From contig JBBELK010000620.1 of the NCBI GenBank assembly GCA_037783545.1, forward strand, positions 2,769,398-2,833,397: 64,000 nt of DNA. The letters run 5' to 3'. Source of the DNA: Henricia sp. BOLD:AAB3569. Its lineage: Eukaryota; Echinodermata; Asteroidea; Spinulosida; Echinasteridae. The notes below the pieces were generated by a model, which saw nothing but the letters and a program-made list of their open reading frames with translations, was not told the DNA's origin and searched no databases. Below, in pieces: positions 1 to 64,000 of the stretch; position 1 is the stretch's first letter; every line of letters starts with the position of its first letter. The position numbers were made by a program, and so were the translations under genes.

Positions 1-1934
1 GAGTCCTCAAAATTTTGTGCACAGAGCTACGGCGAAATGCAGCACGAGTGACGCAAGAACACCATAAACATCATTTTTATCAGCGCAGAGGACCCTAGCC
101 AGTTTAAAACGGATTATATAAGACTATCCTAACCTACTTTTAATCCCTTCATAAATGTGTTTTTGTGTAAACGGGAAAAACTCACCAAAATTAGCTTGTC
201 GTTTTGCTATGTTGTGCATTCACTGCGTTCTAGATTTGTGTCGAGATGTTTTTGTTCAATCGCGTGCGTTGCGTGTATTGCAGGCGTGTTGTACGTGCAC
301 GCACACGACCGGATACTTAAGTGCACATTTTGCTTTTGAGCGTGCAGTTTCTGTGTGCGTGTGCGTGTTTCAATCAGTGTTTTAGCCAGGAATTGAGAAA
401 GTGGGAGTGCAAATTGAAAAAGTGGGAGTGCAACTTTGTAAAGTAAAAAAAAAAGTGTCCGAAGCAGCGCGAAGTCACTGCCGGAGTCCAGCGCCCGCTT
501 AAGGGTCCTGGAAGCTCTGGCTATTGTAGATGACAGGGTTCTCCCCAAGTTGATTGAAAATGTGTGGGGGCCCAATTCTGTAACGACTCGATAACCTGCG
601 AAGCCACGGCGTGGTGTCCGGGGCCCACTTAAGGGCCCCGGGAAAATTTGTGACTTTACAACAAGTTTTCTAGTGCATTTAGTCTGGGGTCTTGAACTAA
701 GCTACATGTAAACAATTTTGTTTTAAACAAAAACTTTAAAAGACTAGGACTAATACATGTAATAAAGCATTGGTGAGTGCAGATTTGATGGAAAAACTCG
801 AAAATTTTAAGTGAAATTTTTTAATATTTTGTGTGGAAACACTTCCTAAAAAATTTTCAGTCTGCCTCATGTTTTGCACACAAGGTTTGAAGCCATGATC
901 AACTACATGAACGTACATGTACTAAATTCCTTTCCATACCGCACATTATCCATGGGAGTTGACGATATTTTCCATAAAAATGTAGATCAAGCTGGTTGCT
1001 GCGATGCACGAAAAAAACGATCACAAAAATTACGACCGACAACCCAGCTATGTCATGTATGTGCAGGGGATTTCTCATGCAGGGGATTTCCCTTTCAGAG
1101 TAAGAGGCCAACTCGTGTTGTAAAACGCATGCTGATTGGCTGATAAAAATAGTATGACCTGTTGGTAGTAAATTCTGGCCAATGATGTTCAAGTTAACAA
1201 AACAGTGATCAGCATGAGTTGGACTGGTTACCGCCCCACTAAAGCCAAGAATCTTATGGTCCGGAAACCAGACTAGGCACGTTCTGGCGCCAGGAGGACC
1301 AGCTGGGCCGTCTGTACCGTATCGAGAGCTGTTTTTGGTCGGCCGTACCGTACGTGCAAATCAGAATGAATTATTGTTTGCCATGAATTCTCTGTGGTTC
1401 TTTTTTCACTAGAGAAAATTTATGTATGGTAAATTTATTAACTACTAAAGATAGTTTCAATTAATCAGCTTTACGATGGTACCAATTTTACATGTACAAC
1501 TTTTCCATCCTCGATATCGAAACACTTAATGCTTCTTGTGAGAGAATTATCCGCGCGTGGTTGACATCCCTCAGAGTTTACGCACGGCTTTGACCAAGTC
1601 GTGCTGAAAAATTTTGCCCGTGATTTCATCACAACCGGCCGTGCTAACACGGCTTGCACGGCTCGCTAGCTAACACGTTGGTTTCAATGCGCGCTGACCA
1701 GGGCGCGAACGCTGACGCACGGACTCTACTCCACACGTGCTTCACATGTGTGGCATGTTGCTAGGCAATTTCTAAATGGGGCGGAGCTTACTGGATCGGT
1801 CTATTGATAGTTGCATTACGTTGGTTTTGGTTTTGTGTCATGGCTGTGTTTTGTTACACCCATGGTGAGGTACATAAACAGGATTCAAACGACCGACATT
1901 AACGTGACTTACTGCTATTTTCGCAATCTCCCAG
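1..1934. other. no exon recognised; intron or 5' flank of the FAM13-like gene
   Basis: I see no convincing exon here on either strand. Open frames are short and lack splice context. A 20-base near-perfect palindrome rich in G and C sits at 620-639 (arms GGGGCCC around an ACTTAAG core). The earlier exons of the FAM13-like gene should lie to the left of the window or be hidden here. Confidence 0.5.
1867..1908 (+). repeat. degenerate duplicate of the start of the next exon
   Basis: GAGGTACATA at 1867-1876 and a 23-base block at 1886-1908 recur in the same order at 1938-1947 and 1980-2002, inside the exon that begins at 1935. The intronic copy has shorter spacing and carries a stop in the matching frame, so it looks like a decayed local duplication of coding sequence. 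Confidence 0.55.
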
Positions 1935-2149
1935 GGCGAGGTACATAACCTATACTCTACTACTGAAGATGACGCGATGCAAACGACCGACTTTAACGTG
2001 ACGCAAGACGTGAATCGACGATTGATAACTGCAGACCTTGATGACGGGTATGGCAGTCCAGCTGATAGTCGGCGGAGTAGCAGCGGTGGACGAGAGGAAC
2101 TAACGATAGGATCCGTTGATGCTGCGTCTAATCTACATGAAGCTTCACT
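1935..2149 (+). CDS. FAM13: FAM13-like protein, internal exon (third from last)
   Basis: This exon has a CCCAG acceptor ending at 1934 and a GTGAGT donor at 2150. It is open in one frame for 71 codons plus two bases and encodes an acidic, serine-rich stretch containing DVNRRLITADLDDGYGSPAD and RRSSSGGREEL. It ends in phase 2, which exactly fits the next exon at 4203. Membership in the gene rests on this phase agreement, strand and spacing; the sequence itself is in the poorly conserved part of the protein. FAM13 proteins are cytoplasmic or nuclear scaffold proteins with C-terminal coiled coils, and long vertebrate forms also carry an N-terminal RhoGAP domain, which is not visible here. Confidence 0.6.
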
Positions 2150-3488
2150 GTGAGTTACTGTAACAAATATCATGGGATCCCCAGGGAAGTAATTTCACAG
2201 AGGCCACTAAGCCACATGCTGTCTTTTTCCAGGGGCCATTTTCAGGGCTCTACTTAAACTCTAGCTGAAAACGTGTGCTTACTGTAGCAGAAAAGTTGTG
2301 CTAACATTAAGGCTATTTCACGTGCTTAAGCAGGCACGTGCTTAGTATCGTGCATTGTTGCGTCACTAGTGTTTAGCAAATTTTATCTCTGAAGCTAGCA
2401 AACGTTTGACAGCTGGAGCCTCCATTAGCAGAAAATCGGCTGCTAAACAGCGCCATGAAATTGGTCCCTGGTCTAGGGCTTGATAAGTTTTTCTGTAGGG
2501 CAACATATTAATGTGGAGAATTGGAATTAATTCGCAGAAAGTACATTCTTTATTAATAATTGCCCATCTGTAAGCTGCAATCATCTTGCATTAACATTTC
2601 ACATGTTTGACAAGTCCCCTTAACTTTTTGTCTATCCCTTTAATGTGCATACGCACTGCGTAAACCGCATAGCGACGAGGGCGGTAATTGTCCTCCGCGG
2701 ATAAAAATGTAGGTCTCGATATTCCGTGAACACTCTGCTCTTTATATATTGTAAAATTCATTTATTAGTGATTTATATTGTAGAAAGCACCCTTCTAGTT
2801 TTTTTGTCCAAGTTGATTCACTTTAAATAAGGATAAAACTAAGGGTCTGTCACGCCTGTGAGGCACATGGATATAAGAGTTCAATCGGAGATGTGGTCTC
2901 TTTTAGCGTCCTGTTAGTCACCGGTGGACCGAATCTCACGAGCCAGAAAGCCATGTCACCTTAACGTTAGGCCTTATGATTTGAGAACACCGACATGATC
3001 GACCACCAGGGTCTTGGATAATGAGCCAGTGGCTCCATGTCTATTGGTGTTGGGGGTTTTTGTCCAGTATGCAATAAACACACGAACCAAAGTTACATCA
3101 AGATCAGACTGGAGTTTTCTTCTTAGCTGACTTCTGCTCTTATTCTGCGTCCGCAACCTGAGATACAGTCAACACCCCAATGATTCCTCCATCGTAGGAT
3201 TTATTACATTAACATGGCAGGAGGAGACTTTTGGGCTGTGTCTCAGAGAAATGTGAAGCCATGGCCTTCTTGAAATTTCTTCCCCTGGATTCACCACAAA
3301 CGTTTAGAGTGGCATTGCAAAAATACACTATGAATAGTAGACAAATATTGTGCAAGTCCACATGTGCAACATTTTGTTGCGTAAGCTGCACAAACATAAC
3401 GGTCCCACATGATCAGTCCACTATTGTTTGAGCCATTTTGAGCGTGCACACTTTAGCTCATGAGAGACCATAACGGACTGGTCACGTG
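2150..3488. other. intron sequence; one short repeat arm
   Basis: Intron between two FAM13-like exons. At about 2430-2470 there is one arm of the family seen whole at 21567-21811 (end motif CCATGAAATTGG followed by tCCCTGG). I see no other gene or RNA signal. Confidence 0.5.
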
Positions 3489-4081
3489 CATCCTGAGATA
3501 TCAGGGAATTTCCACTCTGCAAAGCGACGTAACAATACCCTGAGGAAACACACGCACATCTGTGGAGCGAGCCGGCTGTTGTCTTGAGCCAACTTACGCC
3601 CGAGTCATTATGATGTAATTTAATCAATTCGGTCATGTTATGCCGAAAAGAAACGATTTCTATACTTTCCAGAAATTGTATTGGGTTCCGTTCCTTATGA
3701 CTGTCCCATTCTCACCAAACTTTCAAACGACTATTTTAATTTACTCCGCAGTTTTTCAAATTAATAACAGGGATGCATGCTGACGAATGTAATGGAACGG
3801 ATTCCCCAGTATGCTTTAAATAGCAGCCAATCGCCGACGCGGACAACGGCCAGCGTTACCGAGTACATGTATCACATGCATGCACGGTGTTTACAATCTG
3901 CGCGCGTTACATTTGAATGCCTGCAATCATGCTGCAATGCACTGCCAAGCGTCCTGATTGGTCCAGCAGAGGCGACAAGATTTCTGTCGCTAGTCCCACC
4001 GCGAAATGGGGCCTTTTTCAACAGGGCCACTGTACGCAGGAGTTAGGGAGTGCGTTAAAGGGGCACTGTTGCAAGAGGATG
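3489..4081. repeat. dispersed repeat, copy 1 (partner at 22682-23271)
   Basis: About 590 bases match 22682-23271 in the same orientation with scattered substitutions and small indels. Both copies begin at CATCCTGAGATATCAGGG and end just after TTAAAGGGGCACTGTTGC. The short open frames in it are shared by both copies only because the DNA is duplicated. It is probably a nonautonomous DNA element, but I could not define its termini. Confidence 0.7.
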
Positions 4082-4125
4082 GGTCACGTGAGACCGTTAC
4101 GTTTGCCGCTACCAAGCATCTCTAA

Positions 4126-4395
<270 letters not shown>

Positions 4396-4626
4396 TAAGG
4401 TCCAGTGTGAATCCACTCAAATAGTTGCTATCGTAGTAGCTTTACGTAGCGTCATGTGTTAGATTTGCTCATTTGTAGTTTATACCACAATTCATTCATT
4501 ATGTTAAATTCCCTCCTGTTTCATTCTCCAGTGTAATCTACTGTGTTCAGGGTGTTATGTAGTACTAGGGTTTGTTTTATTGTGTCTTGCGATTTCCAAC
4601 TAGCATGCAGAAATTCGAGCTCTAGC

Positions 4627-5242
4627 TATATGGGTCATTCCATGAAGTTGAGGAACAAAGTGTGACATTTCTTCATTTCCACAAAAATGGTAAATAAGGG
4701 AGCAATGAATCACCATTTATATAACAATGTTGCATGAATTGTTAGCTTACACTGTTTGTGGGTAATTTGGGGGTAATTTTGGAGTCTTCAGTGTTGACAA
4801 AGTGCTGCCATTTTGAATTATTTAACAAAGTGGTAGTTGTGGATGTAACACGGAAACCATGTGAGTTCAACTGCTTTCACTCCAACTACAATTTTTTTCA
4901 TGTTGAATTTGAAATAAACACACAGTTCTCAAACTAAACAATCCTTTTTAATTTGAATTTAGAGGATTCTAGATTATATTTCTGTGTGATTCAAGAAAAT
5001 CTGCTAAAAAGCACCAAATGTCACACCTACAATTGAACAAAATTATATTTAGTTGACATCTAAATTTAAATCCATGAGGATTTTGTTACAAGTAATGAAT
5101 GTTTTAAATTTCTCTCAGCCAACAGCTTGAATTTCTGAATAGTATTGATTCATGGGGTTATCAAGGGCAAAACAAAAAGTAAAAATGGTTGTGGATGTAA
5201 CACGGAAACCGTGTTCCTCAACTTCATGGAATGACCCATATA
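4627..5242. mobile_element. TIR DNA element, family A copy 1 (TIR TATATGGGTCATTCC)
   Basis: Terminal inverted repeats of about 30 bases (TATATGGGTCATTCCATGAA ... and its complement ending at 5242) bound a 616-base segment with no transposase. The inside carries AAAGTGTGACATTTC and two GGATGTAACACGGAAACC blocks. A second copy lies inverted at 8670-9225 in the same intron. It is nonautonomous. Confidence 0.85.
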
Positions 5243-6138
5243 CAACTGAAAATAATTTAGCATACCTGACAACTAGTCTGATTTAATCGTATTTGTTCCA
5301 ATTTTTAAGTGTTAAAAGTGTTGAAAATCGGAACAGTACGATTTTTGAAAACATGAGAGGAAAAAAAAAATAGTGAGAATACCGTAATTTTTGATCGCAC
5401 CGCATGTACACAGAACCGCATGCACACAAAATTTACGGTCTACTCACCATGCATTGCGCGTGGCCGATGCTGACTGAGTCTAGCACTTATCCACCGACCG
5501 TACCGGTGTACCAGAAACAACTTAATTGTGAAGCACAACTCCGATGGTATCTGGATTCTTCCGCACTGGCTGTGCGTATAGCATGCAGCGGCCGTGCACG
5601 GCGACCAGGCATATTGCTACAACATCAGTACTTTCTAATTCAAGACGTTATTAGCGCTGTCATAGTGTACACATAATATACCGTGCGTGCGCTGCACGAA
5701 TGATGAATTGGATCACGCACCACGAAAGCTGTCTTTGAACTAAGACTAATCCACGCGTGATGCCGCTTGGGCGAAGTGTAGCCCATTGGACTCCTTATAA
5801 TTACCGCATACTACATAGCGGATGGTCGTAATGCAGTGAAGACAACGACGTCCAACCTGGGCTAGGCGAAGTGGTATTTGGGTCGAGTTGGTAAACGGTC
5901 GACTTGACCTGACTTCCTGCCCGCGTACCAACTTGACCGTTGTACCAATTCGACCATTACAAGTTTCACTACAGTCCGATTTTTTTACTCGGCAAAGTTG
6001 GCAGGTATGATTTAGCTCTATTCTGTATACACGGATCTATTTGTGACATAACTGAAATACTAGTGCATAAACTGCACGTTTTGTATGGATTCCACACTGT
6101 ATAGCATTGTGTCGTCATTGCGAACAGATGCACACATT
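5243..6138. other. intron sequence without recognised feature
   Basis: Unique-looking intron DNA of the FAM13-like gene. Short open frames at about 5404-5676 and 5746-5931 have no splice or start context that convinces me. Confidence 0.45.
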
Positions 6139-6563
6139 GGCTGCGTTCGGGCGTGCAGTTCTCGTTACTCGGGAGTAATGCGTGCGGATTGCACTCGGGT
6201 CACATCACGCGAACGGCAAGTCGGCAGTCCGCGTGCGCGAATGGCAATCAGTGAAGATGGCCGTCTCTTGCCATCACTGCACAAAAAAATGCCATTTTAT
6301 TGCTCACAAGAAACTGAGGAAATACAGGCCGTAAGTCGTGAGAACCTTTGATGCCGTCTAAAACAAACCTTAGTGAGTTATTGTTTCAGTTATTGAGTTG
6401 ACACGTTGAGCAAATTCACCAAAAACCCAGGAGTAAGAGCACACTCCCCATTTGTAGGGGAATACCGAGAGCACACTCTCACTGACCCGAGTGTCGTTAA
6501 TCTTGCCGTTCACGCGCGCAGGAGTATACTTGTGTTAACACGAGTACACGCCCGAACGCAGCC
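6139..6563. mobile_element. TIR element, family B copy 1 (TIR GGCTGCGTTCGGGCGTG)
   Basis: Inverted ends GGCTGCGTTCGGGCGTG and CACGCCCGAACGCAGCC bound 425 bases. Subterminal GGAGTAATGCGTGCG and ACGCGAACGGCAAG also recur inverted near the right end. Copy 2 is at 12541-13002. No transposase is encoded. Confidence 0.8.
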
Positions 6564-7628
6564 ATTATGTTTGGAATCAAAACGTGCGCTGCTGTTAGTG
6601 GACAGAAAAATAATGTGTGCATCTGTTTGCAGTGACGACACAATGCTATACAATGCGCAGTGTAGTCAATATACGACATGTAGTTTATGTACTAGTACCC
6701 CGATTTTGGGGGCAGTTTGTTCTTGACACGGGCTTACTCTTTCTCGCACCCGAATGACGGGAACACCACCTGGGAACACCACCTGGGAACACTGCACTCG
6801 GAACAGGATCAAACTCCACCTATCGATCAAAAACAAAGTTACCTATGTCGAGAACAAACGTGACCGACTCTGGCAAAACCCGACGCTTCTCGGCATTTCC
6901 CATTACGTGATATGGGCCCACAACCTTAAAAAATGGCCTCTGGGACCAACTTGAAAATTTGGCAGAATCAACATCGGGATACATTCAAGATTTGTTCTGT
7001 TGTTTGAACTGTCTCAAAATTCCTCATATTATTGACAAAAAATTAAATAATCAACTAGTTTTTCAAACTTTAAAGACCAATAGCTCCATTTCACGTTTTC
7101 TGATCTGTCATCAGAATTTCCTCAAACATGTTTTAAAAGATACCTTTTTGTATGCACACTAAGCTGATACCAAAACTTAAATTTTGAATTTTCATCACAA
7201 GTGTTGGGTTTTGCTGGAGCCGGTCACAAACCGTCCAAACTCGACCATGGAAACACCCAGTTATGACGTTTATGGATTCGTGTATAGGTTTAGCGAGCTT
7301 GTTGGTTTACTAGCGTGGGCAATAACCATGTTCTATATGTCCTTTTCTTGCTACAGCGAGTCAAAGCTAACCTGCGTCTCCTAGATGCATTATTGTCCAA
7401 GCATATTGAGTTGTCGTAGTGGTTCTCTCGTGGTGTACACTGCTTCTTTGTTTCTAGTCTGACAGTTCTTTTCCTTTCTTGGTGAGATTTTTTGACCCCG
7501 TCTTAGACTTTGCATGCCTAGAAGTTTGTGTTTTGGGTGTGGTTAATTTTTAACTGCTCACTTGTAAGTAGGATTAGTCGAATAAATCACAAGTCCGTCG
7601 CAACCAAATTTAGTATGAGAGAAAAAAA
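6564..7628. other. intron sequence, no gene seen
   Basis: Nothing recognisable except a 13-base direct repeat (GGGAACACCACCT type) near 6769-6792. The short open frames here are not supported by splice signals. Confidence 0.45.
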
Positions 7629-8435
7629 GGGCCTTATCGGGATTCAAACCGGAGACCTCTGACTTACCAGGCAGATGCTGTACCAGCTGAGCTACAAGGC
7701 ACAGTGGTATACTCCCTCAGGTTTCCCCCAAGACCTCTGACACACCGGGCAGATGCTCTACCAGCTGAACTATGGGGCACAGTGGTATACTCCCTCAGGT
7801 TTCCCGAAGACCTCTGACACACCGGGCAGATGCTGTACCAGCTGAGCTATGGGGCACAGTGGTATACTTCCTCAGGTTTCCTCAAGACCTCTGACATACA
7901 TTGTACCAGGCAGATACACTACCAGCTGAGCTATGGGGGCACAGTGGTATACTCCCTCAGGTTTCCCGAAGACCTCTGATACACCGGGCAGATGCTCTAC
8001 CAGCTGAGCTATGGGGCACAGTGGTATACTCCCTCGGGTTTCCTCAAGACCTCTGACATACATTGTACCAGGCAAATACACTACCAGCTGAGCTATGGGG
8101 GCACAGTGGTATACTCTCTCAGGTTTCCCGAAGACCTCTGACACACCGAGCAGATGCTCTACCAGCTGAGCTACAAGGCACAGTGGTATACTCCCTCAGG
8201 TTTCCCCAAGACCTCTGACACACCGGGCAGATGCTGTACCATCTGAGCTATTAGGCACAATGGTATACTCCCTCAGGTTCCTCCAAGACCTCTGACACAC
8301 TGGGCAGATGCTGAACCAGCTGAGCTATAAGGCACAGTGGTATACTCCCTCAGGTTTCCCCAAGACCTCTGATACACCGGGCAGATGCTCTACCAGCTGA
8401 GCTATGGGGCACAGTGGTATACTCCCTCAGGTTTT
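7629..8435 (-). repeat. tandem array of tRNA-like SINE monomers (10 copies)
   Basis: Ten monomers of about 75-85 bases, read on the - strand, each contain a pol III A-box-like segment (TAGCTCAGCTGGTAGAGC) followed by ATCTGCC and a spacer ending CCTGAGGGAGTATACCACTG. Only the last monomer on the - strand (7629-7700) goes on to a B-box-like GGTTTGAATCCC, a closing stem AAGGCCC and a run of seven T, which resembles a pol III terminator. Monomers with ATACACTACC alternate with normal ones at 7880-8150, a two-unit higher-order repeat. The open frame through this array is a by-product of the repeat. Confidence 0.85.
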
Positions 8436-8600
8436 CTCTATACCCTATTTTTCTTGGTGTTGCATGGGAGTGCAACTGGGCAAAGTAATGAACGCAATAT
8501 CTGGTATGGTCCTTAATCACCATTGAGATAAAACTTAGTATGAGAGAAAAATGGTAAGGGCCTTTTCAGGATTTGAACCCCAGACTGCCACAAGTCACTG
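8436..8600 (-). repeat. SINE flank shared with the second tRNA-like array
   Basis: A segment containing TTGCATGGGAGTGCAACTG, GCAAAGTAA and ATCACCATTGA matches 41105-41210 next to the second array, so both arrays come from the same SINE. A further B-box-like half (AGGATTTGAACCCC) lies at about 8567-8583. Confidence 0.65.
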
Positions 8601-8669
8601 GGTCGTATATATCAGGAGACAAGCTTTTTAATTGAACTGCAATTTTTTAATTTGGGATTAATCTATAAA

Positions 8670-9225
8670 TGGGTCATTCCATGAAGTTGAGGAACACGGC
8701 TTCCGTGTTACATCCACAACCATTTTTACTTTTTGTTTGCCCTTGATAACCCCATGAATCAATACTATTCAGAAATTCAAGCTGTTGGATGAGAGAAATT
8801 TAAAACATTCATTACTTGTAACAAAATCCATGAGCGGGTGTCAACTAAATATAATTTTGTTCAAATGTAGGTGTGACATTTGATGCTTATTAGCAGATTT
8901 TCTTGAACCACACAGAAATTTAAGCTAGAATCCTCAAAATTTAAATTAAAAAGGATTGTTTAGTTTGAGAACTGTGTTAATTTCAAATTCAACATGAAAA
9001 CAAGTAGTTGGAGTGAAAGCAGTTGAACTGTATTGGTTTCCAAGTTACATCCACAACCACCACTTTGTTAAATAATTCAAAATGGCGGCACTTTGTCAAC
9101 ACTGAAGACTCCAAAATTACCCCCAAACATTGTAAGCCAGCACATCATGCAACATCGTTAGATAAATGGTGATTCTTTGCTCGTGTATTGACCATTTTTG
9201 TTTCTCAACTTCATGGAATGACCCA
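8670..9225. mobile_element. TIR DNA element, family A copy 2
   Basis: Same termini (GGGTCATTCCATGAAGTTGA) as 4627-5242, with internal blocks in reverse order, so it is inserted in the opposite orientation. It has the same GTTACATCCACAACC and GTGTGACATTTG motifs and no transposase. Confidence 0.85.
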
Positions 9226-9462
9226 AATGCATTATTTTGTGCATGTTGATCTTTTGTTGTTTGTAACTTGACTTGTGATGGACTTTTAATCTTAGATGCT
9301 AATAGCATGCATGCTTTCTTTCTTTGTAAACTGTAGCAGCACTTAACTTTTCATGTGTACCCTTATTAGCATGTGTAATGCATGTAAACAGGTGTATATT
9401 ACATAACATGTACTGCAATTTACTAAATACTAAATGGTTTTGCACTGATTTCACACTGACAG

Positions 9463-9577
9463 ATAAAGGCACAGGCTCGTCAGCAATGCGCGCGCGCCAT
9501 GACTTTGCTACACGGAGCTGCGTATTTCGTGGCACGAATTTGGCGCGCGCGCATTGCTGACGAGCCTGTGCCTTTAA
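9463..9577. mobile_element. TTAA-type hairpin MITE, family C copy 1
   Basis: A near-perfect palindrome of 115 bases with ends AAGGCACAGGCTCGTCAGCA and a CG-rich inner stem. The right end has TTAA; the left has the variant ATAA. Other copies are at 21282-21422, 53486-53565 (one arm) and 58172-58305. The TTAA target fits piggyBac- or Kolobok-mobilised MITEs. Confidence 0.85.
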
Positions 9578-9895
9578 AGAGTTTAAGTAAATTGTGCTTA
9601 CTGACGGAAATTTCAGGGCAGTCCAAAGTTTTCAACATTTTCAGTTTTTCAGAGATTAGTATTTTTCCAGAACCCCTCCCTCCCCTGAAATACTACTTGT
9701 CAGCATTTGTTGTCACAACCACGAAATGTCAACATTTCGCAGTGCATGTAAAGTCGTACGAGGCCCTCAACCCACCCACCCCATCCTACATGTACGCTCT
9801 TTGTAGTAACGTGAACATGTTAACAACTTTGGACGTCCCCTAAAAGGGAAACAACAAACATTTCAACATGTCTTGATTCTTTGTAATAACTCATT

Positions 9896-10329
9896 TGGGT
9901 AATTCCCATAATTAGGGGTCCAAAAGTGTGACATGCTTTTTAAGATTTCCAAGTGTTTTTAATGACTGAAAGTGGTTTTCCAGTAGAAAATAATTATTTT
10001 TATTTGAACAAATGCCACTCAAATTTAATGTTTGTGTGTGATATGGCACCAAGGTTAATGCAAACTCATTCTACAGCCAATTTTCATTGGCGTAGGTAAC
10101 CCGGGACACCAAACTCCTATTCAATACCATGGAACAAATTATGAGCCTTTATGGTCTTTTGTTTTAAATATTTTCAGGAATCAGAAAACAAAATATTGAA
10201 GAAAATGATGCTGCGCCCTATAATCACAGGCCCTAGTCCATTACTGAGAATTTGTGGTCATAAGTGGTGATTTTTGAAGCAGAGAGTGTCGTACGTAACT
10301 GGGACACCAAACATTTTGGGAATTACCCA
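9896..10329. mobile_element. TIR element, family D (TIR TGGGTAATTCCCA)
   Basis: Inverted ends TGGGTAATTCCCA bound 434 bases. Inside are GGGGTCCAAAAGTGTGACAT and two GTAAC-x-GGGACACCAAA blocks. These inner motifs recur in the element at 25166-25425 and in looser form in family A. Confidence 0.75.
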
Positions 10330-10677
10330 TTTCTGATTTACTGTAATGCTGCCCTCTATGGTCTACCTTTTTTTTTACAGCATACTCTAGCTACTAAAAT
10401 TAACCACTAGCATGCATTGTATAACTCAACTGTCAATATTTTTAGTGCACCGAGTGCAATAGAACCTTTGCATTGGTGGCCATGACAGGGGCAGGTTTTC
10501 AGATTCAAGTGTTGTGACAATAAATCCATAAAGTGCCTACTCATGCATGATGCACAGTGACAGTATGACTGCCCCCCGTCATGGACGCCCGTTCAAAGGG
10601 TCAATTTATTTTCTATTGTAGTGCTTTCATTCTTTTCCCCCTTTGCATTTTCGTTGCCTCTTCACTGCACTATAATA

Positions 10678-11219
10678 CACTCCTCAAAATAAAATAAGGG
10701 TCACAAGTATTTTTGTGAAAAATGTTGACCAAGTCAGGACATACAACAAATTTTACACTTGATAGAGTAAAGACTCGAAACATACAGAAATGTTGATTTG
10801 CCAAAGTTTATGACAGGGAGAGAATATCAACTGTTTGGAATGCCTTCAAAATAGGGAGGGGCTCAAGAGGTCCCCTCATCCCTACAGCTTCCATGCTGGT
10901 TAACCCACTGTTTAACTTTACTCTATCAAGTGCAGAATCCTATTATGTGTGGGGAATCTCATTAGGTCTTGAAGAAAAATAAAGCAGATGTGCCAAACTT
11001 GATTGCGACATCATGAACCTGTTATCGGCATGTTTGTGTCTTGTCACATGATCTGTCAGTTTCTAAGCCAATAGACATGCAAACCATGTGAAAAATGCTT
11101 AAAATGTTGCAGAGCAACCTTTAGCCCATTACCCTTAATACTAAATTTTTTTCTATGTCCTGACTTGGTCAACATTTTTCACAAAAATCTTTTTGACCCT
11201 TATTTTATTTTGAGGAGTG
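10678..11219. mobile_element. Tc1/mariner-type MITE with TA target duplication
   Basis: Inverted repeats of about 55 bases (CACTCCTCAAAATAAAATAA at the left, complement at the right) are flanked by TA at 10676-10677 and 11220-11221. A subterminal TGTTGACCAAGTCAGGACAT is also inverted at the far side. No transposase frame. Confidence 0.85.
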
Positions 11220-11371
11220 TAGTATATTTATGTATTTTCAGCAAACGCCATATTGTAACACCCTTTGCCTGCTTTCCAACCTTCGGTCTACTGTATTCAC
11301 ATTGCATTTAAACTCTTGTATTCTGACTAAAACCATTCATATGATTGCATGGTGTATTGTATCATGCACTA

Positions 11372-11825
11372 TTCACAATAAGTTAGGAATATTGTAGGGT
11401 GTTACGTATATGTTTAATTGAGGTATGCATTCCACTTGAATGATTTCGTATATGATTAGACGATAGGCTGTATTCCTGAATACGTGCAGGCACTGTGGCT
11501 TGCGCCCATCGCGCCTTATGTTTGAACACAAAACGCGCTATGCGGGCACGCCTTCCAAACGTTTACGGGTCTGCGCTACGCGTACGCGACTTTTCCCCAT
11601 GTATGGACCTATTCCCCCATTTTTACATTGTCAGCTATGGCCATTTCCCCCCCCCCCCCCACCCCCCCAAATCACCTAGTTCGAGCGCCCTCACGCGTTC
11701 AGAATTACGGGCTATTGCATCTGCATGACAGACACACCTTGTCACAGGAATAGGTGAAAACAGTCATTTTTGAAGAAAAAAAATTCCAAAATTGAACCTC
11801 GCCAATATCCCTAACTTATTGTGAG
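11372..11825. mobile_element. Tc1/mariner-type MITE (TIR TCACAATAAGTTAGG)
   Basis: Ends TTCACAATAAGTTAGGAATA and TATCCCTAACTTATTGTGAG are flanked by TA. The interior holds a C-run (about 11646-11668). The right 110 bases match 28470-28585, which looks like a solitary end of the same family. Confidence 0.7.
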
Positions 11826-12016
11826 TACTGTAGAATAAACCCTTTTACAGTTATCGACGCTGTCTTGCTCACGGCAAAAAAGCAAGACGAAAGATGGCCC
11901 ACCAAGAGATCAATATTTCATGTGTACATAACCTAGTTCTTCGGTTTGATGGAGTCTGGAAGCCAAGAGTGAATTTAATAACACGGATTGTCTTCTGTTT
12001 CTCCATTCATTACTAG

Positions 12017-12103
12017 CATCTTAAGAAACATCTCAAGCTTCTGGAAGCCTTAGTCGCCAAGCATCAACAACCAGGGGAGGAGATCGCCATGCCAACTGTC
12101 TAG
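12017..12103 (+). CDS. FAM13: FAM13-like protein, last coding exon
   Basis: The acceptor CATTACTAG ends at 12016 and the frame continues in phase 0 from the exon ending at 4359. It encodes HLKKHLKLLEALVAKHQQPG, then EEIAMPTV and a TAG stop at 12101-12103. Joined to the previous exon this gives EYNEYK-HLKKHLKLLEAL, which matches the FAM13 ending (EYK-H-IKAKLRLLEVLISK type). The three exons in the window together encode about 152 residues of the C-terminus. The 7.7-kb intron before it is packed with DNA transposons. Confidence 0.85.
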   Translation, partial: HLKKHLKLLEALVAKHQQPGEEIAMPTV

Positions 12104-12540
12104 CAACCAAGTCTGCTCTCAGTGTGCAATCGACGGATCAAGGCAGTGCGACATGAACGGCGATTCAAGAAAATGAATGTCGAAGTGTAGAGTTCAAACC
12201 TTGTAATTTGGGGAAGATGATCAATTAACCCTTTCAGTACCCATTATTGTTAACATTTAAACCTAAAGTGCCCAACGTTTTGCGTTTTTCGTTATTTTTT
12301 GAAATTAAAATCATACATGCGCGACGGTTTGTATGTAGAAAGAAAAAATATGATAGATGTACGATCGTACGTACGACACCCCCTGATATAAAGCTCCTCT
12401 CCATATAAAGCTTCTTTTTCTAAGTCCCAGCCATTATTCTTTGCATTGTGTATGCACTGGTTACTTATAGCGCTTTATGGATATAAAGCTTCAAATTATT
12501 AAATAATGAGAGTTTGCTGTACATGTATGATGGCACTTAC
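12104..12540 (+). other. probable 3' UTR and flank of the FAM13-like gene
   Basis: Follows the stop codon directly. I see no clear polyadenylation signal in the first 150 bases, so the end of the transcript is not fixed. No other gene seen. Confidence 0.4.
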
Positions 12541-13002
12541 GGCTGCGTTCGGGCGTGCATTTCTCGCTACTCCGGAGTAATGCGTGCGCATTGCACTCGG
12601 GTCACATTACGCGAACGGCAAGTCCACATGATGAGCGAATGGCTATCAGTCAAGATGGCCGTCTCTTGCCATGACTACACAAAAAACGCCGTTTCACTGC
12701 TCACAAGAAATTGAAGAAAATACAGACCGTAAGTCGTGAGAACCTTTGATACCGTCTAAAACAAACCTTAGTGAGTTGTTGTTTCAGTTATCCAGTTGAC
12801 ACGTTGAGCAAATTCACCAAAAATCCAACCTATATCCCGCCATCTTCGTACAAATCATATGACACTCGTCAGGAGTAAAAGTGCACTCATTTGTTGGGGA
12901 ATACCGAGAGCATACTCTCATTGACCTGAGTGTCGTTAATCTTGCCGTTCGCGCGCGCAGGAGTATGCTCGTGTTAACACGAGTACACGCCCGAACACAG
13001 CC
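12541..13002. mobile_element. TIR element, family B copy 2
   Basis: Same ends (GGCTGCGTTCGGGCGTG) and interior as 6139-6563, including the shared block GACCGTAAGTCGTGAGAACC. The right end has one change in the TIR. Nonautonomous. Confidence 0.8.
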
Positions 13003-13087
13003 TCGGAGTACAGATTGTACATACGTAAACGACCTTGGCACTGAAAGTTTTAAGAGCAAAGTAGTTACCTCAGATAAAGAGGAGAAC

Positions 13088-13235
13088 TATAGACTGTATC
13101 AAATAGCTGCCATCTTGTAGGGCAGTTTCTTTATTCGTTGATAACATGCTTAGTTGAACATTTTATGCTTACATTGTTGGACAATTTAATTGTCAAAATT
13201 AGCTCTACAAGATGGCAACTATAAGGTATGGTCTG
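13088..13235. mobile_element. short hairpin MITE (CTGCCATCTTGTAG arms)
   Basis: Imperfect inverted arms (AGACTGTATCAAATAGCTGC and GCAACTATAAGGTATGGTCT) around an AT-rich centre. A single arm of the same family lies at about 15290-15332. Confidence 0.6.
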
Positions 13236-13264
13236 TACTCAATAAGTTGTTAGGGTTTGAAATA

Positions 13265-13750
13265 AACTCTTCAAAAACAGTTCGGAAAGTCAAGTTTGAC
13301 TGACGATTTCTCTCTTGTTGCAGAATAATTTTCCTTAAATTTTATATCATTGGAAAGCCCTGTTATTCCTCTTTACGATGATGTGTCATTTGTTATGATT
13401 AAGCAATTGGGGGATGTGCAGCACAGCTGAATACAGGGGCGGATGTAAAGTGAAATGTCACAAAATGCATTGCTATTATCAAAAAGTGCATTGACACATT
13501 CCCATCCTCCAAGCAAAAGGGGAATGCACTGCATGACAATAGCAGTGAATTTTGTGACATTTCACTTTCCACCCGCCCCTGTATTCCGCTATACTGCACA
13601 TCCCCCAATTGATTAATCATAACAAATGACACATCCCTGTAAAGAGGAATAACGGGGCTTTCTAATGATACCAAATTCAAGGGAAATTATTTAGTAACAA
13701 AAGAGAAATCGTCAGTCAAACTTGACTTTCAGAACTTTTTTTGAGGAGTT
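13265..13750. mobile_element. Tc1/mariner-type MITE, family E copy 1
   Basis: Inverted ends of about 55 bases with AGTTCGGAAAGTCAAGTTTG and the subterminal TGACTGACGATTTCTCTC; flanked by TA on both sides. Further inside, GGGGATGTGCAG and GTGAAATGTCACAAAA are also inverted, so nearly the whole element folds back. Copy 2 is at 46005-46470. Confidence 0.85.
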
Positions 13751-14182
13751 TAGTTGAACTATAGTTTTATCTGAAGTAGGTACTTTGCCCTTAGGGGACA
13801 TTCAAAGTTGTCAACATTTTCACAGTTCTACAGAGTGTAGTGTTTTTCAAGATTCCCCTCCCTCCCCTCAAAATACTACTTATCAAAAAAAAATTGTAAC
13901 TACCTGAAATGTCAACATTTTACAGTGCATGTAAAGTCATACGTGGCCCTCGACCATCCCTTTTTCCTATACCTTGAATATGGAACTTGCCCAGGGCTAC
14001 AGGAAGTCTCAGTCCTCACAAGTCCCTGGATTCCTGTCTGGCCTTTGCCAAGGCCACAATCTTTTTGTTGTGCAAGTATTTTGATTTCAATGACACTAGT
14101 CATTGTTGTATACATGTACTGCTTAAAATATTTCATGTATAATTTCACTAAATGTAATATTCAAGGATCTTTAAGGCAAATA

Positions 14183-14805
14183 CACTCGACCAAAAAAGTT
14201 CTGTCACCAGTAAGACATTTGTAGATATTTATTATAAAATTGGATTTAATGTAGGAAAATAATATATCAAGTTTTAGCTGAACATATCACTCAAAGGAAT
14301 AGAGCTCAACGGAGTCCATGATGGCAAGCTTCACGGAACAGGAATGCAAGAAATGAGTGTGGGGTCAGAATGAAAAATGCCAAAAAACAACGATGGCAAC
14401 TTTATTGCACTCGAGCAAGGGGAGTTACAGTTCAGTATTTTGCTTCCAGTTCCACCATACCTAATGCAATGGCACGATTCAGATTGGACAATTTAACCAT
14501 TTTGATTTGGATGTTTTTGACAAGACATTGATAAATCCAAACTCACTTAAAAATTTCCTAATTGTTTACACACAAATTGCCCAAATCACAAGTTGCATTG
14601 TTCCTTGGTGTTTTTCATTCTGACCCCACACTCCTTTGTTGCATTCCTGTTCAGTGAAGCTTGCCATCATGATCTCTCTTCAGCTCTATTCCTTTGAGGG
14701 ATATGTTCAGCTAAAATTTGATATATTATTTTCCTACATTAAATCCAATTTAATAATCAATATCTATAAATGTCTTACTGGTGACAGAACTTTTTTGGTC
14801 GAGTG
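14183..14805. mobile_element. Tc1/mariner-type element with about 160-bp TIRs
   Basis: Ends CACTCGACCAAAAAAGTTCT and its complement are flanked by TA (14181-14182 and 14806-14807). The inverted arms extend through TATGTTCAGCTAAAA-type and AAGCTTCAC-type blocks. No intact transposase frame. Confidence 0.85.
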
Positions 14806-15446
14806 TACTTGTTTCCTAATACCTTATGTAAGAAGCCAGAGCACAAAACATTAACCATTGCAAAAATTAACAAGTGATCATTAGCACCCAGTATATTTTT
14901 TATAGGACTGGAAATTCCTTTGATGTTTGAGACACAATAGAAGAACAATGGTAGGGGGCCGCGGGGTCGAAATACCCACTGGACCGAGGCCAGTAATTTA
15001 TGCCCCAGTCTAGTGTTTTCTCCACCGTACTAGACCAGTGGTCCAGTGCATTTTTAAACTAACAGACAGTAAATCCAGGTTCCTTGTGGCTTTGGTCTTG
15101 TAAAAATAGCGTCGGTCCAGTAAAGGATTTGAGCTACTAACCCTGTGGTCTAGCAGATTTTTTCATGAAATTCGAGCCCTGGGGGGAGTCCGTTTGCCAC
15201 ATATCGTGCTGCATATGCAGGATTTGACATTTAAATTGGTCAACAATGTAAGCACAATATGTGCAACCATGCAAGTCCTCAAGGAACAAAGAAACTGCCC
15301 TGCAAGATGGCAGCTATTCAATACGCAGTCTGTGAGTAGAAAGATGGGGGTTTCTGGTGTGGAATGATTGTGCTTATTTTGCAAAGATACTTCTATTTGA
15401 GGAGGGTGTGGGGAGAGGAATGGTAATACTTCTGTTTAGTTTTAGT
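14806..15446. other. intergenic; fragments of two hairpin families
   Basis: Contains one arm of the CAGCACGATATGTGGCA family at 15182-15211 and one arm of the 13088-13235 family at about 15290-15332. No gene recognised. Confidence 0.5.
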
Positions 15447-15479
15447 CAGGGTTGTAGTCGAGTCTATCACAAGTCCGAG

Positions 15480-15776
15480 ATGCCCCAGGGGTGGGGATTT
15501 TGTCACAAAAAAAGTGACAATCCCCACCTCTTAGGTGGGGTAGCCCGGGGGGCAGGGGTGGGGGAAACAATTGATAGGTGCATTAAATACAAGGACCGAC
15601 ATAAATTAAATCGGTTCGTTTTAGATGTTATTGAAGTCCGATCATGTAGGCAGGACCTCCAATGGTCCGATGTACAAATGTACACAAAAGGGTGTGTTAC
15701 GACGACTGAAAACAGACTAGTTTTGGAGCACAACCACCGTGGTTTATCTTCAGACGTTGTGATGCATATATGCCTC
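15480..15776. repeat. 297-bp direct repeat, copy 1
   Basis: Apparently identical to 15941-16237. It starts ATGCCCCAGGGGTGGGG and contains the hairpin GTGGGGATTTTGTCAC / GTGACAATCCCCAC. Each copy can encode the same 98-residue frame, but with no known domain. The 164 bases between the copies are not repeated. Confidence 0.85.
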
Positions 15777-15940
15777 GAGATATATTTGCATCACGACATA
15801 TGAAGATAAACCACCGTTTCCAACCATACACATTGTATGGTCTTTGCCACTGGTTCCCTGTTGCATCAAAACCAGCGAATTGACCTCTTCTTTGTGCCGT
15901 TTGCGGTTTAGAACCTTGTCTCAGAGGCGGTCCTGTGTGC

Positions 15941-16237
15941 ATGCCCCAGGGGTGGGGATTTTGTCACAAAAAAAGTGACAATCCCCACCTCTTAGGTGGG
16001 GTAGCCCGGGGGGCAGGGGTGGGGGAAACAATTGATAGGTGCATTAAATACAAGGACCGACATAAATTAAATCGGTTCGTTTTAGATGTTATTGAAGTCC
16101 GATCATGTAGGCAGGACCTCCAATGGTCCGATGTACAAATGTACACAAAAGGGTGTGTTACGACGACTGAAAACAGACTAGTTTTGGAGCACAACCACCG
16201 TGGTTTATCTTCAGACGTTGTGATGCATATATGCCTC
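15941..16237. repeat. 297-bp direct repeat, copy 2
   Basis: Second copy of the unit at 15480-15776. The identity implies a recent event. The layout (direct repeats around a short unique centre, inside another element) could be a miniature terminal-repeat element or a simple tandem duplication. Confidence 0.85.
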
Positions 16238-16491
16238 ACAAGTCCAGAGCCAATAAAAATCACAAGTCCGTCACAAGTCACGCACAAGTCCAGTAGCAAG
16301 AAGCAAAGGATTAACACGCACAAAAGAAAGCTTTCGTTGGAGTTTATTTGAATAGCTTGTGACGGACTTGTGATGGACTCGACTACAACCCTGGCATCTA
16401 TGTCTTCATGCATTGTGTGCAGCTTGTTTGGACTTGCAGCTGATTTATCTCTACCAAAAATTGCTCCTCAGCAGAACACTAGGTAAACCCC

Positions 16492-16580
16492 TCACCCCCC
16501 AACCCCTCACCCCCCACCCCCACCCCCACCCCAATCCCCACCCCAATCCCCCCCCCCCCAACCCAATCCCCACCCCCAAA
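16492..16580. repeat. C-rich simple repeat
   Basis: Runs of CCCCACCCC and CCCCAATCCCC. The proline-rich frame across it is an artefact of composition. Confidence 0.85.
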
Positions 16581-16610
16581 AATAATGCTTGGGCTGAATT
16601 CTGGTTGTGA

Positions 16611-16682
16611 ACTGGGCTCAAAAAGAAACTTATAATTTTTCACATGGTCATATCTTAAAATCCTGTCCATCAAATGGCTACA
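16611..16682. mobile_element. solitary end of the Tc1-like element at 18109
   Basis: About 70 bases starting AACTGGGCTCAAAAAGAAAC match the left end of 18109-19130, then the match stops at CATCAAATGG. Confidence 0.75.
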
Positions 16683-16770
16683 ACTTGAGATAATACATGT
16701 ACATGATTCATTAAAGGTGCATGGCTTGATTACTTTATATAGCCATATAATTTTGACACCACCCTATGAA

Positions 16771-17318
16771 CTGCCCATTTCCCCTACCAAGAAAGATGTG
16801 ATTTTACCTATATCGTGGGTGCTAGTTCCTGTCTGCCCATTTCCCCTACCAAAGAAAGATTGGATTTTGCCTATCGTGGGTGCTAGTTCCTGTCTGCCCA
16901 TTTCCCCTACCAAAGAAAGATTGGATTTTGCCTATCGTGGGTGCTAGTTCCTGTCTGCCCATTTCCCCTACCAAAGAAAGATTGGATTTTGCCTATCGTG
17001 GGTGCTAGTTCCTGTCTGCCCATTTCCCCTACCAAAGAAAGATTGGATTTTGCCTATCGTGGGTGCTAGTTCCTGTCTGCCCATTTCCCCTACCAAAGAA
17101 AGATTGGATTTTGCCTATCGTGGGTGCTAGTTCCTGTCTGCCCATTTCCCCTACCAAAGAAAGATTGGATTTTGCCTATCGTGGGTGCTAGTTCCTGTCT
17201 GCCCATTTCCCCTACCAAAGAAAGATTGGATTTTGCCTATCGTGGGTGCTAGTTCCTGTCTGCCCATTTCCCCTACCAAAAAAAGATTGGATTTTGCCTA
17301 TCGTGGGTGCTAGTTCCT
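16771..17318. repeat. 61-bp minisatellite, nine units
   Basis: Nine head-to-tail units of 61 bases (core CTGCCCATTTCCCCTACCAA ... GTGCTAGTTCCTG). The inner units look identical; the first has several changes and the last ends abruptly at 17318. The open frame through it is repeat-driven. Confidence 0.95.
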
Positions 17319-17443
17319 ATTAAAATAACGTGACATTGAAGTTATCTGGATGTTACAATGTTTGGTGCATGGATATTAATTTAAAAGCTCCACTGAAAAC
17401 TTGGTGGCATCAACAATACACAGAAAAGAATCTTACTACTTCT

Positions 17444-17564
17444 GGGGTCAATTTCACGAAGTGCTACGATTCTTCGTAACACCAATTACAATGGGTAAAC
17501 CACCGTAACCTGCGTCTTGAATCTCAAGTTACGAAGGATTGTAGCGCTTCGTGATATCGACCCC
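17444..17564. mobile_element. hairpin MITE, family F (GGGGTC...TTTCACGAAG)
   Basis: 121 bases with inverted arms GGGGTCAATTTCACGAAGTG and CGCTTCGTGATATCGACCCC. Further traces lie at 21493-21570 with 22107-22140 (a copy split by other elements) and at about 62085-62120. Confidence 0.75.
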
Positions 17565-17792
17565 TGACTCTTTATGTCCCTATGCATCAAACATGAAGTA
17601 GACCATGTTAACATAGATGACTTGGCTTATGTTCTTAATCATGTCCTGTCCGAGTCATATCTACACAATGTTTTGAAACTTGGCACTGCCCCAAAAGGAA
17701 GTCTGGTCGCAACAGGTGCGCACCTGTTGCTTAGATACATGCAGAATGTGATTGACTTTACAGTGTTTTTGTGCTGTATAGTGGCCCATATG

Positions 17793-17908
17793 CAGCACGA
17801 TATGTGGCAGAGGGTATCCCCCTACCATTGTTCCCCTATTGTCTCAAACGACCCTGTGTTGAGGAATAGGGGCGTTAGGGGGGAGTCCCTTTGCCACATA
17901 TCGTGCTG
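17793..17908. mobile_element. MITE, family G complete copy (TIR CAGCACGATATGTGGCA)
   Basis: 116 bases with inverted ends CAGCACGATATGTGGCA and an inner inverted CCCCTA/TAGGGG block. Partner at 56663-56937, where a G-rich array has replaced the centre, and one arm at 15182-15211. Confidence 0.8.
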
Positions 17909-18108
17909 GGAATACAGTACATGTACTTGATTTTGTGGATTGAAATACAAAAGTCCAAATTATGCCTGGTTCAAAATGGACTGTATTAATGTGTTGTGAT
18001 ACTGTGATTTATAGTTTGTGATAATATCGGTGGTGTTTTTGTCACGTCACTGAATGCGGTATTAGTCTGAAAGACATTAATTTTCATTTATAAAGGGATT
18101 TACATGTA

Positions 18109-19130
18109 AACTGGGCTCAAAAAGAAACTTATAATTTTTCACATGGTCATATCTTAAAATCCTGTCCATCAAAATGAACCAAAATGACACACCGGATTAC
18201 TTCAATACTCTACTCTAAACACATGTCAGTAACCAAGCAGTTGCCCAACTGACAGAACTGAAAAATGCACTGGCATGGAACCGCTTGCTGTATCACATGT
18301 CACAGCCTGGAAATTTCGGCAACACAGAGTTTAAGGCACGTGAAGAAGTCAAAACAAATTGAAATGAAGGTAATGTCAGTTACCCAAACACAGACATCAA
18401 TAGTGTGTGTGTCCACCATGTGCTTGGAAGCATTCAGTGCATCTGCTACGCATGCTGTCCACCAGGTTTGTGATGCAGTCTTGGGGGAGATTGTTCCACT
18501 CTTCCTGTAGAGCTGCTCTAAGTGTTTGTGCATTAACAAACGGATTGTCCCTTGCCGAAACACGTCGCCCGAGCTCTTCCCACAGTTGTTTAATCGGAAG
18601 AGCAGAACATTGAACTCTTACCATGGTGCTCTTGTTCCCCGGATCTCAATCCGATTGAACAACTGTGGGATGAGCTCAGGCGACGTGTTTCGGCAAGGGA
18701 CAATCCGCCTGTTAATGCACAAACACTCTACAGGAAGAGTGGAACAATCTCCCCCAAGCCTGCATCAGAAACCTGGTGGACAGCATGCGTAGCAGATGCA
18801 CTGAATGCTTCCAAGCACATGGTGGACACACACACTATTATAGATGTCTGTGTTTGGGTAACTGACATTACCTTCATTTCAATTTGTTTTGACTTCTTCA
18901 CGTGCCTTAAACTCTATGTGCCGAAATGTCCAGGCTGTGACATGTGATACAGCAAGCGGTTCCATGCCAGTGCATTTTTCAGTTCTGTCAGTTGGGCAAC
19001 TGCTTGGTTACTGACATGTGTTTAGAGTAGAGTATTGAAGTAATCCTGTGTGTCATTTTGGTTCATTTTGATGGACAGGATTTTAAGATATGACCATGTG
19101 AAAAATTATCGGTTCTTTTTTAGCCCAGTT
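18109..19130. mobile_element. palindromic Tc1-like element with two inverted transposase 3' halves
   Basis: Flanked by TA (18107-18108 and 19131-19132) with ends AACTGGGCTCAAAAAG. The two halves, 18109-18620 and about 18625-19130, are near-complete inverted copies. Each carries the C-terminal part of a Tc1 transposase: on the - strand at 18624-18397 (LPIKQLWEELGRRVSARDNP, then SMRSRCTECFQAHGGHTHY), and on the + strand at about 18628-18845 (SPDLNPIEQLWDELRRRVSA with a small deletion after it). The catalytic DDE part is missing from both. Confidence 0.9.
18397..18624 (-). pseudogene. Tc1/mariner transposase, C-terminal remnant
   Basis: Seventy-five codons ending in QAHGGHTHY and TAG, with the family's IKQLWEELGRRV and LRAALQEEWNNLPQ segments. 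These align with the last fifth of fish and invertebrate Tc1 transposases (P-I-E-x-LWDELGRRV ... AHGGHTRY). The upstream catalytic domain is absent, so no active enzyme can come from it. Its mirror copy lies immediately to the right. Confidence 0.9.
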
Positions 19131-19240
19131 TACATGCAACTGATAGAGTAAACTAAATTGCCATTCATTAACAGTTCGTTCAGCATCAAGAGGATTGTAA
19201 TATTTATGTTATTTTTGCACCCGAGTTTTACTTGTGTTTG

Positions 19241-19455
19241 GGGGCCAATTTCATTAGCATAAAAAAACTGCTTAATCCAAAAATTGTTTGCTTTTAAAAA
19301 AATGGTTTAGCAGTCAAAAATGCAACTTGTGTTCTTAGTAGAACACCAGCCAATTGGAATAAACACGATTTTGACTGTTAACCAATTTATGCAAAGAAAA
19401 TAGATTTTGGACTAAACAATTTTTTTCTGCTAAACAGCTTTATGAAATTGGCTCC
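19241..19455. mobile_element. hairpin MITE, family H (GGCCAATTTCAT ends)
   Basis: Inverted ends GGGGCCAATTTCATTAGCAT and CTTTATGAAATTGGCTCC with inner CTGCTTAATCC/GGACTAAAC-type arms. A related, better conserved copy is at 21567-21811. Confidence 0.65.
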
Positions 19456-19624
19456 AGTTAGTTCCATGACATGCTGAAAGTAGAGAACCAGTGTGACATA
19501 TTTTGCCATAGTGATGGCTCTGAACATTGACCAAATGGTTCAATGATTTCACGTAAGTTTATTACCCCAGGTTTCTATTATCGAGGGAAAGATTTGAAGC
19601 TTGTACCAGATTTTGTATTCTAAT

Positions 19625-20671
19625 GGGGAGTTCACACTATCATGACTATTGCGGAAAAATCGCGCTGCGCTCACCGCGTTGCATGATGTCCAAAGTATCG
19701 ATCTCTCCAAAATAGAAAATTACACTCCAGTAACTTGGGGCTTCTCTGATACCTCAGTAGCCTTTGTTAAGGCCTCGCAGCTGGGTGGGTGTGTCGCGTG
19801 CCAGGACGAGAGCGCCACCATGCGACGTGGACAGGGGAGCAGCGCAGCTGCCATCCCGGAATAATTATTTATTAATGTACATGTATTACAGCCCCTGTTG
19901 CATTATTCATCCCTGAGTTGTTGTGCTGCGAATGTATGTATGTATGTTTGCTTGCTTACAAACTGGTGCACGCGAACCTGATTGGCTCGCATTGTTAGCT
20001 ATTCAACGCAACATGCACACAGTATCTGTGTACACAGGAGTTTATGGGGTACTTGCATTGTTGTCCTATTTTCCCTTTTCTTTAGAATTCCTCTGTGGGG
20101 TACCACTGTTCCTTTTGAATTTCTTTATGGGGTACCATTGTTCCATTGTGTTTGGTACCCCACAAGTGTGTCTGTGTTAGACCACTGTGTCATACGATCA
20201 TTAGCATCTTGCTAACCGAGAGGTAGTTGTGTTGTTGTGCTGCGAATGTATGTTTGCTTACAAACTGGTGCGCGCGAACCTGATTGGCTCGCATTGTTAG
20301 CTATTCAACGCAACACGCACACTGTGTCATACGATCATTAGCATTTTGCTAACTGAGAGGTAGCAAAATTCCAGGACGGCAAAGGCCGAGCAGCTGGCGC
20401 TGCTCGTCCAGTCCTCGTCGCATGGTGGCGCTCTCGTTCTGGCGCGCGACACCACCAGCTGCGAGGCCTTGAACAAAGGCTAATACCTCAGTGGCAGCAT
20501 GTTGGAAAGGTCAGCGCACCATGATCAAAGTTGAACATATTTGAACTTTGACCCAGCTCGAAATGTTCTGCGCGTCACGATAGGCCACGCCCAAACGGCA
20601 AACCAGTTTCTGTACAACCCTATGGAGCAGCTGCGCGCAAAACCATTTTTCCGCGATAGTGTGAACGCCCC
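19625..20671. mobile_element. TIR element, family I copy 1, carrying a nested insert
   Basis: Ends GGGGAGTTCACACTATC and GATAGTGTGAACGCCCC with subterminal GCGGAAAAATCGCGCTGCGC. The shorter copy at 21812-22107 lacks the insert at 19758-20482, so the two align on either side of it. Confidence 0.8.
19758..20482. mobile_element. MULE-like nonautonomous element with exact 9-bp target duplication
   Basis: ATACCTCAG lies on both sides (19749-19757 and 20483-20491). The ends are TAGCCTTTGTTAAGGCCTCG and the complement; the first bases of each end form a small stem (GCCTT/AAGGC). The arms of about 110 bases share GCCACCATGCGACG. The interior has a direct duplication (19918-20035 with 20232-20320). 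The family I copy at 21812-22107 shows the uninterrupted target (GATACCTCATTGGC). No transposase. Confidence 0.85.
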
Positions 20672-20807
20672 TTTACTCCGAATCAGCATTGATGACTTTG
20701 AGTGCCTATTAGTTGATCAAAAGAGTCTTTTTGTGAAACCTCAATTACAGTCAAACCTCAATTACAGTCGAACCTCCATATAATGAGAGATATTTTAAAG
20801 ACTGAGG

Positions 20808-21018
20808 CTCATCAATGCTCGACGAGCTAATTCGTGCCATGAATTTCACCACGCTCCATACCATGCCTGAGCTCTTACGATCCTGGAGGGTGCACGTACG
20901 TATGTTTGTATGTAAACCAATTAGCCTGCACCGTCCGGGATCGTAACAGCTGACTGCCCAACCAGTATGGAGCGTGGTGAATTTCATAGCAAACATTTGT
21001 TCCTCGCGCATTAATGAG
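20808..21018. mobile_element. hairpin element (ATTTCACCACGCTCCATAC arms)
   Basis: Inverted arms of about 25 bases, GAATTTCACCACGCTCCATA and its complement, lie inside weaker inverted ends CTCATCAATGC/GCATTAATGAG. Confidence 0.7.
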
Positions 21019-21281
21019 CCTGCATCTTGATTAATAATTGATCGGCTCCATACAGGAACATCACTCAATACGGGTCATAGGTCAAGGGGGAGCATGTTAG
21101 TACTTGCTCTCTAACTCTCTTCTAAAAGGAAACTTTCTAGTCCAAATTCTTTGTTCTTTATTGTTTTTTATTCCTGATAATACAAAGTGTCAAGATCTGG
21201 CTGGAATGTGTGTGCATTAAGCACTTGAAGAGATAAAACAAAAAGTGATTTATCAGCAACTGACAAGAGAAAATGTTCATA

Positions 21282-21422
21282 TTAAAGGCACAGGCTCATC
21301 AGCAATGCATGCGCGCCCAATTTGTGCCGCGAAATACGCAGCTCAATAGCAAAGGCATGGAGCTGCGTATTTCGTGGCACGAATTTGGCGCCCGCGCATT
21401 GCTGACGAGCCTGTGCCTTTAA
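21282..21422. mobile_element. TTAA-type hairpin MITE, family C copy 2
   Basis: TTAA at both ends, inverted AGGCACAGGCTCATCAGCAA arms and an inner GGAGCTGCGTATTTCG stem. The copy looks whole. Confidence 0.9.
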
Positions 21423-21566
21423 GTACCTTACAGGTGAATGGTGATTTATAACTGATGAATGTTTGGTTTAAAATTTTAAAAAAGCAACCTTGGGGTCGAT
21501 TTCACGAAGTACTATGATCCTTCATAACTAGAGATGCACGTTGCAGTGGTTTACCCATCACAACTT

Positions 21567-21811
21567 GGGCCAATTTCATGGCGTTGCTAAGCACAAAAAT
21601 TTGCTTAGCACAGGATTTGTTTCCTTTATAAAATGGATTACAAGCCAACATTACATGTAAACTTGTGCTCTTCGCAAGAGTAGCAGAATACCTTTCAATA
21701 CGCACCACTTACAGTTTTGGAAGGCAACCCATTTTTGCAAAATAAAGCAAATAAATCCTGTGCTAAGCAAATTTGTGTGCTTAGCAACGCCATGAAATTG
21801 GCCCCTGGTGT
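21567..21811. mobile_element. hairpin MITE, family H copy 2
   Basis: Inverted arms of about 45 bases with GGGCCAATTTCATGGCGTTG and TTGCTTAGCACAGGATTTG on the left and their complements on the right. It sits between the two halves of a family F copy. Confidence 0.8.
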
Positions 21812-22107
21812 TAAGGCGGATACACACTATCGCGGAAAAATCACACTTTCGCGCTGCGCTCACCGCATTGCATGAGCTCCCAATCGCCGATCTTTCCAAA
21901 ATAGAAAATTCCAGTATCTTGGGGCTTCTGTGATACCTCATTGGCTGCGCGCTGGAAAGGTCAGTGCACCGCGGTCAAAGTTCAACAATTTTGAACTTTG
22001 ACCCAGCTCAAAACGTTTTGCGCGTCGCGATAGGCCGCGCACAAGCGGCAAACCAGTTTGTGTACAAACCAATGGCACAGTGTGATTTTTCCGCGATAGT
22101 GTGAACG
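21812..22107. mobile_element. TIR element, family I copy 2 (uninterrupted)
   Basis: Inverted ACACTATCGCGGAAAAATC ends. The interior matches both flanks of the 19758-20482 insert and so serves as its natural empty site. Confidence 0.8.
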
Positions 22108-22475
22108 AAGTATCGTAGCGCTTTGTCAAATTGGCCCCTGTTTGTATTGGGTTCAAGTGCATTGATAATTGTCACTGTGTACATAAAGAGCTGGGGCTTG
22201 TTGGCCTTATGGTTTGTGTATATACTGTACATGTATTTTTTGTTAAGTAGAGTAATGTTTGATGTTACTGTTAGCTTTTGATGCATTTTTTGTTGTTTGT
22301 GGCCTTGTAAGGTCAATATGTGCATTCAAGTACTGATGTTGATAAACGTGATGGAAGTGAACTTAAAAAAATACAATTTTGCCACTGTATATTTTTGAAT
22401 AAAAATGTGCCAAAATTGAGTACAATTTTCATTGCCTTCGTTCTGTATCGGCTTAAGTAATGTTGTCCATCTTTC

Positions 22476-22545
22476 ATTTGGGGTAAGGGCTTTATCAGGA
22501 TTCGAACCCGAGACACCTGTGATCAGGCACCATACCATATGTTAT
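22476..22545 (-). repeat. single tRNA-like SINE 3' half
   Basis: GGTAAGGGCTTTATCAGGAT followed by TCGAACCCGAGACACC is the B-box half of the SINE that forms the arrays at 7629 and 39386. Only one half-unit is present. Confidence 0.55.
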
Positions 22546-22681
22546 GTTCATCTTTCATTTCAAATGAAAAATGAAAACAAACCATACAATGTTTATCCAT
22601 TGCTAAAAACAACTGGCAAACACCTCTTACTTATTAAAAATGTTTTATTCAAATTTAAATTTTTCAAATGGCCCTCACAAT

Positions 22682-23271
22682 CATCCTGAGATATCAGGGA
22701 ATTTCCACTCTGCAAAGCGACATAATACCCTGAGGAAACACACGCAAATCTGTGGAGTGAGCCGGCTGTTGTCTTGAGCCAACTCACGCCCGAGTCATTT
22801 TGATGTAGTTTAATCAATTCGGTCATGTTATGCCGAAAAGAAACGATTTATATACTTTCCAGAAATTGTATTGGGTTCCGTTTCTTATGACTGTCTCATT
22901 CCTACCAAACTTTCAAACGACGATCTTAATTTACTGCGCAGTTTTTCAAATTAATAACAGGGATGCATGCTGACGAATGTAATGGAACGGATTCCCCAGT
23001 ATGGTTTAAATAGCAGCCAATCGCCGACGCGGACAACAGCCAGCATTACCGAGTACATGTATCACATGCATGCACGGTGTTTACAATCTGCGCGCGTTAC
23101 ATTTGAATGCCTGCAATCATGCTGCAATGCACTGCCATGCGTCCTGATTGGTCCAGCAGAGGCGACAAGATTTCTGTTGCTAGTCCCACTGTGAAATGGG
23201 GCCTTTTTCAACAGGGCCACTGTACACAGGAGTTAGGGAGTGCGTTAAAGGGGCACTGTTGCAAGAGGATG
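22682..23271. repeat. dispersed repeat, copy 2 (partner at 3489-4081)
   Basis: Same orientation and limits as copy 1, with scattered single-base changes. See copy 1 for its content. Confidence 0.7.
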
Positions 23272-24257
23272 CTCACAATAGGTTTGGTACATGCACAAGT
23301 ACAAAGAGGCATCTGCAATCAAGTTCAATTTTCCTAAAAAGAAGAGAGAAAACAAAATACAAGGTAAGTACATGTTGTCGTCATTAAATTTTCGCTTCTA
23401 AAATTGTGTAAAGAATAGTTTACTGTTGAGACAAAATAATAACATTCATAAGAGACATTATTTATTTAAATTTGTGTTGTATGCATAAATCATCAAAAAA
23501 TAAAATGTATGGAAATTAATACATGAAAATAAGTACAAATTCGTTATGGCTATAATATTGCTCAATTATGATTCATTCTGAATTCTTTTTTCAGTGCTAG
23601 TTGGTGAACCGAGTGCCATTGGAGATAAACTAATTGTTACCAGTGAGTCTAGAACCCTGCAAGGCAACATGAATGCATAGTTCCGACCAATCACAACAGA
23701 GCTAGCAGACAGCGCCCACATATGTCAAAGTGCATTGCCTCACAAATCAACATCATACGTTTGTAAGACCGGGCGATTCGCTGTTCAAAGGTAAGAAAGC
23801 GAATTGTTATGAATATATGACATCTCTGTATCACTGGCCTTTTACTCAGTGTGTGCTAAGGTAACTGTCGACCCTGAAACATGAATACCTTTGAGTTTTC
23901 TCTAATGAATCTGTGCTTTCCGTTGAAAGTCCCATTGGTTTGTGCAGTGTGTAGCCATTTTGACGAAGGCGTGTGAGGCATACCGGTAGCAACAATATCC
24001 AAGGGGGCGGGGTTAATTGGGCAATCTCGGAACTATGCATTGATTGGTAAGTGCATGTATGTCTCTTCATGAAATATAGGCCTATCTCTAACACACAGAC
24101 CTTAAAGTCTGTAAGAGTTGAGAAGTTGATCAGATTTGTTTTTTTATTTAAAATGACTCGTCAAGCATTGGTAAGTGCAGATTTGATTGAAAAACCCAAA
24201 GCCTAATACAGTTGGTGTGATGTGTCCTCTGGATGCTTTGCCAACTTTATTATACAA
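23272..24257. other. intergenic, no gene recognised
   Basis: AT-rich DNA with short unsupported frames. No repeat structure that I could define. Confidence 0.45.
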
Positions 24258-24770
24258 GGGGCGTTCGAGATGCTGACACCGGGTAACACCAACTTACACC
24301 GGAGCGTTCTTTTAGCCATCACGTGCCTGCCCCGGTGGCAGCCTTCACTACCCGAGCGGGTCTGTGGTGTAAAGCAAGGTGTAATGACGTCACCTAGTAA
24401 CCGCGAGTAGTAAAACATGGCGGACAATTTGGAATCGCGACGTGAGTACGAAGAAAAACACAGATTTATGACACAAAATAGGAGGGAATAGGGCTGTAAA
24501 TACATTTTGCTGAATCAGTAGATGTCTGTGGGCATTGACAAAGTTTATTGCGGTACTTTAGGGCAACTATTTTTGCATGGCGTCGGCTTCATTTTTCATC
24601 CTGAGTCAAACGATAACGGCGTTTATAAAGCCCCACCCGGCAACAACCTTTGACCACGTGTTCCCAGAATTCAAAGCGAGACCCTGTGTCATTCGTTTTG
24701 CATCTTCTGGGGGCTTCCCCCAGTGTAAAGCCCCCGCCCCCCATTACCCGGTGTAAGCGTCTCGAACGCC
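24258..24770. mobile_element. TIR element (GGCGTTCGAGA ends)
   Basis: Ends GGGGCGTTCGAGA and TCTCGAACGCC, followed inward by ACACCGGGTAA and TTACCCGGTGT. 513 bases, no transposase. Confidence 0.75.
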
Positions 24771-25165
24771 GATACAGATACAATCACCAAAATTTCACAC
24801 AATATTATAACATCACCATCACAGAATGTTACTGTATCAATTTTCATGGTTCTATATATAAAGGGGTCAAGGACTTTACATGCACTCTAAAATGTTGACA
24901 CCTCATGGTACTGACAGAAAAAGCTACAATCACCAACATTTCACACAATGTTTAGTGTTGCACTGATTGTGGTGTATGGTCAAATCTTTGCAAGTATTTA
25001 CCATGGACCACAAATAGGAAAGATTTCATTTCCACCTTGTTAACTATATTGCCGTATAATACTGATTATAGTATGTTTGGTAATTGCAGAAACCCACAAT
25101 TCAATCCAAAAATACAACTAACAAACTAAGTAACTTGCTTAAAAAAATATATAAAATATTTTTGG

Positions 25166-25425
25166 TATATGGGTCTTTCTATAAATTAGGGGTCCAAAAG
25201 TGTGACATTTAGTGTCCCCCGTTACACCTGATGTGTTATTTTTCATACAAAAAATATTAAAATGGCTTTTAAACCATTTTGTATGAATTGTACTTTATGT
25301 ACTCGCTCTTGGAGATGGAAAGTATTTGAAGAATGTGTCCTGAATTTACAAAGACAAGATGTAAAATGTAACGGGAGACACCAACATATTACATTGGACC
25401 CCTAATTTATAGAAAGACCCATATA
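25166..25425. mobile_element. short TIR element related to family D (TATATGGGTCTTTCTATA)
   Basis: Inverted arms of about 35 bases, TATATGGGTCTTTCTATAAA with TTAGGGGTCCAA. The left half continues into AAAGTGTGACATTTAGTG and the right half holds GTAACGGGAGACACCAAC, the same inner words as 9896-10329. Confidence 0.85.
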
Positions 25426-25483
25426 AATGTATGTAGATAAATGCGAAATACTGCAGACAAGTTGACCCACTATCAATTCAGAT

Positions 25484-25946
25484 TTAAAAAAATGAAAATG
25501 CAATAAAAGCAAAATAGATGAACATAAACTGCAGGCAAACGGAGTAGTGGATTTCAGCGGCACTGCCAATAGGATTCAGAGTGGTTCCTTCGGTTATTTC
25601 TGAACATTCCTCAGTGAAGTCACATGTTCCAATGGCTCGCTCTATCCCTGCTTTAAATTCCTGCAGCGTACAGAACTGTCCAGCGCAGAACCCCAACTCA
25701 ACGGGACTTTCATTGTGTAGCATTTGGACTCGGTAACTTGACTCGGTGTTTCCAGCGTTGCAGCGGTACAACGCAAATGCTACGTTACCAGCGAAAGGCG
25801 CGATGTGGGCGGCTCGGAACGTACGATTGATGTTTTCTTGGAAGTTTGAGGCTAGTAGAGGTAATGGGTCGTTGTGGAGGTTGAGAAGGGCAATCAGGGG
25901 TATGATGGTCTCGGAGTGCGCGAATTTGAAGTTACCGAGGGGTGTT
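25484..25946 (-). CDS. MINPP1: MINPP1-like phosphatase, exon 3 (last): HSE motif and hydrophobic C-terminus
   Basis: The acceptor AAATTCAG is read just right of 25946, and the first base completes a glutamine codon from exon 2. The exon encodes residues 366-518. TPLGNFKFAHSETIIPLIAL holds the second catalytic block of histidine phosphatases, which in MINPP enzymes is H-A-E with the glutamate as proton donor; here it reads H375-S-E377. Next come FRAAHIAPFAGNVAFALYRC and YRVQMLHNESPVELGFC, which match the MINPP1 C-terminal region. The protein ends GSAAEIHYSV-CLQF then FIYFAFIAFSFF. That is a small-residue site, a spacer and a terminal hydrophobic run, as in GPI-anchor signals, instead of the ER-retention SDEL of human MINPP1. 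Anchoring is an inference. Confidence 0.9.
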
Positions 25947-26398
25947 CTGAATTTGGATAAAAATAAGAATTTAAACAACGCTGGATGCCGACATTTAGGG
26001 CGACATTTCGGGAAGAATCTCCCCTGGGACCACCGAAAATTCGGTAAGAGTCACTCAAAATGACACCTTATTTTTTTACCCAAAGCTTCCAGAGATGCTT
26101 CCAGACCAAAGAGAAACGGCTCCAGTCCCAATAAAAATGGTTCTCGACCTAAAAAAAAAAGGTTTTTGACCTAAAAAAATGATTTTTAAACTCAAAAAAA
26201 TTAGGGTGACACCAAAATGTCGCCCTATTGAGCAGGTCGCCCTAATATAGCTTTTTTACACACGATTTGTCGCCCTATCCTACAATTCATAGTAATTACT
26301 TCTTACTGTTTTCACCTCCACACTACATAATAATAATCAATCAATATTCATTGATTGATGATACATGTATGGATTTATTTGTTTTTAATTCTTTATAG

Positions 26399-26890
26399 TC
26401 TTAGGCCCGCTTCAAACATCGCGCTTATGCCGTGTCAAATTAAATTAAACTTGATTTTTTTTATTTTGACACGGCACAAGCACGACGTTTGAAGCCATGC
26501 TATCTCTATTTAGTCAGTTAGTGCAGCACAAGCACGGCTTGGCTTCAAACGTCGTGCTTCTGCCATGTCGAATTTAATTCCAGTTCGAAGTTGGTCCGCA
26601 ATTTTGTTCACAACTAGGCATGTGCATGCTCGCAGCGCATATGTGAGTAAAGAAATAACCAACAAACAAGTGCATCAAAATAATAAAATGGCATCGTACA
26701 ATGGACAGAATGGAAAACGCACGTCCATGACGTGCACAATACTCATCCGCCATGTTGGATGTAGTTAAGCTCGACTGGGAGTTTGCCATTAAGTTCGACG
26801 TTTAAAGCCAATGCCGTGCTTACAGTACGTCGTGCCAAGTTGAATTTAATTTGACACGGCATAAGCGCGACGTTTGAAGCGGGCCTTAGA
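26399..26890. mobile_element. TIR element in MINPP1-like intron 2 (GGCCCGCTTCAAAC ends)
   Basis: Inverted ends TTAGGCCCGCTTCAAACATC with inner GCCGTGTCAAATTAAATT and the complements at the right. A third inverted block (GACACGGCACAAGCACGACG) repeats internally. 492 bases, no transposase. Confidence 0.8.
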
Positions 26891-27317
26891 ATTCGCAAAA
26901 TTATAAACCTATCATCATTAATAATGTGCTCATCCATCTATTTGTGAAATGAAGAAGACAACTGAAATATTACAGGTACAGTAGTTTGGGAAAGTATTAA
27001 ACAATTTTAAAACGGGCCAAATTCTTAATTTTGCCTGTAATTTGCTCTGTTATGCAAGGTAAAGTTTGCTGATTTTACAGCCCGTTTATGGGGCATGATG
27101 GTCATTAAACACATGTTAAATAGGCTATTTCATTTTGGCCAAGTACTACATGTATTTGCTTACATCCTTGCTCTATGCTTTGATAGAGCAGTGGGAAAAA
27201 TGAAAAGCCAAGTTGTGCCATGGTTATTATTTTTATTAAGTCTAAATACAGAGTCCTGCTGGATTTAAAAGCACTCATTTACACTGGGACACAGTTCAAT
27301 GATATTTAGTGTAGAGC

Positions 27318-28198
27318 TACTTTTAGAAGGCTAAAAGTGTTGTTTTGGACGTTTATATTGGGACGTTATCATTTTCTGTATAACACTTTTAGCCCCTTAA
27401 CATTTTAACCCCCTTCGTCGTGTGGACCATTCTTACACGCCCTCAAGAGGCCAAATACTCAAGGCCAAATTCTTACCGTAAATTCCAAATCAGACATTTA
27501 AAAGCACACCATGAAGGTCCTTGTAATCTCAAGACTTCTGTACCCTTGTCGTTCATTGTCCATGATGACTCGAACATAAAAAAAGGATAAAAGGGAGCAA
27601 AATCTGGAGTAAAATCGACAAATCTGGACAGACGGGAGACTTGACCATTCCGATTTCGCTACTAATATCGCGTCAAAAGGAAAGTAGTCCCACCAACGCG
27701 GATAGATTTTGTTTAGCCTAGACTGGCCCCCTGTCTATGTGCGCTACGCTGCTCTCGCTCATATACAACGCGTGGGGAAGTAAATATGTGGACAGGGGGC
27801 CAGTCTAAGCTAAACAAAATCCATCCGCGTTGGTGGGACTACTTTCCTTTTGACGTGGCCTAGCATGAAGTCTGTGTACCACGCTTGCTGAAAATTTTTG
27901 ATTTTACTCCAGATTTTGCTCCCTTTTATCCTTTTTTGATGTTTGAGTCATCATGGACAATGAACGACAAGGGTACAGAAGTCTTGAGATTACAAGGACC
28001 TTTATGGTGTGCTTTTAAATGTCTGATTTGGAATTTACGGTAAGAATTTGGCCTTGAGTATTTGGCCTCTTGAGGGCGTGTAAGAATGGTCCACACGACG
28101 AAGGGGGTTAAAATGTTAAGGGGCTAAAAGTGTTATACAGAAAATGATAACGTCCCAATATAAACGTCCAAAACAACACTTTTAGCCTTCTAAAAGTA
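27318..28198. mobile_element. foldback element, family J copy 1, exact 9-bp target duplication
   Basis: GTGTAGAGC flanks it at 27309-27317 and 28199-28207. Two arms of about 400 bases are near-perfect complements around a centre of about 90 bases. Each arm starts TACTTTTAGAAGGCTAAAAG, itself a small hairpin. Copy 2 is at 29997-30888 in the reverse orientation, and one decayed arm is at 49291-49410. It lies in MINPP1-like intron 2. No protein-coding capacity. Confidence 0.92.
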
Positions 28199-28656
28199 GT
28201 GTAGAGCCATTGTCAAGGCAACTAAAAAAAGGTGGCATATTCTCTTGGGTAGTCTATTGTTGGACAGCCCATCCCAGTTGAGGTCAATATGGCCTGATTG
28301 TTACACAGTGGCTTTTTTTTTTTTTACTGTCGCCAGTCATTTTACTGTCCGTATTTCAGGTTTGCTCAGGCCTATTTGCAGCACATACACTACAGTTGGG
28401 GATATTATGGGATGTACGCGGATATTTTATTGAGGAATGCATTCTGCTCGACAGATTTTTATATAATTAGACAATTGTATCTTCATGACAGGCACACCTT
28501 GTCACAGGAATCTATTGTGAAAACAGTCATTTGAAAAGAAGAAAAAACATCAAAAATTGACAACAGACCAATATCCCTAACATAATGTACCCGGTAAGTA
28601 GTGTATGTACCGGATCAGTTAGAACCATTTCTCTTTGGAGACACCTTTTGGTGCCT

Positions 28657-29229
28657 TTAAAGGGCCCCTGAAATGCTCAATGACTTTATGCACAGTTTTT
28701 GCTGCATATGAAGGATTACTTGTGTAGAAAGACAATACTACTGTTCATTTTCATGCCCCATGAATAAAAAGTAGAATTTTTCTACTTTCAAAAAATTTCT
28801 TCACATAAACTCACAGAAAGAGGGCGCTGTTTGGGGGATGTCACTTTAGGAACACACAGCAGAAAAGCAAAGCAAAAACATAAGACTTCAAACTGGAATT
28901 TTGGAAAAATGCTGCAGTTAACAGCCTTAGTTTTTTCATGGTTTGCAACAGGCAACATGTAAAACAAGCCCAAACAATCATGCGTTACAAAAGTTTCAGC
29001 AAGTTGGAGAAAATTGTGGAAACTTTTGTGCACAGTTGAATGAGATTTTCCTGTGTTTTCCTAATGTGACATCACCACTTTGCTCATGCATATGTAAATT
29101 GACATTAGCATAACAATCAAAAACCTTGATTTTAACCACCCAAACTTGGGTTTTTATGATTGTAAAATAATGGACTAGTTCCATAGCACAGATTTCATTG
29201 ATAAAAATACCAATTCAGAGGCCCTTTAA
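28657..29229. mobile_element. TTAA-flanked element (AAGGGCCCCTGAA ends)
   Basis: TTAA at 28657-28660 and 29226-29229, followed by AGGGCCCCTGAA and its near-complement TTCAGAGGCCCT. Nonautonomous; it lies in MINPP1-like intron 2, about 90 bases from exon 2. Confidence 0.75.
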
Positions 29230-29319
29230 GGGCCATTAATTATGTAAGATTTCACCCCTCTCCCTTGCCTAGAAGAAGGGAGAGTGGAGGGGAGTTGGGG
29301 TGTGGTACAACATACTTAC

Positions 29320-29557
29320 TGTGTCCGCATTGTTGCATTTGCCCTGTGTTGTAGGTAAGTCAGAATATCTTGCGCCAGAGTGCAGCTAATTCTGTAGTTG
29401 ATGGAGAATCCATAAGCCTTGTTCCAATAGTTCTTGAGTTCTGAGTGATACTCCGGAGCATAGAGATCCCTCATCTCAAATAGCTTACACCACGTATTGG
29501 TGTCGTTATAAAGGGCTCGGTCGTAACCACAGATTTCCGTTAATAAGATTACTTCTT
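29320..29557 (-). CDS. MINPP1: MINPP1-like phosphatase, exon 2
   Basis: The acceptor TTAAAACAG is just right of 29557 and the donor GTAAGT begins at 29319. It enters in phase 1 and leaves in phase 2, both fitting exons 1 and 3. It encodes EVILLTEICGYDRALYNDTN, then TWCKLFEMRDLYAPEYHSEL, KNYWNKAYGFSINYRISCTL and AQDILTYLQH. This matches the MINPP1 segment that in human reads WCDVF ... LKQYWKRGYGYTINSRSSC. The conserved W-C-x-L-F and Y-W-x-x-x-Y-G motifs make the assignment firm. Residues 286-365 of the predicted protein. Confidence 0.92.
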
Positions 29558-29765
29558 CTGTTTTAATAGGGGCAAGAGAAATAAAAGAATACAACAGTTT
29601 AAAAAAATAATTCAAAAAGGGGGTGGGGGAGTATTGAGTAATATTGTTACTAGCATACAATGTGGACATTTATAATGGGATTTTTTTTTCATATACATTG
29701 AACACTGATTTGGGTGAATTTATATATTGGAATCGATAGCTTATTCAATTCGAAGATATACTTCC

Positions 29766-31323
29766 GGAAACAGGACAACTCGTACCCGGGACAACTCGCA
29801 CCCAAAAAAAGACACCCTGGTCAACTCGTACCCGGGACAACTCGCACCCTTTCAATCAATTTGTTTTTTTCCCTGCAGATGGACGGGCAAGAAAAGAAGG
29901 ATTCAGGAGACAGGTGGGAGAAGGACAGATGCAGATGCAGGCCAAAATCGGAGAACATAAATAAAAAGAGCGATGAAATACATATTGGGTTCCTTCTACT
30001 TTTAGAAGGCTAAAAGTGTTGTTTTGGACGTTTATATTGGGACGTTATCATTTTCTCTATTACACTTTTAGCCCCTTAACATTTTAACCCCATTCGCTAT
30101 CGTGAATTTTGATGCACGCCCTCAAGAGGCAAAATACCGGCGTGTATAATCTTACCGTAAATTCCAAATCAGATATTTAAAAGCACAACATCGGGGTCCT
30201 TGTAATCTCAAGACTTCTGTACCCTTGTCGTTCACTGTCCATGATGACTCAAACATCAAAAAAGGATAAAAGGGAGCAAAATCTGGAGTAAAATCGAAAA
30301 TTATCAGCCAGCGCGGTACACAGACTTCATGCTGAGACGCGTCAAAAGGAAAGTAGTCCCACCAACGCGGATAGATTTTGTTTAGCCTAGACTTGACCCC
30401 TGTCCACATATTTACTTCCCCACGCGTTGTATATGAGCGAGAGCAGCGTAGCGCACATAGACAGGGGTCCAGTCTAGGCTAAACAAAATCTATCCGCGTT
30501 GGTGGGACTACTTTCCTTTTGACGCGATCATATAGTAGCGAAATCAACATGCATGACATGGTCAAGTCTCCCGTCTGTCCAAATTTGTCGATTTTACTCC
30601 AGATTTTGCTCCCTTTTATCCTTTTTTGATGTTTGAGTCATCATGGACAGTGAACGACAAGGGTACAGAAGTCTTGAGATTACAAGGACCCCGATGTTGT
30701 GCTTTTAAATGTCTGATTTGGAATTTACGGTAAGATTATACACGCCGGTATTTTGCCTCTTGAGGGCGTGCATCAAAATTCACGATAGCGAATGGGGTTA
30801 AAATGTTAAGGGGCTAAAAGTGTAATAGAGAAAATGATAACGTCCCAATAAAAACGTCCAAAACAACACTTTTAGCCTTCTAAAAGTAGGGTTCCTTCCA
30901 TTTATAATTGGAATTTATATTTAAAAATGTGATGTTTTGAGATATAATTTACCAGCTTCTGTTTGGTAATTGCATGTAGGAGCCTACATCAATATTGGTT
31001 GTTTTATCTGGATATTTTTTTTATAAAGTTAGTTATTTTTTACGTTAAAAATGTATAGAACAGTTGTGATTTTTAAACATTAAGTAAATCCTTTACTAAA
31101 TGTATTGGAATAGTGAGTGAAAGTATTAAATTTCGCCGCTTTATTTTGCGGAAACTGACAAATTCCTTTTCATACCTTTCCCAGCGATGGCAATATGGTT
31201 GTGCACATCCCATTCTCATTAAAAAAAATTAAAGAGAGCATTGAACCACTGTCAAGAGCAAAAAGGACCTTCATACCGGGTACGAGTTGTCCAGGGTACG
31301 AGTTGTCTCGGGTATGAGTTGTC
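29766..31323. mobile_element. foldback element with arms of 16-bp tandem units, nested
   Basis: The left arm (29773-29850) and right arm (31277-31323) are inverted arrays of the 16-base unit GGGACAACTCGTACCC with variants. The terminus GGAAACAGG resembles GGTACAGG of the element at 35209. Flanks TATACTTCC and TAGTATTCC may be a worn 9-base target duplication. It interrupts the element at 29678-31668 and itself holds family J copy 2. Confidence 0.75.
29997..30888. mobile_element. foldback element, family J copy 2, 10-bp target duplication
   Basis: GGGTTCCTTC flanks it at 29987-29996 and 30889-30898. The long inverted arms and TACTTTTAGAAGG ends are as in copy 1; the central spacer and the asymmetric blocks run in the opposite direction, so this copy is inserted in reverse. 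It is the innermost of three nested elements. Confidence 0.92.
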
Positions 31324-31973
31324 TAGTATTCCACCCACTGACACTTCCGTCGCAAATATTGCATTTCTGAGATAAATAAATGATAAAATTACTGCATAAA
31401 GTAATGCACAAAATGACGTGGCGAGCGGTCTGTGCGTAAGCGCGACAACAGAGGGCGCTGCGCGTGCGAGAATGGTTATCTTGTGTACTAACTGAAGGCA
31501 ATTTTTGAAGAAGAAAACGTGATTTTTCTACAAAAAAGCAACATTTGCGACAAAAGTGCAAGTGGGAAGTATATCTTAAATTTACATTATGGCATGTGTT
31601 GATTCCAGCCCCAGGAGGTAATTTCCTTAAAATCTTTGTTCAATGTACATGTATACGAAAAAAATACCTTATAATGTGAAAAAATCATGGTGCTTCACAT
31701 TATTACCCCTGGTCATTTGGCTCTTAATACATGTACATGTAGTATTTATTAACTGAACAGTCTCAACTCCCTGAGCAACTGAGCTGAGGAGTATGCGCAT
31801 GTCCCACTTCCAATTCCAGCTACCTGTTGTGTTGGGTGCTCATGTATTTTATTTATAGTCACGTACTTCAGTCTCTATGAATCCAGTCTACTATCTAGCC
31901 ATGGATGAGAAATGTCTACAGTCTACTCGTAGAAACAAGGAGTAAGAAAGAAATGTCAACTTTGAATCTATAC

Positions 31974-32829
31974 CTCTTGATATTTGCCATTTGGGTGTGC
32001 CAGGCACAGCGAGTTTCTGGGCCACTCTCTGCCAAACTTCCCCAATCTCGGCTCCATCTCGGAATGTGTCCTGCTCTCTGTCTGTTCTCCCATTGTTGAC
32101 TGCCTCAGTGCAAGTCTCCCATACATCGTAAAACCTTAGCAACGGGTCATTATCAATGGGGTTATGAGGCACCACAGTGGAGGTTGTGGTTGCATTGTTT
32201 GCGTTTTCCAAACACTCGACCGTGAAAGACCTCTGAGAATATACCGTGTGGCACGTTTGGGTTTCGCCGACGATGCCTTCGATGAATGCTCGTGCACTAT
32301 CCATGGTGCGGGTTTTACCGGTGCTTTGGAACGAGTACCGTGATAAGTTGGCTTTGGCGTCGGGGAAAAGCTCCGGAAAACGGTTGACAACTCGCGCCGC
32401 TAGCTGTCGCATCTCACGCCAACCGGTCTCCACTAGTTGAGAAGCATTAGATATCGGAATCTTGGCAGCGTCACGAAGGAAGTGAAACTCTGAATTAATG
32501 TCCGTATTCTGGAGTCGATCGATGATGTTATGAACGTCTTCTAGGTCTCCGTCGCTCGGGTAACGCGTACCGTGTCTGTAGACGACATACACGCCGTCGG
32601 GTGTGCAGTTATCCAGGCCTTCTGGAACGCTAGCGCCGCTAGAACGAGCTAACTCCAACCAGTTCAACTTGCGATTGTTTATCAAACCGGTCGTTTCCAG
32701 GGAAAGATCGTAGCCAGTTTTTGTAGCGTACAATGGAATGTTTTCGTATGCGTGGACGTAAAAACGGAGTAGATTGGACCAGTTAAAAAGCAAAAGACAG
32801 AAAAACGTAAACAGTTTCATCGTCTCCAC
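31974..32829 (-). CDS. MINPP1: MINPP1-like phosphatase, exon 1: signal peptide and RHGTRYP catalytic motif
   Basis: Multiple inositol polyphosphate phosphatase removes phosphates from InsP6 and lower inositol phosphates, usually in the ER lumen or outside the cell. Exon 1 encodes residues 1-285 and ends at a GTATAG donor (31973). Residues 1-27 are a hydrophobic signal peptide; M1 (32829) and M4 are both possible starts. VYVVYRHGTRYPSDGD holds the catalytic RHGTRYP at residues 85-91 with nucleophile H86. The region SNASQLVETGWREMRQLAAR and FQSTGKTRTMDSARAFIEG are family blocks, the latter with the conserved T-x-R-T-x-x-S/D-A. Sequons include NCT and NAT. The three exons total 1557 coding bases, 518 residues, close to the family length (487 in human). 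Confidence 0.95.
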
Positions 32830-33115
32830 GTGCGAACCGCGGACGTGATCGCATTTCGTACAGTGCGCGATCGATCAAGCACATCAAAGTCATCAATGCA
32901 ATATCAACAAAAGTGCGCCCTCAATTGACCATAATGGGGATCATGGGAGACTTTTGAGACGTTTGGTGGCAGCAAACATCCTAGGTCATATTGATCATGC
33001 GCACTTTAATATTCGTGGTTAAGGGTACGAAAGCGCTTTGTTGCCACAATAAATATTGTGATTTTGTGACGCAAGGTCACTCACATATTACGTGACCTTT
33101 CGGGTTTGACAATAG
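32830..33115. promoter_or_regulatory. probable promoter region of the MINPP1-like gene
   Basis: Sequence directly upstream of the start codon on the - strand. It contains CG-rich words (GCGCGATCGATC near 32865) and no clear TATA box, so the start of transcription cannot be fixed. Confidence 0.35.
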
Positions 33116-33260
33116 ACTGCCGAAGTGAATACGTCATCTTTTGTTAGTTGCCTAGACAAATGGCTCGATCTACACTAAAAATCACTAAACCGTGTACGTG
33201 ATATGTGTGGCTGTGCTTTTGCAATGGTACTTTTTTTCTGACGGCCATGATGTTTAGAGC
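33116..33260. repeat. dispersed repeat upstream of MINPP1-like (partner at 56960-57085)
   Basis: GTGAATACGTCATCTTTTGT, TAGTTGCCTAG and ACACTAAAAATCACT recur in the same order at 56960-57085. Family not recognised. Confidence 0.7.
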
Positions 33261-33984
33261 CAATTGCCATGGCAACCCACGTCACACTTCGGCTGTCTAT
33301 TTGTGATAAATTATTATTATTATATTAACGCACATATTTTTGTTTCAAGTCCGTGAGACAATTTGGAAATTTGTCGTCGTTGTGTATCAAAATAGCGCCG
33401 ACAACTATTTAAAACAGCGAAAATTACAAACTTAGCTGAACGATTAGAACGATACGGCAAACAAATAAAAAATAATAATGGCGCACGTGCATGACGCACA
33501 AAGTTCAGAGCGGCTGCAGATGGCCCGGTGGCCCATTTTCCATTCGACAACTGCTTGACCAATGGCGTATCGTGTACCAACAGACAACTAAACTACGCCA
33601 GTTGCCATTTGTTTGTTGCGGACACGCGATCTTTTTATTGAAATTTGATAATAAAAACTATATTTATCGTTCGTTGTCTGCTGTCAGTCACACACCGCGC
33701 ATTATGTTCACACAATGTATTATATTATCAGCATTATCTACAAAACACGTTGTGGACTCTGAAAAGGCCAAGTGCGTTTAACTTTGTTTAACCTGGGTCG
33801 CCACTCCCAAAACAACTTATTTTGCTCCCATTGCCCAATTTATTCAGATCATTTGTTTAATAATAATATATGGCATTTATAATGCGCTTTTGCCCGAAGG
33901 ATACAAAGCGCAGGGAGATAAAAAGAACTGAGGGATATCGAATCGCTCAAATCCTAGAGAAAGAGGTGGGTCTTAAAGGCAGAG

Positions 33985-34160
33985 TATGGCGTGTGGAACG
34001 TTGCAATATTCGATAATGCACAAATATATGTGCGATGTTTTTTCATATGTGTGCGATGTTTTTTCATATGTGTGCGATGTTTTTTCATATGTATGCGATG
34101 TTGAAAATATATGTGCAATAATTTGACATATATATGCAATGTTAAAAATATATGTGGGAT
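33985..34160. repeat. array of about 21-bp units (TGCGATGTTTTTTCATATGTG)
   Basis: Three near-identical and several degenerate units, preceded by GGCGTGTGGAACGTTGCAAT. The same array occurs in reverse at 57990-58172, beside the 3' end of the LINE. The short start GGTCTTAAAGGC before it resembles the end of that LINE frame, so this may be a 3' fragment of the same LINE family. Confidence 0.7.
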
Positions 34161-34282
34161 ATTTCGACATAATATGTGGGATATTTCAATGTGTGGGGTC
34201 GCGGTGTTCGAGATATGTGGGCGTGATCTTTCATAGATTGGTTTCCGATCCCTATAGATTGGTTCGCTTATTGCGAAAGTGT

Positions 34283-34397
34283 GGAATATGTGGACGGGAA
34301 CCAGTCTATTCTCCTGTGTGGAATATGTGGACGGGAACCAGTCTAGATCTTTCAATGTATGTGCGTAAACTGGTTCCCGCTCCACATATTCCACATA
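34283..34397. repeat. inverted repeat of GGAATATGTGGACGGGAACC
   Basis: Two direct copies of GTGGAATATGTGGACGGGAA with CCAGTCTA and one inverted copy (ACTGGTTCCCGCTCCACATA) make a potential stem-loop. Confidence 0.7.
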
Positions 34398-34424
34398 CAA
34401 CGACTGAATATGAGGAGTGGATTT

Positions 34425-34560
34425 GCGTGATACAAAGAAAACCAGCCCCAATAGGCCTGTACCAAAAATAAATCAGCCTGGCAGATTAAATGACAGAAAC
34501 TAAAGTGCAATTTCACGCAGCAGTCTATCAAGCTTGCAAACTTCGGTTACGGATTTGACC
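34425..34560. repeat. dispersed repeat (partner at 55430-55590)
   Basis: Shared blocks CCAGCCCCAATAGGCCTG, GGCAGATTAAATGACAGAAA-type and AACTTCGGTTAC occur in the same order at both sites. No ends defined. Confidence 0.7.
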
Positions 34561-35208
34561 AATTTGACGTAATTAGTCACAAAAATTAATTGCGAAGTTG
34601 TATCTAGTGCGCGAATTAAGCCGCCTTCTAGCTTAGAGAAATTATGAAATAAGAAGGGGTCTTAAAATCGATTTATTCAGACAAGTAGGCACTTTTAATT
34701 TAGATTTTTCAACTGAAGCATAAGAACAACTTATATAGAATCACAATCAAACAGCTTTATAGTCAAAGCCATCGATTTAATTAGTCAAACAAATTAATTG
34801 CGAAGTTGTATCCAGTGCGCGAAGCCGCCTTAGATATGTTTTGTGCACGCACATGCGTCGCTTGAGGGCGCTCTTTGCACCTCTTTCAAAATGGCCGCGA
34901 AAATGTCGAAATGGCCTTTTTAATACGAGCAAAAACAATGAACAACAAAGACACGTTTTGTGTCAAATTTGGGGATTCCGTGGCCTGCTTTTTGGAACAA
35001 GAAATGTTCGCCTGCTCGTCTGTTCGCGCCAAACTGAGGGGCGCCGAAGCCAGTTGGCACGATCGATTTTGTTTGCATTAATAAATTTCGTCATGAATCT
35101 TTGTGAACAACGTCGGCGCATATGGTCAGATGGTGGGTCGGCGCTGCGCCTGTGGCTGTGCAGCTTCGCCGCCGAGTGGCTATACGCCTATAGTTAGGTA
35201 ATGTTATG
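34561..35208. other. intergenic, no gene recognised
   Basis: A 47-codon open frame from an ATG at about 34937 has no recognised domain. A weak duplication of AATTGCGAAGTTGTATC lies at about 34590 and 34797. Confidence 0.4.
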
Positions 35209-36018
35209 GGTACAGGTCAACTCGGTCCCAAGTCAACTCGGTCCCAAGTCAACTCGGTCCCAAGTCAACTCGGTCCCAAGTCAACTCGGTCCCAAGTCAA
35301 CTCGGACCCAAGTCAACTCGGACCCAAGTCAACTCGGTCCCAAGTCAACTCGGTCCCAAGTCAACTCGGACCCTATGGGAAATTGAACGTAAACAATTTT
35401 AAAATCAATGGCCAAAGATTAATAATCACCAAAGTTGGGTTTTGAACATTGTTTTCCGAAACATATACCGTTATAGTTTACTGATAAAAATATATCATCT
35501 CGGGTGGAAATACTCCACTTAGGTAAGGATTTTCAGGCAAAATGGTTGATTACATTTTTGGACATTGCAAATCTTTTTTTTTTGTTTCGTTTACTTAAAG
35601 TGCATTTTGGTTGTTTTCGCACCAACTGTCCTGCAGAAAACTGCCCTGCAACTGCCCTGCATTTCTATAATTCTATTTTCAAAAAGTAAAGCTTGTACCA
35701 GTTGAAATATTTCGTACATTACATAAATGCAAACAAACTATTACTGAATTATATTTTTATATGAAAATGTATAGATGAGAAGTCTTTACAGGATCTGAAG
35801 GACATCCAGAAATAAAAGGTATAAATCATTTTACGTTCAATTTCCCATAGGGTCCGAGTTGACTTGGGACCGAGTTGACTTAATTAGGTCCGAGTTGACT
35901 TGGGACCGAGTTGACTTGGGACCGAGTTTACTTGGGTCCGAGTTGACTTGGGACCGAGTTGACCTGGGTCCGAGTTGACCGGGACCGAGTTGACTTGGGA
36001 CCGAGTTGACTCGAAACC
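35209..36018. mobile_element. foldback element with arms of 16-bp tandem units and exact 9-bp target duplication
   Basis: AATGTTATG flanks it at 35200-35208 and 36019-36027. The left arm has about ten units of CAAGTCAACTCGGTCC (some with GGACC); the right arm has the complementary units. The arms end inward with an inverted CCTATGGGAAATTGAACGTA. The centre (about 35395-35830) is AT-rich and noncoding. The termini are GGTACAGG and, inverted, GGTTTCGA. Nonautonomous. Confidence 0.9.
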
Positions 36019-36245
36019 AATGTTATGCACATTGTACTGATACTGTATACCTATCGGTAAGAGTTGAGAAGCTGACCCTGTTGACTTATTAAGCATCGTT
36101 AAAAGGGTTAACATGTGCAGATTTGATGGGAAAAACCAATATTTTGGGTGAGCATAGTTTAAGATTTTGTGAGGAAACACTTAGAAATTTTCCAGTCTGT
36201 TTGTACACAAGTTCTGAAGCCATAATTAACTTCTCAATTCTTTAA

Positions 36246-37055
36246 AGGAACACGTTGCCTTCAGATTTCACGAAATCTCACGTTTGAGGGTGTTCCTTAT
36301 ACTTATTAAGAGTTGTTCTTGCAATAAAACACATTTAATGTGTTATAATTAGTGAATGGTAATTTTAAAAAACAAACACTGACCTCTGACCCCCACTACA
36401 TGTCCCGCGAAATGTGTACGTATTTCAAGCCGTCAATACGATCGTCCGGGTAGTGGGCAAAATGCAGCGACGAACAGGAGTTAGGCTGGCGCCGTAGCCA
36501 GTGGTCAGGTAAACCTATCAGATGAACGCAAGGTACCGTACCATTCTCCGCCTCCCGAGACATGTGTGAAATGTAAACACACGTACCCACACACACCGAC
36601 TGGCTGTCAAAAAATGGATCGTCAAGAGAACACAGCAGACGCGTCAAAAAAGAAAAAACGAAAACCTCGCCAATCAGGGTAAGAATATTGTCATGGGACA
36701 AACCGATAGAAAGGACTTGGATGATTTATACCCAATGGTTATTGTAGACACGAATTAAAAAAAACAGGCACATCACACGCAACGGAGGAAGGAAAAATAA
36801 TTTCTTTCTCCAGGCTGGAAATAAGACTAATATAATTTCTCCGCCATTTATGGGAGTCAAGATTTTGACTCCCATAAATGGCGGAGCGTGCTGCTTCGAG
36901 AAATTACGCAAAATTGAAGCATTTCTAAGGCACGTTTGTGTGGATCATTATATTCTACTTTTTAAACATCTTTCAGATCGTGCTCATTATACTTCAAACG
37001 CTTGTAATAGCCCAAAAACGCCCAATAAAGCGCAACCCGAAGGCAACGTGTTCCT
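36246..37055. mobile_element. TTAA-flanked element (AGGAACACGTTGCCTTC ends)
   Basis: TTAA at 36242-36245 and 37056-37059 with inverted AGGAACACGTTGCCTTC ends. Inside, 36839-36885 is a perfect 21-bp stem (CTCCGCCATTTATGGGAGTC) with a short loop. The TTAA target fits piggyBac or Kolobok. Confidence 0.88.
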
Positions 37056-37138
37056 TTAAAGATGAGCACAAATTTTTTTTGTATTTGTGAATATATACTC
37101 TACAATTCTTTAAAGATGCTCGTCATACTATAGAGACT

Positions 37139-37231
37139 GCTAACCCAATCCACATACACGCCCGGGATTCGAAACGGGTACGCCAGAGGAAAGGCGAGGA
37201 AAGAACCACTACGCCAACCGGACCGCCCTTA
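37139..37231 (-). repeat. tRNA-derived SINE head
   Basis: On the - strand an A-box-like GGTTGGCGTAGTGGTTC is followed 34 bases later by a B-box-like GTTTCGAATCCC. The acceptor ends do not pair well, so it is a SINE head rather than a working tRNA. Confidence 0.65.
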
Positions 37232-37833
37232 AGCAAATTAAATTTAAAATGATCAACGGGGGTTTTACTGCAGGTTGTTTCTTTCTTATTTGTTTGTTTG
37301 AAAGAAGAAATACAAATAAAGCAAACTAACAAAACAGACAAAGTGAGAATTTTATCAATATAAATTTCTTTATTTAAATTTATAACAATTTAAAACAATG
37401 TAACGGTACAATCTGGACGATTCCAAGATTTTGGGTATCAGGCTATAAATAGTTTCATTATGTAATAATGTACGACTAACTAATTTTTTGACAAAATTAA
37501 AACCTCCCAGATATAGATGTTTAAAAATCATACACCTCAGGCGACAGACAAAAAAAGGAACATAGTTAGTCACACGAATGTGGTCACGTGATGTCTGACT
37601 GTCACATAATCATGATAATGCCGTTTTCCACTCGTGCTCGCGGGATAACTAATATTATCTTAAAGCAAAATTGACGCACTAATAACACGCGCACTCTGCA
37701 AGTACTACATGTACTCCGCGCATATGCGTAGGGACACAGTTATCTTGCAATACCATGGTGCATTTACCGGTACGCAGAGTGCAATATGAGAATCGGAAGA
37801 GTATTATGAAACATTATCACACTGTTGGTTGCC

Positions 37834-37914
37834 ATGGATCCACCAATCAAAACGACGGATTCAAGTTTGCTTGAAGATATATTATTAAGTTATCAACATT
37901 TGAAGTTATACAGG
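37834..37914 (+). CDS. possible first exon of an unidentified small gene
   Basis: An ATG in good context (GCCATGG) opens 27 codons, MDPPIKTTDSSLLEDILLSY then QHLKLYR, to a possible donor GTGTAT at 37915. If the donor is real the exon ends in phase 0, which joins exon 38859-38947 in its first frame. I do not recognise the protein. The start may be a chance open frame. Confidence 0.3.
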
Positions 37915-38217
37915 GTGTATCAGAAAAAGTAGACACTCATAAAATTGTAGATAAAATGAAAATTGTAGTATTTTTAGAAAATTGGCTCACAAATATTGAA
38001 ATATCGGTAGACATAGGTTTCGAGTTTTCATTAACGTCGTCATCATGTTGGGAATTTCACACCTGGCTGAACAGGGGCTAGTTTTGTAAACAAAGCTAAA
38101 ATTAACTTGCGCATAAAAATGGAAGATGCAAAACAGGATCAAGGAGCACGAGAGGTCAATTTGACATGTCCTTTTTTTGCTATCAGCTTATCAGAAAGTA
38201 TAGCTTTACAGAAAGTG

Positions 38218-38820
38218 TGTACCTTGAAGGGGCATCGGGGCCAACTCAGCAGGGCATGAGGCCATTGGCCTTGGTAGCCTTGGTTAATGTCAAGGCCTGG
38301 GATAGGGTATGCTGGCCAAGTTGGCCTCAGAAAGTGTATATCTTGAAGAGGCATCGAGGGGCCAACTCAGCAGGGCATGAGGCCAACTCAGCAGGGCATA
38401 AGGCCATTGGCTTTGGTAGCCTTGGTTAATGTCAAAGCCTGGGATTGAACCCTTTCGAACACGTGCGAATATGCCATTTTGGGAGTCAAATAATGCTGAG
38501 TCATTGTGGAAGCAATGTGCGTGCGCGTTGTGTGTGTCTCTTGTGGGCGTAACGCGGTTTAGTTCACCAATGGGAGCCTCATCATAGCGCGTTACGCGCG
38601 CTATGGACACAAACAATGCGCACGCACATTGCTTCCACAACGACGCAGCATTGTTTTACTCCCAAAATGACGTCATTGGCACGAGCTCAATAGGGCATGA
38701 TGGCCAAGTTGGCTTCAGAAAGTGTATCTTGAAGGGGCATCGGGACCAACTCAGCAGGGCATGAGGCCATTGGCCTTGGTGACTTTGGTTAATGTCAAAG
38801 CCTGGATTGGTTGCATTTCT
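38218..38820. repeat. repeated blocks around a hairpin element
   Basis: GAGGGGCATCG/GCCAACTCAGCAGGGCATGAGG-type blocks occur at about 38224, 38350 and 38736. Between them 38475-38670 folds back on CATTTTGGGAGT and AAGCAATGTGCGTGCGC, with the complements on the right side. Confidence 0.6.
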
Positions 38821-38858
38821 GTCACGGTTGCTAATTTTTGTTCATTATGTATTCACAG

Positions 38859-38947
38859 ATTGGAGATGGAGCCCACAGACTGTGGAGCTTCATATTACAC
38901 ACTACAAAAATGGACGTGTTGCCATGGATACTGAAAACACAGGAGAG
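38859..38947 (+). CDS. probable internal exon, unidentified gene
   Basis: Acceptor TATTCACAG and donor GTGAGT are both good. Two frames are open: IGDGAHRLWSFILHTTKMDV... and WRWSPQTVELHITHYKNGRV.... The first is phase-compatible with the exon at 37834 and with all later exons. The second looks more like a folded beta-rich protein and would end at a stop at 42907-42909. Neither is recognised. Confidence 0.45.
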
Positions 38948-39385
38948 GTGAGTTTTTGGCCATCATTCCAATTTTATTACAGTGGAAATTCGCTATAATG
39001 AACACCAAAAAGAACATTCAGCTATAGTGAACATCGCTCATGGCTCCCAATCATTTGTTCGCGTCAAACGCCACCAAAACAAAGACTTGTATGGTTCAGA
39101 TACGATGCCCATTTATGGTGACTTTCCACTGTATTAAAACTTGTCTAGCTTCCGCTTATAGGCATGCATGGGTAGGGCTTCCTCAAAGATGATATAGCAG
39201 CAAAAGTGCAAGATAGCCCACCCATGCGAAATCAATTCAATAAAGTGAAGTATGTAAAGGCACCATTTTAGTAATAAGCAAACTAGACGCGCCTTGTGTC
39301 TGTTTGACATGCCTCTCGTAGTGTAATCTGTGTCGCGGCGAATAGTTACAGCGGCATCCACACTTGGGATGAGAGAAAAGTCGTA

Positions 39386-41099
39386 AGGGCTTTATCGGGA
39401 TTCCAACCTGACACCTGTGACTCACTGGGCAGAAGCTCTACCATCTGAGCTATAAGGCACAGTGGTATACTCCCTCAGATTTTCCCCAAGACCTCTGACT
39501 CACCAGACAGACACTCCACCAGCTGCTGAGCTATAAGGCACAGTAGTATACCCCCTCAGGTTTCCCCCAAGACCTATGACACACCAGGCAGATGCTCTAC
39601 CAGCTGAGCTATAAGGCCCAGTGGTATACTCCGTCAGGTTTTCCCCAAGACCTCTGACACACCAGGCAGATGCTCTACCAGCTGAGCTATAAGGCAAAGT
39701 GGTATACTCCCTCATATTTTCCTTAAGACCTTTTACACACCAGGCAGATGCTCTACCAGCTGAGCTATAAGGCACAGTAGTACAATGTACATGTATACAC
39801 CCTCAGATTTTCCCCAAGACCTCTGACTCACCAGACAGACACTCCACCAGCTGCTGAGCTATAAGGCACAGTAGTATACCCCCTCAGGTTTCCCCCAAGA
39901 CCTATGACACACCAGGCAGATGCTCTACCAGCTGAGCTATAAGGCCCAGTGGTATACTCCGTCAGGTTTTCCCCAAGACCTCTGACACACCAGGCAGATG
40001 CTCTACCAGCTGAGCTATAAGGCAAAGTGGTATACTCCCTCATATTTTCCTTAAGACCTTTTACACACCAGGCAGATGCTCTACCAGCTGAGCTATAAGG
40101 CACAGTAGTACAATGTACATGTATACACCCTCAGATTTTCCCCAAGACCTCTGACACACCAGGCAGATGCTCTACCAGCTGAGCTATAAGCCTAGGCACA
40201 GTGGTATACTCCCTCAGGTTTTCCTTAAGACCTCTAACACACCGGGCAGATGCTCTACCAGCTGAGCTATAGGGCACAGTGGTATACTCCCTCAGGTTTT
40301 CCCTAAGACCTCTGACACATCGGGCAGACGCTCCACCAGCTGAGCTATAAGGCACAGTGGTATACTCCCTCAGGTTTTCCCCCAAGACCTCTGACACACC
40401 GGGCAGATGCTCTACCAGCTGAGCTATAAGGCACAGTGGTATACTCCCTCAGGTTTTCTCCAAGACCTCTGACACACCAGGCAGATGCTCTACCAGCTGA
40501 GCTATAAGGCACAGTGGTATACTCCCTCAGGTTTTCCCCAAGACCTCTGACACACCGGGAAGATGCTCTACCAGCTGAGCTATAAGGCACAGTGGTATAC
40601 TCCCTCAGATTTTCCCCAAGACCTCTGACACACCGGGCAGATACTCTACCAGCTGACGCCTCTGACACACCGGGCAGATACTCTACCAGCTGAGCTATAA
40701 GGCACAGTAGTACATGTATACACCCTCAGATTTTCCTTAAGACCTCTGACACACCAGGCAGATGCTCTACCAGCTGAGCTATAAGGCACAGTAGTACATG
40801 TATACACCCTCAGATTTTCCCCAAGACCTCTGACACACCAGGCAGATGCTCTACCAGCTGAACTATAAGGCAAAGTGGTATACTCCCTCAGGTTTTCCCC
40901 AAGACCTCTGACTCACCAGACAGATGAGCTACATGTACAGGGCAGACGGTCTACCATCTGAGCTATAAGGCACAGTGGTATACTCCCTCAGGTTTTCCCC
41001 AAGACCTCTGACTCGCCAGACAGATGAGCTACAGGGCAGACGCTCTACCATCTGAGCTATAAGGCACAGTGGTATTCCCCCCTTAGGTTTTCCTCAAGA
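39386..41099 (-). repeat. tandem array of tRNA-like SINE monomers (about 20 copies) with a 328-bp higher-order duplication
   Basis: Same monomer as 7629-8435 (TAGCTCAGCTGGTAGAGC ... CCTGAGGGAGTATACCACTG on the - strand). The B-box-like GGAATCCCGATAAAGCCC occurs only at the low-coordinate end. A block of four monomers at about 39491-39818 is repeated without visible change at 39819-40146, so it was duplicated recently. Frames reading PYSSAGRASAWCVRGL through the array are not protein. Confidence 0.9.
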
Positions 41100-41529
41100 A
41101 CCCAATTGTTCTCTTATTGTTGCATGGGACCACAACTGAGCAAAGTAACAAACACAATATTTGTTATGGTACCTAATCACCATTGAAATGAAACAACCAA
41201 ACTATGGGATGAGAAAAAAATCAGCAACCGCGAGAGTCATGTCAAACGGACATGAGGCGCATCTACTGGTAGTTTGCTTACTAAAATGGTACCTTGAATT
41301 TCTACGGAGGTCAGCCCCTAGTAGAGTAGTCTATCTTGCAGCAGGCATTTAACTTTAAAAGTTTGTGTAGTATTCAATTGTTTATATTCAAATTCATGCA
41401 AATAAATGCTTAATTTACATATTACTGCACCATTAATTAATACTGACATATTGATGTACTGTTCTTGCCTTAATCAAAATTATGCAAATCTGCTACTTAT
41501 TTACATGTCACTGCAGCATGCTAATTTTA

Positions 41530-41975
41530 CTATTTTGCCCTGGTGTTCCCCTGAAGCGGAGTTCCAGTTTTGTTTTTTAGAAGTCACATCATGGCCATGG
41601 TTTCATCATGATGTTACCCAGAATGCCCCAATATTTTCTCATGTTTATTCATGCATGGTGTCCCTCTGAAACTGAGTTCCAGTTTTGTTTTTTGGAAGTC
41701 ACATTATGGCCATGGTTTCATCATGATGTTACCCAGAATGCCCCAATATTTTCTCATGTTTATTCATGCATGGTGTCCCTCTCAAACTGAGTTCCAGTTT
41801 TGTTTTTTGGAAGTCACATCATGGCCATGGTTTTATCATGATGCTACCCAGAATGCCCCCATATTTTCTATGTTTATTCATGCATGGTGTATACCCCTGA
41901 AACTGAGTTCCAGTTTTATTTTTTAGAAGTCACATAGTGGCCATGGTTTCATCATGATGCTACCCAGAATGCCCC
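41530..41975. repeat. four tandem units of about 114 bp
   Basis: Units begin near GGTGTCCCTCTGAAACTGAG and include GTTCCAGTTTTGTTTTTTGG, CATGATGTTACCCAGAATGC and CATGTTTATTCATGCA. The outer units are more diverged than the inner ones. Confidence 0.9.
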
Positions 41976-42852
41976 AATGCATTGAATGAAATAAGTTAAT
42001 ACTGACATCAGGTGTACTATCCTTATCAAAATTTTAATTTTAAAAATTGCTCATTTACATACCATATTTCCCAAATATGTTTGTTTCTACTACGGCATGT
42101 TACTCACAGTGGCTCAAGAGTCCAAAAACATTTACTTCCAGCCAAAAAGCTACAAGAGTTGAATACACCTTTCAAAGATTTTTGCAAACTTTGTTTTGTT
42201 TTGTTGATCATCATGTCTCTGTTAGGGGCCGTCCATAAAGGAGGGGGGAGGGTGTTGTTGACATTGCGTACAGGGTGGCAGGGGGGAGGGTCCAAGCCAA
42301 TGCGTATGTACGCAAACTCAAAATTTGCTTTTACTAAAACGAGAAAGGAATTGGACAAGTTGACAAACATATTAAACAGGCCACACATTTTTGTCACTCA
42401 TCTCACATTTTTTTTCACTCCTCAATTTAGGTTTTTTTCCCATTAAATCTGCAGTTTCTGATGCTTGATGTCATTTTATGTGTAAACAAAAATGCAAAAA
42501 CAATGTAAGGCACATTTTTGTATTTTCTTTTTTAATTACTAAAACATCTTTGAGCAAATTCCGCTCAAACTACATAACATTTTCGGGCCTGTTGTCTGTT
42601 TTGGCACCGATTTGGCACCGTCATATTTAGTTAGATGATAGCATTGCTGTGGTTGTAGCAGTGTGGATGAACTAGCTAAAATAAACCATCTTTTGTTTGG
42701 ATCAATTCTGCTTTCATAAAATGCATTAAGTTCATTCATACCTCCACACATTTTCCACTTTAGTGTTATATATTTGGTTTGAAGTTTTACATGTAGCTCT
42801 GATTTGTAAGTACCGTAACTTAGTTAACTTATATATTTTCTTTCCCTTTTAG
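41976..42852. other. intron-like sequence, no feature recognised
   Basis: AT-rich. Contains a dispersed-repeat-like start GGGGCCGTCCATAAAGGAGG at about 42227 but no defined partner here. Confidence 0.4.
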
Positions 42853-42902
42853 TCTGTGGCTACTGTTCATGTTGAGATTTGCTGGGAGAAGAAATCTGGC
42901 CA
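42853..42902 (+). CDS. possible internal exon, unidentified gene
   Basis: The acceptor is strong (TTTCTTTCCCTTTTAG). In the phase-consistent frame it reads SLWLLFMLRFAGRRNLA up to a weak donor GTGTTG at 42903. In the other frame it reads SVATVHVEICWEKKSGQC and stops at 42909, so it could instead be a terminal exon. Confidence 0.4.
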
Positions 42903-43541
42903 GTGTTGACCTACAGTATCAGTATGTCACAGTCCATTGTTCTGTTTATCTTTACTGAAAATCCATTTTGGGTCAATTTTATGACAATAATTTTTTTTTT
43001 AATCACAAGGGGTTAGTCCAGCAGTTATTTGCACAAATCGACATAAAAATATATGACTTTTTAAAAAATGTCTCAGAAATTATCAGGAAAACAATTTTTG
43101 CCCGTTTCCAACCTGTTTTGGTACGTTTCAAAGTTAAATTCTGAATCTTGTTTGTCTTTGCTGAAAATCCATACTGATGTACCCCGGTAGGGTCGTCTCT
43201 ACCATCCCAATCAACTCTGATTGTGAATGTAGCCTGCAGTTTATACAGTGAACACTCATTGGGGAAGATTCCACTACACATTCAAATATTTGCAGAAATG
43301 CCTCTCATCTTGCATTTTAATTGCTCTACACTTCACGTTAATTTCTCCAAAGCAGTTTATTTGTAAACTCCACCATGCGTGAGGCAATCCATGATTTTAA
43401 ACAAATCAGATGTGAATCTTTGTAAGCAACCTAACGTGTCTTTATTTTTCCAGCCAAATTGAAAAATTCATCAACTTTTAATTTTCTTTAAACTTGCAGC
43501 ATTTTATAATTTAGTCGTTATGTTTTCTTAATTTGTGACAG

Positions 43542-43641
43542 GTGACAAAGACGTGTGTGCCAAGCGATGTCAACCAGGAGCTGAATATTTTCAAGATCTG
43601 TTTTGGCAGACCTCACTGCATCTTCTTCAGAGTGGCCCACG
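43542..43641 (+). CDS. probable internal exon, unidentified gene
   Basis: Acceptor TTTGTGACAG and donor GTGAGC. The phase-consistent frame encodes DKDVCAKRCQPGAEYFQDLF then WQTSLHLLQSGP. Another open frame gives VTKTCVPSDVNQELNIFKIC. No family recognised. Confidence 0.45.
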
Positions 43642-43667
43642 GTGAGCCCCAATATACTGGCATTTTC

Positions 43668-44082
43668 CACGGTAAGGGGGGAATTTTGGCAACACATACC
43701 ATATTTTCCAGAAAATACCTTTGTCTGGTCTCAAAATAAAAGAAATAAGTTTCAGTTGTTCTGAAGAGATAACTTGGGCCCAAAAAGGGTTACAAATAGT
43801 GTGACAACATGCCTTTCTAAAAACCCAATATACCAATTTCCAATATACACTCGTAACTGGGACGGCCTAAAATGTAACACAAGTGTCCGTCCCGGTTACG
43901 AGCGTATATTGGAAATTTGATCACAGGGTTTTTAGAAAGGCATGTTGTCACACTATTTGTAACCCTTTTTGGGCCTAAGTTATCTCTTCAGAACAACTGA
44001 AACTTATTTCTTTTATTTTGAGACCAGACAAAGGTATTTTCTCGAAAATATGGTCTGTATTGCCAAAATGCCCTCTTTACTG
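43668..44082. mobile_element. foldback TIR element in an intron
   Basis: Arms of about 180 bases. The left contains ATTTTGGCAACACATACCAT and GTGTGACAACATGCC; the right has the complements. The centre has ACTCGTAACTGGGACGG facing CCGTCCCGGTTACGAG. Confidence 0.85.
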
Positions 44083-44309
44083 TATAAAGTATCTCCAGTT
44101 TTCGAAAAATGACCATTGGGCCTTCAGGAGTTGCAGTTTACAGGCATGCAACTTTTCCTCATCTGCACCATCGAAAATTAAAAAAACACTGTACAAAGTC
44201 GGAGATTTGTTTGCATTTCCCTTGTAACACAGTTGCATGCCTGAGTTTACAGCATAGAAAAACATCATCTGATTCAACAAATATGGAAATGTTGCATTTT
44301 CCCCCGCAG

Positions 44310-44334
44310 ACACAAGTTGAAGAAATCAGGATGA
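44310..44334 (+). CDS. possible last coding exon, unidentified gene
   Basis: The acceptor is CCCCCGCAG. In the phase that fits all four upstream exons it reads RHKLKKSG and a TGA at 44332-44334, for a total of 114 residues. The alternative frame stays open to a TAA at 44418-44420 (EEIRMIEPSATEFPKNPKQQ...), but its phase does not fit the exon ending at 43641. Confidence 0.35.
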
Positions 44335-44410
44335 TTGAACCTTCTGCCACAGAGTTCCCAAAAAACCCAAAGCAACAAGAAGCTCTGCTGTCCAAGCCTC
44401 TCTCCAAAAA

Positions 44411-44740
44411 CAGTTTGTAAACATTGAATCAACTCAACTGAACCTTCCATCTATCAGTCAGTCCCTAAGCACACAACTCTTCAGTGTCTCAAAAATGACT
44501 ATCAGTTTGTAAACATTGAATCAACAACCTTCTATCCATCCTACAGTCAGTTCCTAAGCACAACTCTTCAATGTCTCAAAAAAATGACTAACAGCTTGTA
44601 AACAAACAAGCTGTCCTAAATTTGTTCAAGCCTCTCTCCAAAAATTGATTAACAGTTTGTAAACAAACCAAAACGAGCTCAAATTATTCTCTCTCAAAAA
44701 ATGACTAACAGTTTGTAAACATTGACTTGTACTTATTCTT
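44411..44740. repeat. degenerate tandem repeat (AACAGTTTGTAAACATTGA)
   Basis: Four to five imperfect units built on CAGTTTGTAAAC, TCCCTAAGCACA and CTCAAAAAATGACTA. If the gene above is real this lies in its 3' UTR. Confidence 0.7.
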
Positions 44741-45422
44741 GTTTTCATTTAGCAACAACCAATTGTATTTATTTCTCTTGTAGCATTGTTAAATGTACTT
44801 TAATATAGTAATGTTTGTAAATAGTGTTATATAGTTAAAGTAACTTTAAAAGTCACTGACAACAAAAGTTTCATTTGTAAACAAGTCTCATTTTATTCTG
44901 TAAACCAAGTAATATATTCAAGTAAAATGTTCATTAACTTAATTTATGCAAGGTCCTAATTGCTATTGTCTTTACAGATAGTCCAGGGCGCGGTGGACCA
45001 AAATTATAATTTGAAAATCGAACAGGGGGTTGCCCCCTGTCCGATTTTCTAATGTATTGAAGTGGAGGTTTCCCTCCTCTACCTGTTAAAGAAAAAATTA
45101 ATAAAAATGGTGTACAAAGAAATACAATTAAAATGATTTATTAAACATTCACTGTAAAACAAGAAAATATAATTACAAACGATAACTGCAATTTCAAGAA
45201 ACAAATCAGTAAAACACAACATTTGTAACTTGGTAAATCACAATTAAGTTACATATTGTCAGTAACAACATGACGATAAACTGAAAATTGACTTTCTCAA
45301 GTTTTCTGTCTACATACCCAATTGACTAAAAATACCATCGGCAATTTGTTCCAGATTACGACGTACCACGGCACAAAGAAATCACTCGCGAAAAGATTTA
45401 AAAACTATTCCGTCTGGAACCG
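44741..45422. other. intergenic or 3' flank with a short hairpin
   Basis: A 14-bp stem with one mismatch, GAAAATCGAACAGGGGG facing CCCCCTGTCCGATTTTC, lies at about 45012-45050. Otherwise AT-rich without recognised features. Confidence 0.5.
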
Positions 45423-45561
45423 AGGTTGTAGTCGAGTCCGTCAAACATCCAGAAGCAAAGGATGAGCATGTACAAACGAATGCCTTTGTTGGAGTTCATT
45501 TGAGTAGCCTGTGACTTGAATTAAGACCCAGGGACTTGTGGTGGACTTGACTACAACCCTG
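45423..45561. mobile_element. short complete MITE of the family at 15447
   Basis: Ends AGGTTGTAGTCGAGTC and GACTACAACCCTG bound 139 bases with the same AAGCAAAGGAT and TTGTTGGAGTT core as the interrupted copy. Confidence 0.8.
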
Positions 45562-45815
45562 CTTGCAGCCTCATGAGCTCCCATTTCTGAAAAAGAAAAT
45601 TACAAAAATTAATTTCAGATCAACACAATTTACAATGCATTTCATACCAAAACAAAATGATTTTTGAGTTAAATTTCTCATAACTTATTCCATTTGCCTA
45701 AAACAATTTACCAGTCGTACAAAAAAGTACCTTTTAGCTGGAAATCATGTGTAGCTTTTTGAACTGTATTATGTTCAATAAATTTCCTGTTGGTGAATAC
45801 TTTTGCATTAATATA

Positions 45816-46003
45816 GCATGGAAGTCATCTACAGGGGTCACCTTATATAATAATACAGCATTTGTCTCAAATTTACTTGAAAATTTCTTTTTACAGGGAA
45901 AAAATGTGTGTGACATTTTCCCCCTGTAAAAAGGAACTTTCAGATAAATTTGAAACAAATGCTGTACTATTATAAGGTGCCCCCTGTAGATGACTACCAT
46001 GCT
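45816..46003. mobile_element. hairpin MITE (TAGCATGGAAGTCATCTACA arms)
   Basis: Arms of about 75 bases including CAGCATTTGT and CCCCTGTAGATGACT; the right end abuts the next element at the shared TA. Confidence 0.8.
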
Positions 46004-46004
46004 A

Positions 46005-46470
46005 AACTCCTCAAAAAAAGTTCGGAAAGTCAAGTTTGACTGACGATTTTTCTCTTGTTACTAAATCATTTCCCTTGAAATTTGTATCATTGGAAAGCCC
46101 TGTTATTCCTCTTTACAGTGATGTGTCATTTGTTATGATTAATCGATTGGGGGATGTGTAGTATAGCGGAATACAGGGGTGGGTGGAAAGTGAAATGTCA
46201 CAAAATTCACTGCTATTGTCGTGCATTCCCCTTTTGCTTTGAGGATGGGAATGTGTCAATGCACTTTTTGACAATAGCAATGCATTTTGTGACATTACAC
46301 CCGCCCCGTATTCAGCTGTACTGCACATCCCTCAATTGCTTAATCATAACAAATGACACATCGTAAAGAGGAATAACAGGGCTTTCCAATGATATAAAAT
46401 TCAAGGAAAATTATTTTGCAACAAGAGAGAAATCGACAGTCAAACTTGACTTTCCAGAAATGCTTCAAAA
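46005..46470. mobile_element. Tc1/mariner-type MITE, family E copy 2
   Basis: Left end AACTCCTCAAAAAAAGTTCG with the same interior as 13265-13750. The right end is worn (about 46440-46470). Confidence 0.8.
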
Positions 46471-46721
46471 TGTCACACACATAGGTTTATTTAAACATGT
46501 CCAGTTTACGTGATCACTAAATGGGTTGACAGGAAAATTTCCACATGTTTAGTTTTATTAGAATGTAAAATGTTACAGCAAAAAAATTGCAGATTTGATC
46601 AGGAAAAACCCAAAATTTACCCCAAAAAATGTGACTTATTCTAAAATGAGTTGGATGTTGCACAGCCCGAGTCAAGTTTTTGCAAGTATAACTGGAAATC
46701 AGTGGCGGTTCTAGGCTTATG

Positions 46722-46867
46722 GATATTTCAAGCACTACCCAGATAGTGCCTGGATCCACTGCCAATTTCTAGTCATGATCACAAAAACCTGGCCCATGGA
46801 CATTTCAAGCACTACCCAGATAGTGCCTGGATCCACTGCCGATTTCTAGTCATGATCACAAAAACTC
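46722..46867. repeat. two tandem units of about 73 bp
   Basis: ATTTCAAGCACTACCCAGAT through CATGATCACAAAAAC occurs twice in a row with one or two differences. Confidence 0.85.
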
Positions 46868-47048
46868 AGCCCAAGCTGTCGGACACATTTTTCAAAAACA
46901 AAATTACATTTTTTGGCCAATCCTCCGGTTTTCTGATGATTGAGTACTGAATTCTTTCCTCATAAAACCAGGTTAATTTAGTTAAACTTTGAAAATGCAC
47001 ACAAACTTGTTTATGATTTTTCAATGATTATCAATTTATAGGTAAGAA

Positions 47049-47415
47049 TTAAAGGAGCGTGACCAGAGTTTCTGGAAAATAGTTTTCGATGTAACTTACC
47101 AATATTATCAAGTAACTCCCATACACACCTCCCATGTCCCAAAAACCCGAAAACATTCGCAATTTCCAGTAAAAAATTGAACAAAACTATCGAGTATGCT
47201 TTCAGCGGATAAACGTTGATACTGGAAAATTAGTTTACAAATAATCGGTGGATTTTCGACGATATCCTCGGAAATATGCGGCCTAGAAGCGCGGGAGTTT
47301 CAGTTTCGTAATCAGAAAAATATAACGGATGTTATGATATAAAAATCTCATGACCCATAAGGGAAGTCCCGGGGAGTTATGGGTAAAAAAAAGGTGATCT
47401 GGTCACACTCCTTTT
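47049..47415. mobile_element. TTAA-type element (AAGGAGCGTGACCAGA ends)
   Basis: TTAAAGGAGCGTGACCAGA faces TCTGGTCACACTCCTTTTA-type sequence; the right TTAA is changed by one base. Confidence 0.7.
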
Positions 47416-47565
47416 AGGGTTTTTTCCCTATAAAAAACAAAAAAATAAATTTAAGAATTTGCTTAGAAACAATTTTTAGCCATTCTCGTGTTTTGAGCAC
47501 AAACTGCATGTTACACATTTCATTTTCTATCAAGGTCAATTCATGTGGCGTGGATTGCATTTGAG

Positions 47566-47993
47566 ACAATAGAGAGGTTTCGCAAGGTGACGAATACGAA
47601 TACCGGTAACCGTTCACGTTGATGCGCTCACTGAACTGGGTTTCGCACTGTGTGACTACGTGCATACATTCATCTGCTAAATATGCTCTGCGCTTGGCTT
47701 TGTTTGCAGCAGATTTTCCTCACTTTCACGTGGGAATGATTCATTGAATTCGATCGGTATTCATGGAAGATACATCACAAAGAAACAAAATGCATAAAAC
47801 TTATTAATCCATAACAGAAAAAGCGAAAAATCTGCATAACCGGTATCCGTTTTTATGCTACGCGTATGGAGGCCAATAACCGTTGTTCACGCATATGAAA
47901 ACATGTGTACTATATACGGTTACGCGTCACGAGACGCGCATAAAGTCATGACGTATCGGTATCCGTGACGGTGCGAAAACCTCCCTAATGATT
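47566..47993. mobile_element. TIR element (GAGGTTTCGCA ends)
   Basis: AGAGAGGTTTCGCAAGGTGACG faces GTGACGGTGCGAAAACCTCC with inner ATACCGGTAACCG blocks repeated inverted several times. No transposase. Confidence 0.7.
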
Positions 47994-48207
47994 AGTTCTA
48001 AACGTGGGTTCTCTCCACCCAGGAGTAAATGGGTACCTACATGTATAAGGACAGTGAATGTTGATATGTTTGCTGGAATACATGTATTATAATGGCAGAC
48101 AGTTCATGTTGTAACATGCAGTTTGTACTCCAATTTTAAACCACTTCAGCAAGTAAATTAATTCCCTTCGCACATATGCAATAAGTAAAGTTTGTTTAAT
48201 CTACATG

Positions 48208-48413
48208 CCAAACATATTTGATTTTGTGCTGTACATTTACCAGCATGTCTGAATGAAAATTGTGGCCATGCACAACATGGAACCTTCCGACTTGACACAG
48301 ACATGTTTTGCCAAACATATTTGATTTTGTGCTGTACATTTACCAGCATGTCTGAATGAAAATTGTGGCCATGCACAACATGGAACCTTCCGACTTTTGA
48401 CACAGATGAGTAG
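48208..48413. repeat. 103-bp tandem duplication
   Basis: Two adjacent copies starting CCAAACATATTTGATTTTGT; nearly identical, so recent. Confidence 0.95.
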
Positions 48414-48611
48414 GTGAAGTCTGTACGATGTATGTATTCATGTAGCCTTTTCGCAAATTCAACTTGATGTGCACAGGTTTCAGGATGATATACGGATACA
48501 AATACGTTGCTATATTTTCTTCTTTAATAGCATAGTGCAGGTAATTTGCAGAATGAGTTATAAGTATCGTGGCAGTTTGGGTCATTAACTTACAAACTTC
48601 AGGTGGAAACA

Positions 48612-48890
48612 CCCGAAGGTTGTGGTTTTCAGACTACTTGAGGTACTTGTGCCCTTGAGCAAGGCACTTTACCCCAATTGCTCCATCCTGTGGATGGGAT
48701 GTAAAGCCCTAGGTCCAGTATTGTGTAATGCATCTTAAAGATCCTAGAACATTCTTTCGGAAGAGAAGGGGAATTTTCCCAATGTCTCTGGCTTTAACCG
48801 CCACTTGCCGATCTATGTATCAATATTGAGGTGGTTCGCATTGAGATGTCAAGAGACATGAAATGTGCTATTAAAGGACACCAGAAATTT
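48612..48890. repeat. old SINE or LINE tail (GAGCAAGGCACTTTACCCC)
   Basis: CCCTTGAGCAAGGCACTTTA with CCCAATTGCTCC is a sequence widespread in the tails of animal retroposons. The rest, through GCGGAAGAGAAGGGG-like sequence to the AAATGTGCTATTA end, fits the same class. Single copy here. Confidence 0.5.
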
Positions 48891-49290
48891 ATCAGTAAAT
48901 TTATTTGTGTACACTGATTTTGCCACTGATTTCTCAAGCAATGAAATTGCGAAAAGGCCAATAATTTAGTTATTTTCCTAACTTAATTAGTTTTAAAATT
49001 ATCAAAACTAATGGTTTCCGGAAAATGCAGGTATTGATTTTCATCATCTCTCAAGCCAAGTTTCTTTCATGTCACTGCAGGGCCACATATTCCAATTTTG
49101 TTTTAGTTTAACTTTTTGCCACAAGATTTAAATTTGGAGGTTAGTTCTTTCCTTCAAAATATACGTGGGGTTCATTACCATGCACGGACACCCAGGATTT
49201 GCCTTTTTATGATCAATAAACCAAGTAAAAACACAAAAAAATGTCTGGGCCAATTTTAATATGAAATTTAGATATCCAAACAGTATACCC

Positions 49291-49410
49291 TTAGAAGGCT
49301 AAAAGTGTTTATTTGACGTTTATATTGGGACGTTATCATTTTTATGTTACACTTTTAGCCCCTTAATTAGCTTTTGAACCCCCATTCGTTGTGTTGAATT
49401 TTCCTGCACG
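49291..49410. mobile_element. solitary arm of foldback family J
   Basis: TTAGAAGGCTAAAAGTG, GACGTTTATATTGGGACGTT and CACTTTTAGCCCCTTAA match the outer 120 bases of the arms at 27318 and 29997. The second arm is missing. Confidence 0.8.
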
Positions 49411-50496
49411 GCCTTTCTGCAAAGTGAAATTTTACCTTCCAGTCAAAATTAAACATTGCAAACTTCCAAGCTTCTGTTGTATTTGGGCTTCAAACAGACT
49501 GTGGGTGGTGTTATAAAAGTTTAATTGTTTATTTAGTCATATCCGTCACAGTCAGTTCCATCACTTTTTGCCAAGATGGAGATGCTTTTTTGGCATTTTG
49601 GGTCATAACTCCGTCACGATATTTTGGAGCGTCATATCTGATTTTTTTTTGCATTTTCATTTGCCAATAAAATGAGGACAATAAGTTGCGTTATATTCTG
49701 TTCAAAGCCCTCTGTTCACTGGTTGTTATTCTATGTTTAAACTTTAAATTCTCTCGTTTGAATTTACTCAGTTTCCGAAGTCACTGTCAAAATTCTACAT
49801 TTCCGTCACGAAAGTGTGACGGATATGATTTTAGCACATTTTTCCTATGCTACAACACTGAAAAGTTAATGTTAATGAAATTAAATAAAACTCCCCTAAA
49901 GATTGTGCCGAACGTTAATTATAGTTGTTGTGTACCTTAATGATCATGTTCCACTAAAAATAATCAACATTTAGCAAACAACTTTTTTCCACGATTTCTT
50001 AAGGCCAAAAATAGACACTTATTGAAGAATGACCCGCTTACGCAATGTATTTTCAATGTATAAGGGAAAAAATACCGGGAATTATTCCCAGTTGTCCGAT
50101 GGGTTTAGTGCAGGAAAGCTTATGTGATGTCCGACTTGTAAATTCTTTCCAAAATTACACTATCCACTATAAAATTCATGTTTCGGTAAAAGTTGAGAAG
50201 ATGATCAGAATTTGTTTTGGTATGAATTCCGTTCACTGGTTGCCACTGAGACACCGTGTGTTAAATTTATGGAACAGGGCAGTATTTTCAAGAAAATTTT
50301 TGAATGTTTGTTACTGCACAATTCACTTCCCTTTCAAATATTTTGATGGTTATTAAGTCATAAGGAGAATAAGTGGCAGCCAGTAAACAGAATTCTTTCC
50401 TATTTTACTTAAATACCTGCATTATTTCATTCATACAAAAAAAAAACCGCTAAAAAAGTGAAATTTTGTTGTGAAAATATTATTTTAGCCCGAATA
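49411..50496. other. intergenic, no feature recognised
   Basis: AT-rich. ATATCCGTCACAGTCAGTTC at about 49539 and an inverted CGTCACGAAAGTGTGACGGA at about 49803 hint at an old element, but I cannot set ends. Confidence 0.4.
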
Positions 50497-51810
50497 AAAA
50501 AAAGGTATTTTTTTCGTTTAGGTTGAACAAAGATTTTAAGGAAATTACCTCTTGGAATCAACAGATAATCCAATTCTAAGATATACTTTCCAGTTTCCAC
50601 ATGCAATTTTGTCGCAAATGTTGCTTTTCTAAAGAAAAATGACATTTTCTTCTTCAAAAATTGCATTTAGTTGGTGCACAAGAAGAACCATGTACGCTTG
50701 CATGCAGCGGCCTCTATTGTCGCGCTTACTCGCTGTGATTTTGTCTTACTCTCTGCAGTACCGGTAGTTTTATTATTTATTTATCTCAGAAATGCAACAT
50801 TTCCGACAAAAGTGCAAGTGGGAAGTATATCTTAAAGAGGAAGAATCCAGCATTTAGGCTTTTTTCGATAGTCCAAACATCCCTCTTGCCGACGTGGATT
50901 TTTATTATTTTTTAATTGTCGGTTTTAAGTGGATAAATTGCAAGCAAAAGTGCGCTTTTCGAAAATGAGATTTTTGCGATTTCTGAAACGCTCATTAGGT
51001 ATTCATGTTATGCGCGTGACCCCGTGACGCAATCCTGAGAAAGAGAAGTCAACACGATAGTTAGCTCCATACGTTTACACGCAAAAAACTTTAAAAACCG
51101 TCTCTTTTAGATGGTGTTTTTTGAAAAAAATTTTTGTTCCAAAAAGCCAGAGATATGCCCAGTAGCTGCGTGGTTGCATGTTTTACCAGACACTATGAAA
51201 AAAAAGAGCAGAAAGATTTTCTTTTCTCTTACCAAGAGAGAGAAAAATGAGTCGCTCATTTTATAACTTGTACGACCGATGTCCAAACACGTGGAAACTA
51301 CGCCGCAGTGGACCGTACACAGACCGCTGTGAATGCCGGTCGTTCCGTGACAAAACCACCCGTCGCAATGCACCAGTATTTACTTCAAAAGAGAGTCACT
51401 GTGAGCCACAATTTCATCGTTTTTCACGTTTGTAATTTGAATTACAAGGACAAAATAGGCATGATAAACATTCACTTCGTGTATTTTCCATTCAATACTG
51501 CACAGACCGTTTTGTATGTTTCTCAGGATGACGTCAACACCCTGTTGATAAACAAGCCGAGTGACCTCGAGCGTTTCAGAATTTGGGTGAAGAGGGTCGG
51601 AACTGCTTTACGTTTTAAGCAAAAGTCTGTTGATTTTTTTGTGAAAAACAAGTTGTGATGGTGTTGTAGACACATACACCTCCATGATAAACAGAAAAAC
51701 TAAAAAAATGTGGAAGGGGGGATTCTAGCTGTTTAAAATTGGATTTAATATCTATCGATTCGAGGAGGTAATTTCCTTAACATCTTTGTTCAACCTAAAC
51801 GAATAAAATA
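50497..51810. mobile_element. TIR element related to 29678-31668
   Basis: Left GGTATTTTTTTCGTTTAGGT and right ACCTAAACGAATAAAATAAC with inner AAGGAAATTACCTC facing GAGGTAATTTCCTT. Within it, 50578-50833 is a second inverted pair (AAGATATACTTTCC / GGAAGTATATCTT). No domain is seen in the roughly 900-base interior. Confidence 0.7.
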
Positions 51811-53066
51811 ACAAAAAATCTTAATTTTGTTAATGAAGTCCATAAGACTTGTACAAAGAGTTGAAAGTGCAGGTATTAAAGTAAAATCTTTCAGGAATTT
51901 CTTCCAATTAAGAGTTTTAACAGATCCGCAATTTACCTTTTCCAAGAAGCCGCCGTCATACGGTAGTACACGACTCCATCCTGAAAGCGAAAACAACAAT
52001 CAGATTAGAAGGATGGTTACTTGATTTATATAAGCCCCATTATAAGCAAGGAATCATAACAAGTTCATTTCACTCAACCCTAGATAGGGACTTGGAAAAA
52101 AAATTCAGAATTTGTTTTTCTAGTTAAAACCACTTTTTCACAACAGGCAAGTTGCAACAGATTCCGAAAATACTGTTGTTGCAAAAATTCATCAAGCGGT
52201 TGCTGTTTTATGCTTGTAAGATTGCATCTATTAACATGTGGAATCGTCAATGAAAATGAATAGACAGCAACTTCAAAAATTGTGATCTGATGCAAAGCGC
52301 CCCCTTTGGCACAAAGCATGTTATTTGTTCTTGGCTAGTCTTAAATTCAAGCGTTATATATATATCTTGTCCTTCAAGAGCAGGACTGCAAATAGGGCGC
52401 CCTCAACTACATGTAACATTAAAATCACGGACAACAAAACAATGTCCATTAGCCTTTTAGAAGTATGGCGGAACAAAAGGAGAGGGCGCAATTTCATTTC
52501 GGTATGAATTTTTTTATCAATTGTATTTCGTTCCAAAAACTTGATTTAGGGTAAAAGTGGGGGTATTCGACCGGATAAGGTTCATTTTAGCATAACAGTT
52601 GCGTCTGAGGAGAAGCAAGGCAAAAGTTTTCGACAATCGCAAGTCTAGGTAACTGTCTTTCATTTGCATCAAGCCCGAAACTGGAGGACCGATGAATGAT
52701 GTGCAGTTTGACCACCAAAATGAGGTGTGGATGATGTGGAATTCGACTACTGTGTTGGGTTATTCGTCCAGTGCCATTTGTACTGAATACATAGTATTGA
52801 TGGGACTTTGTTTGTTCGAAAATAAACGTACTTGAGTGGTAATTTTATTCTAATCGGCGCAATTTCATAGCGTGCTACTTGTGTGTGCATGCATTAGAAA
52901 CACTTTTGGCCATCTATTGAAACATACAAATGATATTCAGAGGATAATTTTCCTGCATGCCAAGAAAATAAGAAATGAAAAATATTGGACCGTTCGGATC
53001 CGTTTGCGCGAGGCGCATGAAATAAAATTGTCAGTGCTTTGAAATTTTGAATTCTTTTCCGAGACG
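51811..53066. other. intergenic, no gene recognised
   Basis: Only short, unsupported open frames on both strands; no TIR pair found. Confidence 0.4.
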
Positions 53067-53102
53067 TGTGGGGGGTGGGGGGGGGGGGGGGGGGAGGGGG
53101 GG
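53067..53102. repeat. G-rich run
   Basis: An almost pure G stretch of about 35 bases beginning GGGGGGTGGGG. Confidence 0.95.
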
Positions 53103-53485
53103 TGTTTGTTTGTAGTAGGCCTAACAAGTGTTATTTCCTCGATTCCCGCACTTAAACGCCAGAAAAGGGACACAGTCACAGGATTTCCGACTCCACAAGA
53201 AAGACAAAGCCGAGTTATTATTCAATATACTCTCCAGCTAACATACCGCAACACAACAACGAAGTCCCGTGTGCATCATAAGCACACCGCACAGGAAGCA
53301 AGACTGATACAAAGAATTAGTAATACATGTACAATGTTATACAATGTAATACATAACCCCAGGCGGCACGTGGCCAGACTCTTCTGGCACTCGCCAAAAG
53401 GATTGGCGCGTGCTAGCTCTAGCTAGCTCTATACGCAAACTAGGTCAGTGCTCAGCAGAAGTTACGTTCTGCCTCCAGAGTCTGA

Positions 53486-53565
53486 TTAAAGGCACAGTCT
53501 CGTCAGCAATGCGCGCGCGGCATATTCGTGCCGTAGCTCGACGAAATACGCCGCGCAATATATGA
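53486..53565. mobile_element. one arm of TTAA-type MITE family C
   Basis: TTAA followed by AGGCACAGTCTCGTCAGCAA and the CG-rich inner stem; the right arm is missing. Confidence 0.75.
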
Positions 53566-55032
53566 CTGCTTCAGCTGACGTCTAGTCAAAAGCGGTCCCG
53601 GTTTTCTGGCAGGCCTAGCTTGTTCGCACAATGGTGTCTGTTGCGAAACTTTATTGCAATGCGGCGGTGCTCGGCCCGGTCACAAGTGCAGATACGTATT
53701 TTAACCATTATATTTTGACAAAAATATCCAGCAATGACTGGTCACAATTATTTTAACCAAAATGAGTCTCATTTTAAGGCAAACCCTATGCAAAAGAATG
53801 GAAAACGCACGAATGAAAAACGAACCAAAGGAAAGGCGCCTTATCCTTTTTTGCATCCGTCTTAAGTTGCGTGCGCGTTTTGCTCCACCCGTTTGTCTGT
53901 ATCGGGCCATAGAGCGATTGAGATGCAAATGGATAAAAAAACGCAGGATGGATAAAATAAACTTATCGACCTGTAAAGGAAAGGCGCCTTTATTTGGTGT
54001 AAACCGACACACACAAAATTGAACAATCGCAAACACCTAAATTCACCAACCAAATTGATTTTGCCAATTTTCAGTATTGTTTCACTCTGGACAAAAACAT
54101 ATATTCGTGCCGCGTTCCCGTAAAGTGACGCACAAAAATGCACGCACAACAATCGCTTAAAAACGATACAGTGTGAATGAGCGTTAGTAAACTCATCCAT
54201 AAAGTTTGCAAATTTGTTTTGATAGAATTAATGTGCACCCACCACCAAACTAAAAGGAAAAGACAAGAAATCATGCGTCTTGTAGCACCCAAATTAAGTT
54301 GTCCCCCTACACCTATAGAACTTTATGGCAATGAGTACAGTGACAAGAACTGTCAGCAATATCGATAAATTATTGGCTTGGCGGTCGATTATTTTATCTA
54401 ACAATTTCGAAATAGTGTTACCAGCGTCAACTATAGTGGACGTTTCAGAAGTGTAAAATAACAAAAGATAAGGCTCGTTAATGATCTAAAAGAAAAAAAC
54501 ACGTGCGCCGCACGCCATGCCCCTTGGTCGAATACTCAAACAGCAGTTTGATAAAATGATGTGGTATTCGACTAACCATTGTTTCAACCCAGGACAGTAT
54601 TTTGGCCAGCAATTTTGTACTGGTCCACTCTGTAGCATACAAAAAGACACGAGGTTCATTACAAATTACCACTCCACCCGACAGACGTTCAAACTGACGT
54701 CACAAAGTAGCTCGTATTTCTTATTGGACCCCATAAGGCAACAACGTTAAATGACGAAGCTACTTTATTTCATGTTTTAGACTCATTTTATTTTGATTGC
54801 TTAGGGTATATTGAATCATTGACCATATCGCCATCGAGGGTTTAACTTAAACAAAATATTAAACATAATATGTACGACTAAAAAGTGGTTTTTATTATAT
54901 TTATTACATTTTTAATTCATACTGGTCGAATTCCCCTACCGGTCGAATATAATATACCAGCATTTACTCTACTTCAAATGTTTCTAGGTTTTAATTCCTC
55001 CTCACCTATTGAAAATTATAGTATAATCAGAG
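53566..55032. other. intergenic, no gene recognised
   Basis: Several open frames on both strands overlap one another at 53700-54290 without known domains or splice context. The words AAAGGAAAGGCGCCTT occur twice (about 53828 and 53978). Confidence 0.4.
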
Positions 55033-55103
55033 TGGGGATTGAACTGGGGTCGTTCGCTTCATAGTCTAGTCCTGCGCTTTACCACTAGACCACAAAGCGA
55101 CTC
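55033..55103 (-). repeat. tRNA-like sequence, probably a SINE head
   Basis: On the - strand CTTTGTGGTCTAGTGGTAAAG (first 20 bases fit an A box) is followed by CAGTTCAATCCCC (B-box-like). The acceptor ends, GTCGCTT and CTCTGAT, do not pair, so a working tRNA is unlikely. Confidence 0.6.
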
Positions 55104-55429
55104 GCCAAAACCCTCCAATTACGTTCCTTTATTCCTTTATTTAAGCAACTCATTGAGAGCGCTATTATAGGAGAGTAATGAGCATTCATTTACAATGCAC
55201 CAATCAGAAGGCACAGAATCCTCTGCCTGTGCTATGTCGTTCGAAAATAAAATTTTCGCTGCCCGGCACAGCATGAGGGAGCTATTGGCATGGGCTTTGT
55301 TAGGCACATGGTCATGCCCTTATAGGTGTATTGAATCAAGACTAGGTAATTGACGGCGCTCGCCAACTGCCGATTTTTGTGATATTATGGGGCGGGAAAA
55401 TCTCACCACAGCACAGGTGGATTTGCGTG

Positions 55430-55590
55430 ATATTTGGCACAAATATAAAAAAACCCAGCCCCAATAGGCCTGCACTAAAAAGAAATTAACCTGACAGATT
55501 AAATGACAGAAACAAAAGATGGCATGATTTACAGTGCAATTTCACATAGCGGTCCATTAAGCTTGCGAACTTCGGTTACAGATTTGACCA
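55430..55590. repeat. dispersed repeat (partner at 34425-34560)
   Basis: Same block order as the partner, with an extra 20 bases (AAAGATGGCATGATTTACAG). Confidence 0.7.
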
Positions 55591-56174
55591 ATAATAGTAT
55601 CACGACTGCGCGGCTGACGACGTCACGGATTTCCAAGTCCCTACCCTAGACAAGGTTACCTCTCGGCTCGAAATTGTTCATGTTGTAATCTTTTAGACAA
55701 GGTTACCTCGGCTCGAAATTGTTCATGTGCATGGTAGCCTAATCTTTTAGAGATTACCACATAGTAACCTAAAGCTTGTCTAACCATAGAGCAGGGAACT
55801 GTTCCTTGCTGACTATGGTCTAACTCAACCCACGTATTTTAAATCCCGAACCCCACATAACTACTTTTCCCTTCTTCAAGTAGGTACTAAAAGACCCAGA
55901 AAAAACTTAATCTTTACCATTCCCACATATGACATAGCATGAAAACATAGGAATAGGATAACCGTTACAATCGTAGTTTACATGTACGTACCTAAAAATC
56001 CCACTAGCGTAGATTGTCGAGGACGTTTCGTATCATCACCAGCATCTTGACCGGCCGTCGGCAGTTCGTCTGTTGCAAAATCTACCTGCTGCTTCCACGG
56101 TTCATTGCGTCCGGAATGCGGTGCATGGTTAACCGCAGAATGGAAACGCGGGCTTGGGCGACTCTGGACAGCAT

Positions 56175-56580
56175 TTTTGGAATCGATTCCGATTCCAATC
56201 GATCGCAATTCTAGCTACCCGGAATCGATTCCATAAGTGGCACTGAGCGGTACTGAACGTTTATGATATGATATCAGAACCAAGCCGAGTACTCTTGCAA
56301 AACCCCATCTTCCTTTCGCAAGAGTCTTTGCTGCACACCGGAAACTCGGTAACTCGGTGTGCAGCGTGCAGCAAAGACCCTTGCGAAAGGAAGACGGCAA
56401 AACCCGTGTATTTTGGTTCCGGAATTTCTAAGAATCGGCATTCGGCAACCTATCACTGGGGATCGAATCTAGATAAAAGGAATCGATTCCTGAAAATTTG
56501 GAATAGTGACTCAGATTCTTAAAGTGGAATCGATTCTACTCGACTCCAGCGTGGAATCGATTCTACTCGACTCCAACGTG
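56175..56580. repeat. cluster of GGAATCGATTC blocks around a palindrome
   Basis: GGAATCGATTCC or close variants occur about six times. In the middle, CTTCCTTTCGCAAGAGTCTT and TGCTGCACACCG are repeated inverted (56308-56398). Confidence 0.7.
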
Positions 56581-56662
56581 GAATCGCCCAAGCAGACGCC
56601 CACATAGCTTCTGAGAGTACACCTGTTCCTATCGTTATTTAAACATCTTAGGAATGTATATG

Positions 56663-56937
56663 CAGCACGATGTGGCAGGGGGTGGGGGTGGGGGAAGGGG
56701 GTGGGGGAAGGGGGAAGGGGGTGGGGGAAGGGGGAAGGGGGTGGGGGAAGGGGGTGGGGGAAGGGGGTGGGGGAAGGGGGTGGGGGAAGGGGGTGGGGGA
56801 AGGGGGTGGGGGTTTGGGGTGGGGGAAGGGGGTGGGGGAAGGGGGTGGGGGAAGGGGGTGGGGGAAGGGGTGGGGGAAGGGGGTGGGGGAAGGGGGTGGG
56901 GGAAGGGGGTGGGATCCGTTTGTCACATATCGTGCTG
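56663..56937. mobile_element. MITE family G copy with an expanded G-rich array
   Basis: Ends CAGCACGAT-GTGGCA and TGTCACATATCGTGCTG match 17793-17908. The centre is replaced by about 230 bases of GGGGGTGGGGGAA units of 12-14 bases on the + strand. Glycine-rich and proline-rich frames through it are compositional. Confidence 0.88.
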
Positions 56938-56959
56938 GATATAGTGTGGGGTTGATAGA

Positions 56960-57085
56960 CTACTGAAGTGACTACTGAAGTGAATACGTCATCTTTTGTT
57001 AGTTGCCTAGGCAATGGCTCTACACTAAAAATCACTGAACCGTGTTCCTGTGCTTTTGAAATGGTAATTTTTCCAACGGTCACGG
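56960..57085. repeat. dispersed repeat (partner at 33116-33260)
   Basis: Matches the sequence upstream of the MINPP1-like gene with small deletions. Confidence 0.7.
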
Positions 57086-57317
57086 TGTTCGACCCCTAGC
57101 TCCGGATTAAGTGTTATGGCCCGGTCGCTTAATTTTTGTTTACACCACTGCGAGGGGAGAACAATAGGGTTTGTACCTTTTTAGCGTCTTGAGAGGAGAC
57201 TATATAATAGGCTAGGGTTAGGGTTGTTTATTTAGGTGTGACATAATTGAATAAACCATACCACACCATAGGCTACGCGCCGGATGAAGGTCACCCGCGC
57301 GCAAGGGTGACTCGCCG

Positions 57318-57984
57318 TTAAAGGAAAGTTTTCAGTAAAAAATGGGTTTTGTTTGTCTGTTTTAACTTAGCAATCATACAATACCTCCCAAAAATAATAT
57401 CGACGGGGAATTTTTTTTAAGGCAATCCCCAGTTTGGATGTGGAAGCAAAAAGGTGAATTACGTTTGGAACCAGATAAATTATTTTGCAAAACATCGGTC
57501 GATCTATTTCCGGCGATATCCTTAAAATATATACAGATATTTGAGAACGTGAAATTTCTTAAGTTATGGTAACGAGAAAAATTTGACAGACAATAAAATA
57601 TCAAAATCTCAATTTCCATGGGAAAAATGGGTCGCCCCCCCCCCACCCCAATAGGGGTTGAAATGTTGATACCATATAATTTTTCATATTTTTCTCATGA
57701 CCATTCTGAAATTTCGCGTTCTCAATCCGTATATATTGCCGGAAAAAGACCGATGTTTTGCACAATAATATATCTGGTTCTTTAGAAAAGTGCAGTAATT
57801 AACCTTTTTGCTTCCACATCCACAAAGGTCTGTGGCTACCATGAGCAATTTCATAAAGCTTCCACATCCAAACTGGGGATTGCATTGAATTTTTTCCTCG
57901 TCGATATTATTTTTGGGAGCTATTTTCATTGCTAAGTTAAAACAGACAAACAAAACCCACTTTTTACTGAACACGCTCCTTTAA
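57318..57984. mobile_element. TTAA-flanked foldback element
   Basis: TTAA at 57318-57321 and 57981-57984. Arms of about 250 bases, including TGGGTTTTGTTTGTCTGTTT and GGCAATCCCCAGTTTGGATG, face their complements. No transposase. Confidence 0.85.
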
Positions 57985-57989
57985 TGTCG

Positions 57990-58171
57990 AAATATCGCAC
58001 ATATATTTTTAACATGGCATATATGTCAAATTATTGCACATAGGCCTATATTTTTAACATCGCATACATATGAAAAAACATCGCACATATATATTTAACA
58101 TCGCACATATATGTTTAACATCGCACATATATTTGTGCATTATCGAATATTGCAACGTATCACACGCCATA
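57990..58171. repeat. array of about 21-bp units in reverse (partner at 33985-34160)
   Basis: AACATCGCACATATATGTTT-type units, then TGCACAAATA-complement and CAATATTGCAACG. It lies at the 3' end of the LINE read on the - strand and may be its tail. Confidence 0.7.
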
Positions 58172-58305
58172 GCAGAGGCTCGTCAGCAATGCGCGCCCGC
58201 CAAATTCGTGCTCGAAACACGCAGCTCCATGCCTTTGCTATGGAGCTGCGTATTGCGTGGCACACATTTGGCGGGCGCGCATTGCTGACGAGCCTCTGGC
58301 TTTAA
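58172..58305. mobile_element. TTAA-type MITE family C copy 4, inserted at the LINE 3' end
   Basis: Inverted AGAGGCTCGTCAGCAATGCG arms and an inner GGAGCTGCGTATTGCG stem. TTAA remains at the right end only. It separates the last LINE codons (FRKALK) from the 21-bp array. Confidence 0.8.
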
Positions 58306-59385
58306 GAGCCTTTCTGAAAGAAGTGATGTTAGTTGAATTCTTGACTGTAGCTGGCAAGTTGTTCCAGAGGCGAGGAGCAGAGACGGAAAAAGCCCTATCA
58401 CCAGCTTGAGTGCGTGATCTGGGAATATCAAGACATGTGCTAGTTTGAGATCGTAGTGAATATGATGAAGACTTCCTAATTCCTAGAAGAGCTGAGAGGT
58501 AACCTGGAGATAGATTATTCAATGACTTGTATGTGTGGACAAGAGTGCGAAATTGAATACGTTTAGCAACTGGGAGCCAATGAAGCTCACGCAGGAGTGG
58601 TGTTACATGTGCACTTTGGGGTTTCCTAAAAATGAGCCTGGCACACCTATTTTGTATTTTTTGCAGACGAAATATGTTCTTCTGTGACAGACCATTCAAC
58701 AGAGAATTGCAGTAGTCCAATCTGGACAGAATTAATAAACGAACTGCATTGTGGCAGGCATCGAAATTAAGGAACCTTCGGATTCTGCTGAGGTTTCGGA
58801 TCTGAAAATTCAAAGACCGGCACAGTTGGGTTACTGTGAGCATTCATTTTCATGTCACTATCAAACATGGCACCCAGGTTTCTAACCTTAGAAGACGGAA
58901 AAATGTCCACTTGGTCAAGATGAAGAGTAAGATGTTTTAACCATGCAAAATTAGTTGGTGATGAAGCAATGAAGAACTTGGTCTTCTCCGGGTTCATCCG
59001 GAGTTTATTTTGAAGCATCCAAGCTTGCAGTGCCTCGATACACTGACTGAGCTGAGCGTGAACAAAGCATGCACATGTAGCTTCACCAGGGATTGTTGGG
59101 TCAAATGAACAAAATAGCTGAACAAGGCATCGTCCGCATAAATGTGGTATTGCAGGGTGGGAAATTTACGAATGATATGCCCAATAACAAAGGAATAATA
59201 AATGAAAACTTGCGGTCCAATGACTGATCCCTGCGGGACACCATATATGTACCTAAGTTGCATTTCAGAGGAAAGAGACCCTTTGATGTTGACTTGACTG
59301 GTTCCATTGCTGGACTGTGCCGCAGAGACCAAAGTTCTCATCAAGACGCTGAAGAGGAATATAGGGTGATCCACTGTATCAAAGG
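58306..59385 (-). pseudogene. LINE reverse transcriptase, C-terminal part (CR1/L2 group)
   Basis: Read on the - strand this continues the frame broken at 61706: TFDTVDHPIFLF, then FGVPQGS-type YGVPQGSVIGPQVF, the catalytic YADD in HIYADDALFSYF, LRMNPEKTKFFIASS, and the thumb and tail RLDYCNSLLNGLSQKNIFRL, RELHWLPVAKRIQFRTL, GDRAFSVSAPRLWNNLP. These are standard CR1/L2-type motifs. At least two frameshifts (near 59000 and 58800) make it inactive. An open frame runs from it into the transposon end at 59386, which is chance. Confidence 0.92.
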
Positions 59386-60686
59386 TAGTCTTGGTGCAAG
59401 ACGATACTGCGTGATATTTGTCACTGACCGCCGCGCGATAACCAACACTCACCGACAATCGCCAAGAGAGGGCGCCATACACACCAGTCTCCAGTATCGT
59501 CTTGGGACCTTTGTCGAACGTTGGTATGTGACACTGTGTGACCTCTAACCTAAGCTTATACAAATGCATTATAGAGGTCAACAGAGTTCCACATAATGAG
59601 CATGCCAGCCTGGCAACTTTCTGTGCCTGCACAGCTAGGGTTATTTCCTTCCTACTAAATCATGGTCCCATATATCCTCCACAAAAAAAAGCCACTTGTA
59701 TATACGTTATACCCGAATCAAGTGTGTTACAAATTGGGGAGAATCATAAACGTAAAATTTAAAAGAACGGCTCAGATTGTCCGCTGCCGAGCTATAGACT
59801 TACCCGGCGCGGCCCGCGCCCCGCGGTGGAATTCCCGATCCACACACGCCCCCAAAAAGCAACTGTTGTAACCTCAAAATGGCCACAAATACATCTGAGG
59901 TACAAGAGTAGCCTATCGAGGTTTTAGCTGGGTACAATGACTGACTTACATTCTTAAAGAAAGTGCAATTTTCCGACCGATTTCGAGACCGGCTGTGCGT
60001 GCCGCACGGCATTTCACACATTTTGCAGAATTTTGCGTGTGCCGGACCGGGAATAATGAAAATGCGATGCCTGCTAAATATACTGAAATAAAAGAAGTTC
60101 GATCGTGTCCAGGTTCGTGTTTGCGAGAAAGATTTGTGAAATTGTCTACTGTTCATGGGGATACTATTTGTTTAAAATTGTATTCTAATAAACGTGTGCT
60201 ACGGGTGCTGTTTGTCGCCCACAAATTAAAGCCTGCCCTTTGCCAGCGTCATAATTTTTAGTGGTAAATTCACTGTATATTTCACACGGTGATGGACGAA
60301 CTGTACCAAGCATAATTAACACAGCAACCGCTTGGTCAATTTTTGCAACCAAAGTATTTCTAAAATCTGTTGTAACTTGTGTGTAGCTAGAGCCTCATTT
60401 TCTTCATCATTGTACTTTTGATTTTCCCGAAGTTGCTGCGAGACGTCGATCATTTGCGGAAACAAATAGGCATGACCTTTTGTTTAAAAAAAAAATCGGA
60501 ACATTTTTGAAGACACTATAATTCTCGAAAATCAGAAATGTTCACAGATTTACGCCTAACTTACACAATATAAACACGATGACCGTAGAAAACTTCCCCT
60601 GAAATGGTTTTGTCTGAAGTGCTATAGTCTTTGAGAAATTAGTAAAACAATTAGTTTTCGTCTCATATGAGACGAAAATTCAATTC

Positions 60687-60871
60687 GCCCCAAAACCATT
60701 TCGCCCAAGTGCCATTTCGCCGCCAAACCACTTTGCCTGAGTGCCATTTCGCCCCAAATCACTTCGTCCAAACACTACATCGCCCATATGCTACTTCGCC
60801 CCAAAACCACTTTGTGCACAGGCCGAGGTTCAGGGCGAAATGGTTCAGGGCGAAGTGGTTTTGGGGCGAAA
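60687..60871. repeat. inverted arrays of 16-bp units (ACTTCGCCCCAAAACC)
   Basis: The left array has seven 15-16 base units such as ATTTCGCCCAAGTGCC; the short right array has the complement (GGGGCGAAATG, GGGCGAAGTGG). The layout copies the arms of the elements at 29766 and 35209. I found no target duplication around it. Confidence 0.75.
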
Positions 60872-60912
60872 TGACTGCAAACCCTTTTTTGACTGTTTTC
60901 TCAAAAGTTAGA

Positions 60913-60947
60913 CCATGGAGGAAGGAAAGACTTTCCTTCCTCCATGG
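60913..60947. repeat. perfect palindrome
   Basis: CCATGGAGGAAGGAAAG meets its exact complement with a one-base centre. Significance unknown. Confidence 0.9.
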
Positions 60948-61705
60948 TTAGACGAAGTTCGGAGCTGGTTTTTGCTCAGGTTAGTTTTAATCATGCATAT
61001 CTTCAATCATACAGGGGGATAAAACTATTTGCAACAGTTTACCAATCATGTATACTATCTTTAAATTTGGCGATGAAACGTGATTTTAGTAGTAACAAAA
61101 ATTATGTTTTTTCTTCGAAAACACAGGACCCATGGCAGTCTCGTCCGCGTAGCGCTAGGCCTAGTAGCTAGCCAGCGAGTGCCGGCGTACGGTTTTCGCA
61201 GTCTGTGAAATCATAATAAAGACACGTTTCTGCAGCGTACGGGTTCAGCCAAATAACGGCTTCGGTTGCCGGGCTGACAAACCAAAGCCGAAGTTCGTTG
61301 AATCCATTGGGAGAAAAACTGGCCCCATTGCCACATTTTCATATTTTTTCTTTTAAAAACAAATAAAGCACGGACTTGTCTGACGCGATAACGTGTGCTT
61401 TTCCTGTTTGATAACTAAGACGTACGTACAGGTACCAGACTTCACAGCGCTCGGCTTGAAATATGTTAATAAGCCTACGTCATAGGTATGCATGGCATAA
61501 TGAGCAATGCTTGGAATGCGCTCGGAATTTCCCGAGCGGATTCAGGAAATGTCCCAAGACGATACTGCAGAGCACGGACGTAGACTGGTTCCCTGTCCTC
61601 ATAGTACAGTGTATGGCGCCCTCTCTTGGCGAATGTCGGTGAATGTTGGTTAGCGCGCGGCGGTCAGTGACAAATATCACGCAGTATCGTCTTGCACCAA
61701 GACTA

Positions 61706-62103
61706 TATCAAAGGCAGCAGACATATCAATCATAACTAAGAAAACTGCCTCGTACGTCGGTCCGTCGCAGGAAAGCATCTTGAACTGTAAGAAGGGCTGT
61801 TTCAGTGCTGTGCAGACTGCGGTATGCAGATTGTAAGGGATCCCCCAGCTTATTGCTTTCAACAAAAGCAGTAACCTGGGAGGACGCAACTCTCTCAATC
61901 AATTTGCCTAAAAAAGACAAATTAGAGACAGGCCGGTAATTCTTAAGTTGTTGGGGATCCAGAGAGGAATTCTTCAAAATCGGCGTGATAACTGCCTTGC
62001 GGAGTTTAGTAGACAGACGAATCCGGCTTTCATGGGTTGATTTTGCATGTTGCGATGGGGCATCTATGTCGTAACTAAAGATACTGACGAAAGATCGTAG
62101 CAC
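61706..62103 (-). pseudogene. LINE reverse transcriptase, N-terminal part (CR1/L2 group)
   Basis: On the - strand: LRKAVITPILKNSSLDPQQL, KNYRPVSNLSFLGKLIERV, GDPLQSAYRSLHSTETALL and VMIDMSAAFD, the first fingers and palm blocks of the CR1/L2 reverse transcriptase. The insertion at 61705 falls right after SAAFD. A frameshift near 61740 is visible. Nothing upstream of 62103 resembles the endonuclease, so this copy is 5'-truncated. Confidence 0.92.
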
Positions 62104-62120
62104 TTCGTGAAACCGACCCC

Positions 62121-62872
62121 AGAAAAACCAAAATCATGCAATGTCAAAAACGCATACGGTTCACGTGCGCTGGATGTACCGCAGAAAATGGCGTCTCTCA
62201 AATTCGTCGGCTGCCTAATTTATCGAATGGATAAAAACTTGACAAGGAAAAGTCCGTGCACTGTGATTTTTCGATTGGTTCCGTTCGGATTATCGTTTAA
62301 TAAAGTCACACAAGCCATTACATTAAAATTTTGTATTTTTGCAGTACGATGTTTACAAATTCCTGTACAGGTGCACATTTAAATGGTCCTGTCTCAAGTT
62401 ACAAGAGTTCTTAAAAATGTCCACTTGCTTTTTATGTTGACCACAATAAGAACAAAATGCACTATTTGTCCATTCGTCTGTTATGCAAAAATAAACATTA
62501 GCACACTACTTGATTTAATTTAATAACTAGTATATACATATGTAATTATGATAATAATGGTGGATTATTTAATATAGCTCGACGTCTATCTTGGAGGATA
62601 CTCCCGGTGCCGTTGCTATCAGAACCTTTTCGTTTCAACTTGGTGGCAGCCCGATCAAGGTGCACAACTAAATCAGCACTTAGTTTTGTGGCATTCCCCA
62701 AAACAGCTCCTCAAATATCGCTTGGATTGACGAGGTAATTGAGATGAAGTGCCTTGTTCAGGGACACAGCTATAGAATGCATGTAGTTAAATCCAAATAT
62801 GTTTTTGTAAAATGTGTTTTATAAATTTTGGAAATTTCACTTGTATGTACAATTTAGAGACTTCGCATGCCC
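62121..62872. other. flank downstream of the second MINPP1-like gene
   Basis: No gene or complete element seen. It should contain the 3' UTR of the gene whose stop is at 62873. One arm of MITE family F lies just to the left (62085-62120). Confidence 0.4.
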
Positions 62873-63326
62873 TTATTTAAGAATGATAAATGAAAATGCG
62901 ACAAAGGCAAATTGGAGACACAAAGAGAAGTGGATTTCAGCGGCACTGCCTGTAGGATTCTGAGTGGTTCCTTTGATTATTTCTAAACATTCCTCAGTGA
63001 AGTCACATGTTCCAATGGCTCGCTTTATCCCTGCTTTAAATTCTTGCAGTGTACAGAACTGTCCAGCGCAGAACCCTAACTGAACAGGACTTTCATTGCG
63101 GAGCATTTGGACTCGGTAAGTTGACTCGGAGTTACCACAATTGCAGCGATACAACGCAAATGCCACGTTGCCAGCGAAAGGTGCGATGTGAGCTGTTCGG
63201 AACATGCGATTGATGTTTTCTTGGAAGTTGGAGGCAAGAAGAGGTAGGTCGTTGTAGAGGTCCAGGAGGGCAATCAGGGGTATGATGGTGTCTAAATGGG
63301 CAAACTTGAAGTTGGAGAGGGGCGTC
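62873..63326 (-). CDS. MINPP1: second MINPP1-like phosphatase, last exon, with HLD in place of HAE
   Basis: The acceptor TGTACTTTCAG is just right of 63326; one base completes a codon, the same phase as exon 3 of the first gene. The exon encodes TPLSNFKFAHLDTIIPLIAL, then ENINRMFRTAHIAPFAGNVA and YRVQMLRNESPVQLGFCAG, and about 85% of residues agree with 25484-25946. The catalytic block is H-L-D where the first gene has H-S-E and most MINPP enzymes H-A-E. The C-terminus is again hydrophobic (GSAAEIHFSLCLQFAFVAFS). Earlier exons must lie beyond 64000, so this is a tandem paralogue in the same orientation. The frame is intact. Confidence 0.9.
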
Positions 63327-63419
63327 CTGAAAGTACAAGGGAAAAAGAAAGATATACATTGTAACTGTACTAAGCATTATAACGACTATATAATACCCCA
63401 ATCACAATTAGCTTGCGAT

Positions 63420-63960
63420 ATGGGTTTGCGAGTAGTTTGCGACGGATTTCTAGGCATTTTCGGCCGGGGCCTCAAGGGACTCCTTGTGGCTGCCGGGTCA
63501 TTTTTGGGCATCGGGCGGGTATCGAGTTACTTTTAACTCGGACTTAAAACCTGGTGCGGCGTTTCGCATCGCAAACTGATCGCTAATAAATCGGCCGATG
63601 CCTGGCCGATGTCCGGCAGGGCATCGCACACATCGGACGGGCTCCAGGCCAAATTGTTGACAACCCAGACAATCCATATCGGCCAGGCGCCGTCCAGGGC
63701 TAGCCTAGACGCTGCTCAGACGCCAGCCGGGCCGCGCTAGGCGTCCGGAAATCGGCCGGGGTATCGCAGTGGCATAGGCAGGACATCGGACGAGTGCCTG
63801 CCGGACACCGGCCAATAAACGGGCCAAGAAATCGACCCCATTCCGTCATGGCAGCGTGCGGGGCACTTTTAATTGTGACTGTGACCGCCCAATCGCCGAC
63901 CTCTACACGCCGACCAATGCCTATATAAACCGCACACGCCGCCCGGCCTTCGCTTTAATT
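63420..63960. other. GC- and CpG-rich segment with repeated CATCGG / GGCCGATG words
   Basis: Composition changes sharply from the surrounding AT-rich DNA. GGCCGATG, CATCGGACG and CCGGCC-type words recur many times on both strands. AATTGTGACT occurs twice at the right (about 63870 and 63957) and CAATCACAATTAG faces it at 63400, so this may be the inside of an element that runs off the window. It lies where an intron of the second MINPP1-like gene is expected. Confidence 0.55.
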
Positions 63961-64000
63961 GTGACTTATAGGTATAATAGTCCATGGGCTACCAGAACCC

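Follow-up and report, generated by a model that had tools for sequence, protein, structure and literature searches.

What are the inverted arrays of 16-bp units that recur in this stretch of DNA, and which enzyme moves them? In the window (the whole stretch analysed, 64,000 nucleotides), the preliminary description recognized three places with inverted arms made of 16-bp units and took them for foldback transposons. TRF and an inverted-repeat search bore this out for two of them, named here Elements A and B, which like their relatives have paired inverted arms, but not for the array at 60,687 as a related foldback element. Elements A and B are very probably non-autonomous Mutator (MULE) foldback elements, whose unit arrays would be bound by the transposase of coding relatives. 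Arms, tips, duplication, family size and coding relatives of like plan are read directly from the sequence. The features of both elements are as follows.

29766..31332, no strand assigned: Element A, a foldback element, both arms paired by the inverted-repeat search
29775..29849, plus strand: left arm of Element A, four units of type GGGACAACTCGTACCC with one interruption (TRF)
29996..30889, no strand assigned: 894-bp palindromic element nested within Element A (inverted-repeat search)
31277..31322, minus strand: right arm of Element A, three units in inverted orientation (TRF)
35200..35208, no strand assigned: left copy of the Element B target duplication AATGTTATG, 8 or 9 bp
35209..36018, no strand assigned: Element B, an 810-bp foldback element, both arms paired by the inverted-repeat search
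35217..35373, plus strand: left arm of Element B, ten units of AAGTCAACTCGGTCCC (TRF)
35374..35849, no strand assigned: interior of Element B
35850..36009, minus strand: right arm of Element B, ten units in inverted orientation (TRF)
36019..36027, no strand assigned: right copy of the target duplication AATGTTATG

TRF delimits the period-16 arrays at 29773-29849 and 31277-31324 in Element A and at 35216-35373 and 35850-36011 in Element B. The tips noticed earlier in both elements are real, and unlike at the two ends of each: GGAAACAGG on the left and, read inward, GGAATACTAG on the right of Element A; GGTACAGG on the left and, read inward, GGTTTCGAG on the right of Element B. The direct repeat beside Element B, described as a perfect 9-bp target duplication, does match perfectly between its two copies, but its length is less firm. 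A G directly precedes the GGTACAGG tip in all four B-type elements with a visible tip (the window, L041, L042, and L045), and the duplication proper could be only 8 bp long, followed by a G belonging to the tip. A target duplication of at least 8 bp was looked for in the flanks of Element A and none was found. The palindrome nested in Element A has the direct repeat GGGTTCCTT(C) on both flanks and represents a distinct repeat family, for which 40 of 2,243 candidate places were scored. The interior of Element B had no match among 8 loci, some of them overlapping, but it is not unique, as a whole-genome search gave 39 other scored places with 79-97% similarity, 40 of the 319 candidates having been scored. 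Among such relatives on contigs up to C366, a right-type tip lies where expected in 18 of 22 places.

A two-unit pattern covering A and B matches 3,209 times (1600 + 1609) in the 740.7-Mb genome and the reversed pattern 0 times, which places the pattern beyond chance. The tips GGNNACAGGNCAACTCG and GGNTTCGAGTCAACTCGG give 345 and 153 matches, respectively, and their controls 0. The tips listed up to contig C189 include 42 right tips. Of these, 23 lie within 6 kb of a left-type tip, and every one of the resulting unlike-tip pairs faces outward, with spans from 78 bp to 3.9 kb; like-tip pairs within 12 kb number four left-left and one right-right. Target duplications were assessed in 16 hand-picked elements, other pairs (e.g., in L053) being left out and the C54 pair entering as two of the 16 though it counts for one duplication. 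Six have a duplication of at least 8 bp, compared with 2 of 238 mismatched flank pairs. With the 9-bp duplication of C6, additional to those six, duplications of 8-10 bp are present in 7 of 16 overall (B, C6, C9a, C9b, C93, C216, and C808); none of at least 8 bp was seen in the other nine, window Element A included. Nor does the genome display the many unrelated periods without a shared core that the preliminary description had set against its own reading: among 100 listed core pairs, the period is 16 in 50, 17 in 16, 32 in 8, 15 in 7, and 11 in 3. As CAACTCG is common to these pairs by construction of the pattern, the tally bears on the period alone.

Inside the A- and B-type elements read, no intact transposase turned up. 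For family A there is only a MULE C-terminal fragment, C57:296078-296323, which begins 88 bp past an A tip pattern at C57:295974-295990 and ties the family to a MULE transposase by position only. A large inverted pair at C10:471946-487764, with arrays mirroring each other 13 kb apart, was considered as an autonomous element and rejected: the five frames of at least 150 aa between the arrays are, by eye, repeat-coded or not MULE-like. At C142, where A tips lie 11.1 kb apart, none of the MULE matches listed in the genome searches falls.

The autonomous-type relatives that the preliminary description proposed to look for were found elsewhere. In a survey of 15 PF10551 (MULE) loci, with further MULE matches lying mostly outside it, three (C93, C216, and C808) carry 16-bp arrays with the shared core, together with the MULE domain and the same kind of tips. 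The arrays stand on both sides at two of the three, and a longer cut of C93 adds both arms there. The other 12 loci have no such array within 1.5 kb, and the C504 MULE locus has none across 605.6-610.1 kb. At C216, a 479-aa frame with a MULE domain (41.9 bits), diverged at its N-terminus, lies between inverted arrays of GTCGTTTCGTACCCTG, with the direct repeat CCTGCATGGC. C808 has arrays as in C216, an 8-bp direct repeat, CTCAAAAT, and a coding region split over two frames. At C93, a MULE frame (46.8 bits) spanning part of the protein only lies between arrays of CAACTCGTACGCCGAC, with tips CGAAGCTGG and GAATACAGG and the perfect 9-bp direct repeat AGGTCGAGC. The C54 pair is degenerate and without clear duplication. 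Mutual identity among the array-bearing transposases is only 56-61%. In Pfam scans, FLYWCH scores 17.4 bits in C808, under the cut-off of 23.6, and 27.1 bits, over the cut-off, in C504, a relative without array; an AlphaFold model of the C808 N-terminal frame has a mean pLDDT of 38.7, too low for use. The two coding lineages, C93 and C216/C808, carry units other than those of A and B; we infer that they, or close relatives, may have moved A and B.

What the units of all these elements share is their register. The 16-bp unit consists of a 12-bp word, CNNYTCGNNCCC, and a loose 4-bp linker; YTCG and CC are held, whereas the linker and two inner bases are free. Across A, B, and both coding lineages, 7 of 16 columns are identical, the maximum in 300 shuffled sets, with rotation and strand left free, being 6; compared pairwise, the B unit and the unit of each coding lineage are not significantly alike (p 0.28 and 0.19). 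The fixed 16-bp pitch with a drifting sequence and a common core, as described from the window, extends to A, B, and both coding lineages. A first count of constraint covered 24 sequences, with L040 and L055 omitted and arrays without a phasing match dropped, and showed change to be rare in the core. In arrays not chosen by unit, and with L078:329-414 omitted, YTCG is altered in 10 of 352 letters compared with 96 of 528 for the linker and inner NN, although the units of one array are not independent and p-values drawn from such counts are therefore too small. Outside the first unit comes the tip, 8-10 nt long and different from one end to the other, and at the clear ends read it adjoins the first core directly. 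The rarity of change in the core and this abutment of tip and core fit the earlier proposal of a transposase-binding array, which, as judged from sequence, stands as a candidate only.

The same arrays might, in MULE foldback elements all the same, be by-products: slippage and gene conversion would make and homogenize a minisatellite, with no binding role past the outermost unit. Consistent with this, the number of units varies between arms and between copies, in tallies that serve as description only because some overlapping loci enter them twice. Units within one array are often identical, and some elements span only 78 bp and have very short arms, so that long arrays may be unnecessary. Yet change is uneven, the linker and inner NN varying and YTCG hardly, and families whose units otherwise differ have one register in common; we hold this explanation possible but unlikely.

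The third array of the window requires a separate account.

60680..60875, no strand assigned: Array C, 16-bp units of ATGCCATTTCGCCCCA in both orientations (TRF, period 16 at 60684-60812)

Array C sits within a conserved MITE of ~0.5 kb, at about 60523-61066, that is commoner than A and B, and the sequence to either side of the array is conserved in further copies of this MITE. By eye, TTAA marks the left end of the copies L007 and L057 and the right end of the copy in the window; no copy examined has it at both. The Array C unit is at best 8/16 identical to that of A (shuffle p 0.69) and 10/16 to that of B (p 0.08). On the MITE context and the non-significant similarity of the units, the array at 60687 / 60840 was rejected as a third sequence type among related foldback elements. 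One could still group all three arrays as a 16-bp array system serving unrelated element types. Array C does have the period of 16 and the short core YTCGNNC, but only these, in common with A and B; its two-unit pattern has 18,547 genome matches (control 0), and TTCGCCCC arrays are found also outside the MITE, in L052 and L053. However, besides the weak unit similarity and the position internal to a MITE, so short a core is expected in ~1 in 8 random 16-mers on both strands (hand reckoning), and this grouping appears decidedly improbable. Hardly credible are P-superfamily (Galileo-like) foldback elements with a THAP-domain transposase: Galileo has foldback-like arms with internal repeats (~210 bp) that are reported to hold transposase-binding sites (PMC3688188), but Pfam scans of the coding relatives detected the MULE domain and nothing matching THAP, and the duplications are of 8-10 bp compared with 7 bp in Galileo (PMC3573991), which disfavors this origin for the coding lineages found, not for B's own helper.

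We return to non-autonomous MULE foldback elements with bound arrays. Their transposase, supplied by a few coding relatives, would combine a MULE catalytic domain with a zinc finger at its N-terminus, probably a FLYWCH finger. It would bind the unit arrays of both arms, and the successive sites would confer affinity and an end specificity beyond the reach of one short word. The transposase would then bring the two arms together and cut at the tips, and insertion by an 8- to 10-bp staggered cut would produce the direct repeat. The interior, variable between copies, would be dispensable for movement.

In 2013, it was stated to be untested whether transposase binds the tandem repeats found in Foldback and Phantom elements (PMC3688188). 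In this genome the binding question becomes directly testable, in tube or yeast, since thousands of units from several families are available along with coding relatives, their register is common, and the key bases can be sharply predicted. A common repeat of the genome is also tied to the enzyme that is its likely source.

Foldback arms of short tandem units are known in the TU elements of sea urchin, where the unit is of 15 bp, and in FB/NOF of Drosophila; A and B resemble both in this respect, as far as their general description goes. A sea urchin foldback element is cited in PMC4079207. The Phantom subclass of Mutator, likened here on features other than a transposase phylogeny, is similar in its animal hosts and in duplications of 8-10 bp, and in part has FLYWCH, the finger type that is probable here (PMC6446971). 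In plan, A and B appear close to mosquito Muta1 and nematode Tm1. Muta1 and Muta5 are MULEs of Aedes aegypti with 8- or 9-bp duplications, FLYWCH and DDE domains, and hundreds of non-autonomous copies of variable interior, and Muta1 is mobile in yeast (PMC5225508). The ends of Muta1 are reported to carry a terminal motif and a 12-bp repeat in nine copies set 3-4 bp apart, hence a pitch of 15-16 bp, the units being likened by description only; its tip is an imperfect palindrome, unlike the two different tips found here (PMC5225508).

Tm1, a Mutator/Foldback family of root-knot nematodes, likewise builds composite arms from a short tandem unit and has terminal motifs, of 7 bp, that differ between its two ends, duplications of 8-10, mostly 9, bp, and a MITE-like majority; its MULE transposase of 496 aa carries FLYWCH, as is predicted here (PMC3169594). 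Its unit, CGATTCAGTATCCGC, is of 13-15 bp, mostly 14, as opposed to 16 bp here (PMC3169594). Among the matches listed in a literature search with the unit letters, Tm1 alone concerns transposons. For a repeat common to Tm1 and these units, 15 shuffle tests gave p from 0.03 to 0.97, the best two (0.03-0.06, uncorrected) involving the C216 unit, and the similarity is not significant over 15 comparisons. It seems quite unlikely, though conceivable, that CNNYTCGNNCCC serves several MULE families of this genome as a single, conserved recognition word at a 16-bp pitch (some one and a half turns of the helix, with alternate sites on one face), the array drifting with the zinc finger of the transposase and the Tm1 repeat lying in the same register. 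If so, this word would be a recognition code older than the animal phyla.

The window, the final 64 kb of contig C620 (genome 740.7 Mb), contains two foldback elements with arms of head-to-tail 16-bp units, which we read as MULEs (Mutator superfamily):

A, 29766-31332: four units in one arm, three in the other
B, 35209-36018: 810 bp, ten units in each arm

TRF recovered the period-16 arrays where the preliminary description had placed them, and an inverted-repeat search matched up the arm pair of A and that of B. The tips, short end sequences outside the first unit, are GGAAACAGG and GGAATACTAG in A and GGTACAGG and GGTTTCGAG in B. The target duplication reported earlier at B is confirmed, AATGTTATG flanking the element on either side; comparison of A's two flanks revealed none of at least 8 bp. 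Much of A's interior is filled by a separate 894-bp palindromic element, detected in the inverted-repeat search, which carries its own direct repeat of 9-10 bp and recurs genome-wide (2,243 candidates, of which 40 were scored).

Several further observations concern the window. Palindromic elements of approximately 890 bp are present in two copies (27317-28199 and 29996-30889), with 9-10 bp direct repeats. As one also lies between the arms of a B-type element on contig C6, they may prefer foldback interiors. C957:261891-263518 is 100% identical to 29773-31400 across all 1628 bases, perhaps reflecting an overlap of two contigs. The start of contig C19 (L041, C19:1-7000), compared with 34540-38744, is 88-95% alike to the sequence flanking B on both sides. 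At nearly the same site it harbors another B-type element, which is inverted relative to B, lacks B's interior, and has no clean duplication. This can be read either as two insertion events separated by a few bases or as an exchange of elements at one site. At 7649-8434 and 39413-41099, TRF also identified long arrays whose 77-78 bp unit, containing GCTCTACCAGCTGAGCTAT, looks tRNA-derived; further arrays, of 20-21 and 41 bp (TGTGCGATGTTTTTTCATA), run in opposite orientations at 34022-34178 and 58047-58132.

The genome was searched with the Pfam MULE transposase domain (PF10551), yielding 15 places selected by protein, independently of the arrays. Three of them (C93, C216, and C808) carry 16-bp arrays, all with the YTCG-containing core; no such array was found within 1.5 kb at the other 12. 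In a longer cut of the locus, C93 encodes a 224-aa MULE frame (46.8 bits) flanked by CAACTCGTACGCCGAC arrays, and has a perfect 9-bp direct repeat. Its tips, CGAAGCTGG and GAATACAGG, are each followed by TCAACTCG, the tip plan of A and B. C93 is a transposase-bearing relative with the same kind of tips, of the sort that the preliminary description proposed to look for. At C216, a MULE domain (41.9 bits, cut-off 27.6) sits in a 479-aa frame flanked by inverted arrays of GTCGTTTCGTACCCTG, and the element's direct repeat, CCTGCATGGC, is 10 bp long. C808 represents another copy of this type, its coding part divided across two frames, with an 8-bp direct repeat. In 18 of the 19 fully listed loci with C216-type arrays, assessed by eye with a truncated last locus left out, a plus array precedes a minus array at a distance of at most 1.5 kb. 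FLYWCH scores weakly in the array-bearing transposase lineage. C54a and C54b, segmental duplicates of one another, have degenerate MULE frames flanked by arrays, and no clear target duplication was found at either. C162 retains one end, bearing the same tip, and no array was found in the 1.4 kb read on its other side. The association is by position only at C109, C126, and C57; at the last of these, a family-A tip pattern is separated by 88 bp from a fragment of a MULE frame. No intact transposase of A's or B's own was identified among the MULE matches examined, namely the 15 PF10551 places and a minority of the further matches.

Four MULE genes spaced by about 12 kb lie at C504:606-644 kb (L059, L061-L063), possibly a host gene cluster of transposase origin. 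One is a 490-aa frame with FLYWCH and MULE and no arrays nearby; none were found in 605.6-610.1 kb.

The units of A, B, and two coding lineages have 7 of 16 columns in common in one register, the best value for shuffled units with free rotation and strand being 6 in 300 trials. Pairwise shuffle tests give p 0.015 for A-B, 0.003 for A-C93, and 0.0095 for A-C216, but 0.28 for B-C93 and 0.19 each for B-C216 and C93-C216. Phasing 48 arrays on [CT]TCG gave 28 distinct consensuses, with C at position 5 in 25 and a purine at position 6 in 27, followed by N, Y, TCG (set by the phasing), and two free bases; position 14 is C in 25 of 28. Since most of these loci were retrieved by a pattern fixing the core, the window and protein-chosen loci alone (14 arrays, 88 units) provide a fairer test of constraint. 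In this set YTCG deviates from the array consensus at 10/352 letters and the 4-bp linker plus two inner bases at 96/528, a contrast to be trusted in direction and size only, as units within an array are not independent.

Target duplications were tabulated for 16 elements chosen from the retrieved loci, the control being the left flank of one element set against the right flank of another. Flanks match over at least 8 bp in six elements (2 of 238 mismatched pairs) and over at least 9 bp in four (0 of 238). A separate flank reading added the 9-bp duplication of the C6 element, overlooked in this tally because its outer unit is mutated. In all, duplications 8 to 10 bp long are present in 7 of the 16 elements, and nine, A included, show none.

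The family is large. A two-unit pattern covering A and B, CAACTCGNNCCCNNGNCAACTCGNNCCC, has 1600 + 1609 matches genome-wide (reversed pattern, 0), and a looser one, requiring a second CAACTCG core at 10 to 33 bp from the first, has 7404 + 6931 (control, 81). In 100 CAACTCG-pair matches listed, the core-to-core spacing is 16 bp in 50, 17 in 16, 15 in 7, 32 in 8, 11 in 3, and other distances in 16. There are 345 left-type and 153 right-type tips (controls, 0). In the tip listing as far as contig C189, a left tip lies no more than 6 kb from 23 of the 42 right tips; all 23 pairs face outward, spanning 78 bp to 3.9 kb, and like-tip pairs within 12 kb also occur (four left-left, one right-right). 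Three outward B-type pairs, made up of just their two tips plus a few units, are exactly 78 bp long:

C6:62801-62878, B-type tip pair
C57:795980-796057, B-type tip pair
C152:927456-927533, B-type tip pair

The interior of B matches 39 other scored places (40 scored of 319 candidates), and on contigs up to C366 a right-type tip occupies the expected end and orientation in 18 of 22 scored places. B is therefore one member of a sizeable subfamily, and its best full-length siblings are 90% identical. In C24:205000-208500 (L046), a further inverted array pair of 15-16 bp (89-157 and 218-350, unit like GGGGGCGAGTCGGTCA) belongs to another YTCG-core family and adjoins A-type arrays.

Array C (~60,687), previously proposed as a third related foldback array, was left out of this group. 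Its pattern is far commoner than A or B (9042 + 9505 matches, control 0), and sequence on both sides is kept in the other copies retrieved, with inverted ends near TTAAAGGCAGTATAC, which places it inside a MITE, perhaps a TTAA-flanked one. Similarity of its unit to A's gives p 0.69 and to B's p 0.08, neither of them significant. C-like arrays also occur outside that MITE, and C has the period and the short core in common with A and B.

Alongside the observed arms, tips, duplications, and coding relatives, we propose a mechanism in which a zinc finger of the transposase would bind a 12-bp word of the unit, the many sites per arm conferring specificity and perhaps aiding arm pairing. The catalytic domain would then cleave at the tips, and insertion would proceed via an 8-10 bp stagger. 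If the 78-bp tip pairs moved as such, tips and a few units would suffice.

In PMC3688188, transposase binding within the arm repeats is shown for Galileo, and repeat binding is called untested for Foldback and Phantom. According to PMC3169594, Tm1 of nematodes likewise combines unlike end motifs, 9-bp duplications, and FLYWCH plus MULE, with a unit of about 14 bp instead of 16. In our comparison the Tm1 unit fits the common register with one inserted base, a fit that is not significant. Muta1 of Aedes has a similar plan, its 12-bp units and 3-4 bp spacers giving a 15-16 bp pitch (PMC5225508). As the plan matches Tm1 and Muta1, this kind of element is already known; our analysis adds the link between the arrays and coding lineages of this genome, and a tally of the conserved unit positions.
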